A stretch of DNA of 64,000 nt from Reichenbachiella sp. 5M10. GTDB taxonomy: Bacteria; Bacteroidota; Bacteroidia; Cytophagales; Cyclobacteriaceae. The position numbers and the translations under genes are program-made. The notes beneath the pieces are model-generated. The model searched no databases. It saw only the letters and a program-made list of their open reading frames with translations, and was not told the DNA's origin. The stretch lies in the NCBI RefSeq assembly GCF_002742335.1, contig NZ_MDGR01000007.1:2794501-2858500 (forward strand), read 5' to 3'. Within the stretch, counting starts at the first letter, position 1. Each line of letters begins with the position of its first letter. This document shows positions 1 through 64,000 of the stretch, piece by piece.

Positions 1-1044
1 AAGATATCTACCAGTAGAAACTGGGCAGTATGGCTACACGAATACATCGAAGACTTCCCAGACAAAGAAGACGTCCTTCGCTACGTCCTTTGTGCCAACG
101 CACCTGAGTCCAAAGACAACGACTTCACCTGGAAAGATTTCCAAGCCAGAAACAACAACGAACTCGTCGCAATCTACGGCAACTTCGTCAACCGTGCAGT
201 TGTACTAACCCACAAATATTTCGACGGCAAACTACCCAAAGTAAGCGCACATGAAGCTGTCGATCAAGAAGTACTCAAAGAACTTGCTGAGTTCCCTTCA
301 CGAATTGCGGATAGTCTAGACAAGTATCGATTCAGAGAAGCTCTCGCCCATGTAATGGATCTAGCACGCCTTGGCAACAAATACCTCGCAGAAACAGAAC
401 CATGGAAACTCATCAAAACAGATGAAAAAAGAACTGCCACTATACTCAATATCGCTCTGCAGATCGCCGCAAACCTCTCTATTGTTTCTCTGCCCTTCTT
501 ACCAAGGACATCAGACAAACTCGCACAAATGATCAACCTGGGTGACTTCACCTGGTCTGATGCAGGACGAGCGGATCTACTATTCGTAGGTCAAAACATA
601 GAAAAAGCGACACTCCTCTTTGAAAAAATAGAAGACGAAGCAATAGACAAACAAATTGAAAAATTAGAAAATTCAAAGCCTGTGCAACAAACCGTAGAAA
701 ACGTAGAACCGCAGAAAAAAGAAATGATCTTTGACGACTTCATGAAAATGGACATACGTATAGGGACAATCCTTGAAGCTGAAGCAGTACCCAAATCAAA
801 CAAACTACTCAAATTCAAAGTAGATACCGGTATTGATACACGTACCGTATTGAGTGGCATAGCCAAGCACTACAGTCCCGAAGAAATGGTCGGCAAACAA
901 GTCACTATGCTTGTGAACCTAGCTCCGCGCAAAATCATGGGAATTGAATCACAGGGCATGATACTGATGGCAGAAGACAGCGAAGGACAGCTCAGTTTAT
1001 TACAAGCTGACAAAAACGTTCAAAACGGCTCTCAAGTAAGCTAG
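1..1044 (+). CDS. metG: methionyl-tRNA synthetase, C-terminal part (5' end outside window)
   Basis: Charges tRNA-Met with methionine in the cytoplasm. The reading frame is open from base 1 and starts inside the KMSKS loop, seen as K-I-S-T-S followed by RNWAVW, which is the form common in long MetRS enzymes. The alpha-helical anticodon-binding domain follows. From about base 724 to the end is an EMAP/Trbp111-type tRNA-binding domain (FMKMDIRIG, then [17 protein letters not shown]), which in this family drives dimerisation and tRNA affinity. The catalytic Rossmann fold lies upstream of the window. A 10-bp inverted repeat follows the stop codon. Confidence 0.95.
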
Positions 1045-1055
1045 CAACACCTACC

Positions 1056-1091
1056 CCCTCTCAAATCAACCGACAAGAGGGTTTGAGAGGG
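1056..1091 (+). terminator. hairpin downstream of metG
   Basis: CCCTCTCAAA at 1056-1065 pairs perfectly with TTTGAGAGGG at 1082-1091 around a 16-nt loop. There is no T-run after it, so this is a terminator-like or mRNA-stabilising hairpin rather than a classical intrinsic terminator. Confidence 0.4.
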
Positions 1092-1211
1092 CTTGGATGC
1101 TATTCCAAAATAGACTAGATTTAGATATACTCCATACAAGTATGACATGGACATGAACGCCAGAACATCAATCGTCTGGTACTCAACTCCTTTCAAACAA
1201 AGACTAATGCA

Positions 1212-1601
1212 ATGACTGATACAAAAAATATCACTGTACTCTATGTAGATGACGAGGAACTCAATTTGTTTTTATTCGAAAAAAGTTTTGAATCTCTGTA
1301 TCAAGTAGTCACTGCGCTCTCAGGTCCCGAAGGATTAGAAAAACTCGAAAGCCACCACGATCAAATCATCGTCGTGATCAGTGACATGCGTATGCCAACC
1401 ATGAATGGGGTCGAATTCATCACTAAGGCTCGTGCCAAGTTCTCCAACATTGCTTACTTCATCCTTACCGCATTTGATTACAACCAAGAAATCGAAACTG
1501 CAATCGAACAAAAAATCATTCACAAATTTTTCACAAAGCCTTTTGACACCCAAGAAATCCAAGAGGCCATCGACGAAGCACTCACTCAGCTTGATGTATA
1601 A
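1212..1601 (+). CDS. single-domain response regulator (receiver only)
   Basis: A 129-residue CheY-like receiver with no output domain. The acidic pocket (D13, D14), the phospho-acceptor D58 in SDMRMP, T86 and K109 (FFTKPF) are all present, so it should be phosphorylated by a histidine kinase. Lone receivers act as phosphate shuttles, or bind targets such as the flagellar motor or enzymes; the target here is unknown. There is no kinase next to it; the nearest is at 5147-6187 and that one has its own partner. It converges on tsf and shares the hairpin at 1606-1631 with it. Confidence 0.85.
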   Translation: MTDTKNITVLYVDDEELNLFLFEKSFESLYQVVTALSGPEGLEKLESHHDQIIVVISDMRMPTMNGVEFITKARAKFSNIAYFILTAFDYNQEIETAIEQKIIHKFFTKPFDTQEIQEAIDEALTQLDV

Positions 1602-1631
1602 AAAAAGCCATCTGTCAAAAGACAGACGGCT
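1600..1631 (-). terminator. terminator of the ribosomal operon (after tsf)
   Basis: AGCCATCTGTC at 1606-1616 pairs with GACAGACGGCT at 1621-1631 around an AAAA loop with one mismatch. On the minus strand the stem is followed by a run of T (the A-run at 1600-1606), which fits an intrinsic terminator for tsf. It overlaps the stop codon of the convergent receiver gene. Confidence 0.7.
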
Positions 1632-1660
1632 CAGTAACCAACTTCAATTATCCTAATGGA

Positions 1661-2491
1661 TTAACCAATCGCGATTCTTTTGAATTCAACGACGGTCATT
1701 CCTTTGTTTACACCATCCAAGTACTGTGCAATTGACTGCTTGTTGTCTTTCACGAAGGCTTGAGCCAACAAGGTGTTCTCTTTGTAGAACTTGTTCAATT
1801 TACCCAAAGCAATCTTCTCCAACATAGCCTCTGGCTTGCCTTCTTGTCTTGCTTGATCCTTTCCAATCTCGATTTCCTTTTCTACGATGGTAGCGTCTAC
1901 ACCGTCTTTGTCAACTGCTACAGGGTTCATAGCAGCAATTTGCATCGCTACATCTCTACCCGCTTCAGTCACATCTACACCACCTGTATTTTTCAAGGAT
2001 ACCAACACACCCAATTTACTTCCTGCGTGCACGTAAGGTACGATTGCTTCGCCTTCCATCACTTCATAAGCGATTACATCCATCTTTTCACCGATTTTAC
2101 CGATCATTTCGATGATACGATCGTTAAACGTCAAGTCTCCAGACTTCAATTCTTTCAAAGCAGCAGCATCTGCTGGTTTGTTTTCAAAAGCAGCTGTAGC
2201 TAGATCGTTACCCAAAGCCATGAACTCTTCGTTTTTCGCCACGAAATCAGTCTCACAAGAGAAAGCAACCACTACACCTGTAGTATTGTCAGCATTTGTT
2301 TTCACAAACACGACTCCTTCGTTGGTCTCTCTATCTGCTCTAGAGGCAGATACTTTTTGTCCCTTTTTTCTAAGCAATTCGATTGCCTTGTCAAAATCAC
2401 CTTCAGCTTCAACCAAAGCCTTTTTACAATCCATCATACCCGCTCCAGTCATTTGACGCAGCTTGTTTACTTCTTGTGCAGTAATTGCCAT
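1661..2491 (-). CDS. tsf: elongation factor Ts
   Basis: Guanine-nucleotide exchange factor that recycles EF-Tu. The 276-residue protein has the N-terminal UBA-like helical module (VNKLRQMTGAGMMDCKKAL) and the EF-Tu contact motif TDFVAKNEEF at residues 81-90, followed by the core repeats. Length is normal for the family. It is the last gene of the rplM-rpsI-rpsB-tsf operon. It is separated from rpsB by 136 bp holding two hairpins, unlike the very tight spacing between the earlier genes, so its level may be adjusted separately. Confidence 0.97.
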   Translation of the reverse strand: MAITAQEVNKLRQMTGAGMMDCKKALVEAEGDFDKAIELLRKKGQKVSASRADRETNEGVVFVKTNADNTTGVVVAFSCETDFVAKNEEFMALGNDLATAAFENKPADAAALKELKSGDLTFNDRIIEMIGKIGEKMDVIAYEVMEGEAIVPYVHAGSKLGVLVSLKNTGGVDVTEAGRDVAMQIAAMNPVAVDKDGVDATIVEKEIEIGKDQARQEGKPEAMLEKIALGKLNKFYKENTLLAQAFVKDNKQSIAQYLDGVNKGMTVVEFKRIAIG

Positions 2492-2530
2492 TTCTAAATA
2501 TAGTTTATGTTTTCTAACTTCTTTTCAAAT

Positions 2531-2596
2531 ACCCATCTCATTTTTCGGACGGGTTTAAACAAAAATTGAACCCCAAAATTATTGGGATTCAATTTT
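2531..2596 (-). promoter_or_regulatory. paired hairpins in the rpsB-tsf gap (possible attenuator or processing site)
   Basis: Read on the minus strand, the first hairpin has arms AAAATTGAA and TTCAATTTT (2588-2596 and 2562-2570) with an inner CCC/GGG pair, and is followed by TTTTTG. The second has ACCCGTC-type arms (2549-2555 and 2531-2537). The first looks like a weak intrinsic terminator placed inside the operon, which would lower tsf relative to rpsB, or it may be an RNase processing site. Seen in sequence; function inferred. Confidence 0.45.
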
Positions 2597-2627
2597 CATA
2601 TATGGATACTATTTCAAAATAGTATGA

Positions 2628-3386
2628 TTACTCTCCTTTTTCGTCAGCGGCTGCTTTAGCGGCTGCTGCCTCTTGCTCCTTAGCATCTTCCTTATCCTTC
2701 TTTCTTTCAGACAAAGCCTCTTCCACTTCTTTTCCAATGTGATTCATGATCAACTGGATAGACTTGAATGCGTCATCGTTAGCAGGAATTGGGAAATCCA
2801 CCTGATTAGGATCAGAGTTAGTATCCACCATAGCGAATACAGGGATATTCAATTTTTGTGCTTCTTTTATTGCGATATGCTCTCTTTTGATGTCTACAAC
2901 AAAAAGTGCTGCTGGCAATCTTGTCAAATCAGCGATACCTCCTAAGATTCTCTCCAATTTAACTTTTTCTCTGCTGATCATCAACTTCTCTCTCTTCGCC
3001 AAGTTTTTGAAAGCGTCATCTTTCAACATCTTGTCCATTGAAGACATCTTTTTCAACGATTTTCTGATCGTCGCAAAGTTGGTCAACATACCACCTAGCC
3101 ATCTGTCAGTGACGTAAGGCATTCTTAATCTCTTAGCTTCTTCAGAAACGATTTCTCTCGCTTGCTTTTTGGTCGCAACGAACATTACTTTTCGTCCTGA
3201 TTTCACTATCTGCTTGAGTGCATTTGATGCTTCTTCGAGGCAATCAAGCGTTTTATGTAGATCGATAATATGGATACCATTCTTCTCCATGAAGATGTAT
3301 GGTGCCATTTTCGGATCCCACTTTCTCGTCAAGTGTCCGAAGTGGACACCAGCATCAAGTAAGTCTTTGTGCTCTAATTTGGCCAT
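2628..3386 (-). CDS. rpsB: 30S ribosomal protein S2
   Basis: Small-subunit protein at the head-body junction. The 252-residue sequence starts [18 protein letters not shown] and contains the S2 signatures ([10 protein letters not shown], the WLGG region, [25 protein letters not shown]). It ends in an Ala/Glu/Lys-rich tail (about residues 230-252) that looks disordered; such tails are common in Bacteroidota S2. Third gene of the ribosomal operon, 33 bp after rpsI. Confidence 0.97.
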
Positions 3387-3419
3387 TAAAATTTACTTAT
3401 ATATAAAATACAATATTGA

Positions 3420-3806
3420 TTAACGCTTGCTGAACTGGAATGCTCTTCTCGCCTTTCTTCTACCCGGCTTCTTACGCTCGACCATTCTAGGATCTCTCGT
3501 CATGAAACCTTCCTTCTTCAAAGGAGGTCTGTGTTCAGGATTGATTTCAACCAATGCTCTAGAGATAGCCAAACGAATTCCTTCTGCTTGACCTTTCATT
3601 CCTCCACCAGATACATTGATATTCATATCATAGTTTCCATCTTCGGCAACCAATACCAAAGGTTGCTTTACGATAGTTTGATAAATTTCAAAAGGGAAAT
3701 ACTCTTTCAAGTCCCTGTTGTTGATCTTAACATCGCCTTTGCCAGGTGTCATGTACAACCTAGCTACAGATGTTTTTCTTCTACCAATGGTGTTTATTAC
3801 TTCCAT
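3420..3806 (-). CDS. rpsI: 30S ribosomal protein S9
   Basis: Head protein of the small subunit whose basic C-terminal tail reaches the P-site tRNA. The 128-residue protein has the family motifs (GRRKTSVARL near the start, GGGMKGQAEGIRLAISRAL in the middle) and the expected end, RRKARRAFQFSKR, with the invariant terminal K-R. It lies 5 bp after rplM, in the usual L13-S9 pairing. Confidence 0.98.
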   Translation of the reverse strand: MEVINTIGRRKTSVARLYMTPGKGDVKINNRDLKEYFPFEIYQTIVKQPLVLVAEDGNYDMNINVSGGGMKGQAEGIRLAISRALVEINPEHRPPLKKEGFMTRDPRMVERKKPGRRKARRAFQFSKR

Positions 3807-3811
3807 TCAGA

Positions 3812-4255
3812 TTAAAGTTTTATCTCTTTCGGAGTTTGCGCTTCGTGCTTGTGCTCAGCTCCTTCGTAAACGAACAAATTATTAAACAAGGCTCTTCCTA
3901 ATCTATTTTTTGGAAGCATACCTCTTACGGCTCTCTCTACCAAGATAGTAGAAGACTTTGCCTTTACTTCGTTAGGAGTTTGAGTTCTCTGACCTCCAGG
4001 GAAGCCTGTGTGTGACACATACTGCTTGTCAGTCCACTTTTTTCCTGTAAGTTTTACCTTATCAGAGTTGACCACTATTACATTGTCACCACAATCTACG
4101 TTTGGCGTATAGCCCGGTTTGTGCTTACCTCTGATCATCTTAGCAACCTCACTTGCTAATCTTCCCAATACTTTTCCTTCAGCATCTACTACGACCCACT
4201 GCTTGTCAGCTGTGGCATTGTTCGTAATGGCTGTTTTATAACTTATTGAATCCAC
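3812..4255 (-). CDS. rplM: 50S ribosomal protein L13
   Basis: Early-assembly large-subunit protein. The 147-residue sequence shows W-V-V-V-D-A-E-G-K-VLGRLAS near the start, the H-K-P-G-Y-T-P element and VERAVRGMLPKNRLG, all standard L13 features. It opens the operon rplM-rpsI-rpsB-tsf. A full-consensus promoter sits about 50-80 bp upstream (4308-4339), giving a leader of about 45 nt. Confidence 0.98.
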   Translation of the reverse strand: MDSISYKTAITNNATADKQWVVVDAEGKVLGRLASEVAKMIRGKHKPGYTPNVDCGDNVIVVNSDKVKLTGKKWTDKQYVSHTGFPGGQRTQTPNEVKAKSSTILVERAVRGMLPKNRLGRALFNNLFVYEGAEHKHEAQTPKEIKL

Positions 4256-4307
4256 TGTTTTCTATGATTTTTATAGTCAAAATCCTACTCCCCCTCGAAA
4301 AGGGACA

Positions 4308-4339
4308 CAAAAATAGAAATTTATTTTAGCAATAACAAA
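4308..4339 (-). promoter_or_regulatory. Bacteroidota-type promoter of the ribosomal operon
   Basis: On the minus strand, TTTG (4336-4339) is followed after exactly 20 nt by TATTTTTG (4308-4315), an exact match to the TTTG-N19-21-TAnnTTTG promoter known for this phylum. The predicted start of transcription is near 4301, some 45 nt before the rplM ATG. The surrounding DNA is AT-rich, as expected for a strong ribosomal promoter. Confidence 0.7.
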
Positions 4340-4384
4340 GCTGAAGTAAAAATAAGATTGCAGTTTTCAGAAATAATTACTACC

Positions 4385-5119
4385 TCAACCAAACTTCTCG
4401 ATCTTCTTTAGGATCATGTCCAAGTCTTTGGGATAATCACACGCCACTTGAATGGTGTGCCCTTCCAGCGGACTAAGTGCTATCTGATAGGCATGCAATG
4501 CCACACGATCAAAAAGAGGTCTTTCTTCCCTTCCTTCCGAGATTTTATAGTTCTTTTTGATCGCAGAGAGGAAGACCGGCTCACCTCCATAATATTCATC
4601 TCCACAGATCGGAAAACCCAAATAGGCCAAATGTGCACGAATCTGATGACGTCTACCAGATACGGGTTTAGCTTCTACCAAAGTATAATTACCCATGTAG
4701 GCTTTGGGACGAAACAAAGTAGTCGCTTCTTTGCCTCGCTTCGAATCAATCTTGACCCGACCTGATCCTGCGATCCTCAATGGCATATCTACCTGTAGTG
4801 TCTCGTCTGCGAACTGCCCTTTGACCAAGGCATGATAGACCTTGTCGACTTCTCTCGCCTCAAACTGCAATGCTGCAGCACGATAAGCCTCTTCGTCCTT
4901 TGCCATCAACAACGCACCACTAGTCTCCTTGTCCAATCGATGACATACCGATACCCCAGGGTATATTTCCCGAAACATAGACAATATATTTCGGGCATCT
5001 GCTCGATCTTCGAGAGTAGATATCAAGGCCGGTTTATTGATGACCAAAAAACGATCATCTTCAAAACAAATTAGATCTAAAGGGTTAATATTCTTTGACA
5101 CTTCTACTTTTTTGAGCAA
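4385..5119 (-). CDS. RluA-family rRNA/tRNA pseudouridine synthase
   Basis: Isomerises uridine to pseudouridine in structured RNA. The catalytic motif HRLDKETSG is present with D63 as the nucleophilic aspartate, followed by GRRHQIRAHLAYLGFPICGD, the second family signature. There is no S4 domain at the N-terminus, so it is closer to the RluA/RluC catalytic core alone (244 residues). No ATG exists in frame before essential residues; translation must begin at TTG (5119) or GTG (5101). The exact RNA target cannot be told from sequence. It is upstream of the ribosomal operon but separated from it by a promoter. Confidence 0.85.
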   Translation of the reverse strand: MLKKVEVSKNINPLDLICFEDDRFLVINKPALISTLEDRADARNILSMFREIYPGVSVCHRLDKETSGALLMAKDEEAYRAAALQFEAREVDKVYHALVKGQFADETLQVDMPLRIAGSGRVKIDSKRGKEATTLFRPKAYMGNYTLVEAKPVSGRRHQIRAHLAYLGFPICGDEYYGGEPVFLSAIKKNYKISEGREERPLFDRVALHAYQIALSPLEGHTIQVACDYPKDLDMILKKIEKFG

Positions 5120-5146
5120 AGTAAGCCAAAGAAAAGGAAAGGGTTA

Positions 5147-6187
5147 CTATTGCGACTGATACTTATCCAATTCGAAACTGAAGACGGACCCCTCTCCTGG
5201 TGTGCTATCCACCTTGATCTCGCTACCATGAGCCTCTACGATATGTTTGACAATAGACAGCCCCAAACCTGTACCACCGATAGCTCTGGATCTACTCTTG
5301 TCCACTCGGTAAAAGCGCTCAAAAATGCGATTGAGATGTTCTAGCGGAATACCAATTCCATTGTCCTTGACGATGACAAGTTGCTTATCTCCTTGATCGA
5401 CAAGCGACACTTCCACGATCCCGCCTTCATCCGAATATTTGATAGCATTAGTAACTAGATTGATCAACACTTGATGGATGCGCTGTGCATCTACGAGTAC
5501 TTTGATCTCCTCTTCACGCGCATGATTCATCTTGAGCGTGATATGATGCTTATGAGCGTTGTTTTCCATCTGATCAAAGATCTCAAAGATCATTTCACAA
5601 AGATCGACTGGCTCTAGCTGCATCGTGATATCTCCCGCCTCCATATGCGACACTGTCAATAGGTCCTGCACAAGCATATCCAAGCCATCCAGATTTTTGG
5701 CCGCACGTTTGAGAAACTTCATTCGATTGTCCATATCATCAATCGCCCCATCGAGCAACGTATGTACAAACCCTTGAGCAGCAAAAATCGGAGTTTTGAG
5801 CTCATGCGATACATCTGCCAGAAACTGCCTCCTAAATTTGGCCAATTGCTTCAATTCTTCGATTTCATTCTCCTTGCCATGCGCATACGCATAGATTTCT
5901 TCATGAATCTGATTGAGTGAACTATGTCCGTATTTCTTGTTTCGCTCTAGTTTCGAAAGGTCATTAGAGCGAATCTGTTCAAACATATTGTAAATACTTC
6001 GGAGCTCTTTGAAAAACAAAAACTCAAGCACAATGTTGATCAATATATACCCTGTACCGAAAGAGATGAAAAACACCAACCAATAGGCATAATCAGGCAC
6101 ATCAGGTAGCAACATCAAACTGCCCAAAACAATAGCAGCGATACAGCCTGACAAAATAAGGGCGAGCCCTCTAGAATTCAATAACAT
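5147..6187 (-). CDS. sensor histidine kinase, PhoR-like
   Basis: Membrane kinase of a two-component system. Two membrane helices near residues 8-28 and 34-58 leave almost no periplasmic loop, so sensing is probably in the membrane or cytoplasm. A short linker leads to the HisKA domain with the phosphorylated H128 in SHELKTP, then the ATPase domain: N box (N243, N247), G1 box DNGIGIP and G2 box GTGLGLSIVKHIVEAHGS. 346 residues. It is 15 bp downstream of its response regulator gene. Bacteroidota pairs of this type are often annotated PhoR/PhoB or YycG-like, but the signal is not deducible here. Confidence 0.9.
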   Translation of the reverse strand: MLLNSRGLALILSGCIAAIVLGSLMLLPDVPDYAYWLVFFISFGTGYILINIVLEFLFFKELRSIYNMFEQIRSNDLSKLERNKKYGHSSLNQIHEEIYAYAHGKENEIEELKQLAKFRRQFLADVSHELKTPIFAAQGFVHTLLDGAIDDMDNRMKFLKRAAKNLDGLDMLVQDLLTVSHMEAGDITMQLEPVDLCEMIFEIFDQMENNAHKHHITLKMNHAREEEIKVLVDAQRIHQVLINLVTNAIKYSDEGGIVEVSLVDQGDKQLVIVKDNGIGIPLEHLNRIFERFYRVDKSRSRAIGGTGLGLSIVKHIVEAHGSEIKVDSTPGEGSVFSFELDKYQSQ

Positions 6188-6202
6188 AACTATGATTCAC
6201 GA

Positions 6203-6886
6203 TCACTCTGCGTCAAATTTATACCCTACCCCTTTGATGGTCGATATATAGCCTTCGCCGATCTTTTCTCTGACTTTTCGTACATGTACGTCGACTGTTC
6301 GAGCCAAAACGTACACATCTGTACCCCATATATTGTAAAGCAATTCGTCTCGGCTAAAGACCTTGCCCGGGTGTTGCGCCAAGAAATAAAGCAGCTCGAA
6401 TTCCTTTTTCGGCAGGGAAAACTCCTCGTTATTTCTTTTGACAGTATAACTCTGCTTGTCGATATGCAAATCCCCTGCGGTGACTTTTTCTTCTTGATCA
6501 ATTTCCTTTTTCGAACGTCTAAATATGGCATTGATCCGACTCATCAATGCCCGTGGCTTGATCGGTTTGGTCAGGTAATCATCCGCTCCGTTCTCAAACG
6601 CAGCTACCTCTGAGTATTCCTCTACCCGAGCTGTCAAAAAAATGATAAAACTATTGGACAATTCCTTGAACTCCCTCAGCTGACGACACGTCTCCACCCC
6701 ATCTTGGCCTGGCATCATGATATCCAACAAAATCAAATCAGGGACAAATTCTTTTGCAATACCGACAGCCTCCATTCCATTTTCAGCGACTTCTACCTCA
6801 AACCCCTCCTTTTCCAAGTTGTATTTCAATAAATCCAAAATATCAACCTCATCATCTACTACCAGTATTTTCTTCTTTCCTGACAT
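6203..6886 (-). CDS. OmpR/PhoB-family response regulator
   Basis: DNA-binding partner of the kinase encoded just downstream. The receiver domain has D11/D12, phospho-acceptor D55 (LLDIMMPG), T85 and K107 (YLTKPIKP). The C-terminal winged helix runs from about residue 130 to 227 (FELLYFLAQHPGKVFSR, then VHVRKVREKIG and IKGVGYKF). 227 residues, normal for the family. It starts a two-gene operon. Divergent from recA across 324 bp of AT-rich sequence. Confidence 0.92.
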   Translation of the reverse strand: MSGKKKILVVDDEVDILDLLKYNLEKEGFEVEVAENGMEAVGIAKEFVPDLILLDIMMPGQDGVETCRQLREFKELSNSFIIFLTARVEEYSEVAAFENGADDYLTKPIKPRALMSRINAIFRRSKKEIDQEEKVTAGDLHIDKQSYTVKRNNEEFSLPKKEFELLYFLAQHPGKVFSRDELLYNIWGTDVYVLARTVDVHVRKVREKIGEGYISTIKGVGYKFDAE

Positions 6887-7210
6887 GATTTATTTAAATA
6901 AAAAACTATGTATTAATCCACGATTAAAAAACGCCCAAAACTTATGATTTTTCTTCAATTTGAATGACAAAATCCCAAGTAGTAACAAAATAGTAATATT
7001 AGGGAAATATAACTAGCGTATTTTAGTAGATAGCCTCAAAGCACTTCTAAAAAAACATAGTGCTAATTTTTTTAGTATTATGTTTTTAATATCAATCATC
7101 CGTATTATAATTGCTAAAATATTTACTCTTTCTACAAAAAAGAAATAACGAAGACAATAATCAGAATAGGCATAAATTGCAGGCCTATTCCGCAACATAA
7201 AGAAAACACC
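6887..7210. other. AT-rich divergent intergenic region (response regulator / recA)
   Basis: 324 bp without a convincing gene; the short minus-strand reading frame here overlaps the recA start and has no recognisable features. An imperfect 14-bp hairpin (about 7051-7064 with 7074-7087) precedes a T-run. I see no clear SOS box of known type and no full TTTG/TAnnTTTG promoter for recA. Confidence 0.4.
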
Positions 7211-8221
7211 ATGAGCGAAAACGCTGAAAAACTCAAAGCACTCCAACTGACACTAGACAAACTGGAGAAAACCTATGGCAAGGGCACAGTCATGAAACTG
7301 TCCGATGAAAGTGTAGTAGATATCCCGTCCATCCCTACGGGTTCTGTGAGTTTGGACATTGCCTTGGGGATTGGAGGCATCCCCAAAGGCAGAATTGTAG
7401 AAATCTATGGTCCAGAATCCTCTGGAAAAACTACACTCAGCATGCACTGTATCGCTGAAGCCCAAAAACAAGGAGGCATGGCAGCATTCATCGATGCAGA
7501 GCACGCATTTGACAAACACTATGCTGAAAAACTAGGTATTGACACTGAAAACCTACTCATCTCACAGCCAGACAATGGAGAACAAGCCCTAGAAATCGCA
7601 GAGCACCTAATTCGCTCAGGTGCTATTGACATCATCGTCATTGATTCTGTAGCTGCACTTGTCCCCAAAGCCGAACTCGAAGGTGAAATGGGAGATAGCA
7701 AAATGGGGCTACAGGCAAGACTAATGAGTCAAGCCTTAAGAAAGCTCACTGGCGCAATCAACAAAACAGGTTGTTCTTGTATTTTCATCAACCAGTTGAG
7801 AGAAAAAATCGGCGTGATGTTTGGCAACCCTGAGACGACCACAGGGGGTAATGCACTAAAGTTCTACGCCTCAGTCAGACTTGACATTCGACGCATTGGC
7901 CAGATCAAAGAAAGCGCAGACAACATCCTCGGAAACAGAACGCGTGTCAAAGTAGTCAAAAACAAAGTAGCTCCGCCATTCAAAGTCGTGGAGTTTGACA
8001 TCATGTACGGCGAAGGAATATCCAAAGTAGGGGAAATCATCGATATAGGTGTAGAACTAAATATCGTCAACAAAGCAGGCTCGTGGTTCTCCTACAAAGG
8101 CAACAAGCTCGGACAAGGTCGGGACTCTGTCAAAAACATCCTATTGGACAATCCAGAGTTGATGGAAGAACTCGAACTCGCCATCAAGAACAAAATCGGT
8201 GGCAAAGTAGAAGAAGCATAA
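7211..8221 (+). CDS. recA: recombinase A
   Basis: Forms the nucleoprotein filament for homologous recombination and repair. Walker A is GPESSGKTT (residues 67-75), Walker B is [10 protein letters not shown] with D145, and the L2 and ATP-cap elements follow ([22 protein letters not shown]). 336 residues, with a short C-terminal tail compared with E. coli RecA; it ends [10 protein letters not shown] strong terminator follows at once. Confidence 0.99.
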
Positions 8222-8240
8222 GATATTTATAACCACCACA

Positions 8241-8272
8241 AAAGAGCAAGGCCATCGTCTTGCTCTTTTTCT
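8241..8272 (+). terminator. recA terminator
   Basis: AAAGAGCAAG (8241-8250) pairs perfectly with CTTGCTCTTT (8259-8268) around an 8-nt loop and runs into further T residues. Located 20 bp after the recA stop. Confidence 0.8.
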
Positions 8273-8358
8273 TTGGCCCTTTCAAAGCACGAAGGGACGA
8301 TCTTTCCACGATCACACAATAAAGTACCGCTACCTCTCATATAGCACGCTAATTTTTA

Positions 8359-8366
8359 TAATTTTG
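8359..8366 (+). promoter_or_regulatory. valS promoter, -7 element
   Basis: TAATTTTG is an exact match to TAnnTTTG, placed 28 bp before the valS ATG. No TTTG is seen at the expected -33 position, so only half of the promoter is supported. Confidence 0.45.
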
Positions 8367-8393
8367 CGCTTGCAATTTTTTAACTAGGTAAGC

Positions 8394-11012
8394 ATGTCAA
8401 TATCTGCAAAATACGACCCTTCAGAGGTAGAAGGTAAGAGATACAAAGAGTGGTTGGACCGTGATTTTTTCAGTTCCAAACCAGATCCCAACAAAGAACC
8501 ATACACCATACTCATCCCACCTCCCAACGTCACAGGTGTCCTGCACATGGGACACATGCTCAACAATACCATACAAGATGTACTCATCAGAAAGGCACGT
8601 ATGGAAGGCAAAGAAGCCTGCTGGATCCCAGGCACCGATCATGCGTCTATCGCCACAGAAGCCAAAGTAGTCAACCTTCTCCGTGAAAAAGGCATTACCA
8701 AAGCAGACTTGACTCGTGAAGAGTTCCTTGCGCATGCATTTGAGTGGAAAGAAAAATACGGAGGCATCATCCTCAATCAACTCCAAAGACTTGGAGCTTC
8801 CTGCGATTGGGACAGGACCTTCTTCACCATGGATGAAAAAAACTCCAAGGCAGTAGTTGATGTATTCATCAGCTACTTCAAAAAAGGATACATCTACCGA
8901 GACTACAAAATGGTCAACTGGGATCCTCAAGCAAAAACCACCATCTCCAATGAGGAAGTCATCTACAAAGATGTAGATGCTGCCTTGTACTACGTAGAAT
9001 ATGCTGTAGAGGGAAGTGACGAAAAACTAACAATCGCCACAACAAGACCTGAAACAATACTAGGAGATACAGCCATATGTATCAACCCCAACGACGAACG
9101 CTACACCCACCTCAAAGGAAAGCGCGCCATCGTACCGATTGTCAACCGCAGTATTCCCATCATCGAAGACGAATATGTTGACATTGAGTTTGGAACAGGA
9201 TGCCTCAAAGTCACCCCTGCACATGACACCAATGACTATGACCTAGGACAAAAACACAACTTAGAGACTATAGACATCCTCAACGATGACGCCACACTCA
9301 ATGAGACAGCCCAATTCTTTGTCGGCCAATCACGCGAAGAAGCTCGAAAAAACATCTCCAAGCAACTCAAAGAGCAAGGCATTCTCATCAAAACCGAAAG
9401 CCTCAGACACAACGTCGGATTCTCAGAAAGAAACCCTGACACAGTCATCGAACCTAAACTATCTCTGCAGTGGTTCGTGGACATGCAAAAACTCGTAGGA
9501 CCTGCCTTGGAAAACGTCATGAATGACAACATTCAGTTTTTTCCAGACAAATTTAAAAACACATACAAGCACTGGCTCGAAAACATCAAAGACTGGCCAA
9601 TCTCACGACAGCTATGGTGGGGGCAACAAATCCCCGCATACTACTATGGCGAAGACGGAGTAGCTGTAGGCAAAACCAAGGAAGAAGCACTAGCCATGGC
9701 CATCCAGGACACAGGCGATACAAACCTGACTCTTGATGATCTCAAACAAGACGAAGATGTCGTAGACACATGGTTTAGCAGCGCTCTACTTCCAATATCT
9801 GTATTCGATGGGTTCGAAAATCCAGACAACGAAGAGTACAAATACTACTACCCTACGCAAGTACTCGTCACAGGGTGGGACATCATTTTCTTCTGGGTGG
9901 CTCGTATGATTCTCTCCGGGTACGAGTTCGGTCATGACAAACCTTTCGAAAAAGTATACTTTACAGGAATGGTGAGGGACCTCAAACGACGCAAAATGTC
10001 CAAATCACTCGGCAATTCTCCCGATGCCCTTGGTCTGATAGACCAGTATGGCGCTGACGGGGTTCGTGTTGGCATGTTGCTCAGCTCTGCCGCTGGAAAC
10101 GACCTCTTGTTTGACGAAAAACTATGCGAACAAGGCAGAAACTTTGCCAATAAAATATGGAACGCATTTAGGCTCATCAAATCTTGGGAAATAGTAGACC
10201 AGCCTCAAGAAGCAAGCGCGACACTAGCCAACCAGTGGTTTGACAATCGCGTCAATCAAGTATTGATAGAACTGGATGATTTGTTTACAAAATTCAGATT
10301 ATCTGAAGCATTGATGAGTACCTACAAGCTCATATGGGATGACTTTTGTTCATGGTACCTTGAATTGATCAAACCCGAGTATCAACAGCCCGTAGATCAA
10401 CTGACCTATGACCAAGCAATCGGATACATCGAAAAACTGATGAGAATTCTTCACCCATTTATGCCCTTTTTGTCCGAAGAAATCTGGCACAACCTCAAGG
10501 ATAGAGAAGACAAAGACTACCTCATCGTAGCAGAATGGCCAAAAGCAGAAAAAATAGATCAGGCCTACATCAAAAGTACAGCCTTCGCTTTTGAGGCGAT
10601 CTCCAACATCCGCAACGTAAGAAATACTTATGGCATTTCACCAAAACAAGCCTTGGACCTGAAGGTCAAGTCAGAAGACTTTGTTGCTCTTGAGCCCTAC
10701 TTTGCTGCGATCCAAAAGCTCGCCAATACGGCATCTATCGCTCAAACCAACGACAAAGAGGACAATGCGGAGAGCTTTATCATCGATAGAGACGAATATT
10801 TTGTCTTGCTCGGAGAGCATGCCAAAGCAGACGACCAAAAAGAAGAAGCGGAAGCAGAAATCAAACGCCTCAAAGGCTTCATCCTGGGTATTGACAAAAA
10901 ATTGAGCAATGAGAAATTTGTCAACAATGCTCCTCAAGAAGTAGTAGCCATGGAGAAGAAAAAGAAAGAAGACGCAGAAGCTAAAATCGCCATGCTGGAG
11001 TCCAAGCTCTAA
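8394..11012 (+). CDS. valS: valyl-tRNA synthetase
   Basis: Charges tRNA-Val and edits mis-charged threonine. The 872-residue class I enzyme has the HIGH motif as HMGH (residues 51-54, after PPPNVTGVL), the CP1 editing domain (TTRPETILGDTAIC), and the KMSKS loop at about residues 534-538 (RKMSKSLGNSPD). The anticodon-binding helical domain and a C-terminal coiled-coil arm (about residues 800-872, rich in K and E) complete the standard ValRS layout. The arm contacts tRNA in this family. Confidence 0.98.
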   Translation: MSISAKYDPSEVEGKRYKEWLDRDFFSSKPDPNKEPYTILIPPPNVTGVLHMGHMLNNTIQDVLIRKARMEGKEACWIPGTDHASIATEAKVVNLLREKGITKADLTREEFLAHAFEWKEKYGGIILNQLQRLGASCDWDRTFFTMDEKNSKAVVDVFISYFKKGYIYRDYKMVNWDPQAKTTISNEEVIYKDVDAALYYVEYAVEGSDEKLTIATTRPETILGDTAICINPNDERYTHLKGKRAIVPIVNRSIPIIEDEYVDIEFGTGCLKVTPAHDTNDYDLGQKHNLETIDILNDDATLNETAQFFVGQSREEARKNISKQLKEQGILIKTESLRHNVGFSERNPDTVIEPKLSLQWFVDMQKLVGPALENVMNDNIQFFPDKFKNTYKHWLENIKDWPISRQLWWGQQIPAYYYGEDGVAVGKTKEEALAMAIQDTGDTNLTLDDLKQDEDVVDTWFSSALLPISVFDGFENPDNEEYKYYYPTQVLVTGWDIIFFWVARMILSGYEFGHDKPFEKVYFTGMVRDLKRRKMSKSLGNSPDALGLIDQYGADGVRVGMLLSSAAGNDLLFDEKLCEQGRNFANKIWNAFRLIKSWEIVDQPQEASATLANQWFDNRVNQVLIELDDLFTKFRLSEALMSTYKLIWDDFCSWYLELIKPEYQQPVDQLTYDQAIGYIEKLMRILHPFMPFLSEEIWHNLKDREDKDYLIVAEWPKAEKIDQAYIKSTAFAFEAISNIRNVRNTYGISPKQALDLKVKSEDFVALEPYFAAIQKLANTASIAQTNDKEDNAESFIIDRDEYFVLLGEHAKADDQKEEAEAEIKRLKGFILGIDKKLSNEKFVNNAPQEVVAMEKKKKEDAEAKIAMLESKL

Positions 11013-11036
11013 GTGAGTGCGCCGTTTCAAAACACG

Positions 11037-11070
11037 AAAGGCTGTTGGGAATCATACCAGCAGCCTTTTA
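11037..11070. terminator. terminator between convergent valS and alanine dehydrogenase genes
   Basis: AAAGGCTGTTGG (11037-11048) pairs with CCAGCAGCCTTT (11057-11068), 12 bp with one G-T wobble, loop of 8 nt, followed by T on the plus strand. It serves valS and may also stop read-through from the minus strand. Confidence 0.65.
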
Positions 11071-11115
11071 TATGGACATAAGGTCAACCACAACTTGAAC
11101 ACGCGATGACCTGTA

Positions 11116-12345
11116 TCAAAAGCGAGCAGCCATCAGCAGATTCAAATCTTTGAATCTCAATCCAAACTTATTAGCCAAATGATAATTGGTCATGAACCCC
11201 TTATATGAATACACTCCTTTCATGAACCACTTGTTTTCAAAAATCATCTGATCTACCCCTCCATACGCTGCTATCCCATTGAGAATGGGTGTGAAAATAT
11301 TACTCAATGCTTTGGTAGAGGTCCTTGGATACTTGGATGCTATATTGGGAACACAGTAGTGAATCACCCCGTGCTTGACAAAGACTGGTTTCTTCAAGTT
11401 GGTCGGAATGGATGTCTCTACACACCCTCCTTCATCAATACTCACATCGACAATGACGGCTCCATTTTTCATCCCCTTGACCATGTCCTCCGATATAATC
11501 TTTTTGAGCTGTCCTTTTTCACTTCGCACAGCACAGATCACCACATCTGCCTCGCAAAGAGCCTTCTTGAGTGCTACGGTATCGATGGTAGAAGTAAACA
11601 CAGACGCAGACAAAATATGCTTCAATCGATGGAGTTTGTATAGATGCCTATCAAATATCTTGACAGAAGCCCCCAAAGCAATCGCTACGCGCGATGCATA
11701 TTCAGTCACTGTCCCTGCACCGATGATCACCACATTGGTAGGTGGCACACCAGTGATTCCACCCAGTATGGCCCCTGCGCCATGTTGGTCAGCGGACATG
11801 TATTCTGCAGCAATCGACATGACCGAGACCCCTGCGATCTCACTCATTGCACGTACGATGGGTAGCCCTCCCACTTTATCCTCGATAAACTCATACCCTA
11901 CTGCAATCGCCTTTTTTTGATTCAGCAAGTCCAGCCTACTCCTAATATCCTTTTCTTCCGCATGTATCGTCGAAATGATCGTTTGACGAGAGGTCATCCA
12001 GTCGATCTCCTTTGCTGTAGGGAACTCCACCTTGACAATCATTTCGGACTGAAACACCTCCTCCGCACCAGCAGCCAAGTTCGCTCCGGCCTCTGTATAC
12101 TCTTGGTCCGAAAAATTAGCCGCTTCTCCAGTACCCGGTTCTATGATCACTTTGTGTCCTTGATCTGTGAGCGCACCTACCGCTTTAGGTGTGAGTGGCA
12201 CGCGATTTTCATAAGTAGAATTTTCTTTGGGAATCCCAATATGCAATTGTTTCGAACTGCGTTTGATAGGCGCTAACTTCTCCTGTGGATACAGTTTAGA
12301 TTCCTCTATTAGGGAGGAGACACTCTCACGAATTTGTTCCGTCAT
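11116..12345 (-). CDS. ald: alanine dehydrogenase / PNT family protein
   Basis: Member of the alanine dehydrogenase and transhydrogenase alpha-subunit family, which in Ald reversibly deaminates L-alanine to pyruvate with NAD+. The substrate-domain signature G-I-P-K-E-N with RVPLTP (about residues 38-54) and the NAD-binding loop VVIIGAGTVTEYASRVA are clear. 409 residues, about 40 longer than classical Ald because of an N-terminal extension before the first conserved motif; Bacteroidota members share this form. The start overlaps the end of tsaE by 20 bp, implying translational coupling. Confidence 0.8.
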   Translation of the reverse strand: MTEQIRESVSSLIEESKLYPQEKLAPIKRSSKQLHIGIPKENSTYENRVPLTPKAVGALTDQGHKVIIEPGTGEAANFSDQEYTEAGANLAAGAEEVFQSEMIVKVEFPTAKEIDWMTSRQTIISTIHAEEKDIRSRLDLLNQKKAIAVGYEFIEDKVGGLPIVRAMSEIAGVSVMSIAAEYMSADQHGAGAILGGITGVPPTNVVIIGAGTVTEYASRVAIALGASVKIFDRHLYKLHRLKHILSASVFTSTIDTVALKKALCEADVVICAVRSEKGQLKKIISEDMVKGMKNGAVIVDVSIDEGGCVETSIPTNLKKPVFVKHGVIHYCVPNIASKYPRTSTKALSNIFTPILNGIAAYGGVDQMIFENKWFMKGVYSYKGFMTNYHLANKFGLRFKDLNLLMAARF

Positions 12346-12760
12346 CTTTGCTCAGGCTGATTACTCGACTATTATCTGAAGTCAAGTTAATATTTATTTT
12401 CAGGTTTTTGGGTGGAATCAATGAGGGGATTTTCTCTGCCCATTCTATAAAACAATGCTGTCCCGAATAAAAATACTCATCACACCCGATATCCAAAGCC
12501 TCTTCCTCGTCGTTGAGCCGATAAAAATCAAAGTGATAAAACTCTCGCCCCATGGCGTCTTCATACACGTTGACCAATGAAAACGTAGGACTACTCGTCT
12601 CATCTACTATTCCCATCTGCTGACATACTGCCTTCACTAAGGTTGTCTTGCCAGCACCCATATCTCCTTCAAACAACCATACCTTATGATCGCCCGCATA
12701 CTCGATGACAGACTTTGCCACTTGGGCTATGTCTTCTAGAGATTTCAACTCCAATTCCAT
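12326..12760 (-). CDS. tsaE: tRNA threonylcarbamoyladenosine biosynthesis ATPase TsaE
   Basis: P-loop ATPase needed with TsaB, TsaC and TsaD for t6A37 modification of ANN-decoding tRNAs. Walker A is GDMGAGKTT (residues 32-40); the switch T-S-S-P-T-F-S-L-V-N and the DFYRL and FIEWAEKI motifs are all typical. 144 residues. It sits between porX and the alanine dehydrogenase gene with 5 bp and overlapping spacing, so the three form one minus-strand operon. Confidence 0.93.
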   Translation of the reverse strand: MELELKSLEDIAQVAKSVIEYAGDHKVWLFEGDMGAGKTTLVKAVCQQMGIVDETSSPTFSLVNVYEDAMGREFYHFDFYRLNDEEEALDIGCDEYFYSGQHCFIEWAEKIPSLIPPKNLKININLTSDNSRVISLSKDDGTNS

Positions 12761-12765
12761 CCTTT

Positions 12766-14322
12766 CTAGTTCTTTGGTTTTAAATGTATCAAGGGGACGA
12801 TCATTTCTTCAAGCGAGATCCCGCCATGTTGAAAAGTGTCCTTGTAATAATTCACATAGTAGTTGTAATTGTTGGGATAAGCCAAAAAAGAATCCTTCTG
12901 TGCAAACACATACGAACTCGACACATTTGGCTTAGGCAAATGTAAGTCATCCGGATTTTTACAGATATATACCTCACTACTCTTCACATTGAGGTTTCGC
13001 CCCACTTTATAGCGCAAATTGGTATTGGTATTTTTATCTCCTACTATTTTGACTGGTCGCTTGACGCGAATCGTGCCGTGATCCGTCGTAATGACTACCT
13101 TCACCTTCTTCTCTGACAACATACGCAGTATCTCGAGCAGAGTAGAGTGGTTGAACCAAGACATGGTCAACGAACGGTAGGCGGACTCATCTGGAGCTAA
13201 CTCGCGAATCATCTTCATGTCTGTCCGTGCATGTGACAGCACATCCACAAAGTTATAGACAATCATATTGAGGTCATTTGTCATCAAGTTATTGACATTA
13301 TTGACCAGTTGCTTGCCTTGATTCTTTTGCAAAATCTTGTTGTACGAAATGGACGCTTTGATATTGTTTCGGTCTAGGTTTCTCTGGAGAAATTCCTTCT
13401 CATTATTATTCTTTCCTTCGTCCTCCTCTTCCCCTACCCATAGGTCAGCGTGCTTTTTAGCCATCTCATCCGGAAGCATCCCACTGAAAATGGCATTTCG
13501 AGCGTAAGCTGTAGTCGTAGGCAAAATCGAGTAAAAAGGCACTTCCCTTTCGATCGAGTAAAACTCAGAAATGACAGGTTCCATGAGGTTCCATTGATCA
13601 TAGCGCAGGTTGTCTATGATAAACACGAATACGGGTTCGCCCTGTCCTATCAGGGGAAACACCTCCTCTTTCATCACCCGATGAGACAGCAGGGGCTTCT
13701 CCACATTAGGGTCATTGAGCCACGACTCGTAGGTATCCATCACGAAACTACCAAAACCGCTATTTGCTTCGTCTTTTTGCATGGTCAGAATCTCTGCCAT
13801 GTCTTTCTCTTCGGTCTCATCGATTCGTAGCTCCCAGTACACCATCTTCTTGTAGACGTCTATCCACTCCTGGAAATCCAAATTTTCGTTGATATCCATG
13901 CTGATATTGCGAAACTCCTGTTGATAGCTCATATTGGTCTGCTCCGAAACCAAGCGTTTGTTGTCCAAGATTCGCTTGACCGAAAGCAAGATCTGATTGG
14001 GATTGAGAGGCTTGATCAAATAGTCTGCAATCTTAGCTCCAATTGCCTCCTCCATGATATGCTCTTCTTCACTCTTAGTGATCATCACCACAGGCAAACT
14101 GGGATAGTTTTCTTTGATTTGAGACAAAGTCTCCAATCCTGTCAATCCCGGCATGTTCTCATCCAAAAACACAATATCGAACACATCAGATGCCAAAGCA
14201 TCCAAGGCATCCGACCCACTATTGACAGGAGTCACTTCATACCCTTTGTTGTTGAGAAAAATAATATGCGGTTTCAATAAATCGATTTCGTCATCAGCCC
14301 ACAATATTTTGTTGTTACGCAT
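12766..14322 (-). CDS. porX: PorX: response regulator with PglZ domain (T9SS regulation)
   Basis: PorX, with the kinase PorY, controls the type IX secretion system in Bacteroidota. The receiver domain has D10/D11, D54 in FLDENMPG, T82 and K104. After a helical linker (about 125-205) comes a PglZ/alkaline-phosphatase-superfamily domain with FIIDNLRYDQW, the T-T-T-A-Y-A-R-N nucleophile region and ITTDHGT, metal-ligand motifs of the fold. Published work on PorX describes phosphodiesterase activity on oligonucleotides; that is recalled knowledge, not visible here. 518 residues, standard length. First gene of the porX-tsaE-ald operon, divergent from the HD gene. Confidence 0.93.
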   Translation of the reverse strand: MRNNKILWADDEIDLLKPHIIFLNNKGYEVTPVNSGSDALDALASDVFDIVFLDENMPGLTGLETLSQIKENYPSLPVVMITKSEEEHIMEEAIGAKIADYLIKPLNPNQILLSVKRILDNKRLVSEQTNMSYQQEFRNISMDINENLDFQEWIDVYKKMVYWELRIDETEEKDMAEILTMQKDEANSGFGSFVMDTYESWLNDPNVEKPLLSHRVMKEEVFPLIGQGEPVFVFIIDNLRYDQWNLMEPVISEFYSIEREVPFYSILPTTTAYARNAIFSGMLPDEMAKKHADLWVGEEEDEGKNNNEKEFLQRNLDRNNIKASISYNKILQKNQGKQLVNNVNNLMTNDLNMIVYNFVDVLSHARTDMKMIRELAPDESAYRSLTMSWFNHSTLLEILRMLSEKKVKVVITTDHGTIRVKRPVKIVGDKNTNTNLRYKVGRNLNVKSSEVYICKNPDDLHLPKPNVSSSYVFAQKDSFLAYPNNYNYYVNYYKDTFQHGGISLEEMIVPLIHLKPKN

Positions 14323-14340
14323 AATATTTATTTAGATTTG
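14308..14340 (+). promoter_or_regulatory. promoter of the HD phosphohydrolase gene
   Basis: TTTG (14308-14311) lies 21 nt before TAGATTTG (14333-14340), matching both elements of the Bacteroidota promoter. The upstream element is inside the first codons of the divergent porX gene. Expected start of transcription is near 14347, about 70 nt before the TTG start codon. Confidence 0.55.
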
Positions 14341-14417
14341 ATCCACTATTCAGCAGAAGGTAAAGAATTTCAAAATAAGAAAAATCGAGGCATACTACCT
14401 ATTAATCCCAGTTCATT

Positions 14418-15680
14418 TTGACTACCAATAAAAACAAAATCATCAATGATCCAGTTTATGGTTTCATCACGATTCCCAACGACCTCATTTTTGAAGTAAT
14501 CGAGCACCCCTATTTCCAGAGGCTCAGGAGAATCAAACAACTTGGACTGACCAATTTGGTATACCCTGGTGCACTACATACACGGTTTCACCATGCGATA
14601 GGTTCAATGTATCTGATGCAGCAGACCCTGCACAATCTCCGAGCCAAAGGTGTCGAAATATCCGACCATGAACTTGAAGGATCCCTGCTTGCCATTCTAC
14701 TTCACGATATTGGACACGGGCCTTTTTCTCACACCCTGGAATTCAACCTCTTAGACTCCATCAAGCACGAAGACATCTCTTTACTTTTTTTTCAGAAAAT
14801 AAACGAACAGTTTGGGGGAGCCCTTCAAATGGGCTTGGATATTTTTTCGGGCACCTACGAAAGAAATTTTTTCCACCAGTTGGTTTCGAGCCAGTTGGAC
14901 ATAGATCGACTGGACTATCTCAAGCGTGACAGCTACTTCACAGGAGTATCAGAAGGCAGCATTGGGTCCGAACGCATCATCAACATGATCAACGTAAGGC
15001 AGGACGAAATTGTCGTGGAAGAAAAGGGCATCTACAGCATCGAGAACTTCCTCAGTGCGCGACGGCTCATGTACTGGCAAGTCTATCTCCACAAAACCGC
15101 AGTGAGCGCAGAAGAAATGCTCATACAGCTAATCAAACGAGCCAAGCAATTGACTCATGCACAAGTAGAAGTGATTGCCACCCCTGCTCTCAAATTCTTC
15201 TTAGAACATGACATCACCAACCAAGACTTCAACAACGACCCACGACTGATCGAACGTTTTTCACTACTAGATGACAGTGACATTTGGGGTTCCATGAAAT
15301 TTTGGTCCACACACTCCGATTTTGTCCTCTCTACACTCAGCAAAAACCTCTTGGATAGAAATATCTTTAAAATCATCTTAGACAACCACGCTCCAGAGGC
15401 ATCCTTCGTACAGCAGATGAAGGACAAAATACAGCAGAGTACTGGCCTCAATGACGAAGAAACCTCCTTCTTCTCCAGTGCAGGCCAAATCAGCAATGCA
15501 GCCTACATCAATAGCGATCAAAAAATCAAAATACTAACCAAAAAAGGAGAACTGGTAGACATAGAAATTGCCACGGACCTACCCAACATCAAAGCCATGA
15601 GTAAAATAGTCACCAAGCATTATTTCTGTTGGGCACACACGGCTAATTTCCAAAAGCCAAGCTCCCACCGCATTTTTTAG
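14418..15680 (+). CDS. HD-domain phosphohydrolase (dNTPase-like)
   Basis: Metal-dependent phosphohydrolase of the HD superfamily, related to dGTPases and SAMHD1. Metal ligands are visible as H54-T-R-F-H-H, H96-D97 in LLHDIGHGPFSHTLE and D-R-L-D-Y-L-K-R-D further on. 420 residues. There is no ATG in frame: TTG at 14418 fits best, with a stop codon 15 bp upstream. In many Bacteroidota this gene stands directly before lpxD-lpxC/fabZ-lpxA; here only a FabZ follows after 72 bp. Substrate unknown. Confidence 0.85.
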   Translation: MTTNKNKIINDPVYGFITIPNDLIFEVIEHPYFQRLRRIKQLGLTNLVYPGALHTRFHHAIGSMYLMQQTLHNLRAKGVEISDHELEGSLLAILLHDIGHGPFSHTLEFNLLDSIKHEDISLLFFQKINEQFGGALQMGLDIFSGTYERNFFHQLVSSQLDIDRLDYLKRDSYFTGVSEGSIGSERIINMINVRQDEIVVEEKGIYSIENFLSARRLMYWQVYLHKTAVSAEEMLIQLIKRAKQLTHAQVEVIATPALKFFLEHDITNQDFNNDPRLIERFSLLDDSDIWGSMKFWSTHSDFVLSTLSKNLLDRNIFKIILDNHAPEASFVQQMKDKIQQSTGLNDEETSFFSSAGQISNAAYINSDQKIKILTKKGELVDIEIATDLPNIKAMSKIVTKHYFCWAHTANFQKPSSHRIF

Positions 15681-15711
15681 GAGCTAAGCGATCGACTTTG
15701 GTAAAAAACAC

Positions 15712-15719
15712 TAAATTTG
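15712..15719 (+). promoter_or_regulatory. -7 element in front of fabZ
   Basis: TAAATTTG matches TAnnTTTG exactly, 34 bp before the ATG at 15753. The nearest upstream TTTG (15697) is too close (11 nt) to be the matching -33 box. If used, fabZ has its own promoter rather than depending on the HD gene. Confidence 0.4.
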
Positions 15720-15752
15720 CCGACTCAGAAAATATCTAGCCAAGTAAATAGA

Positions 15753-16247
15753 ATGACAATGGAGAAAGAGACAACAGGTGTACCAGCTTATGATCCAAAT
15801 TTACCCCCAGTATATGACATCAATCAAATTGCGCAAATACTGCCTCACAGATACCCCTTTCTGTTGATTGACAAGATTTACCATTTGGACGATATTCATG
15901 TAGCAGGCATCAAAAACGTCACTTTCAACGAACCGTTTTTTCAAGGACACTTCCCCAACAACCCTGTCATGCCAGGTGTACTTCAAATCGAAGCTATGGC
16001 ACAGATCGGTGGTATTTTGGTACTCAATTCTGTACCAGATCCAGAAAACTACTGGACGTACTTCCTAGGTGTAGAGGGCTTCAAATTTAGAAAAATGGTC
16101 TTGCCAGGTGACACCTTGGACATCAAATGCGAATTGCTGCAGCCGATCAAAAGAGGTATTGCCAAAATGAAAGGCACCGCGCACGTCAACGGAAAGTTGG
16201 CCTCTGAAGGATCAATGACTGCCAGCATCGTAAGAAAAGACGCCTAA
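15753..16247 (+). CDS. fabZ: 3-hydroxyacyl-ACP dehydratase FabZ (stand-alone; looks like the C-terminal half of an LpxC/FabZ fusion)
   Basis: Dehydrates 3-hydroxyacyl-ACP in fatty-acid synthesis. The hotdog fold shows LPHRYPFLLIDKI, the catalytic H66 in FFQGHFPNNPVMPGV and the acidic partner E80 (QIEAMAQ). The N-terminus, with Y-D-P-N-L-P-P-V-Y-D-I-N, is the linker that joins LpxC to FabZ in the fused Bacteroidota enzyme, yet no LpxC sequence precedes it in any frame. I chose ATG 15753 (164 residues); ATG 15759 is equally possible, and an upstream TTG (15717) would add 12 unlikely residues. Likely a product of LpxC-domain loss. Confidence 0.9.
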   Translation: MTMEKETTGVPAYDPNLPPVYDINQIAQILPHRYPFLLIDKIYHLDDIHVAGIKNVTFNEPFFQGHFPNNPVMPGVLQIEAMAQIGGILVLNSVPDPENYWTYFLGVEGFKFRKMVLPGDTLDIKCELLQPIKRGIAKMKGTAHVNGKLASEGSMTASIVRKDA

Positions 16248-16262
16248 ACACATCCATTCAAC

Positions 16263-16877
16263 ATGGAAGTAATCCTTGACAAAATCAGTAAGCGGTTCTC
16301 CAACAAAGAATGGATTTTCAAGGATATAGAAGAGCACTTTCTTCCCGGTGATCGCATCGCCATCACCGGTTCCAATGGCAGTGGGAAATCTACCCTCCTC
16401 AAAACCATTGGTGGCATGACCCTGCCAAGCCATGGCGAGATCATTTACCGCTCTGACCAAGGCACACTGGACCAAGATCACTGGATTGACCATCTTGTAT
16501 TTTCTAGCCCCTACCTCGAACTTATCGAAGATTTCAGTTTGCTAGAAATGCTCACGTTTCACTTCCAGTTCAAAACCATGCGCGAGGATCTATCCATAAA
16601 CCAGATGATCCAAACCATGTACTTCCAAAAACAAGAAAACAAACTCATCAAGAATTTTTCGAGTGGCATGAAGCAGCGACTCAAGCTTGGTCTTTGTTTT
16701 TTCACCAAAGCCGACCTGCTGCTACTGGACGAACCCACAGCCAACCTAGATCAAACGGGAATCGACTGGTACCTGACGCAAATACAGCAACTCCCAAGCG
16801 AATGCACCCTCCTCATCGCCTCCAATCAAAGCCATGAATACAGCATGTGTACGAGGACCATTGAGATGAATCCCTAG
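16263..16877 (+). CDS. ABC transporter ATP-binding protein
   Basis: Small ATPase subunit of 204 residues. Walker A is GSNGSGKST (about 36-44), the signature is F-S-S-G-M-K-Q-R (132-139) and Walker B is LLLLDEPT (152-159). No permease gene is adjacent, so its partner is encoded elsewhere or unknown. It starts 15 bp after fabZ and is probably cotranscribed. In related genomes this ATPase lies just after lpxA, which supports the view that an lpx block has been lost from between the HD gene and this one. Confidence 0.88.
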   Translation: MEVILDKISKRFSNKEWIFKDIEEHFLPGDRIAITGSNGSGKSTLLKTIGGMTLPSHGEIIYRSDQGTLDQDHWIDHLVFSSPYLELIEDFSLLEMLTFHFQFKTMREDLSINQMIQTMYFQKQENKLIKNFSSGMKQRLKLGLCFFTKADLLLLDEPTANLDQTGIDWYLTQIQQLPSECTLLIASNQSHEYSMCTRTIEMNP

Positions 16878-16938
16878 CCCACCAAAAATACTATGATATA
16901 TCCTTGAGATATAATTAGGTAGAGAACACAAAAAAAAT

Positions 16939-16946
16939 TATTTTTG
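16939..16946 (+). promoter_or_regulatory. -7 element of the lipoprotein gene at 16994
   Basis: TATTTTTG fits TAnnTTTG and lies 47 bp before the ATG; no clear -33 box at 19-21 nt. Confidence 0.4.
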
Positions 16947-16993
16947 ATATAGATCAAATTTTATTTTTTCAACAACAACAACAATTTAGTATT

Positions 16994-17476
16994 ATGAAAA
17001 AGTTTTTAAACTATTTGCCTGCAGTACTTTTCCTATCGCTACTCACACTAGCAAGCTGTGGAGGAGATGACGACAGTGACGGTGACGATGGTGACGGAGG
17101 AAACAACCTCGAAGAAATCGCTACTGAACTCACTCATGCTACGGCAATTGCAACCAGCGTAAACGCTGAAGACGGACAAACAGACTTGATGTGGACAGAA
17201 GAAGGTGCTGTCTTTGAGATCAAATTCTCTGGAGACCTAGACGGTGGATCATACACAACTACCAATTCTAAAAACACTGATGTATGGCCTGCAAGTGGTA
17301 CTTGGGCTTTCAAAGACGAGACAGGCACGGTCATTGTCAGAGACAATACGACGGACATAGACATCACTGTGACTGAAACTACACTCAAAATGAGCTTCGA
17401 TTACACTTCTGCTGCAGCTAGAACTCATGTTGTAGATGGCGGATGGGTATTCAATATGGATTACACCGCTCAATAA
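16994..17476 (+). CDS. small secreted lipoprotein with Asp-rich linker
   Basis: 160 residues. A signal peptide ends in a lipobox L-A-S-C with the lipidated Cys at 22. Directly after it is a run of Gly and Asp (GGDDDSDGDDGDGG); acidic residues right after the Cys act as a surface-export signal in Bacteroidota lipoproteins, so the protein is probably displayed on the outer face of the outer membrane. The remainder is Thr-rich and predicted to be beta-structured, with no family I recognise. It has its own promoter element and a strong terminator, so it is a single-gene unit. Confidence 0.75.
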   Translation: MKKFLNYLPAVLFLSLLTLASCGGDDDSDGDDGDGGNNLEEIATELTHATAIATSVNAEDGQTDLMWTEEGAVFEIKFSGDLDGGSYTTTNSKNTDVWPASGTWAFKDETGTVIVRDNTTDIDITVTETTLKMSFDYTSAAARTHVVDGGWVFNMDYTAQ

Positions 17477-17490
17477 ACGACTTTATATAA

Positions 17491-17532
17491 CACAAAAAAA
17501 GCTCTGAGGATAACCTCAGAGCTTTTTTTGTG
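17491..17532. terminator. bidirectional terminator
   Basis: A perfect 19-bp stem (17491-17509 with 17514-17532), GCTCTGAGG core flanked by A7 and T7, loop of four. Works for the lipoprotein gene on the plus strand and for purF on the minus strand. Confidence 0.85.
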
Positions 17533-17598
17533 TCTACCTTATTAGTGTCTTAACGTTTGTAACGCCCATTAGAGAGCGCCAACCATACCTTTGTTTGG

Positions 17599-19491
17599 CT
17601 AATACGCTCTTCCTGTTGCTCCTTTCATAAAGTTCACAAAGGCCTTGTTGACCACTCTATTTCCTCCAGGGGTTGGGAAATCTCCGGTAAAATACCAATC
17701 TCCTTCGTGATTCGGGCAAGCTACGTGCAGGTTATCTACAGTTTGGAATAGAATCTCCAGCTCCGCTTTCATGCCCTTTGGTCTTACAATCTCCGTGATC
17801 TTGGCCGATATCTCCTCCTGAGTGAAGGGGTCATACAATTCCTTGACATAGTTGGGAGCATCCTTTTCACTACCTTTCTCTACACATTTCGCCATCACCT
17901 CATCCAAGAGGTTCGACTTGCCATGATCCTCTAGCAAGGCAAGTACCGCTCTAAAAGCAATGAAGTCCTTCATCTTGCTCATATCTATCCCGTAGCAATC
18001 AGGGTATCTGATCTGCGGAGCAGAGGACACAATCACTACTTTCTTAGGCTCCAACTTGTCCAGCAAGGTCAAAATACTTTTTTCCAAAGTCGTCCCGCGT
18101 ACAATCGAATCATCGATGATTACCAAGTTGTCCTTGCCTTTGTTCACTACCTCATAGGTCGTATCGTATACGTTGGCGACCAACTCATCACGCTCCGCAT
18201 CACCTGTGATAAACGTACGCAGCTTCGCGTCCTTGATCACCAGTTTCTCGACTCTCGGACGAAACGACAACAGCTCATCCAAATCATCCGTACTGGGCTT
18301 GCCATCTATGATGATCTCCTTACGCTTTTGGATCAAATATTCGTCTATCCCGTTCATCAGACCGAGATAAGAAGTCTCTGCTGAATTAGGGATATATGAA
18401 AATATCGTATTCTTCAGATCAAAATTGACTGCTTTGAGCACCTTTGGGACGAGCAACTCCCCGAGTTTCTTACGCTCACGGTAGATATCTGGATCCGAAC
18501 TACGCGAAAAATAGATTCGTTCAAAAGTACAAGACTTCTTAGGTAGAATATTCTCTACAAACTGCTCTTCTGTCCAATTCCCATCCTTATCTATGATCAA
18601 TGCATGTCCTGGCTCGATCTCTTTGATCTGATCATAACTACAGTTGATAGCTGTCTTGATGGCCGGCTTCTCAGAAGCGACCATGATCACTTCGTCATCT
18701 GCATAGTAGTAGGCCGGACGGATACCCGCAGGATCTCTCGCTACGAAAGAGGTACCATGGCCCATCATACCACACATTGCGTATCCTCCATCAAAATCCT
18801 TGAAGGACTTCTTGAGGATATTGATGACTTTTAACTCCTCTTCTATTTTTTGGGTAATTTCTAAGTTGTTGTACTGATCCTTGTACTCGTCAAACAACAA
18901 CTGATTTTCTTCGTCTAGAAAATGTCCCACCTTTTCCATCACGGTGACGGTATCAGTCTTTTCTTTAGGGTTTTGTCCCAACTGAACCAAGATATCGAAC
19001 AGTTCGTCCACATTGGTCATGTTGAAGTTACCCGCTACGACCAAATTCCTACTGCGCCAGTTGTTTTGACGCAAAAATGGGTGGCAACTCTCTAGGCCAT
19101 TCTTACCATGAGTACCATAGCGCAAGTGCCCCAACCATACTTCACCGGTAAATCCATAATTCTTCTTGAGCCACTCCTCAGAGTGAAACTGCTCATCCGT
19201 TCCTTCTTTGCGGGCTTTGCCAAATTTCTTTCCTACCTTCTCAAAAATCTTATTGAGGGGATTGGGATCGATCGACCGGTAGCGGCTGATGTATCGGTAT
19301 CCAGGCTCTAGTCCCAATTTGATATTGGCGATACCCGCTCCATCTTGTCCACGGTTCTGCATCTTCTTCATGAGCAACAACAGCTTGTTGGCTCCATAAA
19401 GAGGCGTACCATATTTGTCAATGTAAAATTGGAGAGGTTTTCTTAGTCGAATGTGGGCTATACCACATTCATGCTTGATAGGGTCACTCAT
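17599..19491 (-). CDS. purF: amidophosphoribosyltransferase, long Bacteroidota form
   Basis: First committed step of purine synthesis: PRPP plus glutamine to phosphoribosylamine. The class II glutaminase nucleophile is Cys9 in H-E-C-G-I-A-H-I-R, so the first eight residues are a propeptide that is removed. NRGQDGAGI and GHLRYGTHG belong to the glutaminase domain; the PRPP loop is VIIDDSIVRGTT. 630 residues against about 500 in E. coli, with insertions in the glutaminase domain and a C-terminal extension, as in other Bacteroidota. 108 bp separate it from nuoN upstream. Confidence 0.92.
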   Translation of the reverse strand: MSDPIKHECGIAHIRLRKPLQFYIDKYGTPLYGANKLLLLMKKMQNRGQDGAGIANIKLGLEPGYRYISRYRSIDPNPLNKIFEKVGKKFGKARKEGTDEQFHSEEWLKKNYGFTGEVWLGHLRYGTHGKNGLESCHPFLRQNNWRSRNLVVAGNFNMTNVDELFDILVQLGQNPKEKTDTVTVMEKVGHFLDEENQLLFDEYKDQYNNLEITQKIEEELKVINILKKSFKDFDGGYAMCGMMGHGTSFVARDPAGIRPAYYYADDEVIMVASEKPAIKTAINCSYDQIKEIEPGHALIIDKDGNWTEEQFVENILPKKSCTFERIYFSRSSDPDIYRERKKLGELLVPKVLKAVNFDLKNTIFSYIPNSAETSYLGLMNGIDEYLIQKRKEIIIDGKPSTDDLDELLSFRPRVEKLVIKDAKLRTFITGDAERDELVANVYDTTYEVVNKGKDNLVIIDDSIVRGTTLEKSILTLLDKLEPKKVVIVSSAPQIRYPDCYGIDMSKMKDFIAFRAVLALLEDHGKSNLLDEVMAKCVEKGSEKDAPNYVKELYDPFTQEEISAKITEIVRPKGMKAELEILFQTVDNLHVACPNHEGDWYFTGDFPTPGGNRVVNKAFVNFMKGATGRAY

Positions 19492-19508
19492 TGCTCAGTT
19501 TCAAAATA

Positions 19509-19541
19509 CAAAGTTACATGGATTCCATGTGATAATTCAAC
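19509..19541 (-). promoter_or_regulatory. candidate purF promoter
   Basis: Minus strand: GTTG (19538-19541), 21 nt spacer, TAACTTTG (19509-19516), an exact TAnnTTTG. The start of transcription would be close to the ATG (leader under 15 nt). Confidence 0.45.
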
Positions 19542-19599
19542 TTATTGAACACCTAAATAGAGGGAGTGTATAGATTAAACTTCCTCCAAATAGCTTACG

Positions 19600-21054
19600 C
19601 TAGAATAGCATTTCTAACAAAAGGTCTGCCATAAAGAAGGTTGCCAAAACCAACAAAGCAGTACATGCCAAAAAGACTACACTCACTGCACCAACACGAT
19701 AGCGCTGCGTAGAGTTCGTTGTTTTGAGAAATAGGTAGTATGGTATTTTGAGGTAATAGAACAAAGAGATAGCGGAATTGAGAATTCCTAGTGCAAAGAA
19801 CCACAGCAGGTAGCTATCCGCTGACTGCAGGTACACATCCCACAGCGAAGAAAAGACCAACAGCTTGGCCGAAAAACCACCTGTAGGTGGCAATCCTACA
19901 AGCGACACCAGCAGGACGGTCATACACACACCGGCAGCTGGGAGCTGCCGCCCCAGACCCGCAAGATCTGAGATATTTTCCAATTCATTTTTTTCCATCC
20001 AATCGATGAAATAGAACACCCCTACATTCATGACGCCATAGACGACTGCATAAAACAGCATCGCTTCGTACCCAAACGCTGTCCCAACGATCACACCGAT
20101 CAGCAATGTCCCCGCATGCGCAATCGAAGAATAAGCCATCATACGCTTGGCATTGTTTTGCCGCAGTGCAGAGAGATTGCCCACGAACATCGACCCTATC
20201 GCCAAGATGCTAAGTGCATATTGCCAATTGAATAGCTCGACATCAGTTGTATCCAACAGCTGAGTAAACTGATAGAAAAACACCAAGATGGCGACTTTGG
20301 GCAAGACAGAGATCAAAGCAATGGCAGCCGTAGGCCCAGCCTCGTAGGCATCTGGAGACCAAATATGAAACGGCACCAAGGCCAGCTTGAAAAAGATCCC
20401 GACGAAGAACAGCATCAGCGCGAGATTGAGCCAGGTAGGGTCACTGCTCTGAGCCACCATTTGCGGGATCACCGCGAGATCCAAACTCCCAGACAGGCCA
20501 TATATCAACGACAGACCATAGAGCATCAAACCAGAGGACATGGCGCCAAATAGCAGGTACTTGATTCCTGCTTCGAACCCTTTTCTCTGAAAAGAGAAGG
20601 CAATCAATACATAAGAAGTAATCGACACGAGCTCCAACGCCACATAAAACAAGAGTAAATTCTGCGCTTGAATCAAAAAGAATGTCCCCAACAACACCAT
20701 CAGGATCAAGTACTGATATTCACCCGTCCTACGCTGTACTCGACTGTTGGGGTACAGCAAAACGGCAGCTGTCATCAGGACAAAGAAATATTTTAAAGTA
20801 GGTGTAACGGCCGTCTGCGCCAAGACACCATTGAGGTACGCCCCTTCGATAGGTGCCGCATCAATCGCCAACGAAGTGGCTGCTAAAACAACCAACGTCG
20901 CGAGCGTCCTTACCGTCGCAGCAGCTGTCCCTTTGTACAGCAGGTCAAGTACCACTAGAAACAAGCTCCCTGCTATCAGGGTCATCTCTGGCAACAAATA
21001 CCCAAACTCCCCAATCAGTGTGGTGATGTACGCTATGAATTCTGACTGCTTCAA
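19600..21054 (-). CDS. nuoN: NADH-quinone oxidoreductase subunit N
   Basis: Antiporter-like membrane subunit of complex I. 484 residues with about 14 hydrophobic segments; the conserved proton-channel stretch appears around LALVPFHIWSPDAYEAGPT, with the key Lys and Glu of antiporter-like subunits. Starts with TTG (21054), overlapping the nuoM stop by 4 bp (TTGA), a translation-coupled junction. Last gene of the nuoHIJKLMN cluster. Confidence 0.95.
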   Translation of the reverse strand: MKQSEFIAYITTLIGEFGYLLPEMTLIAGSLFLVVLDLLYKGTAAATVRTLATLVVLAATSLAIDAAPIEGAYLNGVLAQTAVTPTLKYFFVLMTAAVLLYPNSRVQRRTGEYQYLILMVLLGTFFLIQAQNLLLFYVALELVSITSYVLIAFSFQRKGFEAGIKYLLFGAMSSGLMLYGLSLIYGLSGSLDLAVIPQMVAQSSDPTWLNLALMLFFVGIFFKLALVPFHIWSPDAYEAGPTAAIALISVLPKVAILVFFYQFTQLLDTTDVELFNWQYALSILAIGSMFVGNLSALRQNNAKRMMAYSSIAHAGTLLIGVIVGTAFGYEAMLFYAVVYGVMNVGVFYFIDWMEKNELENISDLAGLGRQLPAAGVCMTVLLVSLVGLPPTGGFSAKLLVFSSLWDVYLQSADSYLLWFFALGILNSAISLFYYLKIPYYLFLKTTNSTQRYRVGAVSVVFLACTALLVLATFFMADLLLEMLF

Positions 21055-22679
21055 TTCCCTGCTTGGATTAGTATGGTATTGGCTTCACTCTGCGATTGGA
21101 TATAATCCACAAAGCCAATGATCGTTTCGTTAGAATAATCGAGTAGGATGTTGGGAAAAATACCGAAGAGCACCGCCAACACCACAAGTGGCAAAATCAT
21201 CAGCCACTCTCTGCGGTTAAGATCGGGCAATTGCCACGACTCGTCTTTGACCCAAAACTTGCCAAAGAACATCCGCTGTAGCGTCCACAAAAAGTACGCA
21301 GCACCCAGCACCAATCCTACCAGTCCCACTATCGGCATCCATGTACTGAGTATGCTACCATTGACCGCTCCGTCGAACGCACCAATCAACACCAAAAACT
21401 CCGCAATGAATCCAGAGAATCCAGGCAAGCCCAGCGCAGCAAAGAACCCAACCAATACGGCAGCAGAATAATACGGCATCTTGGTCGCCAATCCACTGAA
21501 GTTGGCTATCTCACGGTTGCCGGTACGATCGTAAAGTACACCTACCAAAATGAAGAGCAACGCGGAGATCACCCCGTGACTAAACATCTGAAACATCGCT
21601 CCAGACTCTCCTTCGATCGTCAAAGAAGCCAAGCCCAACAGCACAAAGCCCATATGCGAAACAGAAGAGTATGCGATCAATTTCTTAAGATCAGACTGTG
21701 CCATCGCCACCAATGCAGCATAGATGATGGCAATCACTCCTGCAAGTGCAATGTACCACCCATACGCCACCGCTGACTCTGGGAAGATCGAATAAGCAAT
21801 GCGGTAAAAACCATAGCCCCCGATCTTCAACAAGACTCCTGCGAGTACTACTGATATAGGTGTCGGCGCTTCCACGTGTGCATCAGGCAACCACGTATGT
21901 ACAGGTACAGCTGGCAATTTGATGGCAAAGCCAATCATCAGAAACAAGAAAGCCCATACTCTGACACTGACTCCCATCCACTGTGTACTGAACCCCAACA
22001 TAGCCTCGCCAAGATAATTGGACGGGTCCATCATCTTCATGATATCAAAGGTATGTACCGAACTACCTGGTGCCTCGACCACTGACAGGTTGAGCCCGAT
22101 CATCACCATGAGGATGAACAACGATCCCACCAAGGTGTAAATGAAGAATTTCATCGATGCATATTCTCTACGCTTGCCACCCCAGATGCCTATCAAGAAA
22201 TACATCGGCAGTAGCATAAACTCGAAAAAGAGATAGAACAAGAACATGTCTATGGACACAAAACAGCCAAACACACTGGTCGTCAAAACCATGTACAGCA
22301 CAAAATAACCCTTGACACTCTTCTTGATGTTCCAAGAGGAGATCACACCGACCAGCATCACGATGGCTGTCAACAGCACCATCAGGATACTCACGCCATC
22401 TACTGCTACATAATATTGTATAAGGATACTCCCAAACGATCCGATATTCAAATTGATCCATTCAAGCTTTTGGGCAAACTGCAGGCTCGATGCGCCATAG
22501 CCCGCAAGCGAACGATCAAACGAGCACATCAGTACCATCGTCAGCACGAACTCGACAAGCATAGCCACCAAAGCGATGACTTTGAATGCCTGCTCTTTGT
22601 CACTGGGGACGAAAAGCATGATTCCTCCAGCGATCAAAGGAACGAATATTAACCATGACAATAGGTGATCAAGGAGCAT
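21051..22679 (-). CDS. nuoM: NADH-quinone oxidoreductase subunit M
   Basis: Antiporter-like proton-pumping subunit, 542 residues, many membrane helices. The motif KLPAVPVHTWLPDAHVEAPTP holds the central lysine channel residues and the His/Asp of this family; SDLKKLIAYSSVSHMGF is the second signature. 12 bp downstream of nuoL and overlapping nuoN by 4 bp. Confidence 0.96.
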   Translation of the reverse strand: MLLDHLLSWLIFVPLIAGGIMLFVPSDKEQAFKVIALVAMLVEFVLTMVLMCSFDRSLAGYGASSLQFAQKLEWINLNIGSFGSILIQYYVAVDGVSILMVLLTAIVMLVGVISSWNIKKSVKGYFVLYMVLTTSVFGCFVSIDMFLFYLFFEFMLLPMYFLIGIWGGKRREYASMKFFIYTLVGSLFILMVMIGLNLSVVEAPGSSVHTFDIMKMMDPSNYLGEAMLGFSTQWMGVSVRVWAFLFLMIGFAIKLPAVPVHTWLPDAHVEAPTPISVVLAGVLLKIGGYGFYRIAYSIFPESAVAYGWYIALAGVIAIIYAALVAMAQSDLKKLIAYSSVSHMGFVLLGLASLTIEGESGAMFQMFSHGVISALLFILVGVLYDRTGNREIANFSGLATKMPYYSAAVLVGFFAALGLPGFSGFIAEFLVLIGAFDGAVNGSILSTWMPIVGLVGLVLGAAYFLWTLQRMFFGKFWVKDESWQLPDLNRREWLMILPLVVLAVLFGIFPNILLDYSNETIIGFVDYIQSQSEANTILIQAGN

Positions 22680-22691
22680 ATACCTAGATAA

Positions 22692-24623
22692 TTAAGTCAA
22701 AAAATAAACAATGATCAATAGGCCAAACAAAGCCCACACAAAATACATCTGCACATTACCACTCTGTAGTTTTCGGGTGCGACCACCCGCAAAACGTGCC
22801 GTCCAAGCCAGCAACTTGACCAGCCCATCCACGACGTGCTTGTCAATCAATCCCACAAAATGTGCAAAGACTACTTCGGCTTTCGCCAATAGATCAATCA
22901 AACGATCCAATATCTTCTTGTCAAAGAAAAACAAGAACGAGGCGCCCTTCATGGCACCTCCAGCCACGATCTTTCGATGAAAGTGATCGAGGTAAAAATT
23001 ATTGGCAGACAACCCGCCCCATATCTTCTTAGATGCGCTGACCGGTTTGACCAACATTCCTTTCTCTACATAGAGGTAAGCCACCAAAATTCCAGAGACC
23101 GCCAGTACGACAGACAGCATCGGCAGCCAAGCATAATGTCCTGGTTCGGGATTGGCAATGATTTGCGCTAAAGCATCCGTCACCCCCGTATGCGATCCAA
23201 AGGGGTTGAGTGTAAAAGCAATCCAAAACGACAAAGCAGTCAATACGATCAGTGGCAACTTCACTCTGATATGTTCCATGAAAGTACTCTCTACCTTCTC
23301 CCCAAAGAACACTTTGAAATACAGTCGAGCCATATAAGCAGCTGTCATAAACACGGACACCAATGCAAATATCGAAACGATCATCGGCAGCCCCGAAGAT
23401 AAAACACCTCCAAGGACTAGCTCCTTGGACAAGAAACCCGAGAACAGCGGTATGCCCGCCAAGGAAAGCGTACAAATCGTGAATGCCACGAAAGTCACTG
23501 GGAGCACCGTGCGCAAACCACCCATGTTGCGGATGTCCTGAGCATCAAAAGCATGATCGTGATTGGTCTCGTGAAAATAGTGGATGATACTCCCTGCACA
23601 GAGGAACAAGCCCGCCTTGAAGAAAGCATGGGTCACAAGGTGGAAAAATGCCGCTACTGGAAACCCAGCACCTATCGCCATCACCATGTATCCCAACTGG
23701 GATACCGTGGAGTAGGCCAAAATCTTTTTGATATCGTTTTGCGCGAATGCGGCAAAAGCACCTGTAAAGGCTGTAACCCCGCCAATCACTCCGATCAACT
23801 GCAGTACGTCTGGCGACAGCAATGGGAATACACGCACCAATAAATACACCCCGGCTGCTACCATCGTCGCGGCATGGATCAACGCAGAGACGGGTGTAGG
23901 CCCTGTCATCGCATCGGGCAACCAGGTCTGCAACGGAAACTGTGCAGACTTGCCCACAGCTGCCAAAAACAACCCCAAGCCCGCCATGAACAACATCGCA
24001 TCAGGGATATCCAGCCCAGCCTCCGCCAGTACCAATAGCTCCGCGATATTCAACGTCTTGAAATAGGCGTACAGTACAAATATACCCAAGAGGAATCCTG
24101 CATCCCCTACCTTGTTCATCACGAAGGCCTTGAAGGATGAAAGCGGTGGCTTGACCTGATCAAACCAAAATCCAATCAATAGATACGAAGAGAATCCTAC
24201 CAATTCCCAAAACACAAAGGTCAACAGCAAATTGGAAGACAGGACGATCCCGTACATCGAGAAAGCAAACAGCCCCAGCAAGCCAAAATATCGTGCACGA
24301 CTCTCGTCATGCTTCATGTACTCCATCGAGAACACCGCCACCAGTAGTGCTATCAGTGCCACGACCATCACCATGATCCCTGTCAGCTGATCGTACCACA
24401 GCCCCACGGCAAAACTATATTGCCCCAAGCGAATCCAGTCTGCCTGCAGGTCGGTTCCTGCAGGGATGGTCAAAAACGACCAAACGGCTATCCCGAGTAC
24501 CCCAGCAAAGACCGTCGCGATCGTCACGCCTCCTCCTCGGTTGCCCGCCATGTAGGCCAACAAACCTCCGACCAAGGGCAGCAGGAGAATAGCGAGCATC
24601 AATATGGAATTCAAATCAACCAT
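22692..24623 (-). CDS. nuoL: NADH-quinone oxidoreductase subunit L
   Basis: Distal antiporter-like subunit, 643 residues, with the long lateral helix at the C-terminus. Channel motif KSAQFPLQTWLPDAMTGPTPVSALIHAATMVAAGVYLL contains the lysine and histidines expected for NuoL; NDIKKILAYSTVSQLGYM follows. Overlaps nuoK by 8 bp. Confidence 0.97.
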   Translation of the reverse strand: MVDLNSILMLAILLLPLVGGLLAYMAGNRGGGVTIATVFAGVLGIAVWSFLTIPAGTDLQADWIRLGQYSFAVGLWYDQLTGIMVMVVALIALLVAVFSMEYMKHDESRARYFGLLGLFAFSMYGIVLSSNLLLTFVFWELVGFSSYLLIGFWFDQVKPPLSSFKAFVMNKVGDAGFLLGIFVLYAYFKTLNIAELLVLAEAGLDIPDAMLFMAGLGLFLAAVGKSAQFPLQTWLPDAMTGPTPVSALIHAATMVAAGVYLLVRVFPLLSPDVLQLIGVIGGVTAFTGAFAAFAQNDIKKILAYSTVSQLGYMVMAIGAGFPVAAFFHLVTHAFFKAGLFLCAGSIIHYFHETNHDHAFDAQDIRNMGGLRTVLPVTFVAFTICTLSLAGIPLFSGFLSKELVLGGVLSSGLPMIVSIFALVSVFMTAAYMARLYFKVFFGEKVESTFMEHIRVKLPLIVLTALSFWIAFTLNPFGSHTGVTDALAQIIANPEPGHYAWLPMLSVVLAVSGILVAYLYVEKGMLVKPVSASKKIWGGLSANNFYLDHFHRKIVAGGAMKGASFLFFFDKKILDRLIDLLAKAEVVFAHFVGLIDKHVVDGLVKLLAWTARFAGGRTRKLQSGNVQMYFVWALFGLLIIVYFLT

Positions 24624-24918
24624 TCAATTCGTCTAGTTCGTCTATGTTGGATACTTGTTGGTGTCTGTACACCTGATAGATGATCGCCAGTGCTACGGCA
24701 GACTCTGCTACCGCGATCACGATCACAAAGAGCGACATCATCTGCCCAGTGAGCAGTGGGTCGTTTTTCGCGAAAGCGACCAAATTGATATTGGCGGCAT
24801 TGAGGATCAGCTCCACCCCTACCAACACCATGATGGCGTTTCGCTTGATGATGATGATCATCAGACCGATGATCAATAGCGCTGCACTCAAGACGATATA
24901 GTGTTCTATCGGTATCAT
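24616..24918 (-). CDS. nuoK: NADH-quinone oxidoreductase subunit K
   Basis: Small three-helix membrane subunit, exactly 100 residues. The glutamates of the E-channel are visible in MVLVGVELILNAANINLVAF and in VIVIAVAESAVALAI. Overlaps both neighbours (8 bp with nuoL, 4 bp with nuoJ). Confidence 0.97.
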   Translation of the reverse strand: MIPIEHYIVLSAALLIIGLMIIIIKRNAIMVLVGVELILNAANINLVAFAKNDPLLTGQMMSLFVIVIAVAESAVALAIIYQVYRHQQVSNIDELDELNG

Positions 24919-25439
24919 TTCTTGTCTTCGAATTTAGATCCTGCAAGGAAGGCCGCTCCGATCAGTGCCATCAGTAGCAAAACAGCGGTCAGCTCTAGCG
25001 CCACCAACTGATGCGTCATGAAATTGATCCCGATCGTCTCGGTCACTGATTTGTCCAGCTCGGATTGCGGACCAAACTCCGCCAAAGGAAACTTCGTTTG
25101 TAGCGTACTGTAGAATACAAACGCCAAACCTAAGCCCAAAAGTACCGCAGGTATGATGCGCCTATGTTCGGTAAGCATCTTGCCTCCATCGATGCGATTG
25201 GTGAGCATCACGCCAAACATCATCAGGATCAATATCCCTCCGATGTAAACCATGATCTGCGTCACACCGACAAACTCCGCATTGGTGATGATATATATCG
25301 CCGCTACTGACAAGAATACCAGCACCAACATAAACACCGAATGGATGATGTTTTTGGACATCAAAATCATCAGCGCCGATATCACCGCTAGCCCCGCAAA
25401 GCCATAAAATGCCAATATGTTGAAATTGATCTCTTCCAC
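24915..25439 (-). CDS. nuoJ: NADH-quinone oxidoreductase subunit J
   Basis: Five-helix membrane subunit, 174 residues. The conserved third helix region F-V-G-V-T-Q-I-M-V-Y-I-G-G-I-L-I contains the pi-bulge tyrosine important in coupling. Overlaps nuoK by 4 bp and shares one base with the end of nuoI. Confidence 0.95.
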   Translation of the reverse strand: MEEINFNILAFYGFAGLAVISALMILMSKNIIHSVFMLVLVFLSVAAIYIITNAEFVGVTQIMVYIGGILILMMFGVMLTNRIDGGKMLTEHRRIIPAVLLGLGLAFVFYSTLQTKFPLAEFGPQSELDKSVTETIGINFMTHQLVALELTAVLLLMALIGAAFLAGSKFEDKK

Positions 25440-26797
25440 TATTCTTCGCTCTGGGTAGACGACTCCCCGTCATCTGTTTTCTTTTTCTTTATTTTAGGTC
25501 GAAAGACTGGCTTAGGGCTTTTCGCTTTTGGCTCTTCGCTTTCTGAGTTTGTCTCTGAATCTGCCGCCTCCTGACTCTCGCCTCCAGCCTTCTTGATCTT
25601 TGGACGAAAAACTGGCTTTTGGCTTTTGGCCTTTGGCTCTTTGCTTTCTGAGTTTGTCTCTGAATCTGCCGCCTCCTGACTCTCGCCTCCAGCCTTCTTG
25701 ATCTTCGGACGGAACACTGGCTTTTGGCTTTTGGCCTTTGGCTCTTTGCTTTCGGTATCTACATTCGGCTCTTGACTCTCAGCGTCTGTCTTCTTAATCT
25801 TTGGACGGAACACTGGCTTTTGGCTTTTGGCCTTTGGCTCTTTGCTTTCGGTATCTACATTCGGCTCTTGACTCTCAGCGTCTGTCTTCTTCTTGATCTT
25901 TGGTCTGAAAACAGGTTTTTCAGCTTTCTGTTTCCCCTCTGCCTCATCCGCTTTGGTCTCTCTCGACTCCTGACCTTCGTCTCCTGACTTTTTGATCTTC
26001 GGACGGAACACTGGCTTTTGGCTTTTGACCTTTGGCTCTTTGCTTTCGGTATCTACATTCGGTTCTTGACTCTCCGAATCTACCTTCTTCACCTTCGGTT
26101 TGAAAGCGGGTCTCGCAGCGGGTTTCTTCTCTGGCGTAGCTTCTCCCTCCGTAGCGGCAGGCTTCACTCGCGGTTTGAAAGACGGCTTGGCAGCTGCAGG
26201 TTTCGCCGTACTGGCTTTCGCTGCTGCGGCGGCTGCCTTGGCCTTTTCTTTCTCCGCATTGAATATTTCCAACTCCTTCTTCTTCTCTTCCACCGCATCA
26301 GCCGTCATGTTCGAGAACTCAAAATTGTGCGCCTTCAAATCAAACACACTGAAGTCGTACTCCTTGGTCATCGTCAGACACTCGGTAGGACATACCGTCG
26401 TACAGAGACCACAGAAGCAACATTTGGACATGTCTATGTCAAACTTCGCCGGATATATTTTTTTGGATGTCCCGTCGGAGGTCTTGCCGATCTCCTCGGT
26501 CGCTCGTACGGGTTCGATATCGATACAGTTGACCGGGCAGACCTTGGCACACTTGTCACAGACGATACAGTCGTCGATCTCATTGTGCAGCTGGTAGCGG
26601 CCATTGTCCGGTACGGGAAACTCCTCTTGGGGGTACTTGAGAGTAAAGATGCCCTCCTTGTGCTCGAAGTAGTCCTTGTCTGCCACGCCTATCGGCTTGC
26701 GCGAAGTGCGCGCCTTCAAGAAGTGCCTAAAGGTGATCTTCAAGCCATAGAGCAGCCCGCCAGTTGTTTTGATGATATTTTTAAAATAGGTCTTCAC
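25439..26797 (-). CDS. nuoI: NADH-quinone oxidoreductase subunit I with a long C-terminal repeat tail
   Basis: The N-terminal 170 residues are a normal NuoI carrying clusters N6a and N6b: Cys 77, 80, 83, 87 (CIVCDKCAKVCP) and Cys 126, 129, 132, 136 (CCFCGLCTTVCP). Usual length is about 150-220 residues; this protein has 452. From about 181 it becomes Ala/Lys-rich, and then carries six exact PVFRPKIKK motifs starting at 262, 295, 328, 360, 395 and 430 (period 32-35), preceded by two degenerate copies (205, 230). Linkers are rich in E, S, D, K. The tail is very polar, probably disordered and cytoplasmic. Starts with GTG, 3 bp after nuoH. The tail does not disturb the overlap with nuoJ. Confidence 0.93.
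   Translation of the reverse strand: MKTYFKNIIKTTGGLLYGLKITFRHFLKARTSRKPIGVADKDYFEHKEGIFTLKYPQEEFPVPDNGRYQLHNEIDDCIVCDKCAKVCPVNCIDIEPVRATEEIGKTSDGTSKKIYPAKFDIDMSKCCFCGLCTTVCPTECLTMTKEYDFSVFDLKAHNFEFSNMTADAVEEKKKELEIFNAEKEKAKAAAAAAKASTAKPAAAKPSFKPRVKPAATEGEATPEKKPAARPAFKPKVKKVDSESQEPNVDTESKEPKVKSQKPVFRPKIKKSGDEGQESRETKADEAEGKQKAEKPVFRPKIKKKTDAESQEPNVDTESKEPKAKSQKPVFRPKIKKTDAESQEPNVDTESKEPKAKSQKPVFRPKIKKAGGESQEAADSETNSESKEPKAKSQKPVFRPKIKKAGGESQEAADSETNSESEEPKAKSPKPVFRPKIKKKKTDDGESSTQSEE
25440..26060 (-). repeat. in-frame tandem repeats (96-105 bp) encoding the NuoI tail
   Basis: Near-identical DNA units, each containing the complement of the PVFRPKIKK codons plus a Glu/Ser-rich linker, follow one another with unit lengths 99, 99, 96, 105, 105 bp. 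Adjacent units match almost base for base (for example the stretch around 25620-25700 and that around 25500-25600), which implies recent duplication and likely length variation between strains. All unit lengths are multiples of three. Confidence 0.9.
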
Positions 26798-26800
26798 AGC

Positions 26801-27820
26801 TTACATCCAAAGTTTCCAAAATCCCGACACAAAAACCATAAACAAACCTATCGGCGTGAGGTATTTCCAACTCAGTGACATCATCTGATCGACACGAATC
26901 CTTGGATAAGTCCACCGCACCCACATTTGCACAAAAATCATCAACATCGCCTTGGACAGGATCCAAAACGTCCCCCATACATCGGCGGACAGTTGTCCGA
27001 CCGTCCCTGAAGTCCAGTCTGCCAAGCGCACAGGTCCTAGATTGGGCAGTGGAGTATTCCAACTCCCAAAGAACAGGATCACCGCGATGAGCGACACGAG
27101 TAGCATCATCCCGTACTCCGACAGCATGATCACCGCCCATCGAAACCCGGAGTATTCCGTATGAAAGCCGCCGATCAACTCTGACTCTGCCTCGGGCAAA
27201 TCAAAAGGTGTCCGGTTGGACTCAGCCAACGACGCGATGAAGTATATCACGAATGGCACGATGAGAAAGGGATATTGGATGATGTTCCAGTGGATGAAGC
27301 CTAGGCCTCCTACCTGCTGGAGCGAAATTTCTTGTAGACTCAGCGTCTGCATCAGCATGATCACGCAGAGGATGGCTAGCCCAAGCGGGATTTCATAGGA
27401 TACGATTTGCGCCACGGAGCGCATCGCACCAAAGAGCGAAAACTTACTATTCGAGCCCCAGCCAGCCATCAGTATCCCGATCACGTCGAGCGAGATCACC
27501 GCCAGGAGAAAGTAGATCCCCGTCTCTGCAGCAGACCCCTGTATATCCGCAGACAAGGGCAGCACGGCATATCCGGTAAATACCGAGACAAATATCACGA
27601 GGGGTGCCATCAAGAAGAGCTTGCGGTCGGCAGCCAGTGCGATGATATCCTCCTTTTGCATCATCTTGAGTACATCGGCAAAGGACTGCAACAGCCCGAA
27701 CTTGCCCGTCTCCATAGGCCCTATCCTGTCCTGCATGAACGCGGACACTTTCCTCTCCGCGTATACCGCGAAAATGACAAAGACGAGTAGAAAAGGAAGA
27801 TAGATGAGAAACGCTATCAT
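26801..27820 (-). CDS. nuoH: NADH-quinone oxidoreductase subunit H
   Basis: Membrane subunit forming the quinone-binding site with the peripheral arm. 339 residues, 8 helices. Signatures: AERKVSAFMQDRIGP near the N-terminus and the charged loop LAESNRTPFDLPEAESELIGGFHTEY split around two conserved acidic stretches. First gene of this nuo cluster; nuoA-G are not upstream (murI is), so the peripheral-arm genes must be elsewhere. Confidence 0.96.
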   Translation of the reverse strand: MIAFLIYLPFLLVFVIFAVYAERKVSAFMQDRIGPMETGKFGLLQSFADVLKMMQKEDIIALAADRKLFLMAPLVIFVSVFTGYAVLPLSADIQGSAAETGIYFLLAVISLDVIGILMAGWGSNSKFSLFGAMRSVAQIVSYEIPLGLAILCVIMLMQTLSLQEISLQQVGGLGFIHWNIIQYPFLIVPFVIYFIASLAESNRTPFDLPEAESELIGGFHTEYSGFRWAVIMLSEYGMMLLVSLIAVILFFGSWNTPLPNLGPVRLADWTSGTVGQLSADVWGTFWILSKAMLMIFVQMWVRWTYPRIRVDQMMSLSWKYLTPIGLFMVFVSGFWKLWM

Positions 27821-27923
27821 TGATTGATTTTAAAAATCGTAATTTAAAAAAATAACAAAGGAAAACAGCGCAAGAATTTGGCTTGTTTTCGAGGGGGTAT
27901 CAATCAATCAACAACAACAGCAA

Positions 27924-28730
27924 TTACTCCCATAGCGGGTACTTCTCAAGATGAATATCTTGATTGAAGAAAAGACTGGCGGCCTTTTCGAAAGCAGGGG
28001 TAATATCAGATACAAGAAACTGGTCATTGCCTTTGTTTTTCTCTCTAGTTAAGTCTTGGGTTATTAACTGTTGTTTGAGATTCTGAGCCACAATATTAGC
28101 CGAATCGATCAACTCTACCTCGTTTTTGTAGAAATCTTTTAGGGCATCTTTGATAATCGGATAGTGCGTACACCCTAGAATCAATGCCTCGATCCCTTCG
28201 AAACGTTCGTCTCCCAAATACTGGGCGATGATCTCATGACTGATCGAGTTGTTGATGAATCCCTCCTCGATCATCGGCACGAGTAGCGGAGTAGCCAGCG
28301 ACACCAGCGACACCTCTATCTGTCGTTGTTTGATCTTCTGATCAAACACCTGAGAGTTGACCGTCTGTTTGGTCCCGATCAGTCCGACTTTCTTGTCTAC
28401 GAATCTTTGGGCCAGTAGGTCTATCACAGGATCGATTACATTGTACACTTTCGCTCTGCTGCCGACATATTCCTTGACCAGTTCGTAAGCAGCGGCAGAG
28501 GCTGAGTTGCAGGCGATGAGAATGACCTTGCACCCACGCTCCAGCAGGGCGTTGGTGATTTTGATGGAGTAGGACTGGATCGTCGTGGCTGACTTGTCGC
28601 CATAGGGCAAGTGCGCCGAATCTCCGAAGTAGATCATGTCCTCGTCCGGCAGCATATCCTTGACCGCTCTCGCGACTGTCAGTCCGCCCGTACCACTATC
28701 AAATATCCCAATGGGTGCGTTTCTATCCAT
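27924..28730 (-). CDS. murI: glutamate racemase
   Basis: Makes D-glutamate for peptidoglycan. The two catalytic cysteines are C74 (IACNSASA) and C187 (LGCTHYP), with the N-terminal IFDSGTGGLTV. I start at ATG 28730 (268 residues), because the frame continues 48 codons further upstream into sequence without homology to the family that also contains the array-border repeat at 28848. Transcribed away from the cassette array. Confidence 0.95.
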   Translation of the reverse strand: MDRNAPIGIFDSGTGGLTVARAVKDMLPDEDMIYFGDSAHLPYGDKSATTIQSYSIKITNALLERGCKVILIACNSASAAAYELVKEYVGSRAKVYNVIDPVIDLLAQRFVDKKVGLIGTKQTVNSQVFDQKIKQRQIEVSLVSLATPLLVPMIEEGFINNSISHEIIAQYLGDERFEGIEALILGCTHYPIIKDALKDFYKNEVELIDSANIVAQNLKQQLITQDLTREKNKGNDQFLVSDITPAFEKAASLFFNQDIHLEKYPLWE

Positions 28731-28847
28731 ACGGCTGCAAATATGGATTTTATTGTTGAAAAGTATTGGCTTGAGAATGGAGATTTGAAGGCAAAATGGA
28801 TTTGACAAGGAGCGCAAATCAGTTAGCTTTGGATTGATGCAGTGCGA

Positions 28848-28879
28848 ATAAAGTGCACTGTGCACTTTACACAAATGTT
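28848..28879 (+). repeat. array border repeat S, copy 1 (possible attI-like site)
   Basis: 32 bp identical to 33297-33328. It contains the palindrome AAAGTGCAC-T-GTGCACTTT followed by ACACAAATGTT. The last GTT is the recombination-type junction that opens cassette 1. Both copies open a block of cassettes, as an attI site or a solo border would. Confidence 0.75.
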
Positions 28880-28898
28880 ACAGGCAATTAGTACTAGA

Positions 28899-29513
28899 AT
28901 GAACCAAAACCTTTTCTCAAAAACAATGTCAGGCAAAACCGAAGCTGAACTTAATGCAGTACTTGCCGAAAACTCCCCATATGTCGAAGAAGCCCGTCAA
29001 GCCGCTGTGTGGGAACTCGAAAAGCGTAACGCTGAATCCGAAGTAACCATGAAACTTGATTCGGAACCTTCGAAAGCAAAATCAGAGAGCCTCGAAGAAC
29101 AATATGAACCAGTATTTAATAAAAGTAAAAAATACATTACTGATGATCCTGATGCACCTGAACTCTACACCAAAACAGCTATAACTCTATTTTCAGCCCT
29201 TTTCTCAACTATTTTTGGAGCTGCCCTGCTTATGTCGAACATGAAGACAATGGGCAGAAGTTCAAGTAGATTTTTGGTTTTAGCATTTGGAGTGGTTTAC
29301 ACAGCCATTATAATTTTTACCAACGAAAAAATTGGAACTAATTCCAGTTTGGTGACCGTATTCAACCTAGTTGGCGCAGTAATTTTAACCGAGATTTTCT
29401 GGAATCATCAACTCGGCAAAGAATTGAAACACCGCAAGAAGAAGATTTGGAAGCCTCTTATCATTTCAATCATCATAACGATACCTTTTATTTTGGCTTT
29501 GATTTATGGCTAA
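28899..29513 (+). CDS. cassette 1: four-helix membrane protein
   Basis: I start at ATG 28899 (204 residues), 22 bp inside the cassette; an upstream GTG would read through the border repeat. An N-terminal soluble part has a TEAELNAVLAENSPYVEEARQAAVWELEKR-like pattern, a helix pair (written here as motif T-E-A-E-L...W-E-L-E-K-R) seen at the start of many Bacteroidota proteins of unknown function. Four hydrophobic segments follow (about residues 92-115, 124-142, 150-170, 183-203). No known function. Downstream is attC1 beginning 5 bp after the stop. Confidence 0.75.
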   Translation: MNQNLFSKTMSGKTEAELNAVLAENSPYVEEARQAAVWELEKRNAESEVTMKLDSEPSKAKSESLEEQYEPVFNKSKKYITDDPDAPELYTKTAITLFSALFSTIFGAALLMSNMKTMGRSSSRFLVLAFGVVYTAIIIFTNEKIGTNSSLVTVFNLVGAVILTEIFWNHQLGKELKHRKKKIWKPLIISIIITIPFILALIYG

Positions 29514-29518
29514 AAAAA

Positions 29519-29754
29519 GCCTGTAACATGGCGTCATAGTGCATGTGCGAACTGAGCATCTAGCCAGCCTCGGCGGAACGAACCCGTGCATCTGTCGCGG
29601 GAAAAACTTCTCTGCTTATAGCAAGATCAGTTCGCCGCAGCGGAAGATCGGCGGAACGCAGCTCTCACCGATTCGCTAGTAGGTTCGGCAGATTTTCACT
29701 ACTTTGGCTGTATTATCAAACGACACGCACACGCACCATACGCAGGCGTTGTAG
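29519..29754 (+). other. attC1 (cassette 1 recombination site)
   Basis: R'' is GCCTGTAAC (29519-29527), complementary to the TTACAGGC that opens cassette 1. The left arm GCGTCATAGTGCATGTGCG pairs with the right arm (about 29724-29743) with one bulged C and two mismatches; a bulged base is typical for attC strand choice. The site ends in GCAGGCGTTG with the G^TT point at 29748. About 235 bp long, nearly identical to attC5. Confidence 0.75.
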
Positions 29755-29759
29755 GTCAT

Positions 29760-30308
29760 ATGGACGAAAGAATTACAGTAATTAAATCAAACATTAGAGC
29801 TCTCGGGTTGCTAACAATTACAATTTTTAGCATCGGACTTACCATAACACTGGTGTCAGTTGCTGAAGGTGTTATGCTGCATTTTCTAAAACCATATACA
29901 AGCGCCTTGATCTCAAGCGACGATCCAATTGTCACGGAAATAAATTCAGCAATGAATATCGTATTTGCTTACAACATTTCAGGAGTTATCTTTTGCATTA
30001 CCGGAATTTTTGTAGCCACGAAAATGATAACTTATAAAAAATGGGCCATCTATGTTTTTCATGGTTTATGTGCAATTTGCATTGTTGGATTAGTAACCAC
30101 TGCCTTTCAGAACCTGAACCATTTCATCAGTTATGACCCTAACCATCCTAATAATACCTTTCAACTAGACCTAGATTTTGTCAAATACAGTATGATGAAA
30201 TTTAACGTCATTGTCAGACTTTTAATCCTTCTTGGTATCAGCTTGATAGTAACAAAGGTGAATCTGAAGTTGCGTAGGTCTGAATATCAGAATGTATTAG
30301 AAAGCTAA
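29760..30308 (+). CDS. cassette 2: four-helix membrane protein
   Basis: 182 residues, starting only 11 bp after the cassette border, so little room for a promoter inside the cassette. Hydrophobic segments near residues 15-38, 66-86, 95-115 and 152-172, with a longer external loop between the third and fourth helices (N-H-P-N-N-T-F). No family recognised. Ends 5 bp before attC2. Confidence 0.75.
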   Translation: MDERITVIKSNIRALGLLTITIFSIGLTITLVSVAEGVMLHFLKPYTSALISSDDPIVTEINSAMNIVFAYNISGVIFCITGIFVATKMITYKKWAIYVFHGLCAICIVGLVTTAFQNLNHFISYDPNHPNNTFQLDLDFVKYSMMKFNVIVRLLILLGISLIVTKVNLKLRRSEYQNVLES

Positions 30309-30313
30309 TCAAC

Positions 30314-30528
30314 GACCTACAACAAAGCGTATGAGCGAATGCCCATGCGATCTCACCGAAACTCTGCAAGTAACTTGACCGCCGCTTCGCTCAGGAATCT
30401 CTAGAAGTCTGGCGAAGAGGCATTCGGATCAGCAGTTATCCCTTGATCAATTGGAGGTATGGAGCGCATCGGCTACTTTAGTGCTTTTAGAAACTGTGTG
30501 GGCACATCGCCATACGCAGACGTTAGGG
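30314..30528 (+). other. attC2 (cassette 2 recombination site)
   Basis: R'' GACCTACAAC (30314-30323) is a perfect 10-bp complement of GTTGTAGGTC opening cassette 2. The left arm GCGTATGAGCGAATGCCCA pairs with the right arm near 30500-30517 (TGGGCACATCGCCATACGC) with a bulged A. The right end is CGCAGACGTTAGGG, G^TT at 30522. Sequence outside the arms differs from attC1 and attC5. Confidence 0.75.
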
Positions 30529-30586
30529 GTAATGTCTTAAACTCGTAAATTTCCTACCTTTATCTAATATATAACTGTCACCGCAG

Positions 30587-32020
30587 ATGGACCAACTTGA
30601 ATACCTAGAATCCGAACGTCAAAAAATCTGGAAAAAAATTATCGAACTGGACGAACTAATCCAGAAAAAGACTTCCGACTATGAAAAAGAGGCACAACAG
30701 GCTTCACGTAAAACTTCAGAGTTCAGAAATAAAACCGAAAAAGCGAAAGGGAATGCCGAACAATTTCTATCCGAATGCCAATCCATTCTTGAAGAACTAA
30801 GGACAGAAAAGGAGTCATTAAAGAAGCTCAACACCTCAATAAGCAGGTTTTATCATACCTCCAAAGGAAACTCAGAAGCTCTTCAAAAGGATCTTGACGA
30901 GCTAACCCGAAGGAAGTCCGAACTAGAGAATCAAATAAACGCTGTTGAAGAAATCTATGCAGGTCATGAGGAATTGGTCGCTCAAATAGGAAAACTTTCA
31001 TCCATATCAACTCAAGCCTCAGATTTATTCAATAAAATAAATACTCTACACAAACAGGCCATCTCCAGAAAAGAGGAAGTAGACTCATTATATTATGAAA
31101 TTCATGGATATGACGAAGAGGGGGCTGAGGGAGAAGAGGATACACACGTTGAGGGTATAAAAGATAAGCTTGATAGCACATTTGAGCAGTTGGAAAGTGA
31201 TTTTCAAGAACTCGGAAAGAAGGTTGAAAAGATAGAAAATGAATCAAAAACGAATTACGACAATTTTATTACCTCAAAGGATGATTCTTTTGAAAAGAAA
31301 ATCAAAACATGGAATAGCGAATACTCCAGAATAAAAGAACAAATTGAGTCCCTTCTACCGAATGCACTGACGGCAGGACTAAGTCATGCTTATTCCGAAA
31401 AAAAGGTAAAAGAGGAATCAGATAGTAAGAAGCTAAGAACTCAGTTTTATGTAGGTATCTTTTTTCTAGTTTTGGTTTCGCTAATACCTTTTTTGGTCAG
31501 TATCAACCTTTTGAAAGAAGGGAAGGAAATTTCAGAGGTATTATTAGATTTACCTAGACTGGTAATTTCAATTCTCCCCTTGTACGTACCTGTAATGTGG
31601 TTAGCTTATTCAGCGAACAAAAAATTGAATTTATCCAAAAGACTAATTGAGGAATATACGCACAAAGAGGTTTTGAGTAAAACTTTTGAAGGATTGTCTA
31701 GACAAATTGACGAACTGGAAGATCACGACTATGATGTGTCAAGCGAACTCAGAATAAAGTTGCTTTTCAATATTATGGAAGTAAGTTCTGAGAACCCGGG
31801 TAAATTAATTTCAGATTATAACAAATCTGACCATCCATTGATGGATGCATTGGATAAGAGTGCTAAACTATCAAAAGCTGTTGACAAACTTACTGGAATT
31901 CCAGGCATGAGTAAGCTAACCGAAATTCTCGAAAAACGGCAGAAACGCATCCTTAATAAGGAACTTGCTGGTATTGATGAGGCTTTAGAATCAACCGAAA
32001 ACGAAAGCGAAAACGCATAA
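30587..32020 (+). CDS. cassette 3: large coiled-coil membrane protein
   Basis: 477 residues. Residues 1-280 are almost wholly heptad-rich coiled coil with many E, K, Q and S (for example around 10-110 and 195-240). Two membrane helices follow, about 287-306 and 325-343, with a short loop, and then about 130 cytoplasmic residues including I-P-G-M-S-K-L-T-E-I-L. No nucleotide-binding motif is seen. Such long coiled-coil membrane proteins occur in some defence and envelope systems, but I cannot assign one. Unusually large for a cassette gene. A near-consensus -7 box (TACCTTTA) lies about 30 bp upstream. Confidence 0.8.
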   Translation: MDQLEYLESERQKIWKKIIELDELIQKKTSDYEKEAQQASRKTSEFRNKTEKAKGNAEQFLSECQSILEELRTEKESLKKLNTSISRFYHTSKGNSEALQKDLDELTRRKSELENQINAVEEIYAGHEELVAQIGKLSSISTQASDLFNKINTLHKQAISRKEEVDSLYYEIHGYDEEGAEGEEDTHVEGIKDKLDSTFEQLESDFQELGKKVEKIENESKTNYDNFITSKDDSFEKKIKTWNSEYSRIKEQIESLLPNALTAGLSHAYSEKKVKEESDSKKLRTQFYVGIFFLVLVSLIPFLVSINLLKEGKEISEVLLDLPRLVISILPLYVPVMWLAYSANKKLNLSKRLIEEYTHKEVLSKTFEGLSRQIDELEDHDYDVSSELRIKLLFNIMEVSSENPGKLISDYNKSDHPLMDALDKSAKLSKAVDKLTGIPGMSKLTEILEKRQKRILNKELAGIDEALESTENESENA

Positions 32021-32026
32021 AACACA

Positions 32027-32146
32027 TACCCCCAACAAACACTAAAATGAATATGCGAACTGAGCACTTTGATATGACATTGCGAACTGGAAACCTCCAT
32101 GTTTCTAGCCACTGGGGCGCATACTCATTTTAGTTGGTCGTTACCC
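32027..32146 (+). other. attC3 (cassette 3 recombination site)
   Basis: R'' TACCCCCAAC (32027-32036) complements GTTAGGGGTA of cassette 3 at 9 of 10 bases. The left arm ACTAAAATGAATATGCG pairs with CGCATACTCATTTTAGT at 16 of 17 bases. G^TT is at 32140 (GTTACCC). 120 bp long. Confidence 0.75.
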
Positions 32147-32165
32147 AGCATAGACTGCAACTCGC

Positions 32166-32546
32166 ATGAGACTCTACACGAACTGCATCAACTGTAAATC
32201 CGAAATTAACTTCCGAACAAGTGCATCAGATAGGTTTGTCCTGGCGAAGAGACAAGGCGAACGAATCAAATTGAATTGCGAATCTTGCGGATCAACCAAG
32301 AAATATCATGTGAACAACTTGAAAGCTGAGGAAAGCAGAATAGTTGGAATCATCTCAGTGCTCATTTTCCTCGGTGGAACAACTGCATTGTTAATTTACC
32401 TCTGGCCTTACATTTTTCAAATAGCTTCCGTTTATGCGATTTCTGGAGCAGTCGGAATCCTAACGGTTCCATTTTTGGTATATCAGGCGATCAACTCTGG
32501 ACAGGCGAACAAGGTGAAGTACTTTAACACCAAGAGGTACGGCTAA
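32166..32546 (+). CDS. cassette 4: zinc-ribbon-like membrane protein
   Basis: 126 residues. Two Cys pairs (C-I-N-C at 7-10 and C-E-S-C near 38-41) can form a zinc ribbon before two membrane helices (about 60-80 and 88-108). The end, F-N-T-K-R-Y-G, is polar. Zinc ribbon plus membrane helices is a common small-protein form in Bacteroidota; function unknown. Its attC is degenerate: ACTGGATAAC (32556-32565) matches the expected complement of GTTACCCAGC at 8 of 10 bases but no matching right arm is found. Confidence 0.7.
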   Translation: MRLYTNCINCKSEINFRTSASDRFVLAKRQGERIKLNCESCGSTKKYHVNNLKAEESRIVGIISVLIFLGGTTALLIYLWPYIFQIASVYAISGAVGILTVPFLVYQAINSGQANKVKYFNTKRYG

Positions 32547-32555
32547 CTCCAACGA

Positions 32556-32565
32556 ACTGGATAAC
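32556..32565 (+). other. start of a degenerate attC4
   Basis: ACTGGATAAC against the expected GCTGGGTAAC. The rest of the site seems replaced by repeat E1, so cassette 4 is probably immobile. Confidence 0.4.
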
Positions 32566-32573
32566 GGAAATGA

Positions 32574-32726
32574 ACCCCGCTCTTTTAAGCCTTAGCACAA
32601 AGCGAGACTTGAAAGCATCTATACAGGACAAGTCTTCAGACTTGCTTACTCCTAATTGGCGATCTTCATTGGCTCAATACCTAGCCATAACCATCAGGGC
32701 ATCAAATCAGAAATCAGCAGGGGATT
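32574..32726 (+). repeat. block-end repeat E, copy 1
   Basis: About 153 bp, roughly 85% identical by eye to 36200-36366. Contains an inverted repeat around A-C-A-A-A-G-C (arms TTAAGCCTT-like and GAGACTTGA), a second small palindrome AAGTCTTCAGACTT, then the run ATTGGCGATCTTCATTGGCT. It closes block 1 as its twin closes block 2. No gene seen. Confidence 0.7.
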
Positions 32727-32792
32727 TATTTCATCACTCAAAAACCTTCAAAACAAGCTTTTGAGCAGGCTTTATGCACTTTGAGCAAAAGC

Positions 32793-32924
32793 TAAGCTTA
32801 CCTGAGCCTGAAGGTAAGCTTACCAGAGCCCCAACCTAAGCTTACTGCAGGGTGAACCTAAGCTTACCTCGACCCTGAGGTAAGGCAACATGGGAGCCGA
32901 ACTAAGCTTAGTTTGGACAGGTCA
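32793..32924. repeat. six 22-bp phased palindromic boxes
   Basis: TAAGCTTA(C/G) starts at 32793, 32815, 32837, 32859 and 32903; the fifth slot (32881) holds a degenerate TAAGGCAAC. The period is exactly 22 bp, two helical turns, while the 13-bp spacers vary. Flanks extend the symmetry in some units: GGTAAGCTTACC at the second and AACTAAGCTTAGTT at the last are perfect palindromes. The layout resembles iterons or a cooperative protein-binding array. Confidence 0.8.
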
Positions 32925-33296
32925 GGTCTCATCGCGTTTTGTGATATACCAAGAGGTTTGCCTGTAGTCTTGGGGAATATCGACAGGAAATACTAGCTTG
33001 GCCTCACCAAGCCGATCAGCAGTCGGCTTCCTGTAGCATAAGTTCGAGAAATAAGTACACGATCAAGGGAAGCTTGCTATAAGCTTTGAACCCTTCGCCT
33101 GAGGCATTACTCGGAATTCGAATAGCCCCTCCGTCAGGTTTTGGAGCAAGTAGGTATCAACCTAGGATTGTTGTTTGGTCACTAGACTATCACTATCTTC
33201 GAAGTGTGCAGCCATCTCTATCCTGTGAGCTATTCACTCTATTGAGAGCTGTCACTACGTAGAAAAATAAAGAACAGTATAAAAGACATAGCAGAT
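32925..33296. other. gene-free spacer between the two cassette blocks
   Basis: No credible reading frame. It has two abutting hairpins, CTTGG/CCAAG (32997-33011) and AGCCGA/TCGGCT (33010-33028), and further AAGCTT words near 33070-33086. The remainder shows nothing recognisable. Confidence 0.5.
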
Positions 33297-33328
33297 ATAA
33301 AGTGCACTGTGCACTTTACACAAATGTT
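33297..33328 (+). repeat. array border repeat S, copy 2
   Basis: Identical over 32 bp to 28848-28879, including the AAAGTGCAC/GTGCACTTT palindrome and the closing GTT. Opens cassette 5. The sequence before it shows no similarity to that before copy 1. Confidence 0.75.
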
Positions 33329-33350
33329 GTGATCCATTTCGGAACGAATA

Positions 33351-33806
33351 ATGAAGAGTAAAAAATCATTCCTTGAACAACAGTGGGATTTCATGGGAAT
33401 TCTAATGATTTTAGGTGTTGCTGCTAGTCCTGTAATAATTGGAGGAATCTGGCTATATCAATCATATCTAGCTGAACATCTAGACAAGTACTTTGTTGAT
33501 GAACCAATTGCCGAAAAGTATTGCTATTGCGCAACTGAAAATAAGAAAATCCAGTTAGCAAAATTGCATTTTAGAGCAGAAGATGCACAAAAATCTGCTA
33601 TTCTTATTGAGAATGGAAATTATGACAATGTTGTCTCAAACAGAGTCAAGTTTGGTGATAAAGTCCTTATCTACAGATATTATGGAACACCAACAGTAGC
33701 TAAAGTTAAATGGGTTCATAACAATTTCAGAGGCGAGGAAATTTCAAACTCTGGTTGGGTTCCAGCCATCTGCCTGAACAATTCTCTACCCGATAGTTTC
33801 CAATAA
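33351..33806 (+). CDS. cassette 5: single-pass membrane protein
   Basis: 151 residues. A membrane helix at about 16-37 follows a short basic N-terminus, then about 110 residues with F-G-D-K-V-L-I-Y-R-Y-Y-G and V-A-K-V-K-W, a beta pattern like an SH3 or OB barrel. One C-Y-C motif at about 57-59. No family recognised. Starts 24 bp inside the cassette. Confidence 0.72.
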   Translation: MKSKKSFLEQQWDFMGILMILGVAASPVIIGGIWLYQSYLAEHLDKYFVDEPIAEKYCYCATENKKIQLAKLHFRAEDAQKSAILIENGNYDNVVSNRVKFGDKVLIYRYYGTPTVAKVKWVHNNFRGEEISNSGWVPAICLNNSLPDSFQ

Positions 33807-33812
33807 ATAACA

Positions 33813-34048
33813 GATCACAACATGGCGTATAGATGCATGTGCGAACTGAGCATATAGCCAACCTCGGCGGAACGTACCCGTGCATCTGCCGGCGGAAATT
33901 ACTTCTCTGCTTAAGTGAGATCAGTTCGCCGCATCGGAAGATCGGCGGAACGCAGCTCTGACCGATTCGCTAGTAGGTTCGGCAGATTTTCACTACTTTG
34001 GCTGTATTATCAAACGACACGCACACGCACCATACGCAGGCGTTAGGC
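33813..34048 (+). other. attC5 (cassette 5 recombination site)
   Basis: R'' GATCACAAC (33813-33821) is a perfect complement of GTTGTGATC opening cassette 5. The left arm GCGTATAGATGCATGTGCG pairs with the right arm near 34017-34037; the end is GCAGGCGTTAGGC, an exact GTTRRRY with G^TT at 34042. Over about 230 bp it is nearly identical to attC1. Confidence 0.8.
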
Positions 34049-34104
34049 TTCATTAAGAATCTTGCCTATTAAAATCTTAATTAACAATCCTACTAATTAA
34101 GATT

Positions 34105-34136
34105 TTTGTCATTTTATCATATAAGATTTACGTTTG
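34105..34136 (+). promoter_or_regulatory. full Bacteroidota promoter inside cassette 6
   Basis: TTTG (34105-34108), 20-nt spacer, TACGTTTG (34129-34136): both elements match consensus. It precedes the broken fic fragment and may still drive the lipoprotein gene of the same cassette. Confidence 0.65.
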
Positions 34137-34161
34137 TTTAAGTAACTCATGATAGACAAAA

Positions 34162-34416
34162 ATGAAAAACTACAACTCAGGGAAGTATATCAAACAAGGC
34201 TCCTATAAGAGTTTTCAACCAGACATCATATGTCGAGAATGACAAATTGAAAACATGGAATTACTAAATCCCCTCAGTCAAGCTGACAGACAATTGGGAA
34301 GATTAGATATGTATTCTGAGTATATACCGAATATTGATCCTTTCATCAGCATGCACGTGCTGAAAAAAGCAACTCAATCGAGTAAGATTGAAGAAACCAA
34401 AACAATATATGAATAA
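34162..34416 (+). pseudogene. fic N-terminal fragment, interrupted and truncated
   Basis: Conceptual reading gives a Fic-protein start (S-G-K-Y-I-K-Q-G-S-Y-K-S-F), an in-frame TGA at 34240-34242 where a Trp codon (TGG) would fit, then N-P-L-S-Q-A-D-R-Q-L-G-R-L-D-M-Y and ISMHVLKKATQSSKIEET, the region holding the inhibitory helix S-S-K-I-E of Fic AMPylating enzymes. The frame ends after 84 codons, so the Fic core with HPFxxGNGR is missing. A decayed stress or toxin-type gene captured in cassette 6. Confidence 0.75.
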
Positions 34417-34930
34417 AGCATTACTTATATTCTGTCTGGCTCTAGGACTTATGACTTCTTGTGGACCAAGAGCACACTTCAAAAGTAGCTCTTCTTACCA
34501 ACCAACTAACAATATTGAAGAACTCTATCTAATCGTTGTTGGTGATGAAAAGACCAAGGCGGCTTATGGCTATCTAACGGATAACTTAAAAGATTCTCTT
34601 TCGAGTTATGTATCGGTTGATTCGAAATATCACTGTTGCCGAGATGAGAACACTGATATGAATGTTCTGTTCTCATCATTGAGGCCATCATCACCAGAAA
34701 CTGATCACGTACTAACTGTGGTTACAACTAAAGTTATTGTTGGGTATGGCACAACAAGCTCAAGAGAACTTGGAGTTGCTTTATTTGACATAAGAAGTCA
34801 AAAAATGGTTTGGCAGGGTACTATTTCAGCAAGTTTTGAATGGTTTATTTCTGACGAAAACTATAGGGCAGTAGCTAAAACTTTAGCGAACAAGATAATG
34901 AAAGAACTGCATGAAAAGAACATAATATAA
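34409..34930 (+). CDS. cassette 6: lipoprotein of unknown function
   Basis: 173 residues from ATG 34409 (an upstream in-frame TTG would add 7). Signal peptide with lipobox M-T-S-C, lipidated Cys18. The mature part has VLTVVTTKVIVGYGTTSSRELGVALFDI and QKMVWQGTIS, a beta-rich pattern similar to small DUF4136-like lipoproteins that form one compact domain. The start codon overlaps the end of the fic fragment by 8 bp, so it may be translated by re-initiation. Confidence 0.72.
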   Translation: MNKALLIFCLALGLMTSCGPRAHFKSSSSYQPTNNIEELYLIVVGDEKTKAAYGYLTDNLKDSLSSYVSVDSKYHCCRDENTDMNVLFSSLRPSSPETDHVLTVVTTKVIVGYGTTSSRELGVALFDIRSQKMVWQGTISASFEWFISDENYRAVAKTLANKIMKELHEKNII

Positions 34931-34933
34931 GGC

Positions 34934-35045
34934 TGATAACAATCGCTATCACCCATAAGCTTACTTAGCTGTTTGCAAAGGCTGCTGTGGTCGTGTAGTT
35001 TTATTGAAATAAGCCCAGCATACGGATGATAGTTGGGCGTTATAT
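34934..35045 (+). other. attC6 (weaker match)
   Basis: Begins GCTGATAAC, sharing only TAAC directly with the expected complement of GTTAGGC. The arms CTATCACCCATAAGCT and AGCATACGGATGATAG pair at 13 of 16 bases. Ends GGGCGTTATAT with G^TT at 35039. 112 bp. Confidence 0.5.
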
Positions 35046-35073
35046 GCAATGTCTGTTAGCCAAATAAATCAAC

Positions 35074-35772
35074 ATGATGAAAAACTTAATCTTTGTATTG
35101 GTAATTTCTGTGTCTTTCAAAGCATTGTGCCAAAAAGAAGTCAACATTGTTTACGATACGAACATTGAGTATAAAAACTTCAACCCTGATTATTCGAAGC
35201 TTGATTTTAATAAAGGTGCACTTAAAGAATTAGTAACAATTATTGCTTCAAAGTCGATTTCTGATGATGAAATCGATTCTATTTCAACGCTGATCTGGCA
35301 AGCGGCTATTGACCCAATTCTATTCGACTCTAACTACAAGGAGTTTTCTGAGGGAAGCTTAGGTAGTGGCTATTCAGTTCGAAAAGATGGGGCTCATGTG
35401 AAGGAGCCAAAACCGTTTCTTGCTGAGTGGAGTGTTCAGAACTCAGAGATTACATACATTCGTTTCGTTATTGAATTTATTTTATCTCACTTTAACCTAA
35501 TATGCTACGGTGATAATTTTGAAGGTGTGCAAGCTGCATTCTATCAAATTATTCAGACTAGAGAACTCACAATTGAAAATTATTCAGGCAATAAATGGGT
35601 GTACGACTATTTAGATCAGATTAATCAAATCACTCTAAAAGAAATAAATAAGAGAGCTTTAGTTTCAAAGGGTTATTACACTATTTTCGTTAGTAACATT
35701 GAAGATTCCGAAAGATTAATCGAACTTCTTGCAAGGATTAAGTATGACTTGGTAATTCCAAAAGCTAGATAG
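35074..35772 (+). CDS. cassette 7, first gene: secreted protein
   Basis: 232 residues with a signal peptide ending K-A-L-C-Q (residues 1-20); not a clear lipobox. The body is soluble, mixed alpha/beta, with no motif I know. The C-terminus (F-V-S-N-I-E-D-S-E-R-L-I-E-L-L-A-R-I) looks helical. 12 bp separate it from the next gene, so the cassette carries two genes. Confidence 0.7.
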   Translation: MMKNLIFVLVISVSFKALCQKEVNIVYDTNIEYKNFNPDYSKLDFNKGALKELVTIIASKSISDDEIDSISTLIWQAAIDPILFDSNYKEFSEGSLGSGYSVRKDGAHVKEPKPFLAEWSVQNSEITYIRFVIEFILSHFNLICYGDNFEGVQAAFYQIIQTRELTIENYSGNKWVYDYLDQINQITLKEINKRALVSKGYYTIFVSNIEDSERLIELLARIKYDLVIPKAR

Positions 35773-35784
35773 ATAGCATCAAAT

Positions 35785-36192
35785 ATGAATAAGAAAGTAG
35801 CTTCAATTATCATGTTTTTCATACTTGGAATAGTTCTAATACTGCACGTTTTGATTTTGACAGGGCAAATTCCGTATGACAAAGTTTGGGCAGGAAAACT
35901 TCATTCAGTTGAGGAAATGAAATCTTTTGAAACATTCTCAATACTACTGAATGTCTTCATGCTATCTGTATTGTATATCAAATACAGACAACTAGCGAAA
36001 GGGGTGAAAAATAAGGTTATTGATATACTCATTTGGATTTTCTCCGCCTTTTTCGCATTGAATACTGTAGGCAATCTATTTTCAAAAAGCTTGATTGAAT
36101 TAATCCTAGGAACCTTCTTGACATTGACTTCCGCTATTTTATGCTTTGTTATCGTCAAAAGGGAAAAAACAAAAGCACTACAAGGTGCATAG
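35785..36192 (+). CDS. cassette 7, second gene: four-helix membrane protein
   Basis: 135 residues, hydrophobic segments at about 5-25, 50-68, 78-98 and 102-122. No family recognised. After the stop, TGCATAG overlaps the expected attC start (TGCATATAAC) for only six bases, and repeat E2 follows at once, so the attC of this cassette is lost or never present. Confidence 0.7.
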   Translation: MNKKVASIIMFFILGIVLILHVLILTGQIPYDKVWAGKLHSVEEMKSFETFSILLNVFMLSVLYIKYRQLAKGVKNKVIDILIWIFSAFFALNTVGNLFSKSLIELILGTFLTLTSAILCFVIVKREKTKALQGA

Positions 36193-36199
36193 TCAATAG

Positions 36200-36366
36200 A
36201 CCCGCTCTTTCAAGTCTTAGTACAAAGCAAGACTTGAAAGTATATAATATATACAGTGCAAGTCTTCAGACTTGTTTAGTCCCAATTGGCGATCTTCATT
36301 GGCTCAACACACAGCCATAACCATAGAATTCATCAGGGTATCAAATCAGAAATCAGCAGGGGATTT
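36200..36366 (+). repeat. block-end repeat E, copy 2
   Basis: Twin of 32574-32726. Contains the inverted repeat TCAAGTCTT / AAGACTTGA (9 bp, loop 10), AAGTCTTCAGACTT, and CAAATCAGAAATCAGCAGGG. Marks the right edge of the island, 27 bp before the symporter stop codon. Confidence 0.7.
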
Positions 36367-36392
36367 GCGTGACACGCAGAACTATACTCCAA

Positions 36393-37709
36393 CTACACCT
36401 CCCTAACCTCTACTTTCTTGCTCCTGTACAGCAATCCCAACAGTGAGCCTACCAATACCACGATGGCAATAGTGGGTTTAGCCCCGAAGATGGCGAGACC
36501 TATGAGCAGTCCTAGGACTCCACCCATGGCACTCCCCATGAATCGGCCTTTGTTTTGGTGGCCACCGATCACATAGATCATAGCCACAGCGAGGGTCATA
36601 CGTAGCGCAGCACCGACAATCGTGATGTCGACAATGCTCCTCCAAAACCATGCAATCCCAAAAGCCAACACCACCGTGATCACCGTAGCGTAGCGCACTG
36701 AGTTCACCCTTTTGTCCGAAGAGACCCCTCCTGTCACGTGAGAGGCTACCGCAAAGATCGCACTGTCTGCCGTGCTCATGAGTCCGGCAAAAAACAACAC
36801 CAACAGAGCCGGCAACCAAGAGGTATCCATGAGGTTTTGTGTCGCGTAGACAAACACCATATCTGGGTCCAAACTCGTATCAAGACGGTATACTTGCAAA
36901 CCCAAAAGCAACAGCAAAAAGGCTATGATCAAAACTGGCACGATGGCCAAGCCCATGCCCCGCTTGAGCGACTGCTCATCTCTAGCGGCATAGCAGAGCT
37001 GATAGCGGTCTGCCAGACCGAATACCGACAACCCTCCATAAAGCACCAAACCGATGATACTCCCGAGCGTGACATGCTCACCCGTTGGTATACGGAGCAG
37101 TGCATCTACTGACTCTCCACGAGTCATCCCATACACCAGCAATCCCAAAAACGCCAAGATAATCACTGCCTGCACGACATCCGTCATCACGACGGCCTTG
37201 AACCCCGAAACCAGCACATAGACCATCACTACTCCTGTCGTGAGGAGCAGAGCGGTTTCGTAGGAGAACAAATCAAAATACGCGATGATCTTGGCTCCTC
37301 CTGCGAGTGAAAGGACAATCCAAAAAAACTGCACTACCGTAGTGACACCATTGGTCAACCGAGCGCTTCGCTTGTCCTGAGTGAGGTGTGCCGGCAAATC
37401 CCCTTGTGTGTAGAACTGCCCTTCTAGCGACAGACGCTTGACCCGAGGAGCGGCCCAAAACGCAAAGAGAGCATAGCCAATCACTGCACCGACGAGCATC
37501 CCAGACATCCCCACCCCAAAGCGGTAGGCATAGCCTGTATAACTGATGAGAGTGCTGACTCCTACTGCTCCCGCAAATTTGGAAAACAAAATCGTGAGCC
37601 CACCGCGGTTGCGCCCGCCGATCAAAAAATCCTCCGCACTAGAAGACCTTGACAGGTAAAGTGAGAAACCAATAATCAACAGGATATAGACGAGCAGGTA
37701 AACATACAT
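36393..37709 (-). CDS. sodium/solute symporter family transporter
   Basis: Inner-membrane secondary transporter of the SSS (SLC5) family. 438 residues from ATG 37709; the frame runs 17 codons further up but those residues are polar and precede the first membrane helix. About 13 hydrophobic segments; SSSAEDFLIGGR near residue 24 and STADSAIFAVASHVTGG near residue 320 are family-typical sodium-site regions. Substrate not deducible. Confidence 0.85.
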   Translation of the reverse strand: MYVYLLVYILLIIGFSLYLSRSSSAEDFLIGGRNRGGLTILFSKFAGAVGVSTLISYTGYAYRFGVGMSGMLVGAVIGYALFAFWAAPRVKRLSLEGQFYTQGDLPAHLTQDKRSARLTNGVTTVVQFFWIVLSLAGGAKIIAYFDLFSYETALLLTTGVVMVYVLVSGFKAVVMTDVVQAVIILAFLGLLVYGMTRGESVDALLRIPTGEHVTLGSIIGLVLYGGLSVFGLADRYQLCYAARDEQSLKRGMGLAIVPVLIIAFLLLLLGLQVYRLDTSLDPDMVFVYATQNLMDTSWLPALLVLFFAGLMSTADSAIFAVASHVTGGVSSDKRVNSVRYATVITVVLAFGIAWFWRSIVDITIVGAALRMTLAVAMIYVIGGHQNKGRFMGSAMGGVLGLLIGLAIFGAKPTIAIVVLVGSLLGLLYRSKKVEVREV

Positions 37710-37855
37710 AGGTAATGTGTTTTGATGGAACGAACGTGAAATTACAGCGACACCACGCATATTGACAAATCTCCAGGATAGAAAAGCCCAGCATGGATTT
37801 CACACTTGTGACAAATGACTTGCCTTGATCCACCGCTATTTCGGGTTGCATCGGA

Positions 37856-37863
37856 TATCTTTG
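37856..37863 (+). promoter_or_regulatory. -7 element of the DUF4442 gene
   Basis: TATCTTTG matches TAnnTTTG, 28 bp before the ATG at 37892; no -33 box recognised. Confidence 0.35.
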
Positions 37864-37891
37864 GCAGACATAGACAACACCCAAAACAAAC

Positions 37892-38416
37892 ATGTACGAC
37901 AAAATTTATCAATTCCTCAACAGGTTTTTCAAGACTGCTACGTTATTCAAAGCCTTGTTTAACCTAGCGCCGATGTACCGTAGGTCGGTAGGACGAGTCA
38001 AATACGTCTCAGATGACTTGATGCTGACCACTGTAGAAATCCCCCTCAATTACAAAAACCGCAATTACGTGGGGACGATGTTTGGGGGCAGTTTGTTCTC
38101 AGCCACCGATCCGATCTATATGATTCAGCTGGTGTACATCCTAGGCAAAGACTATGTGGTATGGGACAAAGCTGCGCTGATCCGCTTCAAACGACCAGCG
38201 ACCGAGCGTGCCTATGCGCGCTTCGAATACACCCCTGAAGAAGTCGAGCAGATCAAGCGTGATGTAGCGGAGAAAGGCGAAATCGACATCACCAAGATGA
38301 TCTACATCACCAATAAACAAGAAATGGTCTTCTCCGAGGTGGAAAAGACCATTTATGTGGCGTCTAAATCGTTCTACAACGAGAAAAAAAGAAAACGAGC
38401 ATTGCGCTCGTCCTAA
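37892..38416 (+). CDS. DUF4442 hotdog-fold protein
   Basis: 174 residues. The pattern N-R-N-Y-V-G-T-M-F-G-G-S-L-F-S-A-T-D-P and WDKAALIRFKRPA belongs to the DUF4442 branch of PaaI-like hotdog thioesterases. A basic C-terminus (K-K-R-K-R-A-L-R) ends the protein. Likely acts on an acyl-thioester, substrate unknown. Divergent from the symporter. Confidence 0.8.
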   Translation: MYDKIYQFLNRFFKTATLFKALFNLAPMYRRSVGRVKYVSDDLMLTTVEIPLNYKNRNYVGTMFGGSLFSATDPIYMIQLVYILGKDYVVWDKAALIRFKRPATERAYARFEYTPEEVEQIKRDVAEKGEIDITKMIYITNKQEMVFSEVEKTIYVASKSFYNEKKRKRALRSS

Positions 38417-38418
38417 GT

Positions 38419-38892
38419 TTATTTGGAAGTCCCTCTATTGGCAAACGAAACTGCTGCTTCTAGACTGTCATCCAAAGTCACCCCTAATTCCTCGGCTCTC
38501 TTCTCTAATTTTTTCTTGACGCGAAGCAAGTCGTGGCGAAACATCGCCGTGAACCCAACATCTCCATCTACTACGACGAAGATCGATCGGTCATCACGTG
38601 TCGCTATATCGTTTCCTTTGTGCTGCTCTCTGGTCCCCTTCATCTTCTTACAAAGATCATCGTAGTAGACCACATCACTGTACACTTCTTGCATAGTACC
38701 GCTGCTGACGGTCAACAAATAATACATATCGTTGTACTTCATTTCCTTTGAGTAGAGGTTATAGACTTTATCTCCAGACTCTTGAGTCGTCTCTTCTATT
38801 TTTAGATTCTCACTACCCCACAATTCCTCAGTTTGTGCAGTCACAGCATCCATCCCTACGAACAATACGAAAACAAATAATATATACTTCAT
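38419..38892 (-). CDS. secreted protein of unknown function
   Basis: 157 residues with a signal peptide (MKYILFVFVLFVGMDAVTAQ). Mature part alpha/beta with conserved-looking aromatic residues; no motif recognised. Convergent with the DUF4442 gene, the stops being 2 bp apart. Confidence 0.7.
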   Translation of the reverse strand: MKYILFVFVLFVGMDAVTAQTEELWGSENLKIEETTQESGDKVYNLYSKEMKYNDMYYLLTVSSGTMQEVYSDVVYYDDLCKKMKGTREQHKGNDIATRDDRSIFVVVDGDVGFTAMFRHDLLRVKKKLEKRAEELGVTLDDSLEAAVSFANRGTSK

Positions 38893-39023
38893 CGCTTTTT
38901 AATGTTTTATTATCGCAAAATGAATGCATTTCCTCCAGTCTTCAAAAAAGTAATCGCTTAATCTAAAAATTAGGTATATCTACCTATTGAGCGTATATTC
39001 ATGCTACTCAAAACTCTATACTC

Positions 39024-39518
39024 ATGCTGGATTTATCAAATTGGATTCACTCATCAGTAGGTGCGCTACACTTTTACAGTTCGATCATCGGACTACTGAC
39101 CGGAGCTTTCTTGCTTCTCGCCCCCAAGGGCACTCGCCTGCATAAAACCATCGGCTACCTCTTTTCGGTCTCACTACTTCTGGTCAACCTTTCGGCTTTG
39201 TCCATCTACGACTTCAACGACGGCCACCCGAGCGTGTTCCACCTGCTCATTCCCGTCTCGTTGTTTTTCCTCTGCTACGGACTATGGCCCGCTTTCGCGA
39301 AAAAGCGCAAACCCAACTGGCTCAAGCAACACATCATCGGGATGAACGGCGCAGCACTCGGGCTTTGGGCAGCAGGAGCCACGGAATTTTTCGTCCGCGA
39401 ACTATCCTATGGCTTGACCAAACCCGAATTGATTCTCTATTCGACCCTTATATCTGTACCCTTTGCAGTGCTGATTGCGATCAGCATCACCTACCACATC
39501 GGGCGGACCTCACGCTGA
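39024..39518 (+). CDS. DUF2306-like membrane protein
   Basis: 164 residues, four to five membrane helices. The start G-A-L-H-F-Y-S-S-I-I-G-L-L-T-G followed by L-H-K-T-I-G-Y and W-L-K-Q-H-I-I-G-M is the DUF2306 pattern, with histidines in or near helices that may bind metal or heme. Function unknown. Confidence 0.72.
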   Translation: MLDLSNWIHSSVGALHFYSSIIGLLTGAFLLLAPKGTRLHKTIGYLFSVSLLLVNLSALSIYDFNDGHPSVFHLLIPVSLFFLCYGLWPAFAKKRKPNWLKQHIIGMNGAALGLWAAGATEFFVRELSYGLTKPELILYSTLISVPFAVLIAISITYHIGRTSR

Positions 39519-39568
39519 CCAGATTCTCTCAGGCACACTCAAATGCATTCTGGCTCGAGCCTGAGGGG

Positions 39569-41470
39569 TTATAGTGTCTCTGACAACCACCTAAAGAACT
39601 CCTGCTGCCAGACCATGGCATTTTGCGCAGAGAGCACCCAGTGGTTCTCGTTGGGCAAGTAGAGTAGTCGGCTTTTGATACCCCGTAGCTGTGCTGCTTG
39701 GAATGCCTCCAGCCCCTGCCCTATAGGCACACGGTAGTCTTTGCCTCCCTGCACGATCATAATCGGCGTATCCCAGTTCTCCACCCTATTGATGGGGTTG
39801 AACTCACCGAATGAGCGTTGTGCTATTGCGTTGTCCTTCTCCCAATATGCTCCACCCAAATCCCAATTGACGAAAAACATCTCCTCGGTGGTGCCATACA
39901 TACTCCTCCAATTGAATATCCCATCATGTGCGATGAAGGACTTGAATCTCCCCTCATGAATCCCTGCGAGATAAAACACCGAATACCCTCCATAACTAGC
40001 TCCGACAGCTCCCAATCGATCTTGGTCTACGTAGGGCTCCTTGGCGACATCATCGATGGCCGATAGGTAATCCTGCATGTTTTGCCCCCCATAGTCCGTA
40101 CTGATCTGCTCGTTCCATGCTACACCATGTCCAGGCATCCCCCGACGATTGGGAGCCACGACGATGTAGCCCTTGGCAGCCATCAGTTGAAAATTCCACC
40201 GGTAGGAGTAGAATTGACTCAGTGCCCCTTGTGGTCCTCCTTGACAATACAGTAGCGTCGGATACTTCTTGCTTGGGTCAAAATCCGGAGGATAAATCAC
40301 CCAAGTGACCATCTGCTTGTTGTCCGTCGTAGTGACCATCCTTTTTTCCACCTTGCTCAGTGCTATTTCTTTGTACTTTGTATCATTGACATGCGTCAAT
40401 TGTAAAAAAGCAGCCGTTTTCAAATTGACCGTATACAGTTCTGTCGCATGGTTCATGTCTCTACGACCTACTACGAGTGTCTGTCCCGACTGCCCCACGA
40501 TATTGACCACATCAAACTGCCCCTGGGTGAGTTGCCTCACGACGGGCATTCGTCGTGCCACTCCAGGGAAATCCACCGCAAACAACTGCATGGTTCCCCC
40601 CACAGGAGCAACGAAATAGATGTATTTCCCCTTTTCTCCCCAGAGAAACGAGCTCACAGTCCCGTCCCAGTGCTCAGTCAGGTTGTAGCGGACACCCCGA
40701 TACTCGACGATGATGTCGTTTTTGTCAGACTCGTACCCGTCCCGCTTCATACTGAGCCATGCGAGGACGCCTTTCGGAGAAAACGCCGGGCTGTTGTCAT
40801 AGCCCATCATCCCTTTGGTCTTATTGGTCGTGGTCTGTGACTTCAGGTCATAGACATATATATCCGTGTTGGTACTCGTCGCATAAGCCGTCCCTACTTT
40901 TGATTTTGTCACATACAGTACCTGATGACTCCTCGGGTCCCAAATGTAATCTTCGTCCCCGCCAAAAGGCATCGTCGGACAATGAAACAACTTGTTCTCC
41001 ATCAAGTCAATCTCCTCCCCTGTATCCCTATCCCTCATGAACAGGTGATTGTAACTCCCGTCAGCCCAGGTGTCCCAGTGCCTATACATCAGGTCATCGT
41101 AAACATATGCGTTGGACTTGTCCAGACTGGGGTAGTAATCCACTCCTTTTACATTTTGAACCTTCACAGCCCGATGGCTCAAATCATACTTGCCATCATT
41201 CGACCGGTTTTTGTTTCCCACCAAAGCGACCGGATCATCTATGACCTGAGAGACTCCACCTTTGAGTGGTATCGCGTAGTACTGCGTAGCCTTCGCGTCT
41301 GCAGTGATATCGTATGTGGTCACACCGAATACAACCTTTGATTTATCCATCGACAAGCCCACTGGGCTCACCCGACCGAGTTCCCAGAGGCGCTCTGGAG
41401 TCATCACGTTTTGTGCATTTGTCAAAACGGGAAGCAAAACAACAAGAAGAAGTAAAAGTACTTTTTTCAT
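39569..41470 (-). CDS. S9-family serine peptidase (prolyl oligopeptidase / DPP type)
   Basis: Secreted peptidase of 633 residues from ATG 41470; the frame is open 90 codons further but only this ATG gives a signal peptide (MKKVLLLLLVVLLPVLTNAQ). A beta-propeller fills about residues 40-390. The alpha/beta-hydrolase domain carries the serine in GASYGGYS (about 489), the acid in MIVQGGKDYRVP, and the His in P-N-E-N-H-W-V near 608. Family members trim dipeptides from peptides. Monocistronic; convergent with the DUF2306 gene. Confidence 0.9.
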   Translation of the reverse strand: MKKVLLLLLVVLLPVLTNAQNVMTPERLWELGRVSPVGLSMDKSKVVFGVTTYDITADAKATQYYAIPLKGGVSQVIDDPVALVGNKNRSNDGKYDLSHRAVKVQNVKGVDYYPSLDKSNAYVYDDLMYRHWDTWADGSYNHLFMRDRDTGEEIDLMENKLFHCPTMPFGGDEDYIWDPRSHQVLYVTKSKVGTAYATSTNTDIYVYDLKSQTTTNKTKGMMGYDNSPAFSPKGVLAWLSMKRDGYESDKNDIIVEYRGVRYNLTEHWDGTVSSFLWGEKGKYIYFVAPVGGTMQLFAVDFPGVARRMPVVRQLTQGQFDVVNIVGQSGQTLVVGRRDMNHATELYTVNLKTAAFLQLTHVNDTKYKEIALSKVEKRMVTTTDNKQMVTWVIYPPDFDPSKKYPTLLYCQGGPQGALSQFYSYRWNFQLMAAKGYIVVAPNRRGMPGHGVAWNEQISTDYGGQNMQDYLSAIDDVAKEPYVDQDRLGAVGASYGGYSVFYLAGIHEGRFKSFIAHDGIFNWRSMYGTTEEMFFVNWDLGGAYWEKDNAIAQRSFGEFNPINRVENWDTPIMIVQGGKDYRVPIGQGLEAFQAAQLRGIKSRLLYLPNENHWVLSAQNAMVWQQEFFRWLSETL

Positions 41471-41526
41471 AACTAGGAGATTTGGGTTCGTACGAGCAAT
41501 ATACAAAAATGTAGAAGTATGCGAAA

Positions 41527-42330
41527 CTAGACGAGCAATTCTCCAGTATGCACAATCACTGCATTGCTGGTGATCTCCAATCGATCCTCTGCGACGATTT
41601 TCAGTTTCATAAACCCGCCACGCGCCGATGCTTGGTAGGCTCGAAATTGATCCTGACCAAGCTGCTCTTGCCAATATTTTGCCAGCACCGTATGGGCTGC
41701 ACCCGTCACAGGATCTTCGTTTCCTCCAGCCCAAGGCCAAAAATACCGCGAATGAAAATCATAGGCATCTGTAGATCGAGCCGTCACGATGACTCCATTG
41801 ATCCCCTGATGGCTCGCTTGCAGTGCTTCAAAATCAGGCTTCAAAAGACGCAGTGCCTCTGCTCCTCCCATCTCCAGCAACAGCATCTTGGTCTCTTGGC
41901 AAAAGCGCGCCGCTAGGACCGAGTCCAACCCTAGCGCCACCAGCATACTCTCAGGTACCTCAGAGACAACGGTACCATAGAGCGGAAACCGCATCATGAT
42001 CTCACTCCCTACTTTGAAGCAGTGCAAAGTCAGTCCCTCCCCTGTGACGAAATCCACCGCATCGAGAGACTTGGTACTAAAGAGCACCTTGGCTGCTGAC
42101 AGTGTCGCATGACCGCAAAGAGGAATTTCTTGGATTGGAGAGAAATAACGAATACCATATACGCCACCGCTTAGTTGTGTCACATAGGCTGTCTCTGAGA
42201 GGTTAAACTCTCTAGCGATGGCCAGCATCGCATCTTCTGCCAGAGGCTCCTTGAGCATGCATACTGCGGCAGGATTGCCTGCAAAAGGCCGATCGGTAAA
42301 GGCGTCTAAAGTGTAGGTTCTAATCCCCAT
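41527..42330 (-). CDS. PhzF-family isomerase/epimerase
   Basis: 267 residues from ATG 42330. D-A-F-T-D-R-P-F-A-G-N-P-A-A-V-C, the catalytic Glu in N-L-S-E-T-A-Y, and CGHATLSAA, PVTGAAH are the PhzF signatures. Relatives isomerise trans-2,3-dihydro-3-hydroxyanthranilate; most homologues outside phenazine clusters have unknown substrates, and no phenazine genes are nearby. Confidence 0.88.
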   Translation of the reverse strand: MGIRTYTLDAFTDRPFAGNPAAVCMLKEPLAEDAMLAIAREFNLSETAYVTQLSGGVYGIRYFSPIQEIPLCGHATLSAAKVLFSTKSLDAVDFVTGEGLTLHCFKVGSEIMMRFPLYGTVVSEVPESMLVALGLDSVLAARFCQETKMLLLEMGGAEALRLLKPDFEALQASHQGINGVIVTARSTDAYDFHSRYFWPWAGGNEDPVTGAAHTVLAKYWQEQLGQDQFRAYQASARGGFMKLKIVAEDRLEITSNAVIVHTGELLV

Positions 42331-42446
42331 ATCTGATTCAAAAATAGGCAACACAAACCAATAAACATGAAGATGAAAAGACAGCAAAGGACATCCGTTT
42401 CAACCCCAACAGGGACGAAACACCTCCTCCTTCGCTTCACGCGTGT

Positions 42447-42965
42447 TTACTCTTCATCTGCCTCTTGTGTCGATGGTGTATCGCTTGGTTTGAAAAACAA
42501 ATAGCCCAACTGATCATAGATATCTGCTCGATCATAGATCAATAATCCTCGAGAGACTTTTCCATTTTGAACCAAAAACGACGTACTCATCAATACACTC
42601 ACAGGGGGACCATCGAAATCTTTGAAAGTAATTTTAGCGAGAGCCCATTCACCTATCCAATCCCCATACTCAACTTGGGACGGCAGGGTCACTCCTGAGA
42701 TTTTCACACTTGTAAATTCCAAGCGAGTCACGCCATCGTTGTTGCGCCAGTTGCTAATCAACTCCTCCTTGAAGAGGGTGTCTCCCACGGATGGCCCCAC
42801 GATGTAGAACGCATCACTCGCCAAGGAATCCATCGCCGCATAGTCTCTATCCTCGATGGCTCGGACGTACTGGTTCACTAAGTCCACCCCAGATTCTCGG
42901 ATAGCATCGCCACTACAAGAAGTCAATAGTGTCACTACACTTATACACAACAGAGCTATTCGCAT
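42447..42965 (-). CDS. NTF2/SnoaL-like lipoprotein
   Basis: 172 residues. Lipobox L-T-S-C, Cys17. The mature domain (Y-V-R-A-I-E-D-R-D-Y-A-A-M-D-S-L-A-S-D-A-F) has the N-terminal helices of the NTF2-like cone fold, normally a small-ligand pocket or a binding scaffold. The Glu/Asp-rich C-terminus (QEADEE) is likely flexible. 31 bp downstream of the next minus-strand lipoprotein gene. Confidence 0.7.
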   Translation of the reverse strand: MRIALLCISVVTLLTSCSGDAIRESGVDLVNQYVRAIEDRDYAAMDSLASDAFYIVGPSVGDTLFKEELISNWRNNDGVTRLEFTSVKISGVTLPSQVEYGDWIGEWALAKITFKDFDGPPVSVLMSTSFLVQNGKVSRGLLIYDRADIYDQLGYLFFKPSDTPSTQEADEE

Positions 42966-42996
42966 GATTTACAGATTTGATTTAACTAAAGGTAGA

Positions 42997-43476
42997 CTAT
43001 TCGTAAGAATACTCCTCTACCACTTTCACTCCAGATTCAGAATATTCGATTCTCAAGTACTCAGAGGTCAAATAAAGCACTTCCATTTGATTGATATCCT
43101 GCAGACGCTCATTGGTCAAATCGATTACCCCCTCAAACTGCCCCTTGGCATCCTCCTCTAATTCGTAGTAGGCTTGATAAACCAAAGTAGGCTGCTCGGA
43201 ATTCTCACAATCAAAACTCTGACTCCACATCACCACGGAATCTGCCTTGGTTGCCTCTACAAAAACCAATGAATTGGAGTCGATACAATCTACCAGATCG
43301 ATGGTGCTACCGTTCTCTGATCGATAGACACGTTCCCACTCTTTGCTATTTTCTGCTGTGAGCAGGTGATTGACCTGCCCCACGCTGTATTTGGTCTCAA
43401 TATCTTGCGCACACGCGGCTAGCCCTCCCAGCAAAATCACCACCAGGGTGCGGTATATTCTTCTACTTTCTGACAT
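42997..43476 (-). CDS. lipoprotein of unknown function
   Basis: 159 residues from ATG 43476 (an in-frame ATG at 43491 is the alternative). Lipobox L-A-A-C after a short basic start. Mature region acidic, with paired cysteines (D-C-I-D and D-C-E-N) that may form a disulfide. Overlaps the end of the upstream 618-residue gene by 14 bp, so the three genes 45319-42447 form an operon. Confidence 0.68.
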   Translation of the reverse strand: MSESRRIYRTLVVILLGGLAACAQDIETKYSVGQVNHLLTAENSKEWERVYRSENGSTIDLVDCIDSNSLVFVEATKADSVVMWSQSFDCENSEQPTLVYQAYYELEEDAKGQFEGVIDLTNERLQDINQMEVLYLTSEYLRIEYSESGVKVVEEYSYE

Positions 43477-45319
43477 TCCCTGTCCTATCAATCACCAAAT
43501 AGGCCATTTCGCCATCGCCTACACTATCCATCTCATCGGCCGACACGAAATAGAAGATGGTCTCTTTGACCGTATCATTCATTTTCACGTCTACCGGCTT
43601 TCGCGGCACTTTGATTCTATTGGACCACTTCATTTCGCCAGATTCCTCGATCGAAATGGCCACCATGTTCTTACTACCCGATGGGTCTGCACTGTACAAA
43701 TATGCTGTCAAGCGTCCTTCTTGGGCCGGGACAAAATCACCAAACACCAACAAGTCTGCTTTGTCATAGCTCATCCCTTTGAGAACAAAATTCTCTTTCC
43801 ACTCAATCAATCGTCCGTTGTTGACTTTGGCAATGAAGCCTACGTCCACACTCCCTTTGAATTCCAACCCAATCACATAGGTATTGGACGAATCGTCCTT
43901 GAGCGTAGCGACCGAATAGTAATCACTCAAATATCGGGGAGCTTCCATATCGTCTGCTGTCGGCAGATACAACGAATCTGCTCCATCAGGGCTCACACCC
44001 CAATGACTCCTTGTGACAAATGTTTGATTTCTATCTTCCCACTTGCTACGCGCCGAAGAGACGAAAGATTCCATCTTTTGGCGCAGCTTGATCAAGCCAA
44101 AATCACCTCCATACTCTCCCTCTATCAATTCTGGATACTTCAGTTTCCCTTCTGTCACATAGGGTTCTACCAAAGTCTCTGCATTCATCTCGATGTGATC
44201 CAGTATACTCAACAAACTGTCTGATATCATCACTTGATAATCCACGTCCTCCTCATTCTCTATTCGGGCATTTTGGAGTGGAGTAGTGATGTACTGGTAT
44301 TGATTGGTTTTGATCTGGATATCAAACAGTTTGATCGGAATTGGATCCGGATCCAGTTCCCTCATTTGGCTGACAAGCCTTGGATTCGTCTGTTTGATGA
44401 GTGATGAAAAATCCATCGTATACAACCCCTTTAGGGACTCGTACTCTGCCTTTAATTCCTTGTCAAATTCGATCAATTCCGCCTTCATACTGAGCACTTC
44501 TCTTTTGATTTTAGAGTAATTTTCTTCAGCCCAAACACCATAATCCCAAGCCTGTACGTCATTGGCAAAAAAGTCTACTTCGCTCATGCCGTCTTGCCCA
44601 TAAGTGCGGATGACCTTGAACGTCAGCTCAGGACTGTAGCCCTTGGCCCCAGTCATGCTCACTGCCTGACGCACCCGTTCAAATCCATCACGAATATCCG
44701 TCGTACGAGCGATCATCTCATCCAACTGATCCAATTGATCCTGCCCTGTCCTCAAGTAGAACTCACTCACCGTAGGATATTGCTTCACAAAACCAGTATA
44801 GGTATTCATGCAAAAAGTATTATATGCATTGATTTTGAAGAGATTGCTATAGATATCACTGGCATAATCCACGATGTTTTTGGTCGACTCTATCTTCTTG
44901 TCCAAATCAAGCTGCACGTCGGATAGTTTGATCCCAAATTCTCCCGTACGCAAATCTCTACGGTAGTACGCTTGGTAATAATCGTCGTTCTTCTTGAGCT
45001 CCTTCTCATCGATGAGGTCCTTGGATTTCATCAAAAAATACAACGCTGAATCAGCCGCCTTGAGTATCGCAGTGGAGTCTTCGATTAAGTGATAGTTGCT
45101 CACTTGACGATCATAAAACAAGGCCATCTGCAGATTCGCATTGGCTTCATCAGCATTTTTCTCATCTGATAGAAACTCCCTAGTCATCGGAATCGCGGTA
45201 TCATAGTCCCCCGCTTCGATGAGTTCAAAGATGTTCTTGTACTTCAGTTTTTGAGCCTGCACTTGCGTGCTCGCCATCCCGCATAGGGCAATCAATAGGA
45301 ACTTGATATAATTTGACAT
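43463..45319 (-). CDS. large periplasmic protein with TPR-like N-terminus
   Basis: 618 residues with a signal peptide (ends T-Q-V-Q-A-Q). About residues 28-120 form helix pairs of TPR type (Y-D-T-A-I-P-M-T-R-E-F-L), the middle is helical, and the last 200 residues look like repeated beta strands (L-Y-L-P-T-A-D-D-M to the end), possibly a propeller. I do not recognise the family. First gene of a three-gene unit with two small lipoproteins, suggesting an envelope-associated complex. Confidence 0.7.
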   Translation of the reverse strand: MSNYIKFLLIALCGMASTQVQAQKLKYKNIFELIEAGDYDTAIPMTREFLSDEKNADEANANLQMALFYDRQVSNYHLIEDSTAILKAADSALYFLMKSKDLIDEKELKKNDDYYQAYYRRDLRTGEFGIKLSDVQLDLDKKIESTKNIVDYASDIYSNLFKINAYNTFCMNTYTGFVKQYPTVSEFYLRTGQDQLDQLDEMIARTTDIRDGFERVRQAVSMTGAKGYSPELTFKVIRTYGQDGMSEVDFFANDVQAWDYGVWAEENYSKIKREVLSMKAELIEFDKELKAEYESLKGLYTMDFSSLIKQTNPRLVSQMRELDPDPIPIKLFDIQIKTNQYQYITTPLQNARIENEEDVDYQVMISDSLLSILDHIEMNAETLVEPYVTEGKLKYPELIEGEYGGDFGLIKLRQKMESFVSSARSKWEDRNQTFVTRSHWGVSPDGADSLYLPTADDMEAPRYLSDYYSVATLKDDSSNTYVIGLEFKGSVDVGFIAKVNNGRLIEWKENFVLKGMSYDKADLLVFGDFVPAQEGRLTAYLYSADPSGSKNMVAISIEESGEMKWSNRIKVPRKPVDVKMNDTVKETIFYFVSADEMDSVGDGEMAYLVIDRTGNVRK

Positions 45320-45345
45320 ACTTGAGCTAGGTTTTCTATTTATAC

Positions 45346-45374
45346 ACTAAATCTACCTGTATGGTAGATTTAGT
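45346..45374 (-). terminator. hairpin between tex and the 618-residue gene
   Basis: ACTAAATCTACC (45346-45357) and GGTAGATTTAGT (45363-45374) form a perfect 12-bp stem with a 5-nt loop. There is no T-run, so it may be a factor-binding palindrome for the promoter of the downstream gene instead of a terminator. Confidence 0.45.
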
Positions 45375-45442
45375 CTCTTTCTTAAAACTTGAAATTATGG
45401 ATTTTCGAAGGAAAAACCATAGAATACCCAATGAACGAGCTA

Positions 45443-47686
45443 CTATCCATTAAATTTCCCTTTGAGCATAGCTAATTTGGCCTGTAAATCACCTTCCGGC
45501 TCTACTGCCTTGGATTGCTTGCGCTCGTTGCGCTTGGCTGGAGCCTTGCCAAACGGGTCTGACTTCAACGAAAGTGAGATCCTCTTCTGTGCGGCATTGA
45601 TCTCCGTCACGGTCACCATTACTTGTTGTTGTAGCTTGATTACTTTGGAAGGATCGCTGACAAAATTGTCCGACAAATGACTCACGTGTACCAACCCATC
45701 TTGGTGTACTCCCACATCTACGAATGCACCAAATTTGGTAATATTGGTCACAATACCAGGCAGTTTCATCCCAATTTTTAAATCACTGATTTCATTGACC
45801 CCTTCTTGGAAGGCGAACACTTCATACTCCTCTCGAGGGTCACGCCCTGGCTTGTCGAGTTCTTTCATGATATCCTCCAGTGTAGGCAACCCCACTTCTT
45901 CGGTCACATAATTTTTGGGGTTGATTTTGGCTCTGAGTCCAGCGTCTGAGACGAGGCTCTCTACAGAACTATTGAGATCAGCAGCCATACGCTCCACGAG
46001 CGGGTAGCGCTCTGGGTGCACAGCACTGCGATCGAGTACATTGACGCCATTGCGAATACGCAAAAAACCAGCAGCCTGCTCAAAAGCCTTGTCTCCCATT
46101 CTAGCCACCTTCTTCAGTTCGTTTCGACTCTGAAACGGTCCATTGGCTTCACGATGTTTGATTATATTTTCTGCCAACTGCGGTCCCAGCCCCGAAACAT
46201 AAGTCAACAGCTGCTTGCTTGCAGTGTTGATTTCGACACCCACACCATTGACACAACTCCCGACCACATCGTCGAGCGATCCCTTGAGTGCAGATTGATC
46301 CACGTCATGCTGGTATTGCCCCACACCGATGGATTTTGCATCAATCTTGACGAGCTCAGCCAGTGGATCCATCATACGCCGACCGATGGATACTGCACCC
46401 CGTACAGTGACATCCTGATCTGGAAATTCATCTCTTGCCACTTCAGAAGCAGAATATATCGACGCACCGCTTTCGTTGACCATCGCGATGATGATGTTTG
46501 GGCTCAAACCAAGCCCTCTGACGAAACTCTCTGTTTCGCGACTTGCCGTGCCGTTTCCAATCGCAATCGCTTCGATGTTATGTTCTTCCACCATCATTTT
46601 GATCACTGCACTGGATTCCCTCACTCGGTTTTGCGGTTGATTGGGATAGATCGCTTCAAACTGCAACAGCTTACCTTGTCTATCTAAGCACACCACCTTG
46701 CACCCCGTACGAAAACCTGGATCCAGTGCCAATACATTTTTTTGACCCAAAGCAGGAGCTAAGAGAAGCTGACGCAGGTTGTCAGAAAATACAGCTATCG
46801 CTTCTTCATCTGCCTTCTTCTTGGATTCGACACGAGACTCGGTCTCCATCGATGGCTTCAAAAGACGCTTGTAGGCATCCTTGATCGCTATACCCACTTG
46901 CTCCGAACAGGCATTTTGCCCCGTCAGTACTTTGTCTTCGATGGCCTTCATCGCCAAGCCCTCTTCAGGACAGATGTCCAAAGACAATATCATCTCCTTC
47001 TCTCCACGTCTCATAGCAAGCAATCGGTGCGAAGGGATCTTCTTCAACGGTTCGTCCCACTCAAAGTAATCCTTGTATTTCTGCCCTTCCGTTTCTTTGC
47101 CCTTCATGACAGTGGATTTGACGATACCTTGCTCCAAAAACAGCTTACGCAACGAAGCTCTCACTTCACTGTTTTCGTTGGTCCACTCAGCGATGATATC
47201 ACGAGCACCTTGTAGAGCCGCCTCTATGTCTTTGACGTCTTTCTCTTCGTCAATATACTGTGCTGCGATTGCTTCTGGGTCTTCCATCCCTTGCTTGAAG
47301 AGCACCTGCGCCAGTGGTTCCAATCCCTTGTCTCTTGCGATGGTCGCCTTGGTTTTTCGCTTGGGCTTATAGGGCAGATAGATGTCTTCCAACACTGCCA
47401 AAGTATCTGCTCCCTCTATTTTTTTCTTCAATTCGGGGGTCAACTTCCCTTGTTCATCGATTGACTTTAGGATAGCTTCACGACGTTTGTCCAAATCACG
47501 GAGCTTCTGTATCCGCTCTTTGACCGCACCAACCTGCACTTCGTCCATACTGCCAGTCATTTCCTTTCGATATCGAGAGATAAAAGGCACCGTAGCTCCT
47601 TCGTCGAGCAAAGCAACCACAGCTGCTATTTTGGAAGGTGTTAGGTTTAATTCCGAAGCGATTATCGCGGTATGTTGTTGACTCAT
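45443..47686 (-). CDS. tex: Tex-family RNA-binding transcription accessory protein
   Basis: 747 residues, normal for Tex. Order of domains: N-terminal HTH-like helices, YqgF/RNase-H-like domain (about 320-450, ALDPGFRTGCKV), a helix-hairpin-helix pair (about 490-560) and a C-terminal S1 domain (about 645-715, with G-A-F-V-D-V-G-V-H-Q-D-G-L-V-H-V-S). Binds nucleic acid and affects transcription or RNA turnover in other bacteria. The C-terminal tail is basic. Confidence 0.95.
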   Translation of the reverse strand: MSQQHTAIIASELNLTPSKIAAVVALLDEGATVPFISRYRKEMTGSMDEVQVGAVKERIQKLRDLDKRREAILKSIDEQGKLTPELKKKIEGADTLAVLEDIYLPYKPKRKTKATIARDKGLEPLAQVLFKQGMEDPEAIAAQYIDEEKDVKDIEAALQGARDIIAEWTNENSEVRASLRKLFLEQGIVKSTVMKGKETEGQKYKDYFEWDEPLKKIPSHRLLAMRRGEKEMILSLDICPEEGLAMKAIEDKVLTGQNACSEQVGIAIKDAYKRLLKPSMETESRVESKKKADEEAIAVFSDNLRQLLLAPALGQKNVLALDPGFRTGCKVVCLDRQGKLLQFEAIYPNQPQNRVRESSAVIKMMVEEHNIEAIAIGNGTASRETESFVRGLGLSPNIIIAMVNESGASIYSASEVARDEFPDQDVTVRGAVSIGRRMMDPLAELVKIDAKSIGVGQYQHDVDQSALKGSLDDVVGSCVNGVGVEINTASKQLLTYVSGLGPQLAENIIKHREANGPFQSRNELKKVARMGDKAFEQAAGFLRIRNGVNVLDRSAVHPERYPLVERMAADLNSSVESLVSDAGLRAKINPKNYVTEEVGLPTLEDIMKELDKPGRDPREEYEVFAFQEGVNEISDLKIGMKLPGIVTNITKFGAFVDVGVHQDGLVHVSHLSDNFVSDPSKVIKLQQQVMVTVTEINAAQKRISLSLKSDPFGKAPAKRNERKQSKAVEPEGDLQAKLAMLKGKFNG

Positions 47687-47819
47687 GTATCTAGATTAAT
47701 ATTTTCTTCAATTTTTTATTTTGGGGGAGCCAAAAGTAAGTCCTTCGAGGAATTATTTTGCGTTTGAAATTGTATTAATTCTGAACTATTTATCCACAGG
47801 GGCTAAAGACTACAATGCC

Positions 47820-48404
47820 ATGAAAATCAAAAAGGAAATAAAGGAATGGGTGCTCATTGTGGCACTGTTTGGAGGACTGTATGTCAGTGGGTACTACAAG
47901 GATGTCGCAAGTTTTCTGCAACGCATCATCATCGAGACAAGGCTACTCCAACCTTCGACCAATGCCTCAGGGTTCGAGCAAGCAGACTACAACATGCACC
48001 TGCTCGACGAAACAGGTCAAAGCGTAGATTTCAATACGTTTCGTCAGAAAACAGTCTTTCTCAATTTTTGGGCCACCTGGTGTCCTCCATGCATGGCCGA
48101 GATGCCGGACATCCAAGCCCTATACAATGAAGTACACTCCAAGGACGTACATTTTGTGATGATTAGTCTCGATGAGGATTTTGCAAAAGCCATTGCGCTA
48201 AAAGAAAAAAAAGGCTACACCTTCCCTATCTATCAACTGCAATCCCATAGACCTCAGGTACTCCAAAGCCAGTCCATACCTACGACATACGTACTCTCTC
48301 CTCAGGGACGAATCATCGCTCGACGAGAAGGGATGGCCAAGTACAACACGGCATCTTTCAGAAATCTATTGATCAAGGCAGCCCAAACTGGCAAGAATCT
48401 CTGA
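47820..48404 (+). CDS. membrane-anchored TlpA-like thioredoxin
   Basis: 194 residues from ATG 47820. One membrane helix at about 9-26, then a periplasmic thioredoxin fold with C88-P-P-C91 (F-W-A-T-W-C-P-P-C-M-A-E-M-P) and the cis-proline region S-I-P-T-T-Y. This is the TlpA/ResA-type disulfide reductase form used in cytochrome c maturation or repair of envelope thiols. Confidence 0.88.
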   Translation: MKIKKEIKEWVLIVALFGGLYVSGYYKDVASFLQRIIIETRLLQPSTNASGFEQADYNMHLLDETGQSVDFNTFRQKTVFLNFWATWCPPCMAEMPDIQALYNEVHSKDVHFVMISLDEDFAKAIALKEKKGYTFPIYQLQSHRPQVLQSQSIPTTYVLSPQGRIIARREGMAKYNTASFRNLLIKAAQTGKNL

Positions 48405-48423
48405 TTCCTCTTATATTGAGGCC

Positions 48424-48780
48424 ATGATCGATACGTTGATACCTGCACTATCTGCACTTATAGGCACAGCCATGGGTGGAATGATGACTTACCTCATCCA
48501 AAAAAAGCAGTTTGAGCACGAACTCAAAAAACTGCGTATGGAAAACAAAACGGAATTTATGGCCGAAGAAACCGTCAAACATTTCCTCAACCACAAGACC
48601 TATACAGATCGATCATTTGAGGTCATCCAAAAGCACCTAGGTGGATTTGAAGAAGATGAACTTCGCAAAATACTGGTCAGAGCTGGAGCGATTCGTGAAT
48701 TTAGAAAGGATGGATCCGAATGGTGGAGATTGCTCTCGCGTATGGATGAATTCATCCAAAACAAACAACAAAAACCTTAA
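48424..48780 (+). CDS. small membrane-anchored helical protein
   Basis: 118 residues: a hydrophobic helix at 5-24, a charged coiled coil (K-K-Q-F-E-H-E-L-K-K-L-R), then a helical domain with E-V-I-Q-K-H-L-G-G-F and W-W-R-L-L-S-R that could be winged-helix-like. 19 bp after the TlpA gene and likely cotranscribed. Not recognised. Confidence 0.65.
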   Translation: MIDTLIPALSALIGTAMGGMMTYLIQKKQFEHELKKLRMENKTEFMAEETVKHFLNHKTYTDRSFEVIQKHLGGFEEDELRKILVRAGAIREFRKDGSEWWRLLSRMDEFIQNKQQKP

Positions 48781-48782
48781 AA

Positions 48783-49388
48783 TTAGTTTCGACGAATTTG
48801 GATGGTTTTCTGTTCGTGTGCAGTCTGTACTTTGAGAAAATAAATACCCGTCTGCGCTCGCTTCAACTCAGCAGAGACTATCATCTCTACTTCCATATTG
48901 CTATGGGAGTTTCCAGAGAGTATGGTTTTGCCTCGTACATCTAGCAGCTGATAGTGCTGGATTAGATCCCCTGCGATTCGTATGCTACCATTGGTGGGAT
49001 TAGGATAGACGACCACTTCATTGGCTACTCCTCGATGGACAGTCAACACTTCGCTATATGCCACACCTTCTTCGGAGATCAACTTGAGACGATAATCACA
49101 ATCCGTATCCAATTCATCGACTTTGAAGCTATAGGGATTCCAAGAGTGGTTTGCACCCAATGTAGTCAAAGCCACAAACTCATGATCCAGTTCAGACTTG
49201 ATTTCTACTACGAATTGATGAATGCTCGAATTGGCTACCACATCCCAAGTCAAATGCATCTGTTGATTCTTGACCTCTTTTTGAAAGTGAAGAAGCTCAC
49301 TACTCAACGGGTGTACTTGTGCATAGGACAGGTGATTCACCACCATCGCTGCACAAAGCACTAAAAGCCAATGACCTATGTATTTCAT
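48783..49388 (-). CDS. secreted protein with type A T9SS sorting domain
   Basis: 201 residues from ATG 49388. Signal peptide, a fibronectin-like beta domain (about 40-120) and a C-terminal sorting domain: V-V-V-Y-P-N-P-T-N-G-S-I, then L-L-D-V-R-G-K, G-I-Y-F-L-K-V and the terminal K-T-I-Q-I-R-R-N. Such tails direct secretion by the type IX system, in keeping with porX in this window. The body is small, so it may be a minor surface or adhesion protein. Confidence 0.85.
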   Translation of the reverse strand: MKYIGHWLLVLCAAMVVNHLSYAQVHPLSSELLHFQKEVKNQQMHLTWDVVANSSIHQFVVEIKSELDHEFVALTTLGANHSWNPYSFKVDELDTDCDYRLKLISEEGVAYSEVLTVHRGVANEVVVYPNPTNGSIRIAGDLIQHYQLLDVRGKTILSGNSHSNMEVEMIVSAELKRAQTGIYFLKVQTAHEQKTIQIRRN

Positions 49389-49394
49389 TATCAT

Positions 49395-49880
49395 CCTCTG
49401 GTATACTCTATTTTATATAGGTAGGTTGTATCAACTAGGTCGATGACAAAGATATTTGATCCCCTTGAGCAGGAGCATAGTACTATTGCGTAATCTTTCA
49501 AATAAGAAAATTCGTTACGACATAGTACCTTTCACTCATATCCGATATGGATCTAATACTTGACCAAATCCAATGTCGTCGAGCCTAGATGAGTAGTCAA
49601 ACTTCCAAAGCAAGCTCCTATATTATAATTCCGTGTATATGGCTACACATCCGTATGCGCATCACTTTCATTAGCTATATAAACCATCGGCGGTGGGATA
49701 TATTGTCATCACACGAAGAGAACTAAACAGAAAGGAATGCGAAACAAGTTTTTCATTCTATCGGTTGTAAACCAGTTAGCTTCATATGAGGTCATACATT
49801 GAGTTGTCACAAATATATTTTACCCTTTTCCTATATGGAAATAGGGCTTTCTTGTAAAAGAAAAATAAGAAAAAACAGCA
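49395..49880. other. long intergenic region before the TetR gene
   Basis: About 490 bp. No reading frame, RNA gene or repeat is recognised up to the operator at 49881. Confidence 0.5.
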
Positions 49881-49898
49881 ATATACCAATCGGTATAT
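49881..49898. promoter_or_regulatory. TetR-type operator 1
   Basis: ATATACC-AATC-GGTATAT, perfect 7-bp arms, 26 bp before the regulator ATG. Nearly the same palindrome occurs before the hydrolase gene. Confidence 0.7.
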
Positions 49899-49923
49899 TT
49901 TGAATATTAACTACTATTGTGGC

Positions 49924-50523
49924 ATGGTCACTACCAAAGCCGCTAAAACAGCGGAGTACATCATCGAAACCGTAGCTCCATATTTCAACAAGCACGGATA
50001 TACGGGCACGAGCCTGTCCGATATCACCAAAGCCACAGGACTAACCAAAGGAGCAATCTACGGCAACTTTGCTAGCAAAGAAGATTTGGCCGTACAAGCC
50101 TTCAATTTCACGGTCAAATCCCGCCTTTGGCCTGTAATAGAGGCTATCAATCAAGAAAACACTGGCTTGAACAAGCTACACGCACTGACGAGTTTCTATC
50201 GCAACTACTACGACCATGTCTCAGAATATGGCGGGTGCCCGGTCCTCAATGTCGGTGTGGATTCGATGAACCATAACAGTGTGCTCTACCAACGTGTCGT
50301 GTCGGTCATAGGCAAAATGACTCAAGGAATCGCAGATGTCATTCTCCAGGCGCAAAATGAAGGCAGTATCAAAGCCTCCATCGACGCGACTACCTATGCC
50401 AACCGTATCTATGCCCAAATCCAAGGCAGCATATTTCTGTCCATCATCACCCAATCCAATCAAAACATGGTAGACATGATGAATCATATCGATCAAATGA
50501 TCGCCATAGAAATGAAAGTATAA
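49924..50523 (+). CDS. TetR/AcrR-family transcriptional regulator
   Basis: 199 residues from ATG 49924. The N-terminal helix-turn-helix is S-L-S-D-I-T-K-A-T-G-L-T-K-G-A-I-Y-G-N-F; the C-terminal part is a ligand-binding helical bundle with a Cys near residue 100 (Y-G-G-C-P-V). Matching operators lie before its own gene and before the next gene, which implies self-repression and control of the hydrolase. Ligand unknown. Confidence 0.88.
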   Translation: MVTTKAAKTAEYIIETVAPYFNKHGYTGTSLSDITKATGLTKGAIYGNFASKEDLAVQAFNFTVKSRLWPVIEAINQENTGLNKLHALTSFYRNYYDHVSEYGGCPVLNVGVDSMNHNSVLYQRVVSVIGKMTQGIADVILQAQNEGSIKASIDATTYANRIYAQIQGSIFLSIITQSNQNMVDMMNHIDQMIAIEMKV

Positions 50524-50540
50524 AAAAATTTAAACAGCAT

Positions 50541-50556
50541 TATACCGATCGGTATA
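50541..50556. promoter_or_regulatory. TetR-type operator 2
   Basis: TATACCGATCGGTATA is a perfect 16-bp palindrome with the same half-site (TATACC) as operator 1. It lies 13 bp before the hydrolase ATG. Confidence 0.75.
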
Positions 50557-50569
50557 TTTTAACATTGCC

Positions 50570-51442
50570 ATGAAAAAATTCATCAAACCCTACTTCCAAG
50601 TCTTGTCCACCCTCTCCCCCTCTCTTGCGGGAAAACAAGCTTTTCGGTTGTTTCAAATTCCTATCAATAAAAAAATTCGTCCAAAAGAGCTACCCTTCTT
50701 TGACCAAGCGAACAGCTTCATCGTGCCCTGGTATCACGAAGACATACGGTGCTACAGTCTAGGGCCTATCGATGGACCTCTGGTCTTGATGGTTCATGGT
50801 TGGGAATCCAACGCCGCTAGCCTATCTGGTATCGCAACCCCACTTGCTGAAGCAGGGTACCATACAGTACTACTCAATCTCCCTGCTCATGGCTACTCCA
50901 AACTCAAGCGTACCAACCTAAAGATGTGTAGCGAAGCACTACGGGAGGTTATTGAATTCTTGCAACCCACAGCTCCATTTTCTGTCGTAGCACATTCCTT
51001 TGGTTCGGCAGTCACGACCTATGCACTGTCCAAAACCCGTCACACTGTGGATCAACTGATTTTTCTCACGACTCCCGACAGAATCACTGATGTATTCCAA
51101 GAATTCGCAAATTTCATCGGGTTGAGCCCTCGGGCCTATGAGCAATTGCTCACCATCACCGAAAACCTCATCCAGGAGCCCATCGATCGGGTCAATGTCT
51201 CCACCCTAGGCAGTCTGATACAGCACGACGGTTTGCTCATCATACACGACCAATCTGACAGGATCATTCACATAGACAAAGCCCGATCGGTTCACGATGC
51301 TTGGGACAATGCTACACTAGAGATCATACAAAATACTGGACATTACAAGATGCTCTGGAATGAGGACGTCATTCGGACCATAGTGAACAAACTGCAACCT
51401 CTGAAAGCACAACCATCTCCGACACAGGGCATTGACGCCTAG
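50570..51442 (+). CDS. alpha/beta hydrolase under TetR control
   Basis: 290 residues. Oxyanion motif M-V-H-G-W-E, nucleophile S143 in V-A-H-S-F-G-S-A, acid likely in I-I-H-D-Q-S-D-R and His in N-T-G-H-Y-K-M. It resembles serine esterases and lipases of the cytoplasm; no signal peptide. Preceded by operator 2, so probably induced by a compound sensed by the adjacent regulator, perhaps an ester or a lipid. Confidence 0.85.
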   Translation: MKKFIKPYFQVLSTLSPSLAGKQAFRLFQIPINKKIRPKELPFFDQANSFIVPWYHEDIRCYSLGPIDGPLVLMVHGWESNAASLSGIATPLAEAGYHTVLLNLPAHGYSKLKRTNLKMCSEALREVIEFLQPTAPFSVVAHSFGSAVTTYALSKTRHTVDQLIFLTTPDRITDVFQEFANFIGLSPRAYEQLLTITENLIQEPIDRVNVSTLGSLIQHDGLLIIHDQSDRIIHIDKARSVHDAWDNATLEIIQNTGHYKMLWNEDVIRTIVNKLQPLKAQPSPTQGIDA

Positions 51443-51549
51443 ACGACATAGTTAGCCGAATCATCGAGATTGCAAGCCAATCTTGGTCTGGATTTCATTT
51501 TTGACACGGTTTTTGGATTGTGGCACAGCACACCGCTAAAAGAAACAAC

Positions 51550-51993
51550 ATGAAAAAATTAGGATTAATTGCCCTCAGTCTATTGACAACTGCCACTATC
51601 TATGCACAAGAGATAACCTCCTACGACGCATATCAGATCAAAAACAATGTCTACATAGAAATCCTTGACATCAAGCGAGTGGAAAAATATGGATGGGACA
51701 ATCTCGAAATCGAATACACTCTCAACAATGCGTCGGAGTATGATTTGCAAAAGGTAGACTTCTTGATCCATCTACTCGACAAAAATCAAGAGGAAATCGG
51801 CACGATGGAACTGTACACCTTTGATGTGCCAAAAAAAAGCAACAAAACATACAAAAACATCGAAGTGCTCTCACCCTTCGTAAATGAGAAATTCGACCAC
51901 TACATCGTGGAGACAAAAAAATTAGACGTAATCACCGACCCCAAGGCGTCTGTTGTATCCATATCCTCTACTCAAGATATATCGCTCAAATAG
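51550..51993 (+). CDS. small secreted protein
   Basis: 147 residues from ATG 51550; the 10 codons before it in frame lack homology and would spoil the signal peptide (ends T-I-Y-A-Q). The mature part is a beta-sandwich-like domain (Y-T-L-N-N-A-S-E-Y-D-L-Q-K-V) similar in pattern to domains of uncharacterised exported proteins. Single-gene unit with a terminator. Confidence 0.68.
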   Translation: MKKLGLIALSLLTTATIYAQEITSYDAYQIKNNVYIEILDIKRVEKYGWDNLEIEYTLNNASEYDLQKVDFLIHLLDKNQEEIGTMELYTFDVPKKSNKTYKNIEVLSPFVNEKFDHYIVETKKLDVITDPKASVVSISSTQDISLK

Positions 51994-52004
51994 TCCAACT
52001 ATAG

Positions 52005-52035
52005 ATTCGGCTGACCTTAAACCAGTCAGCCGAAT
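52005..52035. terminator. bidirectional terminator
   Basis: ATTCGGCTGAC (52005-52015) pairs perfectly with GTCAGCCGAAT (52025-52035), loop 9 nt, between convergent genes. Confidence 0.65.
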
Positions 52036-52039
52036 TGCT

Positions 52040-52258
52040 TTATTTTCTTACTATGAGTTTCCACACCCCTATGACAGCTGACACAGCCCCTACAAACAAC
52101 ATGGCGTAGTACCAATTGGAACTGAGCGTATAGGATCCTCCGATCTCGTTGCGAACAATAGTACCTAGACTAGCATTGGGAGAATGAGTCATGGCCCAAT
52201 AAATAAAAAATGCACCTATCACTATGTACAACAAAGCCAACTTCATGTAGTTTTTCAT
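52040..52258 (-). CDS. small two-helix membrane protein
   Basis: 72 residues, membrane segments at about 5-23 and 47-66. Hydrophobic helices fill most of it; no family recognised. Confidence 0.6.
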   Translation of the reverse strand: MKNYMKLALLYIVIGAFFIYWAMTHSPNASLGTIVRNEIGGSYTLSSNWYYAMLFVGAVSAVIGVWKLIVRK

Positions 52259-52300
52259 AATCGTGTTTTTTTGAGAAGATAAGAAAAGTATATAAAAAGA

Positions 52301-52330
52301 AAAACCCTGATCACCAATGATCAGGGTTTT
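52301..52330 (-). terminator. trxA terminator
   Basis: AAAACCCTGATCA (52301-52313) pairs with TGATCAGGGTTTT (52318-52330), 13 bp, loop CCAA. On the minus strand it is followed by TTTCTTTTT-like sequence. Confidence 0.8.
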
Positions 52331-52354
52331 CTATGTTTTTGAGTATCAAGAGGC

Positions 52355-52678
52355 TTATAGCTGCGCGTCTATCTTACCCGCCAATACCCCTTTGGGTACT
52401 GCACCTACTTGCTTGTCTACTACTTCCCCGTTTTTGAATACAAGCAAAGTAGGGATGCTTCTCACACCAAACTTAGCCGATACTTCAGGATTAGCATCTA
52501 CATCTACTTTCCCTACTACAGCTTTTCCTTCATAGTCACCAGCCAATTCTTCCACTACTGGACCGATCATTTTACATGGCCCACACCATTCTGCCCAAAA
52601 ATCTACTAATATTGGCTGATCTGATTGCAGTACTTCGTCAAAGTTGCTGTCAGTAATTTCAATTGCTTTGTTACCCAT
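52355..52678 (-). CDS. trxA: thioredoxin
   Basis: Cytoplasmic disulfide reductase, 107 residues. Active site W-C32-G-P-C35-K within F-W-A-E-W-C-G-P-C-K, cis-proline in S-I-P-T-L-L. Normal length. A TATATTTG box upstream and a terminator downstream make it a single-gene unit. Confidence 0.96.
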   Translation of the reverse strand: MGNKAIEITDSNFDEVLQSDQPILVDFWAEWCGPCKMIGPVVEELAGDYEGKAVVGKVDVDANPEVSAKFGVRSIPTLLVFKNGEVVDKQVGAVPKGVLAGKIDAQL

Positions 52679-52724
52679 GATTATAAAATTTAATATTTAA
52701 TGCTTTTATTATGCCTTCAAAACG

Positions 52725-52732
52725 CAAATATA
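52725..52732 (-). promoter_or_regulatory. trxA promoter, -7 element
   Basis: Minus strand TATATTTG, exact match to TAnnTTTG, 47 bp before the ATG. No -33 box is seen. Confidence 0.5.
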
Positions 52733-52797
52733 GTAGAAATTGTTCGTGCTAGATTATCGTTTTTGCGAATGATCTCATAGACAAAACCGATCCCTGC

Positions 52798-53373
52798 CTA
52801 TTCTTTGACCAATGCGCCGTTTTTGTACTCATACTGGATGGTCACATTACCATCTTGATCAAACCATGTTGCGGTCCCGTGGATCTTTCCACCACTGTAG
52901 AAACTTTCCTCCATGAGTTTGCCATTGGTGTAGTACTTTCTCTTGCCACCATCGAGCACTCCCATCGTATAGTTTCTCTCTTCTGCTTTTCTACCCCTCT
53001 GATACAATACATACTCACCATTTTCCACCCCATTGACAAAATGCCCCTTGAGCGTCACATCTCCCTGCTGATTCATTTCGATATGCACACCCTGCTTGAT
53101 TCCATCGACATACGAAGTGACTGATTTGGGCATCCCGTTACTATGATAGACCGTCCATGTACCGTTGCGCTTGCCCTTGTAGTATTCGCCCTGCTCCTCC
53201 ACACGATCGCCAAACATCACTGTCGCACGAGACAATCCTGGAATCTCTTCGTAATCCGTAATTTCAGCATATTCGGGCAGGCCATCTAGTGTCACATCTT
53301 CTGTCACTATTCGTTTTTGTCCACAAGACCACACAATCAACCCCAACCCAAGTATTGTCCATATTTGCTTCAT
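52798..53373 (-). CDS. MORN-repeat lipoprotein (YwqK-like)
   Basis: 191 residues, lipobox V-W-S-C (Cys17). Repeats of about 22 residues of the form G-x-W-x-x-Y-x-x-N-G-x-x-x-x-x-x-x-Y-x-x-G (for example G-T-W-T-V-Y-H-S-N-G, G-E-Y-V-L-Y-Q-R-G, Y-Y-T-N-G-K-L-M-E-E-S) mark it as a MORN-variant protein. Databases often label these YwqK antitoxins, but no toxin gene is beside it, so I do not assign that role. Confidence 0.82.
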   Translation of the reverse strand: MKQIWTILGLGLIVWSCGQKRIVTEDVTLDGLPEYAEITDYEEIPGLSRATVMFGDRVEEQGEYYKGKRNGTWTVYHSNGMPKSVTSYVDGIKQGVHIEMNQQGDVTLKGHFVNGVENGEYVLYQRGRKAEERNYTMGVLDGGKRKYYTNGKLMEESFYSGGKIHGTATWFDQDGNVTIQYEYKNGALVKE

Positions 53374-53447
53374 ACTACACTTCCTTTTGTTTCAAAATTT
53401 GAAATTAAATACTCCCCAAGAATAAGGCAACAGGACGATGGCAATTT

Positions 53448-54299
53448 TTACAACCAGACAAAACGAAAGGTATCTCCTGGCTTGAGTTGTGCCAACACAT
53501 CCAAGTCTTCGCTCTGCACCACAGCAATCCTCGGATACCCCCCTGTCGTCTGCGCATCTATCCCCAAGATGATCGGCTGCCCCGAGTGTGTAAGTTGTAC
53601 CACCCCGGGAAAAACCCCTGACGAAATCACCTCCATAGGTTCTTCCAAAATCAATTTCGTCTTGAGACGCAAGCCCATGCGGTTGGAATGACTCGATACC
53701 ACATGAGTAACACTGGTCCATGCTTTCTTCTGTTGCACATTGAGCAAATGACACTCTGGTCCCTCATACACTCCGAGTACGGGTACCCATGGCTCGGGTG
53801 CAACCTTTCGGCAAAATTCAGCTCCTTCTACCGTCTCGATCGATAACACACTACCCTTAGTCAACTTGCCCGGAACAGCCTCCCCTTCGCACATGGGACT
53901 GACACTCCCCATCCAGACTGGCACATCCCACTTGCCCCCAATCGCCAGGTAAGCCCTACACCCTGACACGCACCTCCCAAAATGCAACACGTCTCCTGTA
54001 GCAACCGTCACCCTCTCGCACATCAGCATTGGTTTACCGTTGAGTTGTGGCGAAAGATCCGCTCCCACCAGTGCGATACTACCGCTCCCTTCAAAACGCA
54101 ATACGGGTCCCACCAAAGTCATTTCCAGTACAGGTCTCTCCACAGGGTTGCCGACGAGGGCATTGGCAGCTGCGGCAGCTCCACGGTCCATGGCACCTCC
54201 AATCGGGACCCCCATGGACTGGCACCCCATCCGTCCCTGGTCCTGCACGGAGGCAAACAACCCAGGCTTCTCGCAGATTACTTTTAGTTTACCAGACAT
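53448..54299 (-). CDS. pxpC: 5-oxoprolinase subunit C
   Basis: Biotin-dependent-carboxyltransferase-like protein (KipA family), 283 residues, starting MSGKLKVICEKPGLFASVQDQGR with the G-V-P-I-G-G-A-M-D motif and H-S-G-Q-P-I-I-L-G-I-D-A-Q-T-T-G-G-Y. With PxpA and PxpB it hydrolyses 5-oxoproline to glutamate using ATP. Overlaps pxpB by 11 bp. Confidence 0.92.
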   Translation of the reverse strand: MSGKLKVICEKPGLFASVQDQGRMGCQSMGVPIGGAMDRGAAAAANALVGNPVERPVLEMTLVGPVLRFEGSGSIALVGADLSPQLNGKPMLMCERVTVATGDVLHFGRCVSGCRAYLAIGGKWDVPVWMGSVSPMCEGEAVPGKLTKGSVLSIETVEGAEFCRKVAPEPWVPVLGVYEGPECHLLNVQQKKAWTSVTHVVSSHSNRMGLRLKTKLILEEPMEVISSGVFPGVVQLTHSGQPIILGIDAQTTGGYPRIAVVQSEDLDVLAQLKPGDTFRFVWL

Positions 54300-55017
54300 A
54301 AAGTGACTTTAAATTGAAATTACCTGACTCTATATCTCTGGCAATCATACGGTATACCTGTGGGCTCACTGCAAAAAATTGCACTCGATCTCCTGCCTGT
54401 AGTAGAGCTCCCTTGCCCGACACTCCGTCAAAAAGAGGAATAGGCGTCTGCCCAATGATCTGCCAGCCTCCTGGCGCAGCACAAGGGTAAATACCTGTCT
54501 GATCCCCTGCCAAACCTACCGCGCCACGAGGTACTTTGAGCCTCGGCTCGGAATGCCGAGGCACTTGAAGAGTCTCGGGCAATTTCCCCAAATAAGGAAA
54601 TCCTGGCAAAAAACCAATCATGTAGGTGTGATAGATCGCGTGGGTATGATCGTCTATGATTTCTTGTTTGGTCCGTCGGGTATAATGCTCCACCCAAGAC
54701 ATATCCATCGCATATTCTTCTTCATAGCAAACAGGAATCCGCACCACTCGATTTGTTTCAGGAGTCGACGGGTCCTCGTATGACCAAGATACTATTCGTT
54801 GACTCATCTCCGCAAAGGAAATCAACGTCGGATCAAAACATACTGTCAACGAACAATAAGCGGGAATTGTCCCTTGTACACCTATAATCTCTTGCTGTAG
54901 CAGCCATTGATTTAGCGCATGAACTGCCCTATTGATCCTCACCTCCACTTTTTGTTCAAACTGCACCAGTAGCGCCGAATCACCGTATCGTATCACATCG
55001 ATCAACTCCATGTACAC
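54289..55017 (-). CDS. pxpB: 5-oxoprolinase subunit B
   Basis: KipI/AHS1-family protein, 242 residues. Y-M-I-G-F-L-P-G-F-P-Y-L-G and the downstream P-R-G-A-V-G-L-A-G-D-Q-T-G-I-Y-P are family signatures, and the final domain (about 160-220) has the expected cyclophilin-like fold pattern. Overlaps pxpA by 16 bp and pxpC by 11 bp; the three are one operon. Confidence 0.93.
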   Translation of the reverse strand: MYMELIDVIRYGDSALLVQFEQKVEVRINRAVHALNQWLLQQEIIGVQGTIPAYCSLTVCFDPTLISFAEMSQRIVSWSYEDPSTPETNRVVRIPVCYEEEYAMDMSWVEHYTRRTKQEIIDDHTHAIYHTYMIGFLPGFPYLGKLPETLQVPRHSEPRLKVPRGAVGLAGDQTGIYPCAAPGGWQIIGQTPIPLFDGVSGKGALLQAGDRVQFFAVSPQVYRMIARDIESGNFNLKSLYVW

Positions 55018-55769
55018 AAGGTATACGGAGTGGTAGACAAATAACGATGAATTTCCATAAGAATAGGAAGTGCGGCTGGATTGTCACCATGCACACAGTA
55101 GGTATCAGCAGCCATCGGTATGAGCATACCTGTCGGCGTACTCACTGCTTGCATCTCTACCAATATTCGAAATTGAGCGAGTGCCAAGGCAGGATCTGTA
55201 AGCAAAGCACTCGACTCGGCACGTGACATCAAAGCCCCGCTCTGGTCATAGCGTCTATCGACAAAAGCCTCCCGAATGTAAGACAGTCCTTGCGCTGCAG
55301 CCCATGTCTCCAATGGAGCAGCTGCCAGTCCCATCAAGGGCAATTCAGCATCTACCCTTTGTACTGCGGTGATCAACGCTCTCGCCGTATCTTGGTCCTG
55401 AGCAGACCGGTTGTAAAGGGCTCCATGTGCTTTGACATAGGACAACCGAATGCCTTGCCGCTCGGCTTGCTCTTGGAGAGCTCCAATCTGCTCCACCAGC
55501 GTCTCGATCAGTGCTTCCTCACTAATATCCACCTCTTCGCGCCCAAAGCCCCGCCGATCAGGATACGAAGGATGAGCACCTACTCTCACCTTGTGCGTCT
55601 TGGCCAATAGTACCGTCTGAGCCATCGATTGGATATCTCCCACATGTCCTCCGCAAGCGATATTGGCCGAACTCACCCACGGCATAAGAACCGCATCGTC
55701 TCCGGAAGTGACCTTATCACCAAACTCCCCCATGTCACTATTGATATCTATCGATTGAGTTTCACGCAT
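55002..55769 (-). CDS. pxpA: 5-oxoprolinase subunit A (LamB/YcsF family)
   Basis: Metal-dependent-hydrolase-like subunit with S-I-D-I-N-S-D-M-G-E-F near the N-terminus, then N-I-A-C-G-G-H-V-G-D and H-P-S-Y-P-D-R-R-G-F-G-R. I start at ATG 55769 (255 residues); ATG 55790 and 55814 are possible but add residues absent in the family. First gene of the pxpABC operon. Confidence 0.9.
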   Translation of the reverse strand: MRETQSIDINSDMGEFGDKVTSGDDAVLMPWVSSANIACGGHVGDIQSMAQTVLLAKTHKVRVGAHPSYPDRRGFGREEVDISEEALIETLVEQIGALQEQAERQGIRLSYVKAHGALYNRSAQDQDTARALITAVQRVDAELPLMGLAAAPLETWAAAQGLSYIREAFVDRRYDQSGALMSRAESSALLTDPALALAQFRILVEMQAVSTPTGMLIPMAADTYCVHGDNPAALPILMEIHRYLSTTPYTLCTWS

Positions 55770-55889
55770 TGCTAGATCAAATCTAATCATACCCTCCCAA
55801 TTCGCTTGGTACATATGGAAGAGATTTTAGCACTATTGCTTGACTAATTACAGAATAGATAAGTCCTTTTCAAAGTTTATTCGATAAAA

Positions 55890-57848
55890 TTGCGCTTTAA
55901 ATCAATCTTTGCCCAATTGTTCAATTTCTATAAAAAAACATCGACCAAAAGCCTAGAAAGTGTCTTTGCAAAAGCAGAACACATCACCTATAGAAAAGGC
56001 GACCACCTAGCTGTACAGTTTGAAAAAACCAACTATTACTACCTTCTCCAAGAAGGTGAAGTCAGTGTCTACTCATTTCTCGATGGTGGCAACAAAAAAA
56101 TTGAATTAGGTAGATACTCGAGCCTCAACTCACCGTTGGGACTGGATATGATGAATGAGCCGTACCGCTACGACTCGTCGATTGAGGCTGTCTCCGAAAC
56201 CGTCAAGGTACTCCGATGGGACCGCAAACAGCTCAATGTATTTCTAGAAAAAAACATCGATCTCGCGATCCTGTTTTATGAGCATATCAATATCCACGCG
56301 CTCAACCTCATCAAAGAGGCCAGTTACCTGTTCGCCAACACGGCGATGATCACCAAACAGGCCGATACCAACCTGAAAGCATCCAAAGGCTATGACTCTC
56401 CTCTCGGGTTCAACGAGGACGAAATCGTCGTATTCCTATTGCAGTCTCCTTTTTTCGAAATATTCGAAGAAGAAGATTTGCGCATTCTCTCAAAAAATAT
56501 CATCCGTAAACAATACAAAGTAGGAAATGTCATTGACCTACAAGATGAAGTAAGCAAAGGTGTCAACATCCTACGTGTAGGAGACATCCGTTTCTCCCGA
56601 TTCAACAGCGAGGGAGATGAAAAATACAAAGTATCACTGCGTGCAATCTCTACGCCCGGCTATTTACTCGGTCCCTCAGGCTTCTTAGGTGCTGAGAATG
56701 TCATGACAACCAAAGCCAAGAAGGATTCGGTCATCTTGCACATACCCTACGATGCCTTCAAAGCATTGAGCAAAAAGAATCCAAACTTTGCCCTCAAACT
56801 ACAGATTAGAATCTCCTGGTTGCTCAATAACCAACTCAGAGGATTACGTGCCCGCCTGATCTCCGCGCAATTCAACGAAGAGGTCACTGTATCTACCAAC
56901 CTCATCGAAAGCAACCGAGCCAGTCTATCGCTAAGTTCTCCACTGCACAAGGTTCCTCACTTGCTGAGTTTCAAGCATACCATCACTGATGGATTGAGTA
57001 TCCTCCACCACGTAGAACTCAACGGGTCCGGTATCGAGAAAAATATCGCATCGCTGTGTCTCGACAATCTGCACGACACACAACGTGAAGTGAATTTCTA
57101 CGAGAACTTGCAAAAAATATACAACAGTGTGGTCTCTGCTCCAGCGATCATGATGCCAGACAAGGTATTCAAAGAATGTATCAATCTGAGCAAAGAAACT
57201 TTCGATGCAGTCTCGACTTTCGTCAAAGGCAAAGAGCTCATTCCAGAAACTCCAGGTAATTTATTTTTGTACAACCACCTGCTCAACCCTCCCTACTACG
57301 CCCTACCAAATCAATTTCAAATCAATTTGGACTGCCACTTCCTTAGCACCATATTGGCGGACGCCTACAACGAAGAGGTGACCATGAAAATCGTACGAAG
57401 CGGCAGAGAGATCGAACACGGACATCAGTCATATTATGAGCGCTTGGGCTATATCAATGCCTACAACGAGGATACTGAGAGCAGTGAAAACTTCGAAAAA
57501 AACGAAGCAGTCTCTGATCAAATAGAAGAATTTTTAACGGAATTCAACAACGTTCTCATCGCCCCCGAGCACACATCCTACACAACCGATCAATCCCCTG
57601 GGCTGTTCAACGCGGACGTTTTTGAGCGTATCTTGGAGATGGAGCGAGAACCCCTCATCGTACCTGTAGTGATGGCCAACTTCGATCAGCGCATTCGCAA
57701 CAATAAATTTGCTTGTGAGATCAAGGAACCCTTTCTCCTCAGTGACAAAATGAAGGCCATGCAAATCGATGATGTCAAGGAGTTTTTGGTACAGTATCGC
57801 ATTGAGTTCAAACAAAATGTTCGACAACTTCGAGACGAAACCCATTAA
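55890..57848 (+). CDS. double cNMP-binding protein with PlsC-like acyltransferase domain
   Basis: 652 residues; the first ATG-equivalent codon is TTG at 55890 (no ATG is nearby). Two cyclic-nucleotide-binding folds (about 25-130 and 190-310; the second with L-R-V-G-D-I-R-F and G-P-S-G-F-L-G-A). The last half resembles a glycerolipid acyltransferase: motif I is seen as F-L-Y-N-H-L-L-N-P-P, motif III as I-A-P-E-H-T-S-Y-T-T-D-Q-S-P-G, motif IV as I-V-P-V-V-M-A-N-F-D. The catalytic NHxxxxD aspartate and the PEG glycine are replaced, so activity is doubtful. Probably a cyclic-nucleotide-linked lipid enzyme or a scaffold; no signal peptide. Confidence 0.75.
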   Translation: MRFKSIFAQLFNFYKKTSTKSLESVFAKAEHITYRKGDHLAVQFEKTNYYYLLQEGEVSVYSFLDGGNKKIELGRYSSLNSPLGLDMMNEPYRYDSSIEAVSETVKVLRWDRKQLNVFLEKNIDLAILFYEHINIHALNLIKEASYLFANTAMITKQADTNLKASKGYDSPLGFNEDEIVVFLLQSPFFEIFEEEDLRILSKNIIRKQYKVGNVIDLQDEVSKGVNILRVGDIRFSRFNSEGDEKYKVSLRAISTPGYLLGPSGFLGAENVMTTKAKKDSVILHIPYDAFKALSKKNPNFALKLQIRISWLLNNQLRGLRARLISAQFNEEVTVSTNLIESNRASLSLSSPLHKVPHLLSFKHTITDGLSILHHVELNGSGIEKNIASLCLDNLHDTQREVNFYENLQKIYNSVVSAPAIMMPDKVFKECINLSKETFDAVSTFVKGKELIPETPGNLFLYNHLLNPPYYALPNQFQINLDCHFLSTILADAYNEEVTMKIVRSGREIEHGHQSYYERLGYINAYNEDTESSENFEKNEAVSDQIEEFLTEFNNVLIAPEHTSYTTDQSPGLFNADVFERILEMEREPLIVPVVMANFDQRIRNNKFACEIKEPFLLSDKMKAMQIDDVKEFLVQYRIEFKQNVRQLRDETH

Positions 57849-58417
57849 CCCCTTACCTACCTGTCGTTTGACAGCTTTTAAGCTCTAAAAAAAACGATTT
57901 CACCTTGGGCAAGCCCATAGTATTCTTTTTGACCCTCCACTACATTTGTATTGTAGGGTTTTGAAAGAAACCTTACTCATTGAACATTGTGCTTGAATCG
58001 AGACTATAAAGTAGCCTCGCTACCGAAAGGTTAAGATTCCATTTGCATAGCATCTCTGTGTATTTGATGTTTTCAAGTCTATAGGCTCTACCGGTTGTCG
58101 GACGGTAGGGCCCTTTTTTTGCCCTTTCAGAAAAAACCAAACTATCTAAGGTTTGGGACACTAGGGGTCTATAGGTGTTTCTGAGGTTCAAAATCACTAT
58201 TCGACAGGAGCATTCGATATTCATTCTTCCAATCATTTGAGCGTTCCCTGAAAGACTCACAACAGGTGGTTATCCTATGGAACAATGAATCTTGAATAAC
58301 GAAGTGGTCTACTATCTCTCCCCCAAAAACACGGAGTGCTCCAGTAACTAGGATATCGAATCGTTATTTTGCCTCCTAACATTGTAGACTCATCTCCAAC
58401 GTGACAGCTCACCCCTA
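57849..58417. other. gene-free region with a repeat shared with 62.4-62.8 kb
   Basis: 569 bp. One minus-strand frame of 95 codons exists but I see no homology or start context for it. The stretch 58185-58300 is similar, in inverted orientation, to 62706-62800 (shared words GAATATCGAATGCTCC and ACCACCT...TGAGTCTTT). Probably debris of an old mobile element. Confidence 0.5.
58084..58120 (+). terminator. terminator-like hairpin
   Basis: CTACCG (58088-58093) and CGGTAG (58103-58108) with flanking GG/CC pairs, followed by CCCTTTTTTT. It lies about 240 bp after the double cNMP gene, inside a gene-free region. Confidence 0.5.
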
Positions 58418-58786
58418 TCAATCCTCTGGGTAAGGAATAAAGACGAAGTTGGTAAACTCCTGATCAATCACGAACAAACAACAAAACTCATCTGGATTCT
58501 TGTATGCTTCTTTGAATGCATCCACTCGTCCTTCCTCCACTACTTCCCTTTGGACAAATTCATCCAAGAACGAGGCAGAATAGTTCCACTTGTTTTCCAA
58601 CTCAGTCGACTTGATGAGTACCTGACCGATAGACACTTCATGCTTCGAAATAGGAAATATCGGATAATCAGAAAACCCACGGTCTCGAATTTGGTAAGAC
58701 GCTTCCTTTAGGTTTTCACTTACCTTGACAAAATCCTCAGTGATGGTACCGAGATACTTGCCATTCAATTCTGGATCGTTATTCAT
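58418..58786 (-). CDS. conserved-looking small protein
   Basis: 122 residues, soluble, alpha/beta, ends F-V-F-I-P-Y-P-E-D. Starts 1 bp after the rlmD stop, so it belongs to the rlmD operon. No known motif. Confidence 0.65.
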   Translation of the reverse strand: MNNDPELNGKYLGTITEDFVKVSENLKEASYQIRDRGFSDYPIFPISKHEVSIGQVLIKSTELENKWNYSASFLDEFVQREVVEEGRVDAFKEAYKNPDEFCCLFVIDQEFTNFVFIPYPED

Positions 58787-58787
58787 C

Positions 58788-60191
58788 TCACTTTTTGATT
58801 AATAGTACTATGTTTTCTACATGATGCGTATGAGGAAACATATCCACAGGCTGGATGCGCTCCACTCTATAACTGGCATCCATCAAAGCAATGTCTCGTG
58901 CCTGTGTCGCAGGATTACAACTCACATACACGACCTTCTGCGGCGCAAGTTTCAAAATCATATCCACGACATCTTCATGCATACCTGCACGTGGCGGATC
59001 TGTGATAATCACATGCGGTGTACCGTGCTCACGTACGAATGAGTCGTTGAGCACATCCTTCATGTCTCCCGCAAAAAAATCAGTATTGGTGATGCCATTG
59101 ACCTCTGAATTGACAAAAGCATCCTTGATTGCATCCTCAACATACTCGATTCCAATCACCTTTTTGGCACTGTGCGCACAATAATTGGCGATGGTACCTG
59201 TACCTGTATACAAATCGTAGACCAGCTCGTCACCTGTCAGTCCTGCAAACTCGATCGTCTTGTCGTAGAGTAGCTTGGCCTGCGCCGAATTCGTCTGATA
59301 GAAAGACTTGGGTCCGATCTTAAATCTCAAGTCACCCATCGTCTCCACGATATGATCTTCGCCATGATAGACGATCACCTCTTGATCAAATATTGTATCG
59401 TTTTTCTTTTGATTGATCACATAGAGCAGTGATGTAATCTCTGGAAAGGCATTCTGCACATGCGCCATCAATCCATCGATCGCCTCCATATCTGGCTCGA
59501 AAAACTGCAAAAGCACCATAAGATCGCCATGATCCGTCAGACGAATCATCAAGTTGCGCAGAAGACCATGTTGGTCACGAATATCAAAAAATGTCAGACC
59601 ATTACGCAAAGCATACGCTCTAATTTCGTTCTTAATTGCGTTGGTAGGCTCTTCCATCAAGTGACAGGTATCTACATCTACAACCTTGTCAAACAACCCT
59701 GGAATATGAAATCCCAACCCATTGCGCTGAATTTCTTCTTCCGTAGATATTTGCTCCTTCGTTAGCCACTTCTTATTCGAAAAAGTAAACTCCAGTTTGT
59801 TGCGGTAGCGGAGTTTCTTCTGCGAGCCTATGATCGGTGACATACCAGCCAGTTCGACCTTAGCGATACGCTGGAGGCTATCCTCGACCTGCTGCTGCTT
59901 GTACTCCAGCTGAGAGGGGTAGTTGAGATGCTGCCATTTGCACCCTCCACAAGTACCAAAATAATCACATACTGGATCAACCCTCAAATCAGAATACTGA
60001 TGAAAGACCACTGGGCTCCCTTCCATGAATGCCTTACGTTTTTTGGTAACCTGAACATCTACCACATCTCCAGGGACGGCTCCTTTCACAAAAACCACTT
60101 GTCCGTCGTGACGGGCGACACTCTTACCTTCTGCTGCTACTGCCTCGATTTCGAGATGATCCAGCCGGATCTGCTTTCTTCTTCTTGCCAT
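58788..60191 (-). CDS. rlmD: 23S rRNA (uracil-5-)-methyltransferase, RlmD/RumA family
   Basis: SAM-dependent m5U methyltransferase, 467 residues from ATG 60191 (three codons inside the longest frame). TRAM domain first (about 10-65), a 4Fe-4S cluster motif C-D-Y-F-G-T-C-G-G-C, SAM motif L-Y-T-G-T-G-T-I, and the nucleophile Cys in V-S-C-N-P-A-T. The family name is certain; which rRNA uracil it modifies is not. Confidence 0.9.
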   Translation of the reverse strand: MARRRKQIRLDHLEIEAVAAEGKSVARHDGQVVFVKGAVPGDVVDVQVTKKRKAFMEGSPVVFHQYSDLRVDPVCDYFGTCGGCKWQHLNYPSQLEYKQQQVEDSLQRIAKVELAGMSPIIGSQKKLRYRNKLEFTFSNKKWLTKEQISTEEEIQRNGLGFHIPGLFDKVVDVDTCHLMEEPTNAIKNEIRAYALRNGLTFFDIRDQHGLLRNLMIRLTDHGDLMVLLQFFEPDMEAIDGLMAHVQNAFPEITSLLYVINQKKNDTIFDQEVIVYHGEDHIVETMGDLRFKIGPKSFYQTNSAQAKLLYDKTIEFAGLTGDELVYDLYTGTGTIANYCAHSAKKVIGIEYVEDAIKDAFVNSEVNGITNTDFFAGDMKDVLNDSFVREHGTPHVIITDPPRAGMHEDVVDMILKLAPQKVVYVSCNPATQARDIALMDASYRVERIQPVDMFPHTHHVENIVLLIKK

Positions 60192-60473
60192 GAGGCGCAA
60201 AATTAGAGGAAATTAGCTCTTATTAAAACTAAGTTTCCATGGAAGTCTTGCTAAATTCGACGATCACTAATTTTTGGCTTGATTCAAATGATCCGCATTA
60301 TGCATTAGAAAACACTTCTAAAGTCTAACCTACTACAAATCAACTATTTATGATATTTTCTTAATTTATAGTTCGTAAGCACCTCATCACGAAGTACTAA
60401 TACATAATCCAGATTGAACAGATCACGTCTTTATCCGTAAGGATCACAGACACAATCCATACACGACAACTAC

Positions 60474-61280
60474 ATGCAAAAGACACTACTCATCACTGGC
60501 GGCACTTCAGGAATAGGCAAAGCCTGCGTCGAACGCTATGGAAAGAGCCATTTCAATGTAGTGTTCACAGGACGGGACGAGCACAAAACCCAACAAGCCG
60601 CAGAGGGTTTTAGAAAACTTGGCATCTCATGCCTCGGCATCTCTGCTGCGGTAGAAGATGAAAAAGCAGCCCAAATCGTCATCCAAAAAACCATCGATAC
60701 CTACGGTAGTATCGACGTACTCATCTGCAATGCCGGCGTCTCCATGAAAGCCCTCTTTGAGGATGTAGATCTACAGGTGTTTGACCAAGTCATGAAAGTC
60801 AACTTCACAGGAACCATCAACTATGTCAAGTACGCCCTTCCCCACGTCATCCAAAGCAAAGGATCAATAGTAGGAATCTCCTCGATCAACGGACACCGAG
60901 GCACTCCAGGCCGAACAGCCTACTCAGCATCTAAATTCGCGATGGAGGGATTCTTCGAAGCGTTGCGTATTGAAGTCATGAAACGCGGCGTACACATCAT
61001 GACAATGAGCCCCGGCTATACGCGCTCCAATATCCGAACCAACGCACTCTCCGCAGACGGCTCAGTACAAAATGAGTCTCACAAAAATGAGAGCAAACTC
61101 ATGGAACCAGAAACAGTGGCTGATCATATCTACCGTGCACAGATGCGGAGAAAAAGAAATGTCATCTTGACCCTATTGGGCAAAGCACTCATCTTTCTCA
61201 ACAAGCGTTTTCCGAGATGGATGGACCGAACAGTCTACAACGTCATGACCAAGGAAGACCCCAGTCTGATCAAGCACTAG
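60474..61280 (+). CDS. short-chain dehydrogenase/reductase
   Basis: 268 residues, Rossmann fold: T-G-G-T-S-G-I-G (8-15), N-A-G-V (about 89-92), S-S-I-N-G and Y-S-A-S-K catalytic residues. Substrate unknown. The C-terminal 50 residues are basic with one hydrophobic helix (about 231-243), a possible membrane contact as in some DHRS7-type enzymes. Its stop overlaps that of the convergent gene by 4 bp. Confidence 0.9.
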   Translation: MQKTLLITGGTSGIGKACVERYGKSHFNVVFTGRDEHKTQQAAEGFRKLGISCLGISAAVEDEKAAQIVIQKTIDTYGSIDVLICNAGVSMKALFEDVDLQVFDQVMKVNFTGTINYVKYALPHVIQSKGSIVGISSINGHRGTPGRTAYSASKFAMEGFFEALRIEVMKRGVHIMTMSPGYTRSNIRTNALSADGSVQNESHKNESKLMEPETVADHIYRAQMRRKRNVILTLLGKALIFLNKRFPRWMDRTVYNVMTKEDPSLIKH

Positions 61281-62023
61281 ATGACTCGCTCTACTTTGGA
61301 CTGTTTGACATACACTACAGCGTTGTTCCACTGGACTTTGACCCAGGCTTCATCCTCACCCAATACCGTGAGTCTATGCCCCTTCTTGATAACGTCGACA
61401 AGCCCTGAACCAGATGAAGGTCCCTGCATCAAATAGACATGATCATCCGAGACGATCACTTGATCTATCGTCAAATGGTAATTGGACACATAAAAAAACG
61501 CCCCTAAAAGCAAACACAGAATCACTACATAAGGATACGCATTGACATGCAGCTTGATCTTGCGATATACAACCACTGAGAGCAGTAGAAGTGCAATCGC
61601 TACTACGAGGACATTGGATTGCAGGTAATACTCGTTGATAACTCCTTTGATAAATCCATAATCTGTCATATCATATCCACTCAGATTATTCTCGGTAGCT
61701 ATGTCATCCATCTTGCTACGGGCATTTTCATCATAAGTCAACAAATAATATTTATTCAAATACAACAACGCTTGGCTATAATTCCCTAACCCCTCCTTGA
61801 TGAAAGCCATTTTCATCAACATTTGGGGAGTGGCTTCATTGGTTTGACTCAATATCCCATGGTAAATCTCGAACGACTCAGTGTATTTACCTTGTTCAAA
61901 CAACGAATCAGCCTGCTGCAAGGAAGATTGATTTCCCAACTCTTGCGCTGTTAATGAAGGAGTTATAAAAAGACCACAAAGGATCATGATAAAATTGAAT
62001 AATATGTTTTGCTTTTTCGTCAT
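61277..62023 (-). CDS. TPR-membrane-SH3 protein (BatE-like)
   Basis: 248 residues: signal peptide, two or three TPR helices (about 33-105, L-Q-Q-A-D-S-L-F-E-Q-G-K-Y), two membrane helices (about 137-152 and 161-180), then an SH3-like domain (about 190-245) ending V-Y-V-K-Q-S-K-V. This order is like BatE of the Bacteroides aerotolerance operon, but no batA-D genes are near, so the role is uncertain. Confidence 0.75.
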   Translation of the reverse strand: MTKKQNILFNFIMILCGLFITPSLTAQELGNQSSLQQADSLFEQGKYTESFEIYHGILSQTNEATPQMLMKMAFIKEGLGNYSQALLYLNKYYLLTYDENARSKMDDIATENNLSGYDMTDYGFIKGVINEYYLQSNVLVVAIALLLLSVVVYRKIKLHVNAYPYVVILCLLLGAFFYVSNYHLTIDQVIVSDDHVYLMQGPSSGSGLVDVIKKGHRLTVLGEDEAWVKVQWNNAVVYVKQSKVERVI

Positions 62024-62094
62024 TGGATACCTAGATTTGCAACCGCAAAATAAGGGAATGACTTAGAAAATAAGAAATTCTTTTGCAAAAAGTC

Positions 62095-62167
62095 GATTGG
62101 TTAGCTCAGTTGGTAGAGCAACGCCCTTTTAAGGCGTGGGTCCTGGGTTCGAGCCCCAGACCAATCA
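62095..62167 (+). tRNA. tRNA-Lys (UUU), copy 1
   Basis: Full cloverleaf: acceptor GATTGGT/ACCAATC, D arm GCTC...GAGC, anticodon stem ACGCC/GGCGT with loop CTTTTAA (anticodon TTT), T arm CTGGG TTCGAGC CCCAG. Discriminator A; CCA not encoded. Confidence 0.97.
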
Positions 62168-62173
62168 CATCAG

Positions 62174-62199
62174 ACCTGATAAACGCATCAGGTTTTTTA
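62174..62199 (+). terminator. terminator after tRNA-Lys 1
   Basis: ACCTGAT (62174-62180) pairs with ATCAGGT (62187-62193), followed by T6. Confidence 0.75.
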
Positions 62200-62219
62200 T
62201 TCTCACTTGATGGGAAAAC

Positions 62220-62292
62220 GACTGGTTAGCTCAGTTGGTAGAGCAACGCCCTTTTAAGGCGTGGGTCCTGGGTTCGAGCCCCAGACCAGTCA
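62220..62292 (+). tRNA. tRNA-Lys (UUU), copy 2
   Basis: Same as copy 1 except the third acceptor pair is C-G instead of T-A (GACTGGT/ACCAGTC), a compensatory change on both strands of the stem. CCA is encoded here (62293-62295). Confidence 0.97.
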
Positions 62293-62297
62293 CCAAG

Positions 62298-62325
62298 AAG
62301 CCTCAAGGAATTGAGGCTTTTTTTA
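62298..62325 (+). terminator. terminator after tRNA-Lys 2
   Basis: AAGCCTCAA (62298-62306) pairs with TTGAGGCTT (62311-62319), loop GGAA, followed by T6. Confidence 0.8.
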
Positions 62326-62425
62326 TACCCAAGTCCTTGTCCCAACCATTCTAAAAATCTCTGATCACTCTGTTAGTCAAGATTCATTGTTCGACTTTCG
62401 CTATTGTTTTTTATAGAGGTAATAC

Positions 62426-62815
62426 GGATCAGTCTGTAAACTTGGGGGATTGAAAAAATCACGCATAAATTTTAGATAGTCTGTAGAGGAAAAATTCTAC
62501 GTTTTGAACACCTCTGAATTGAGATCTAAAGGCTTTGATCTTGGCATTGAAAGATTCTGCTGACGCATTGGTACTTCGATGATCAAAGAAATTGAGAATA
62601 CTCTGATAGTGGTTTTGGGATCAGTCTGTATTTCTGGGGCATTGATCCAAGATCACTTCGAAATTCAACAGTCATGGTTCGACATTCATCATTACTTTTT
62701 TGCTAAACAACCACCTACTATGAGTCTTTGAACCAATGTGTACACAATGGAAAGCATGAATATCGAATGCTCCATGTCGAATATTGGTTTTTATCCTCCA
62801 ATTCACAGACTGATC
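62426..62815. mobile_element. nested remnants of an ISL3/ISAon1-like insertion sequence
   Basis: Three copies of the terminal motif GATCAGTCTGT are seen: 62426 and 62618 in the same direction, and 62805-62815 inverted. The first two extend as GGATCAGTCTGTAAACTTGGGG and a variant with TTTCT. Together with the transposase fragment between the first two they show an IS end cut by a second element about 200 bp long. Confidence 0.65.
62459..62620 (-). pseudogene. transposase C-terminal fragment
   Basis: Minus-strand reading gives N-H-Y-Q-S-I-L-N-F-F-D-H-R, then S-T-N-A-S-A-E-S-F-N-A-K-I-K-A-F-R and F-F-L-Y-R-L-S-K-I-Y-A followed by a stop, the typical end of ISL3-type (ISAon1-like) transposases in Bacteroidota. 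It is cut at the N-terminal side by the IS end at 62618. Only about 50 codons remain. Confidence 0.75.
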
Positions 62816-62975
62816 AACGGATCCCTAAACACTGCTAACGACACATTCCTTCACACTCTGCACAACCTAAACTCAGCACTGCACAGACATTAGACTGTTA
62901 ATCAATTGTTTAGGCGATTTTTTTCAACACAATACTCATAACATTGTGATGACCTTTTGTTAACTTTAAGGTAAT

Positions 62976-63539
62976 ATGAGCTCGTTACGCCACTACATAC
63001 TCCTCCTCCTGACCGCTAGCTGTAGCATGACACATCAGCATCCCATCCAATCTTCCTATGCAGAGGAGGGTCGGTTCGAGGACTACACATCGTATACACT
63101 GGTGAGCAACGAGCAAGTTGAGACATTGGAGCAGCGTGCCATCGAGAAGGGCATCACTGCTCACATGAATTCACTTGGCTACCAAGAAGACACAGAGAAC
63201 CCATCGCTCTACATCTACTACCAAGTCTATCAAGAGGATTTCAAACTGACCACAGAAGATCAAGCCCCCTTGGAGAACTGGCTGGCTCGAAAGGGGTATT
63301 TCTCAGAGGACGACAACAAAGACACGCACCAGACGACTTCCAAAATCCACGGGCACTCGTTGTTCATTTCATTTTACGACCCGCAGATCCAGCGTGAGGT
63401 TTGGCAAGGACACATGAGCAACCTGCATGCAATCTCTACACAGAACCATAGAGCTGCTGCACAGATCGTACTGAGCCAATACCCATTGATGGCTAAAAGC
63501 TCGCGACAAACCTACTCCAAGCACTACGCACTACGCTAG
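62976..63539 (+). CDS. DUF4136-like lipoprotein
   Basis: 187 residues. Signal peptide with lipobox L-T-A-S-C (Cys16). F-E-D-Y-T-S-Y-T-L, a helix with I-E-K-G-I-T-A-H-M-N-S-L-G-Y and S-L-Y-I-Y-Y-Q-V-Y follow the DUF4136 pattern of envelope lipoproteins; R-E-V-W-Q-G-H sits where that family has VWxG. Similar in build to the cassette 6 lipoprotein. Confidence 0.7.
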   Translation: MSSLRHYILLLLTASCSMTHQHPIQSSYAEEGRFEDYTSYTLVSNEQVETLEQRAIEKGITAHMNSLGYQEDTENPSLYIYYQVYQEDFKLTTEDQAPLENWLARKGYFSEDDNKDTHQTTSKIHGHSLFISFYDPQIQREVWQGHMSNLHAISTQNHRAAAQIVLSQYPLMAKSSRQTYSKHYALR

Positions 63540-63557
63540 GGTTCCTTTTCGCTCCAT

Positions 63558-64000
63558 TTACAAATCAAATATCTTGCGGATACTAGCTTCTGCGTACCCT
63601 GCACTCCCTGTCATCCCTTTGCCTCCGATTCCTGTAATGATATGGACATTCTCATCGATCGTATGCTCAAACACATCCTTGGTCTTGCACTGACTGTACA
63701 CACCAAACCACGTACGCTGTAATCTCCAGTCCTCCAGTTGAAATATCTCCTTGGCCAGATCAATCATGTACTGATTGATATCATGATTGATATCAAAACC
63801 CAAAGTGTCTGCCTGCCCAGCATCTGCATACTCGTGTGAATCCCCGATAATCACACTCCCGTCCATCGCCTGCTTAAACAAGATGTGCACACCCCATTCT
63901 TTGTGCTTGGATTGCTTCGCCTCTTTGGCTTTCACGGCTTGGTACGACGGGCACTCCGCAAAACTCTCATAACGTCGAATACTGAGACCAGTCAATACCG
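63558..64000 (-). CDS. FAD-dependent oxidoreductase, C-terminal part (5' end outside window)
   Basis: The frame is open to the window edge. The end G-I-G-G-K-G-M-T-G-S-A-G-Y-A-E-A and the preceding T-I-D-E-N-V-H-I-I-T match the FAD-binding C-terminus of DAO/DadA-like oxidoreductases of the TIGR03364 group. The nucleotide-binding N-terminus is missing from the window. Substrate not assigned. Confidence 0.75.
   Translation of the reverse strand, partial: VLTGLSIRRYESFAECPSYQAVKAKEAKQSKHKEWGVHILFKQAMDGSVIIGDSHEYADAGQADTLGFDINHDINQYMIDLAKEIFQLEDWRLQRTWFGVYSQCKTKDVFEHTIDENVHIITGIGGKGMTGSAGYAEASIRKIFDL

What the first reader, a model, noticed from the sequence alone, without database searches (positions are those of the whole stretch)
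28848..36366. Integrase-less integron-like cassette array in a Bacteroidota chromosome
Seven cassette units, all in one direction, follow the rule that the bases opening each cassette after a G^TT point are complementary to the 5' end of the palindrome closing that same cassette (perfect 8-10 bases for cassettes 1, 2 and 5; 9/10 for 3; 8/10 for 4). The palindromes pair at their arms with single bulged bases, and the best right end, GCAGGCGTTAGGC, is a textbook GTTRRRY site. These are hallmarks of attC sites. No integrase gene is in the 64 kb. Cassette arrays are best known from Proteobacteria; in my knowledge few are described for this phylum.
Basis: partly seen in the sequence, partly recalled or inferred. 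Interest (0 to 1): 0.85.

Follow-up and report, generated by a model that had tools for sequence, protein, structure and literature searches.

The report
Bacteroidota integrons with an unusual integrase
The two gene arrays in this window belong to a gene-shuffling (integron-like) system that looks common in this group of bacteria but may have been overlooked, because its enzyme lacks the part by which integron enzymes are usually recognised.

Summary
The region is two tandem cassette arrays, each opening with the same 32-nt start site; 5 of 7 units obey the cassette-end rule at 8-10 of 10 bases. Profiles built only from two other species recover three of the window's sites (E 1e-18 to 1e-50, ends exact). 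An integrase exists elsewhere: 1.9 Mb away a tyrosine recombinase gene is followed, 10 nt after its stop, by the same start site (one mismatch) and at least 16 cassettes. A sister genome keeps start site and last cassette but has other cassettes between, junctions at GTT; identical cassettes sit in different contexts. So cassettes move.

The surprise is the recombinase: it and its array-linked relatives lack the roughly 42-residue insertion (I2 domain) that defines integron integrases and is held necessary for using folded attC hairpins. Relatives occur in 163 of 296 sampled genomes of the class (canonical IntI: 1 of 296); at least two cassettes follow directly in 15 of 31 testable loci. Sites are attC-like hairpins without conserved extrahelical bases. 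Best reading: an integron-like system with an I2-less integrase. No recombination was assayed, and the literature searched was limited.

The parts
28823..28847 (+). Sequence like the 3' end and flank of the recombinase gene, left of start site 1
   Evidence: 23 of 25 bases equal to L033:3184-3208, which spans the recombinase stop codon
28848..28879 (+). attI-like start site 1 (21-nt palindrome, then CACAAATGTT)
   Evidence: 8 copies in the genome in a search allowing 3 mismatches (6 exact, one with 1, one with 2), control 0; one copy follows the recombinase stop codon
28878..29748 (+). Cassette 1 (ORF 28899-29513)
   Evidence: the same 871 bp, without a difference, stand first at another start site, L036:5286
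29518..29757 (+). attC-like site 1
   Evidence: nhmmer E 4.5e-50 at 29525-29750 with a profile from two other species; bottom strand folds with z -1.61
29749..30522 (+). Cassette 2 (ORF 29760-30308)
   Evidence: 10/10
30314..30531 (+). attC-like site 2
   Evidence: nhmmer E 2.3e-18 at 30321-30524
30523..32140 (+). Cassette 3 (ORF 30587-32020)
   Evidence: 9/10
32027..32149 (+). attC-like site 3
   Evidence: fold with a 17-bp stem, z -1.97; no profile or covariance-model hit
32141..32570 (+). Cassette 4, last of array 1 (ORF 32166-32546); closing hairpin degenerate, end approximate
   Evidence: 8/10 by eye; shared with the sister genome, 96% over 32139-32737
32576..32727 (+). End repeat of array 1
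   Evidence: D4, D6, D10
32729..33296 (+). Leader of about 570 bp before start site 2, shared with other arrays of the genome
   Evidence: Matches of 88-97% that run up to the start site at two places in L034, one in L035, one in L036
33297..33328 (+). attI-like start site 2, identical to site 1
33327..34042 (+). Cassette 5 (ORF 33351-33806)
   Evidence: 9/10
33812..34051 (+). attC-like site 5
   Evidence: nhmmer E 5e-48 at 33819-34044
34043..35039 (+). Unit 6 (ORF 34412-34930): opening and closing ends do not match, probably rearranged
   Evidence: Read by eye from the sequence
34931..35048 (+). attC-like hairpin closing unit 6
   Evidence: Read by eye from the sequence
35040..36200 (+). Unit 7 (ORFs 35074-35772, 35785-36192), no closing site seen; end approximate
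36201..36366 (+). End repeat of array 2

Best explanation
The window holds two decayed arrays of a chromosomal integron-like system. Cassettes, mostly one ORF and one attC-like hairpin, are captured at a start (attI-like) site as circles and exchanged or lost later; the crossover lies in the GTT triplet. The catalyst is most likely the genome's own 381-aa tyrosine recombinase, encoded 1.9 Mb away directly upstream of the same start site and the largest array seen; it would act on the window's arrays in trans. It is not a canonical integron integrase: it lacks the I2 insertion and carries an extra N-terminal domain. Shown: cassette anatomy, movement at GTT, linkage of recombinase, start site and array, absence of the insertion. 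Inferred: that this enzyme catalyses the movement, that cassettes pass through circles, and that it uses the folded single strand.
For: Linkage: start site 10 nt after the recombinase stop, then 16 cassettes at 9-10/10 within the stretch fetched; 9 of 35 relatives' recombinase loci have chains of 2-20 units downstream, 8 of 80 named loci have two or more (all 8 Bacteroidota by record title), and 15 of 31 loci with at least 1.5 kb downstream, out of 40 picked from the class search, against 0 of 40 in reversed sequence. Movement: 14 duplicate cassette pairs among 160, 11 of them without a difference, 2 with one mismatch, 1 at about 91%, some with identity ending at GTT on both sides; sister genome G007 matches the window at 98.7% up to the GTT of start site 1, then has two other cassettes, then the same last cassette. 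Structure: 11-bp stem in 41 sites of other genomes, 88.3% of cells paired, all 11 pairs with two-sided changes, covariation 0.693 against 0.194 shuffled, 0 of 500. Cassette make-up: longest ORF in sense in 128 of 134, starting 27 nt after GTT (medians; the 134 of 160 cassettes from loci with two or more). R239, K264, H328, R331, H354 and Y363 invariant in 16 array-linked recombinases (catalytic roles recalled). No insertion: KDR-to-HxLRH distance 58-59 (63 in one) in the 8 named loci with arrays, 100 in 30 canonical IntI.
Against: No recombination was assayed. This genome has at least three other tyrosine recombinase genes. Sister genome G007 shows no recombinase at E 1e-50, so its exchange predates a loss, used another enzyme, or its assembly is incomplete. 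Units 6 and 7 of the window do not fit. The covariation sites had passed a hairpin filter, so pairing is partly selected. Bottom strands of two window sites fold only moderately better than shuffles (z -1.61, -1.97; one site of L033 -3.34), and covariance model R1 finds 13 matches up to E 5 in four other stretches (6 below 0.01) but none in the window. In 16 of 31 sampled loci fewer than two cassettes follow; 26 of 35 relatives' loci gave fewer than two, many at contig ends.
Confidence: 0.85

Rival explanations
1. Double-strand recombination: the recombinase works like Xer on ordinary duplex sites, and the hairpin is only two inverted binding sites.
For: The recombinase lacks the I2 domain that docks extrahelical bases; 38 of 119 scored sites have no bulge in the first 22 stem columns (22 of 39 in the 112-125-nt class), against 0 of 19 canonical sites; many start sites contain palindromes.
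Against: The stem is kept by compensating changes and not by sequence; closing arms are complementary to the opening arm of the same cassette over ten bases, six of them variable, as a hairpin in the circle would need; the unpaired spacer keeps its asymmetry.
Confidence: 0.2
2. Secondary loss: these are descendants of canonical IntI that lost I2, so the system is neither older nor separate. (This is about origin and can be true together with the best explanation.)
For: Cassette logic and GTT crossover are the same; the recombinase still scores 195.9 bits with the integron integrase model; the trees have many weak forks (29 of 69 inner branches open).
Against: 14 of 15 canonical IntI form a clade (SH-aLRT 100) without any array-linked Bacteroidota recombinase (the fifteenth is a long branch); holding both groups together as one clade costs 17.8 log-likelihood units, AU p 0.021 (quick trees, groups tested after a first tree had been seen).
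Confidence: 0.3
3. Arrays maintained by a canonical IntI elsewhere in the genome.
For: Integrase-less arrays can be served in trans (recalled).
Against: No match over the integron integrase cut-off in the genome and 1 of 296 genomes in the class.
Confidence: 0.03
4. The palindromes are terminators or another repeat family and the gene order is fixed.
For: Hairpins lie between genes in one direction.
Against: Cassette exchange in a sister genome with junctions at GTT, duplicates in other contexts, own-end complementarity.
Confidence: 0.01

Closest known systems
Canonical (sedentary chromosomal) integrons with IntI
   Same: Arrays of one-ORF cassettes in one direction; attC-like hairpins with R and L stems and an asymmetric unpaired spacer; GTT crossover; start site beside the integrase gene; cassette exchange
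   Different: Integrase lacks the I2 insertion (58-59 against 100 residues between two motifs) and has an extra N-terminal domain; extrahelical bases not conserved; the array follows the integrase gene in the same direction, whereas of 20 canonical loci the 4 whose arrays I could orient were 3 divergent and 1 co-directional
CALIN (clusters of attC lacking an integrase)
   Same: The window's arrays have no integrase nearby
   Different: They keep start sites, and the genome has a matching recombinase elsewhere
Complete integron reported in Salinibacter ruber M1 (PMC9024848, passages read)
   Same: Called Bacteroidetes in that paper
   Different: Found by the IntI-based method of that paper; here canonical IntI over the cut-off is in 107 of 392 genomes drawn from the phylum but only one of those is of the window's class
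XerA-type recombinases (NF040815; 5hxy)
   Same: Best family match, 233.1 bits over a cut-off of 220; best fold match of a modelled relative
   Different: Linked to cassette arrays; extra N-terminal domain
'Integron-like' subgroup of tyrosine recombinases (PMC8138268, passages read)
   Different: It calls the insertion essential for integron function; the passages I saw do not link insertion-less members to cassette arrays. Whether this recombinase falls in that subgroup was not tested

Membership tests
Integron (platform) | Unidirectional one-ORF cassettes between recombination sites | tested here: met
   128 of 134 cassettes have the longest ORF in sense
Integron (platform) | Closing arm complementary to the opening arm of the same cassette | tested here: met
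   28 of 29 held-out sites, control 5.0%
Integron (platform) | attC secondary structure: conserved stem without conserved sequence | tested here: met
   the 41 sites had passed a hairpin filter
Integron (platform) | Extrahelical bases at set places on one arm | tested here: not met
   38 of 119 sites without any in the first 22 columns, 65 with one in the 5' arm, 45 in the 3' arm; canonical 19 of 19 with some, 18 of 19 in the 5' arm
Integron (platform) | attI beside the integrase gene, where cassettes are inserted | tested here: inconclusive
   Start site after the stop codon and exchange of first cassettes at it fit; its function was not assayed
Integron (platform) | Integrase-dependent excision and integration | not testable with these tools
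   Needs an assay
Integron (platform) | Hit with the published attC covariance models (IntegronFinder, HattCI) | not testable with these tools
   Models not held; my own models gave
IntI (integron integrase) | I2 / additional domain near patch III | tested here: not met
   AF2 model of a relative (L108) has no extra helix there
IntI (integron integrase) | Score over the curated cut-off (TIGR02249, NF011946) | tested here: not met
   195.9 of 265 and 127.9 of 435 bits
IntI (integron integrase) | Falls in the IntI clade | tested here: not met
   Outside a clade of 14 canonical IntI with SH-aLRT 100; AU p 0.021; quick trees
CALIN | attC array without an integrase nearby | tested here: met
   None of the 7 matches of the integron integrase model in the genome at E 0.001 lies in the window's stretch of the contig
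XerA_Arch (NF040815) | Score over the curated cut-off | tested here: met
   233.1 against 220

The most novel reading that the evidence does not exclude
Bacteroidota carry a separate or older branch of integrons whose integrase handles folded cassette sites without the I2 domain. Either cassette recombination predates I2, or it arose twice from Xer-like recombinases. This would resolve the published 'chicken-egg' problem of how I2 and attC sites could have been selected one before the other.
Probability: 0.5. Interest if true: 0.95.

Novelty: new variant of a known kind. Interest (0 to 1): 0.85.

Why it matters
One integron survey kept only integrases with the I2 (additional) domain (PMC2426708, passages), another describes it as a defining trait (PMC9668308, passages), and few integrons are reported for Bacteroidetes (PMC9024848, passages). 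If this reading is right, a cassette-capture system present in perhaps a quarter of the class or more (163 of 296 with the recombinase; 15 of 31 testable loci with an array) has been largely overlooked, with a pool of mobile genes that includes defence genes (restriction enzymes, a retron-type reverse transcriptase). It also offers natural enzymes with which to test what I2 is for, a question so far approached by directed evolution of IntI1 (PMC7790495, passages).

Tried and rejected
Rfam: only two tRNAs in the window at the gathering thresholds. Covariance model R1 of the ~120-nt class: no match in the window, whose sites are mostly longer; I did not try a covariance model of the long sites and used a profile HMM instead. 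Own-end complementarity on the 160 chained cassettes was set aside as evidence because they had been chosen by it; one search replaces it. Chains accepted at 8/10 include chance chains (for example L074, L075, L082, L102); the count 9 of 35 uses the stricter rule (9/10, or 8/10 with a strong hairpin). The idea that I2-less integrases go with bulge-free sites is only partly borne out: 81 of 119 sites have some bulge. Cassette proteins of the window: no Pfam match over its cut-off in 8 proteins. Canonical IntI in the one same-class genome that has it (G095): only chance-level chains of one near it. The canonical comparison uses 19 sites from 4 of 20 loci, chosen because their chains looked real; they are not independent of each other.
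Full report
1. Observation. The window region 28848-36366 holds two arrays in tandem, not one. Each begins with the same 32 nt (a 21-nt palindrome, then CACAAATGTT) and ends with a similar repeat of about 150-165 nt. Cassettes 1 to 5 have opening and closing ends complementary at 9, 10, 9, 8 and 9 of 10 bases (the fourth by eye); units 6 and 7 do not. By chain length, none of 461 GTT triplets on the + strand outside the finding and none of 1,073 on the - strand started a chain of three; the first window array gives three and the second one, which alone is no more than chance gives.

2. Held-out test. A profile HMM trained only on AAC..GTT stretches of 15 long sites from two congeneric genomes (G003, G004) hits the window at 29525-29750 (E 4.5e-50), 30321-30524 (2.3e-18) and 33819-34044 (5e-48), with ends exactly at AAC and GTT and nothing in the reversed window. 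With three such profiles (23 sites) over eight stretches of this genome and its sister, 29 sites were found without using the arms; 28 of 29 have a 9-10/10 partner in the 2.5 kb upstream, other upstreams 5.0%, and the site's own right end 0 of 29. This is the rule of integron cassettes: the closing arm matches the opening of the same cassette.

3. The integrase. The start site occurs 8 times in the genome, 6 exact. One copy, with one mismatch, begins 10 nt after the stop codon of a 381-aa tyrosine recombinase (about C7:882052-883194) and opens an array of at least 16 cassettes in the 20 kb fetched. Another array 250 kb from the window has at least 11. Window 28823-28847 equals the end and flank of the recombinase gene at 23 of 25 bases, so array 1 probably lost its integrase; start site 2 and four others follow a leader of up to about 600 bp that the genome repeats.

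4. Movement. Among 160 chained cassettes there are 14 near-full-length duplicate pairs (3 in this genome, 1 in G004, 10 in G035): 11 without a difference, 2 with one mismatch, 1 at about 91%. In some, identity stops at GTT on both sides, for example a 1,031-bp cassette that is tenth in the recombinase array and first at a start site of L034, and a 1,047-bp cassette that is first and fifteenth in the array of G035. The sister genome G007 (murI protein 100% identical) matches the window at 98.7% up to the GTT of start site 1, then carries two other cassettes (10/10 each), then the window's cassette 4 and end repeat. In G001 the matching flanks (window up to 28801 and from 37856) are about 155 bp apart, and neither start site nor symporter was found in the 15 kb fetched. 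Gene names of the flanks are by eye.

5. What the recombinase is. It matches NCBI's XerA-type model over the cut-off (233.1 against 220 bits) and the integron integrase models below theirs (195.9 of 265; 127.9 of 435). Against the solved IntI4 the alignment breaks at the integron-specific region. Between two catalytic motifs the eight named array loci have 58-59 residues (63 in one), 30 canonical IntI have 100; 5 of 35 could not be measured. None of the 16 aligned array-linked recombinases has an insertion there. A model of a relative (L108, pLDDT 83.3, pTM 0.56) has no extra helix there and has an additional N-terminal domain; its best fold matches are XerA and IntI4. The tree puts 14 of 15 canonical IntI in one clade without the array-linked recombinases; one clade of both is rejected at AU p 0.021. 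Both trees are quick ones with many open forks.

6. How common. Canonical IntI over the cut-off: 107 of 392 genomes drawn from the phylum, of which one belongs to the window's class, and 1 of 296 genomes of the class. The recombinase profile A1 at E 1e-60: 163 of 296 in the class; that these lack the insertion was measured only in 40 loci (58-59 residues in 38, 63 and 65 in one each). Of these 40, picked by hand down the list, 31 had at least 1.5 kb downstream, and 15 of the 31 have two or more cassettes starting within 450 nt of the stop; reversed sequence 0 of 40. Named examples with at least two: Algoriphagus ornithinivorans, Flavobacterium aciduliphilum, Seonamhaeicola aphaedonensis, Rufibacter, Aquiflexum, Zunongwangia mangrovi.

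7. The sites. In 41 sites of other genomes an 11-bp stem is kept by compensating changes (88.3% of cells paired; covariation 0.693, shuffled 0.194, slid 0.10-0.16). Between it and the arms lies an unpaired spacer, most often 3-4 nt after AAC and 4-5 nt before GTT. Extrahelical bases, which I2 docks in canonical integrons (PMC7790495, passages), occur in 19 of 19 canonical sites from four loci of the same phylum, 18 of them in the 5' arm, but are absent in 38 of 119 sites here and spread over both arms in the rest.

8. Mechanism, shown and inferred. Shown: cassettes with own-end arms, exchange at GTT, linkage to recombinase and start site, a stem under structural constraint. Inferred: capture of circular cassettes at the start site by this recombinase, acting on a folded strand, with the window's arrays served in trans.

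9. Literature. Ten searches of the held open-access library (listings) showed no paper on cassette arrays with an I2-less integrase; subscription papers and preprints are mostly not held, so this is weak evidence of novelty. Seen as passages only: PMC9024848 (Bacteroidetes: only In0 earlier, then one complete integron in Salinibacter), PMC9668308 and PMC8618304 (Bacteroidota among the phyla with integrons), PMC8138268, PMC2426708 (integrases chosen by the additional domain; intI reported in the Bacteroidetes/Chlorobi group), PMC7790495, PMC4792948 (the chicken-egg paradox of I2 and attC), PMC8352920 (eleven attC models, none for this phylum); PMC10963911 held none of the names sought.

10. Cargo. 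Of 92 cassette proteins that I picked, families matched at 1e-4 include a HaeII-type restriction enzyme, a type IIG enzyme, a reverse transcriptase, STAND NTPases, TPR proteins and an aldo-keto reductase (only the first 25 families were shown); the eight of the window match nothing over a cut-off.

Noticed in passing
L331:4046-6067 (Acinetobacter plasmid): A shorter relative of this recombinase (51.5% identity over part) lies directly upstream of tet(X3), and the gene starts 18 nt after a GTT that reads like a cassette opening; no closing arm matching that opening at 8/10 was found within 3.5 kb. The resistance gene may once have been a cassette of such a Bacteroidota array; this rests on a short motif. 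Description only.
   Followed up: partly
L330 (Persicobacter plasmid CP012862.1): A relative of the recombinase on a 395-kb Bacteroidota plasmid; no convincing array downstream.
   Followed up: partly
L151 (Peregrinibacteria), L130 (Spirochaetota): I2-less recombinases of other phyla with one cassette-like unit each (9/10 divergent, 10/10 downstream); single units can be chance.
   Followed up: no
L240 (G101): A canonical IntI with two cassettes downstream in the same direction.
   Followed up: no
window 32729-33296: A leader of about 570 bp before start site 2 is repeated before other arrays; inside it a 22-bp unit with AAGCTTACC recurs four times at 32789-32890.
   Followed up: partly
relatives: Many assemblies break soon after the recombinase gene, as if array repeats stop assembly; arrays may be under-counted in drafts.
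   Followed up: no
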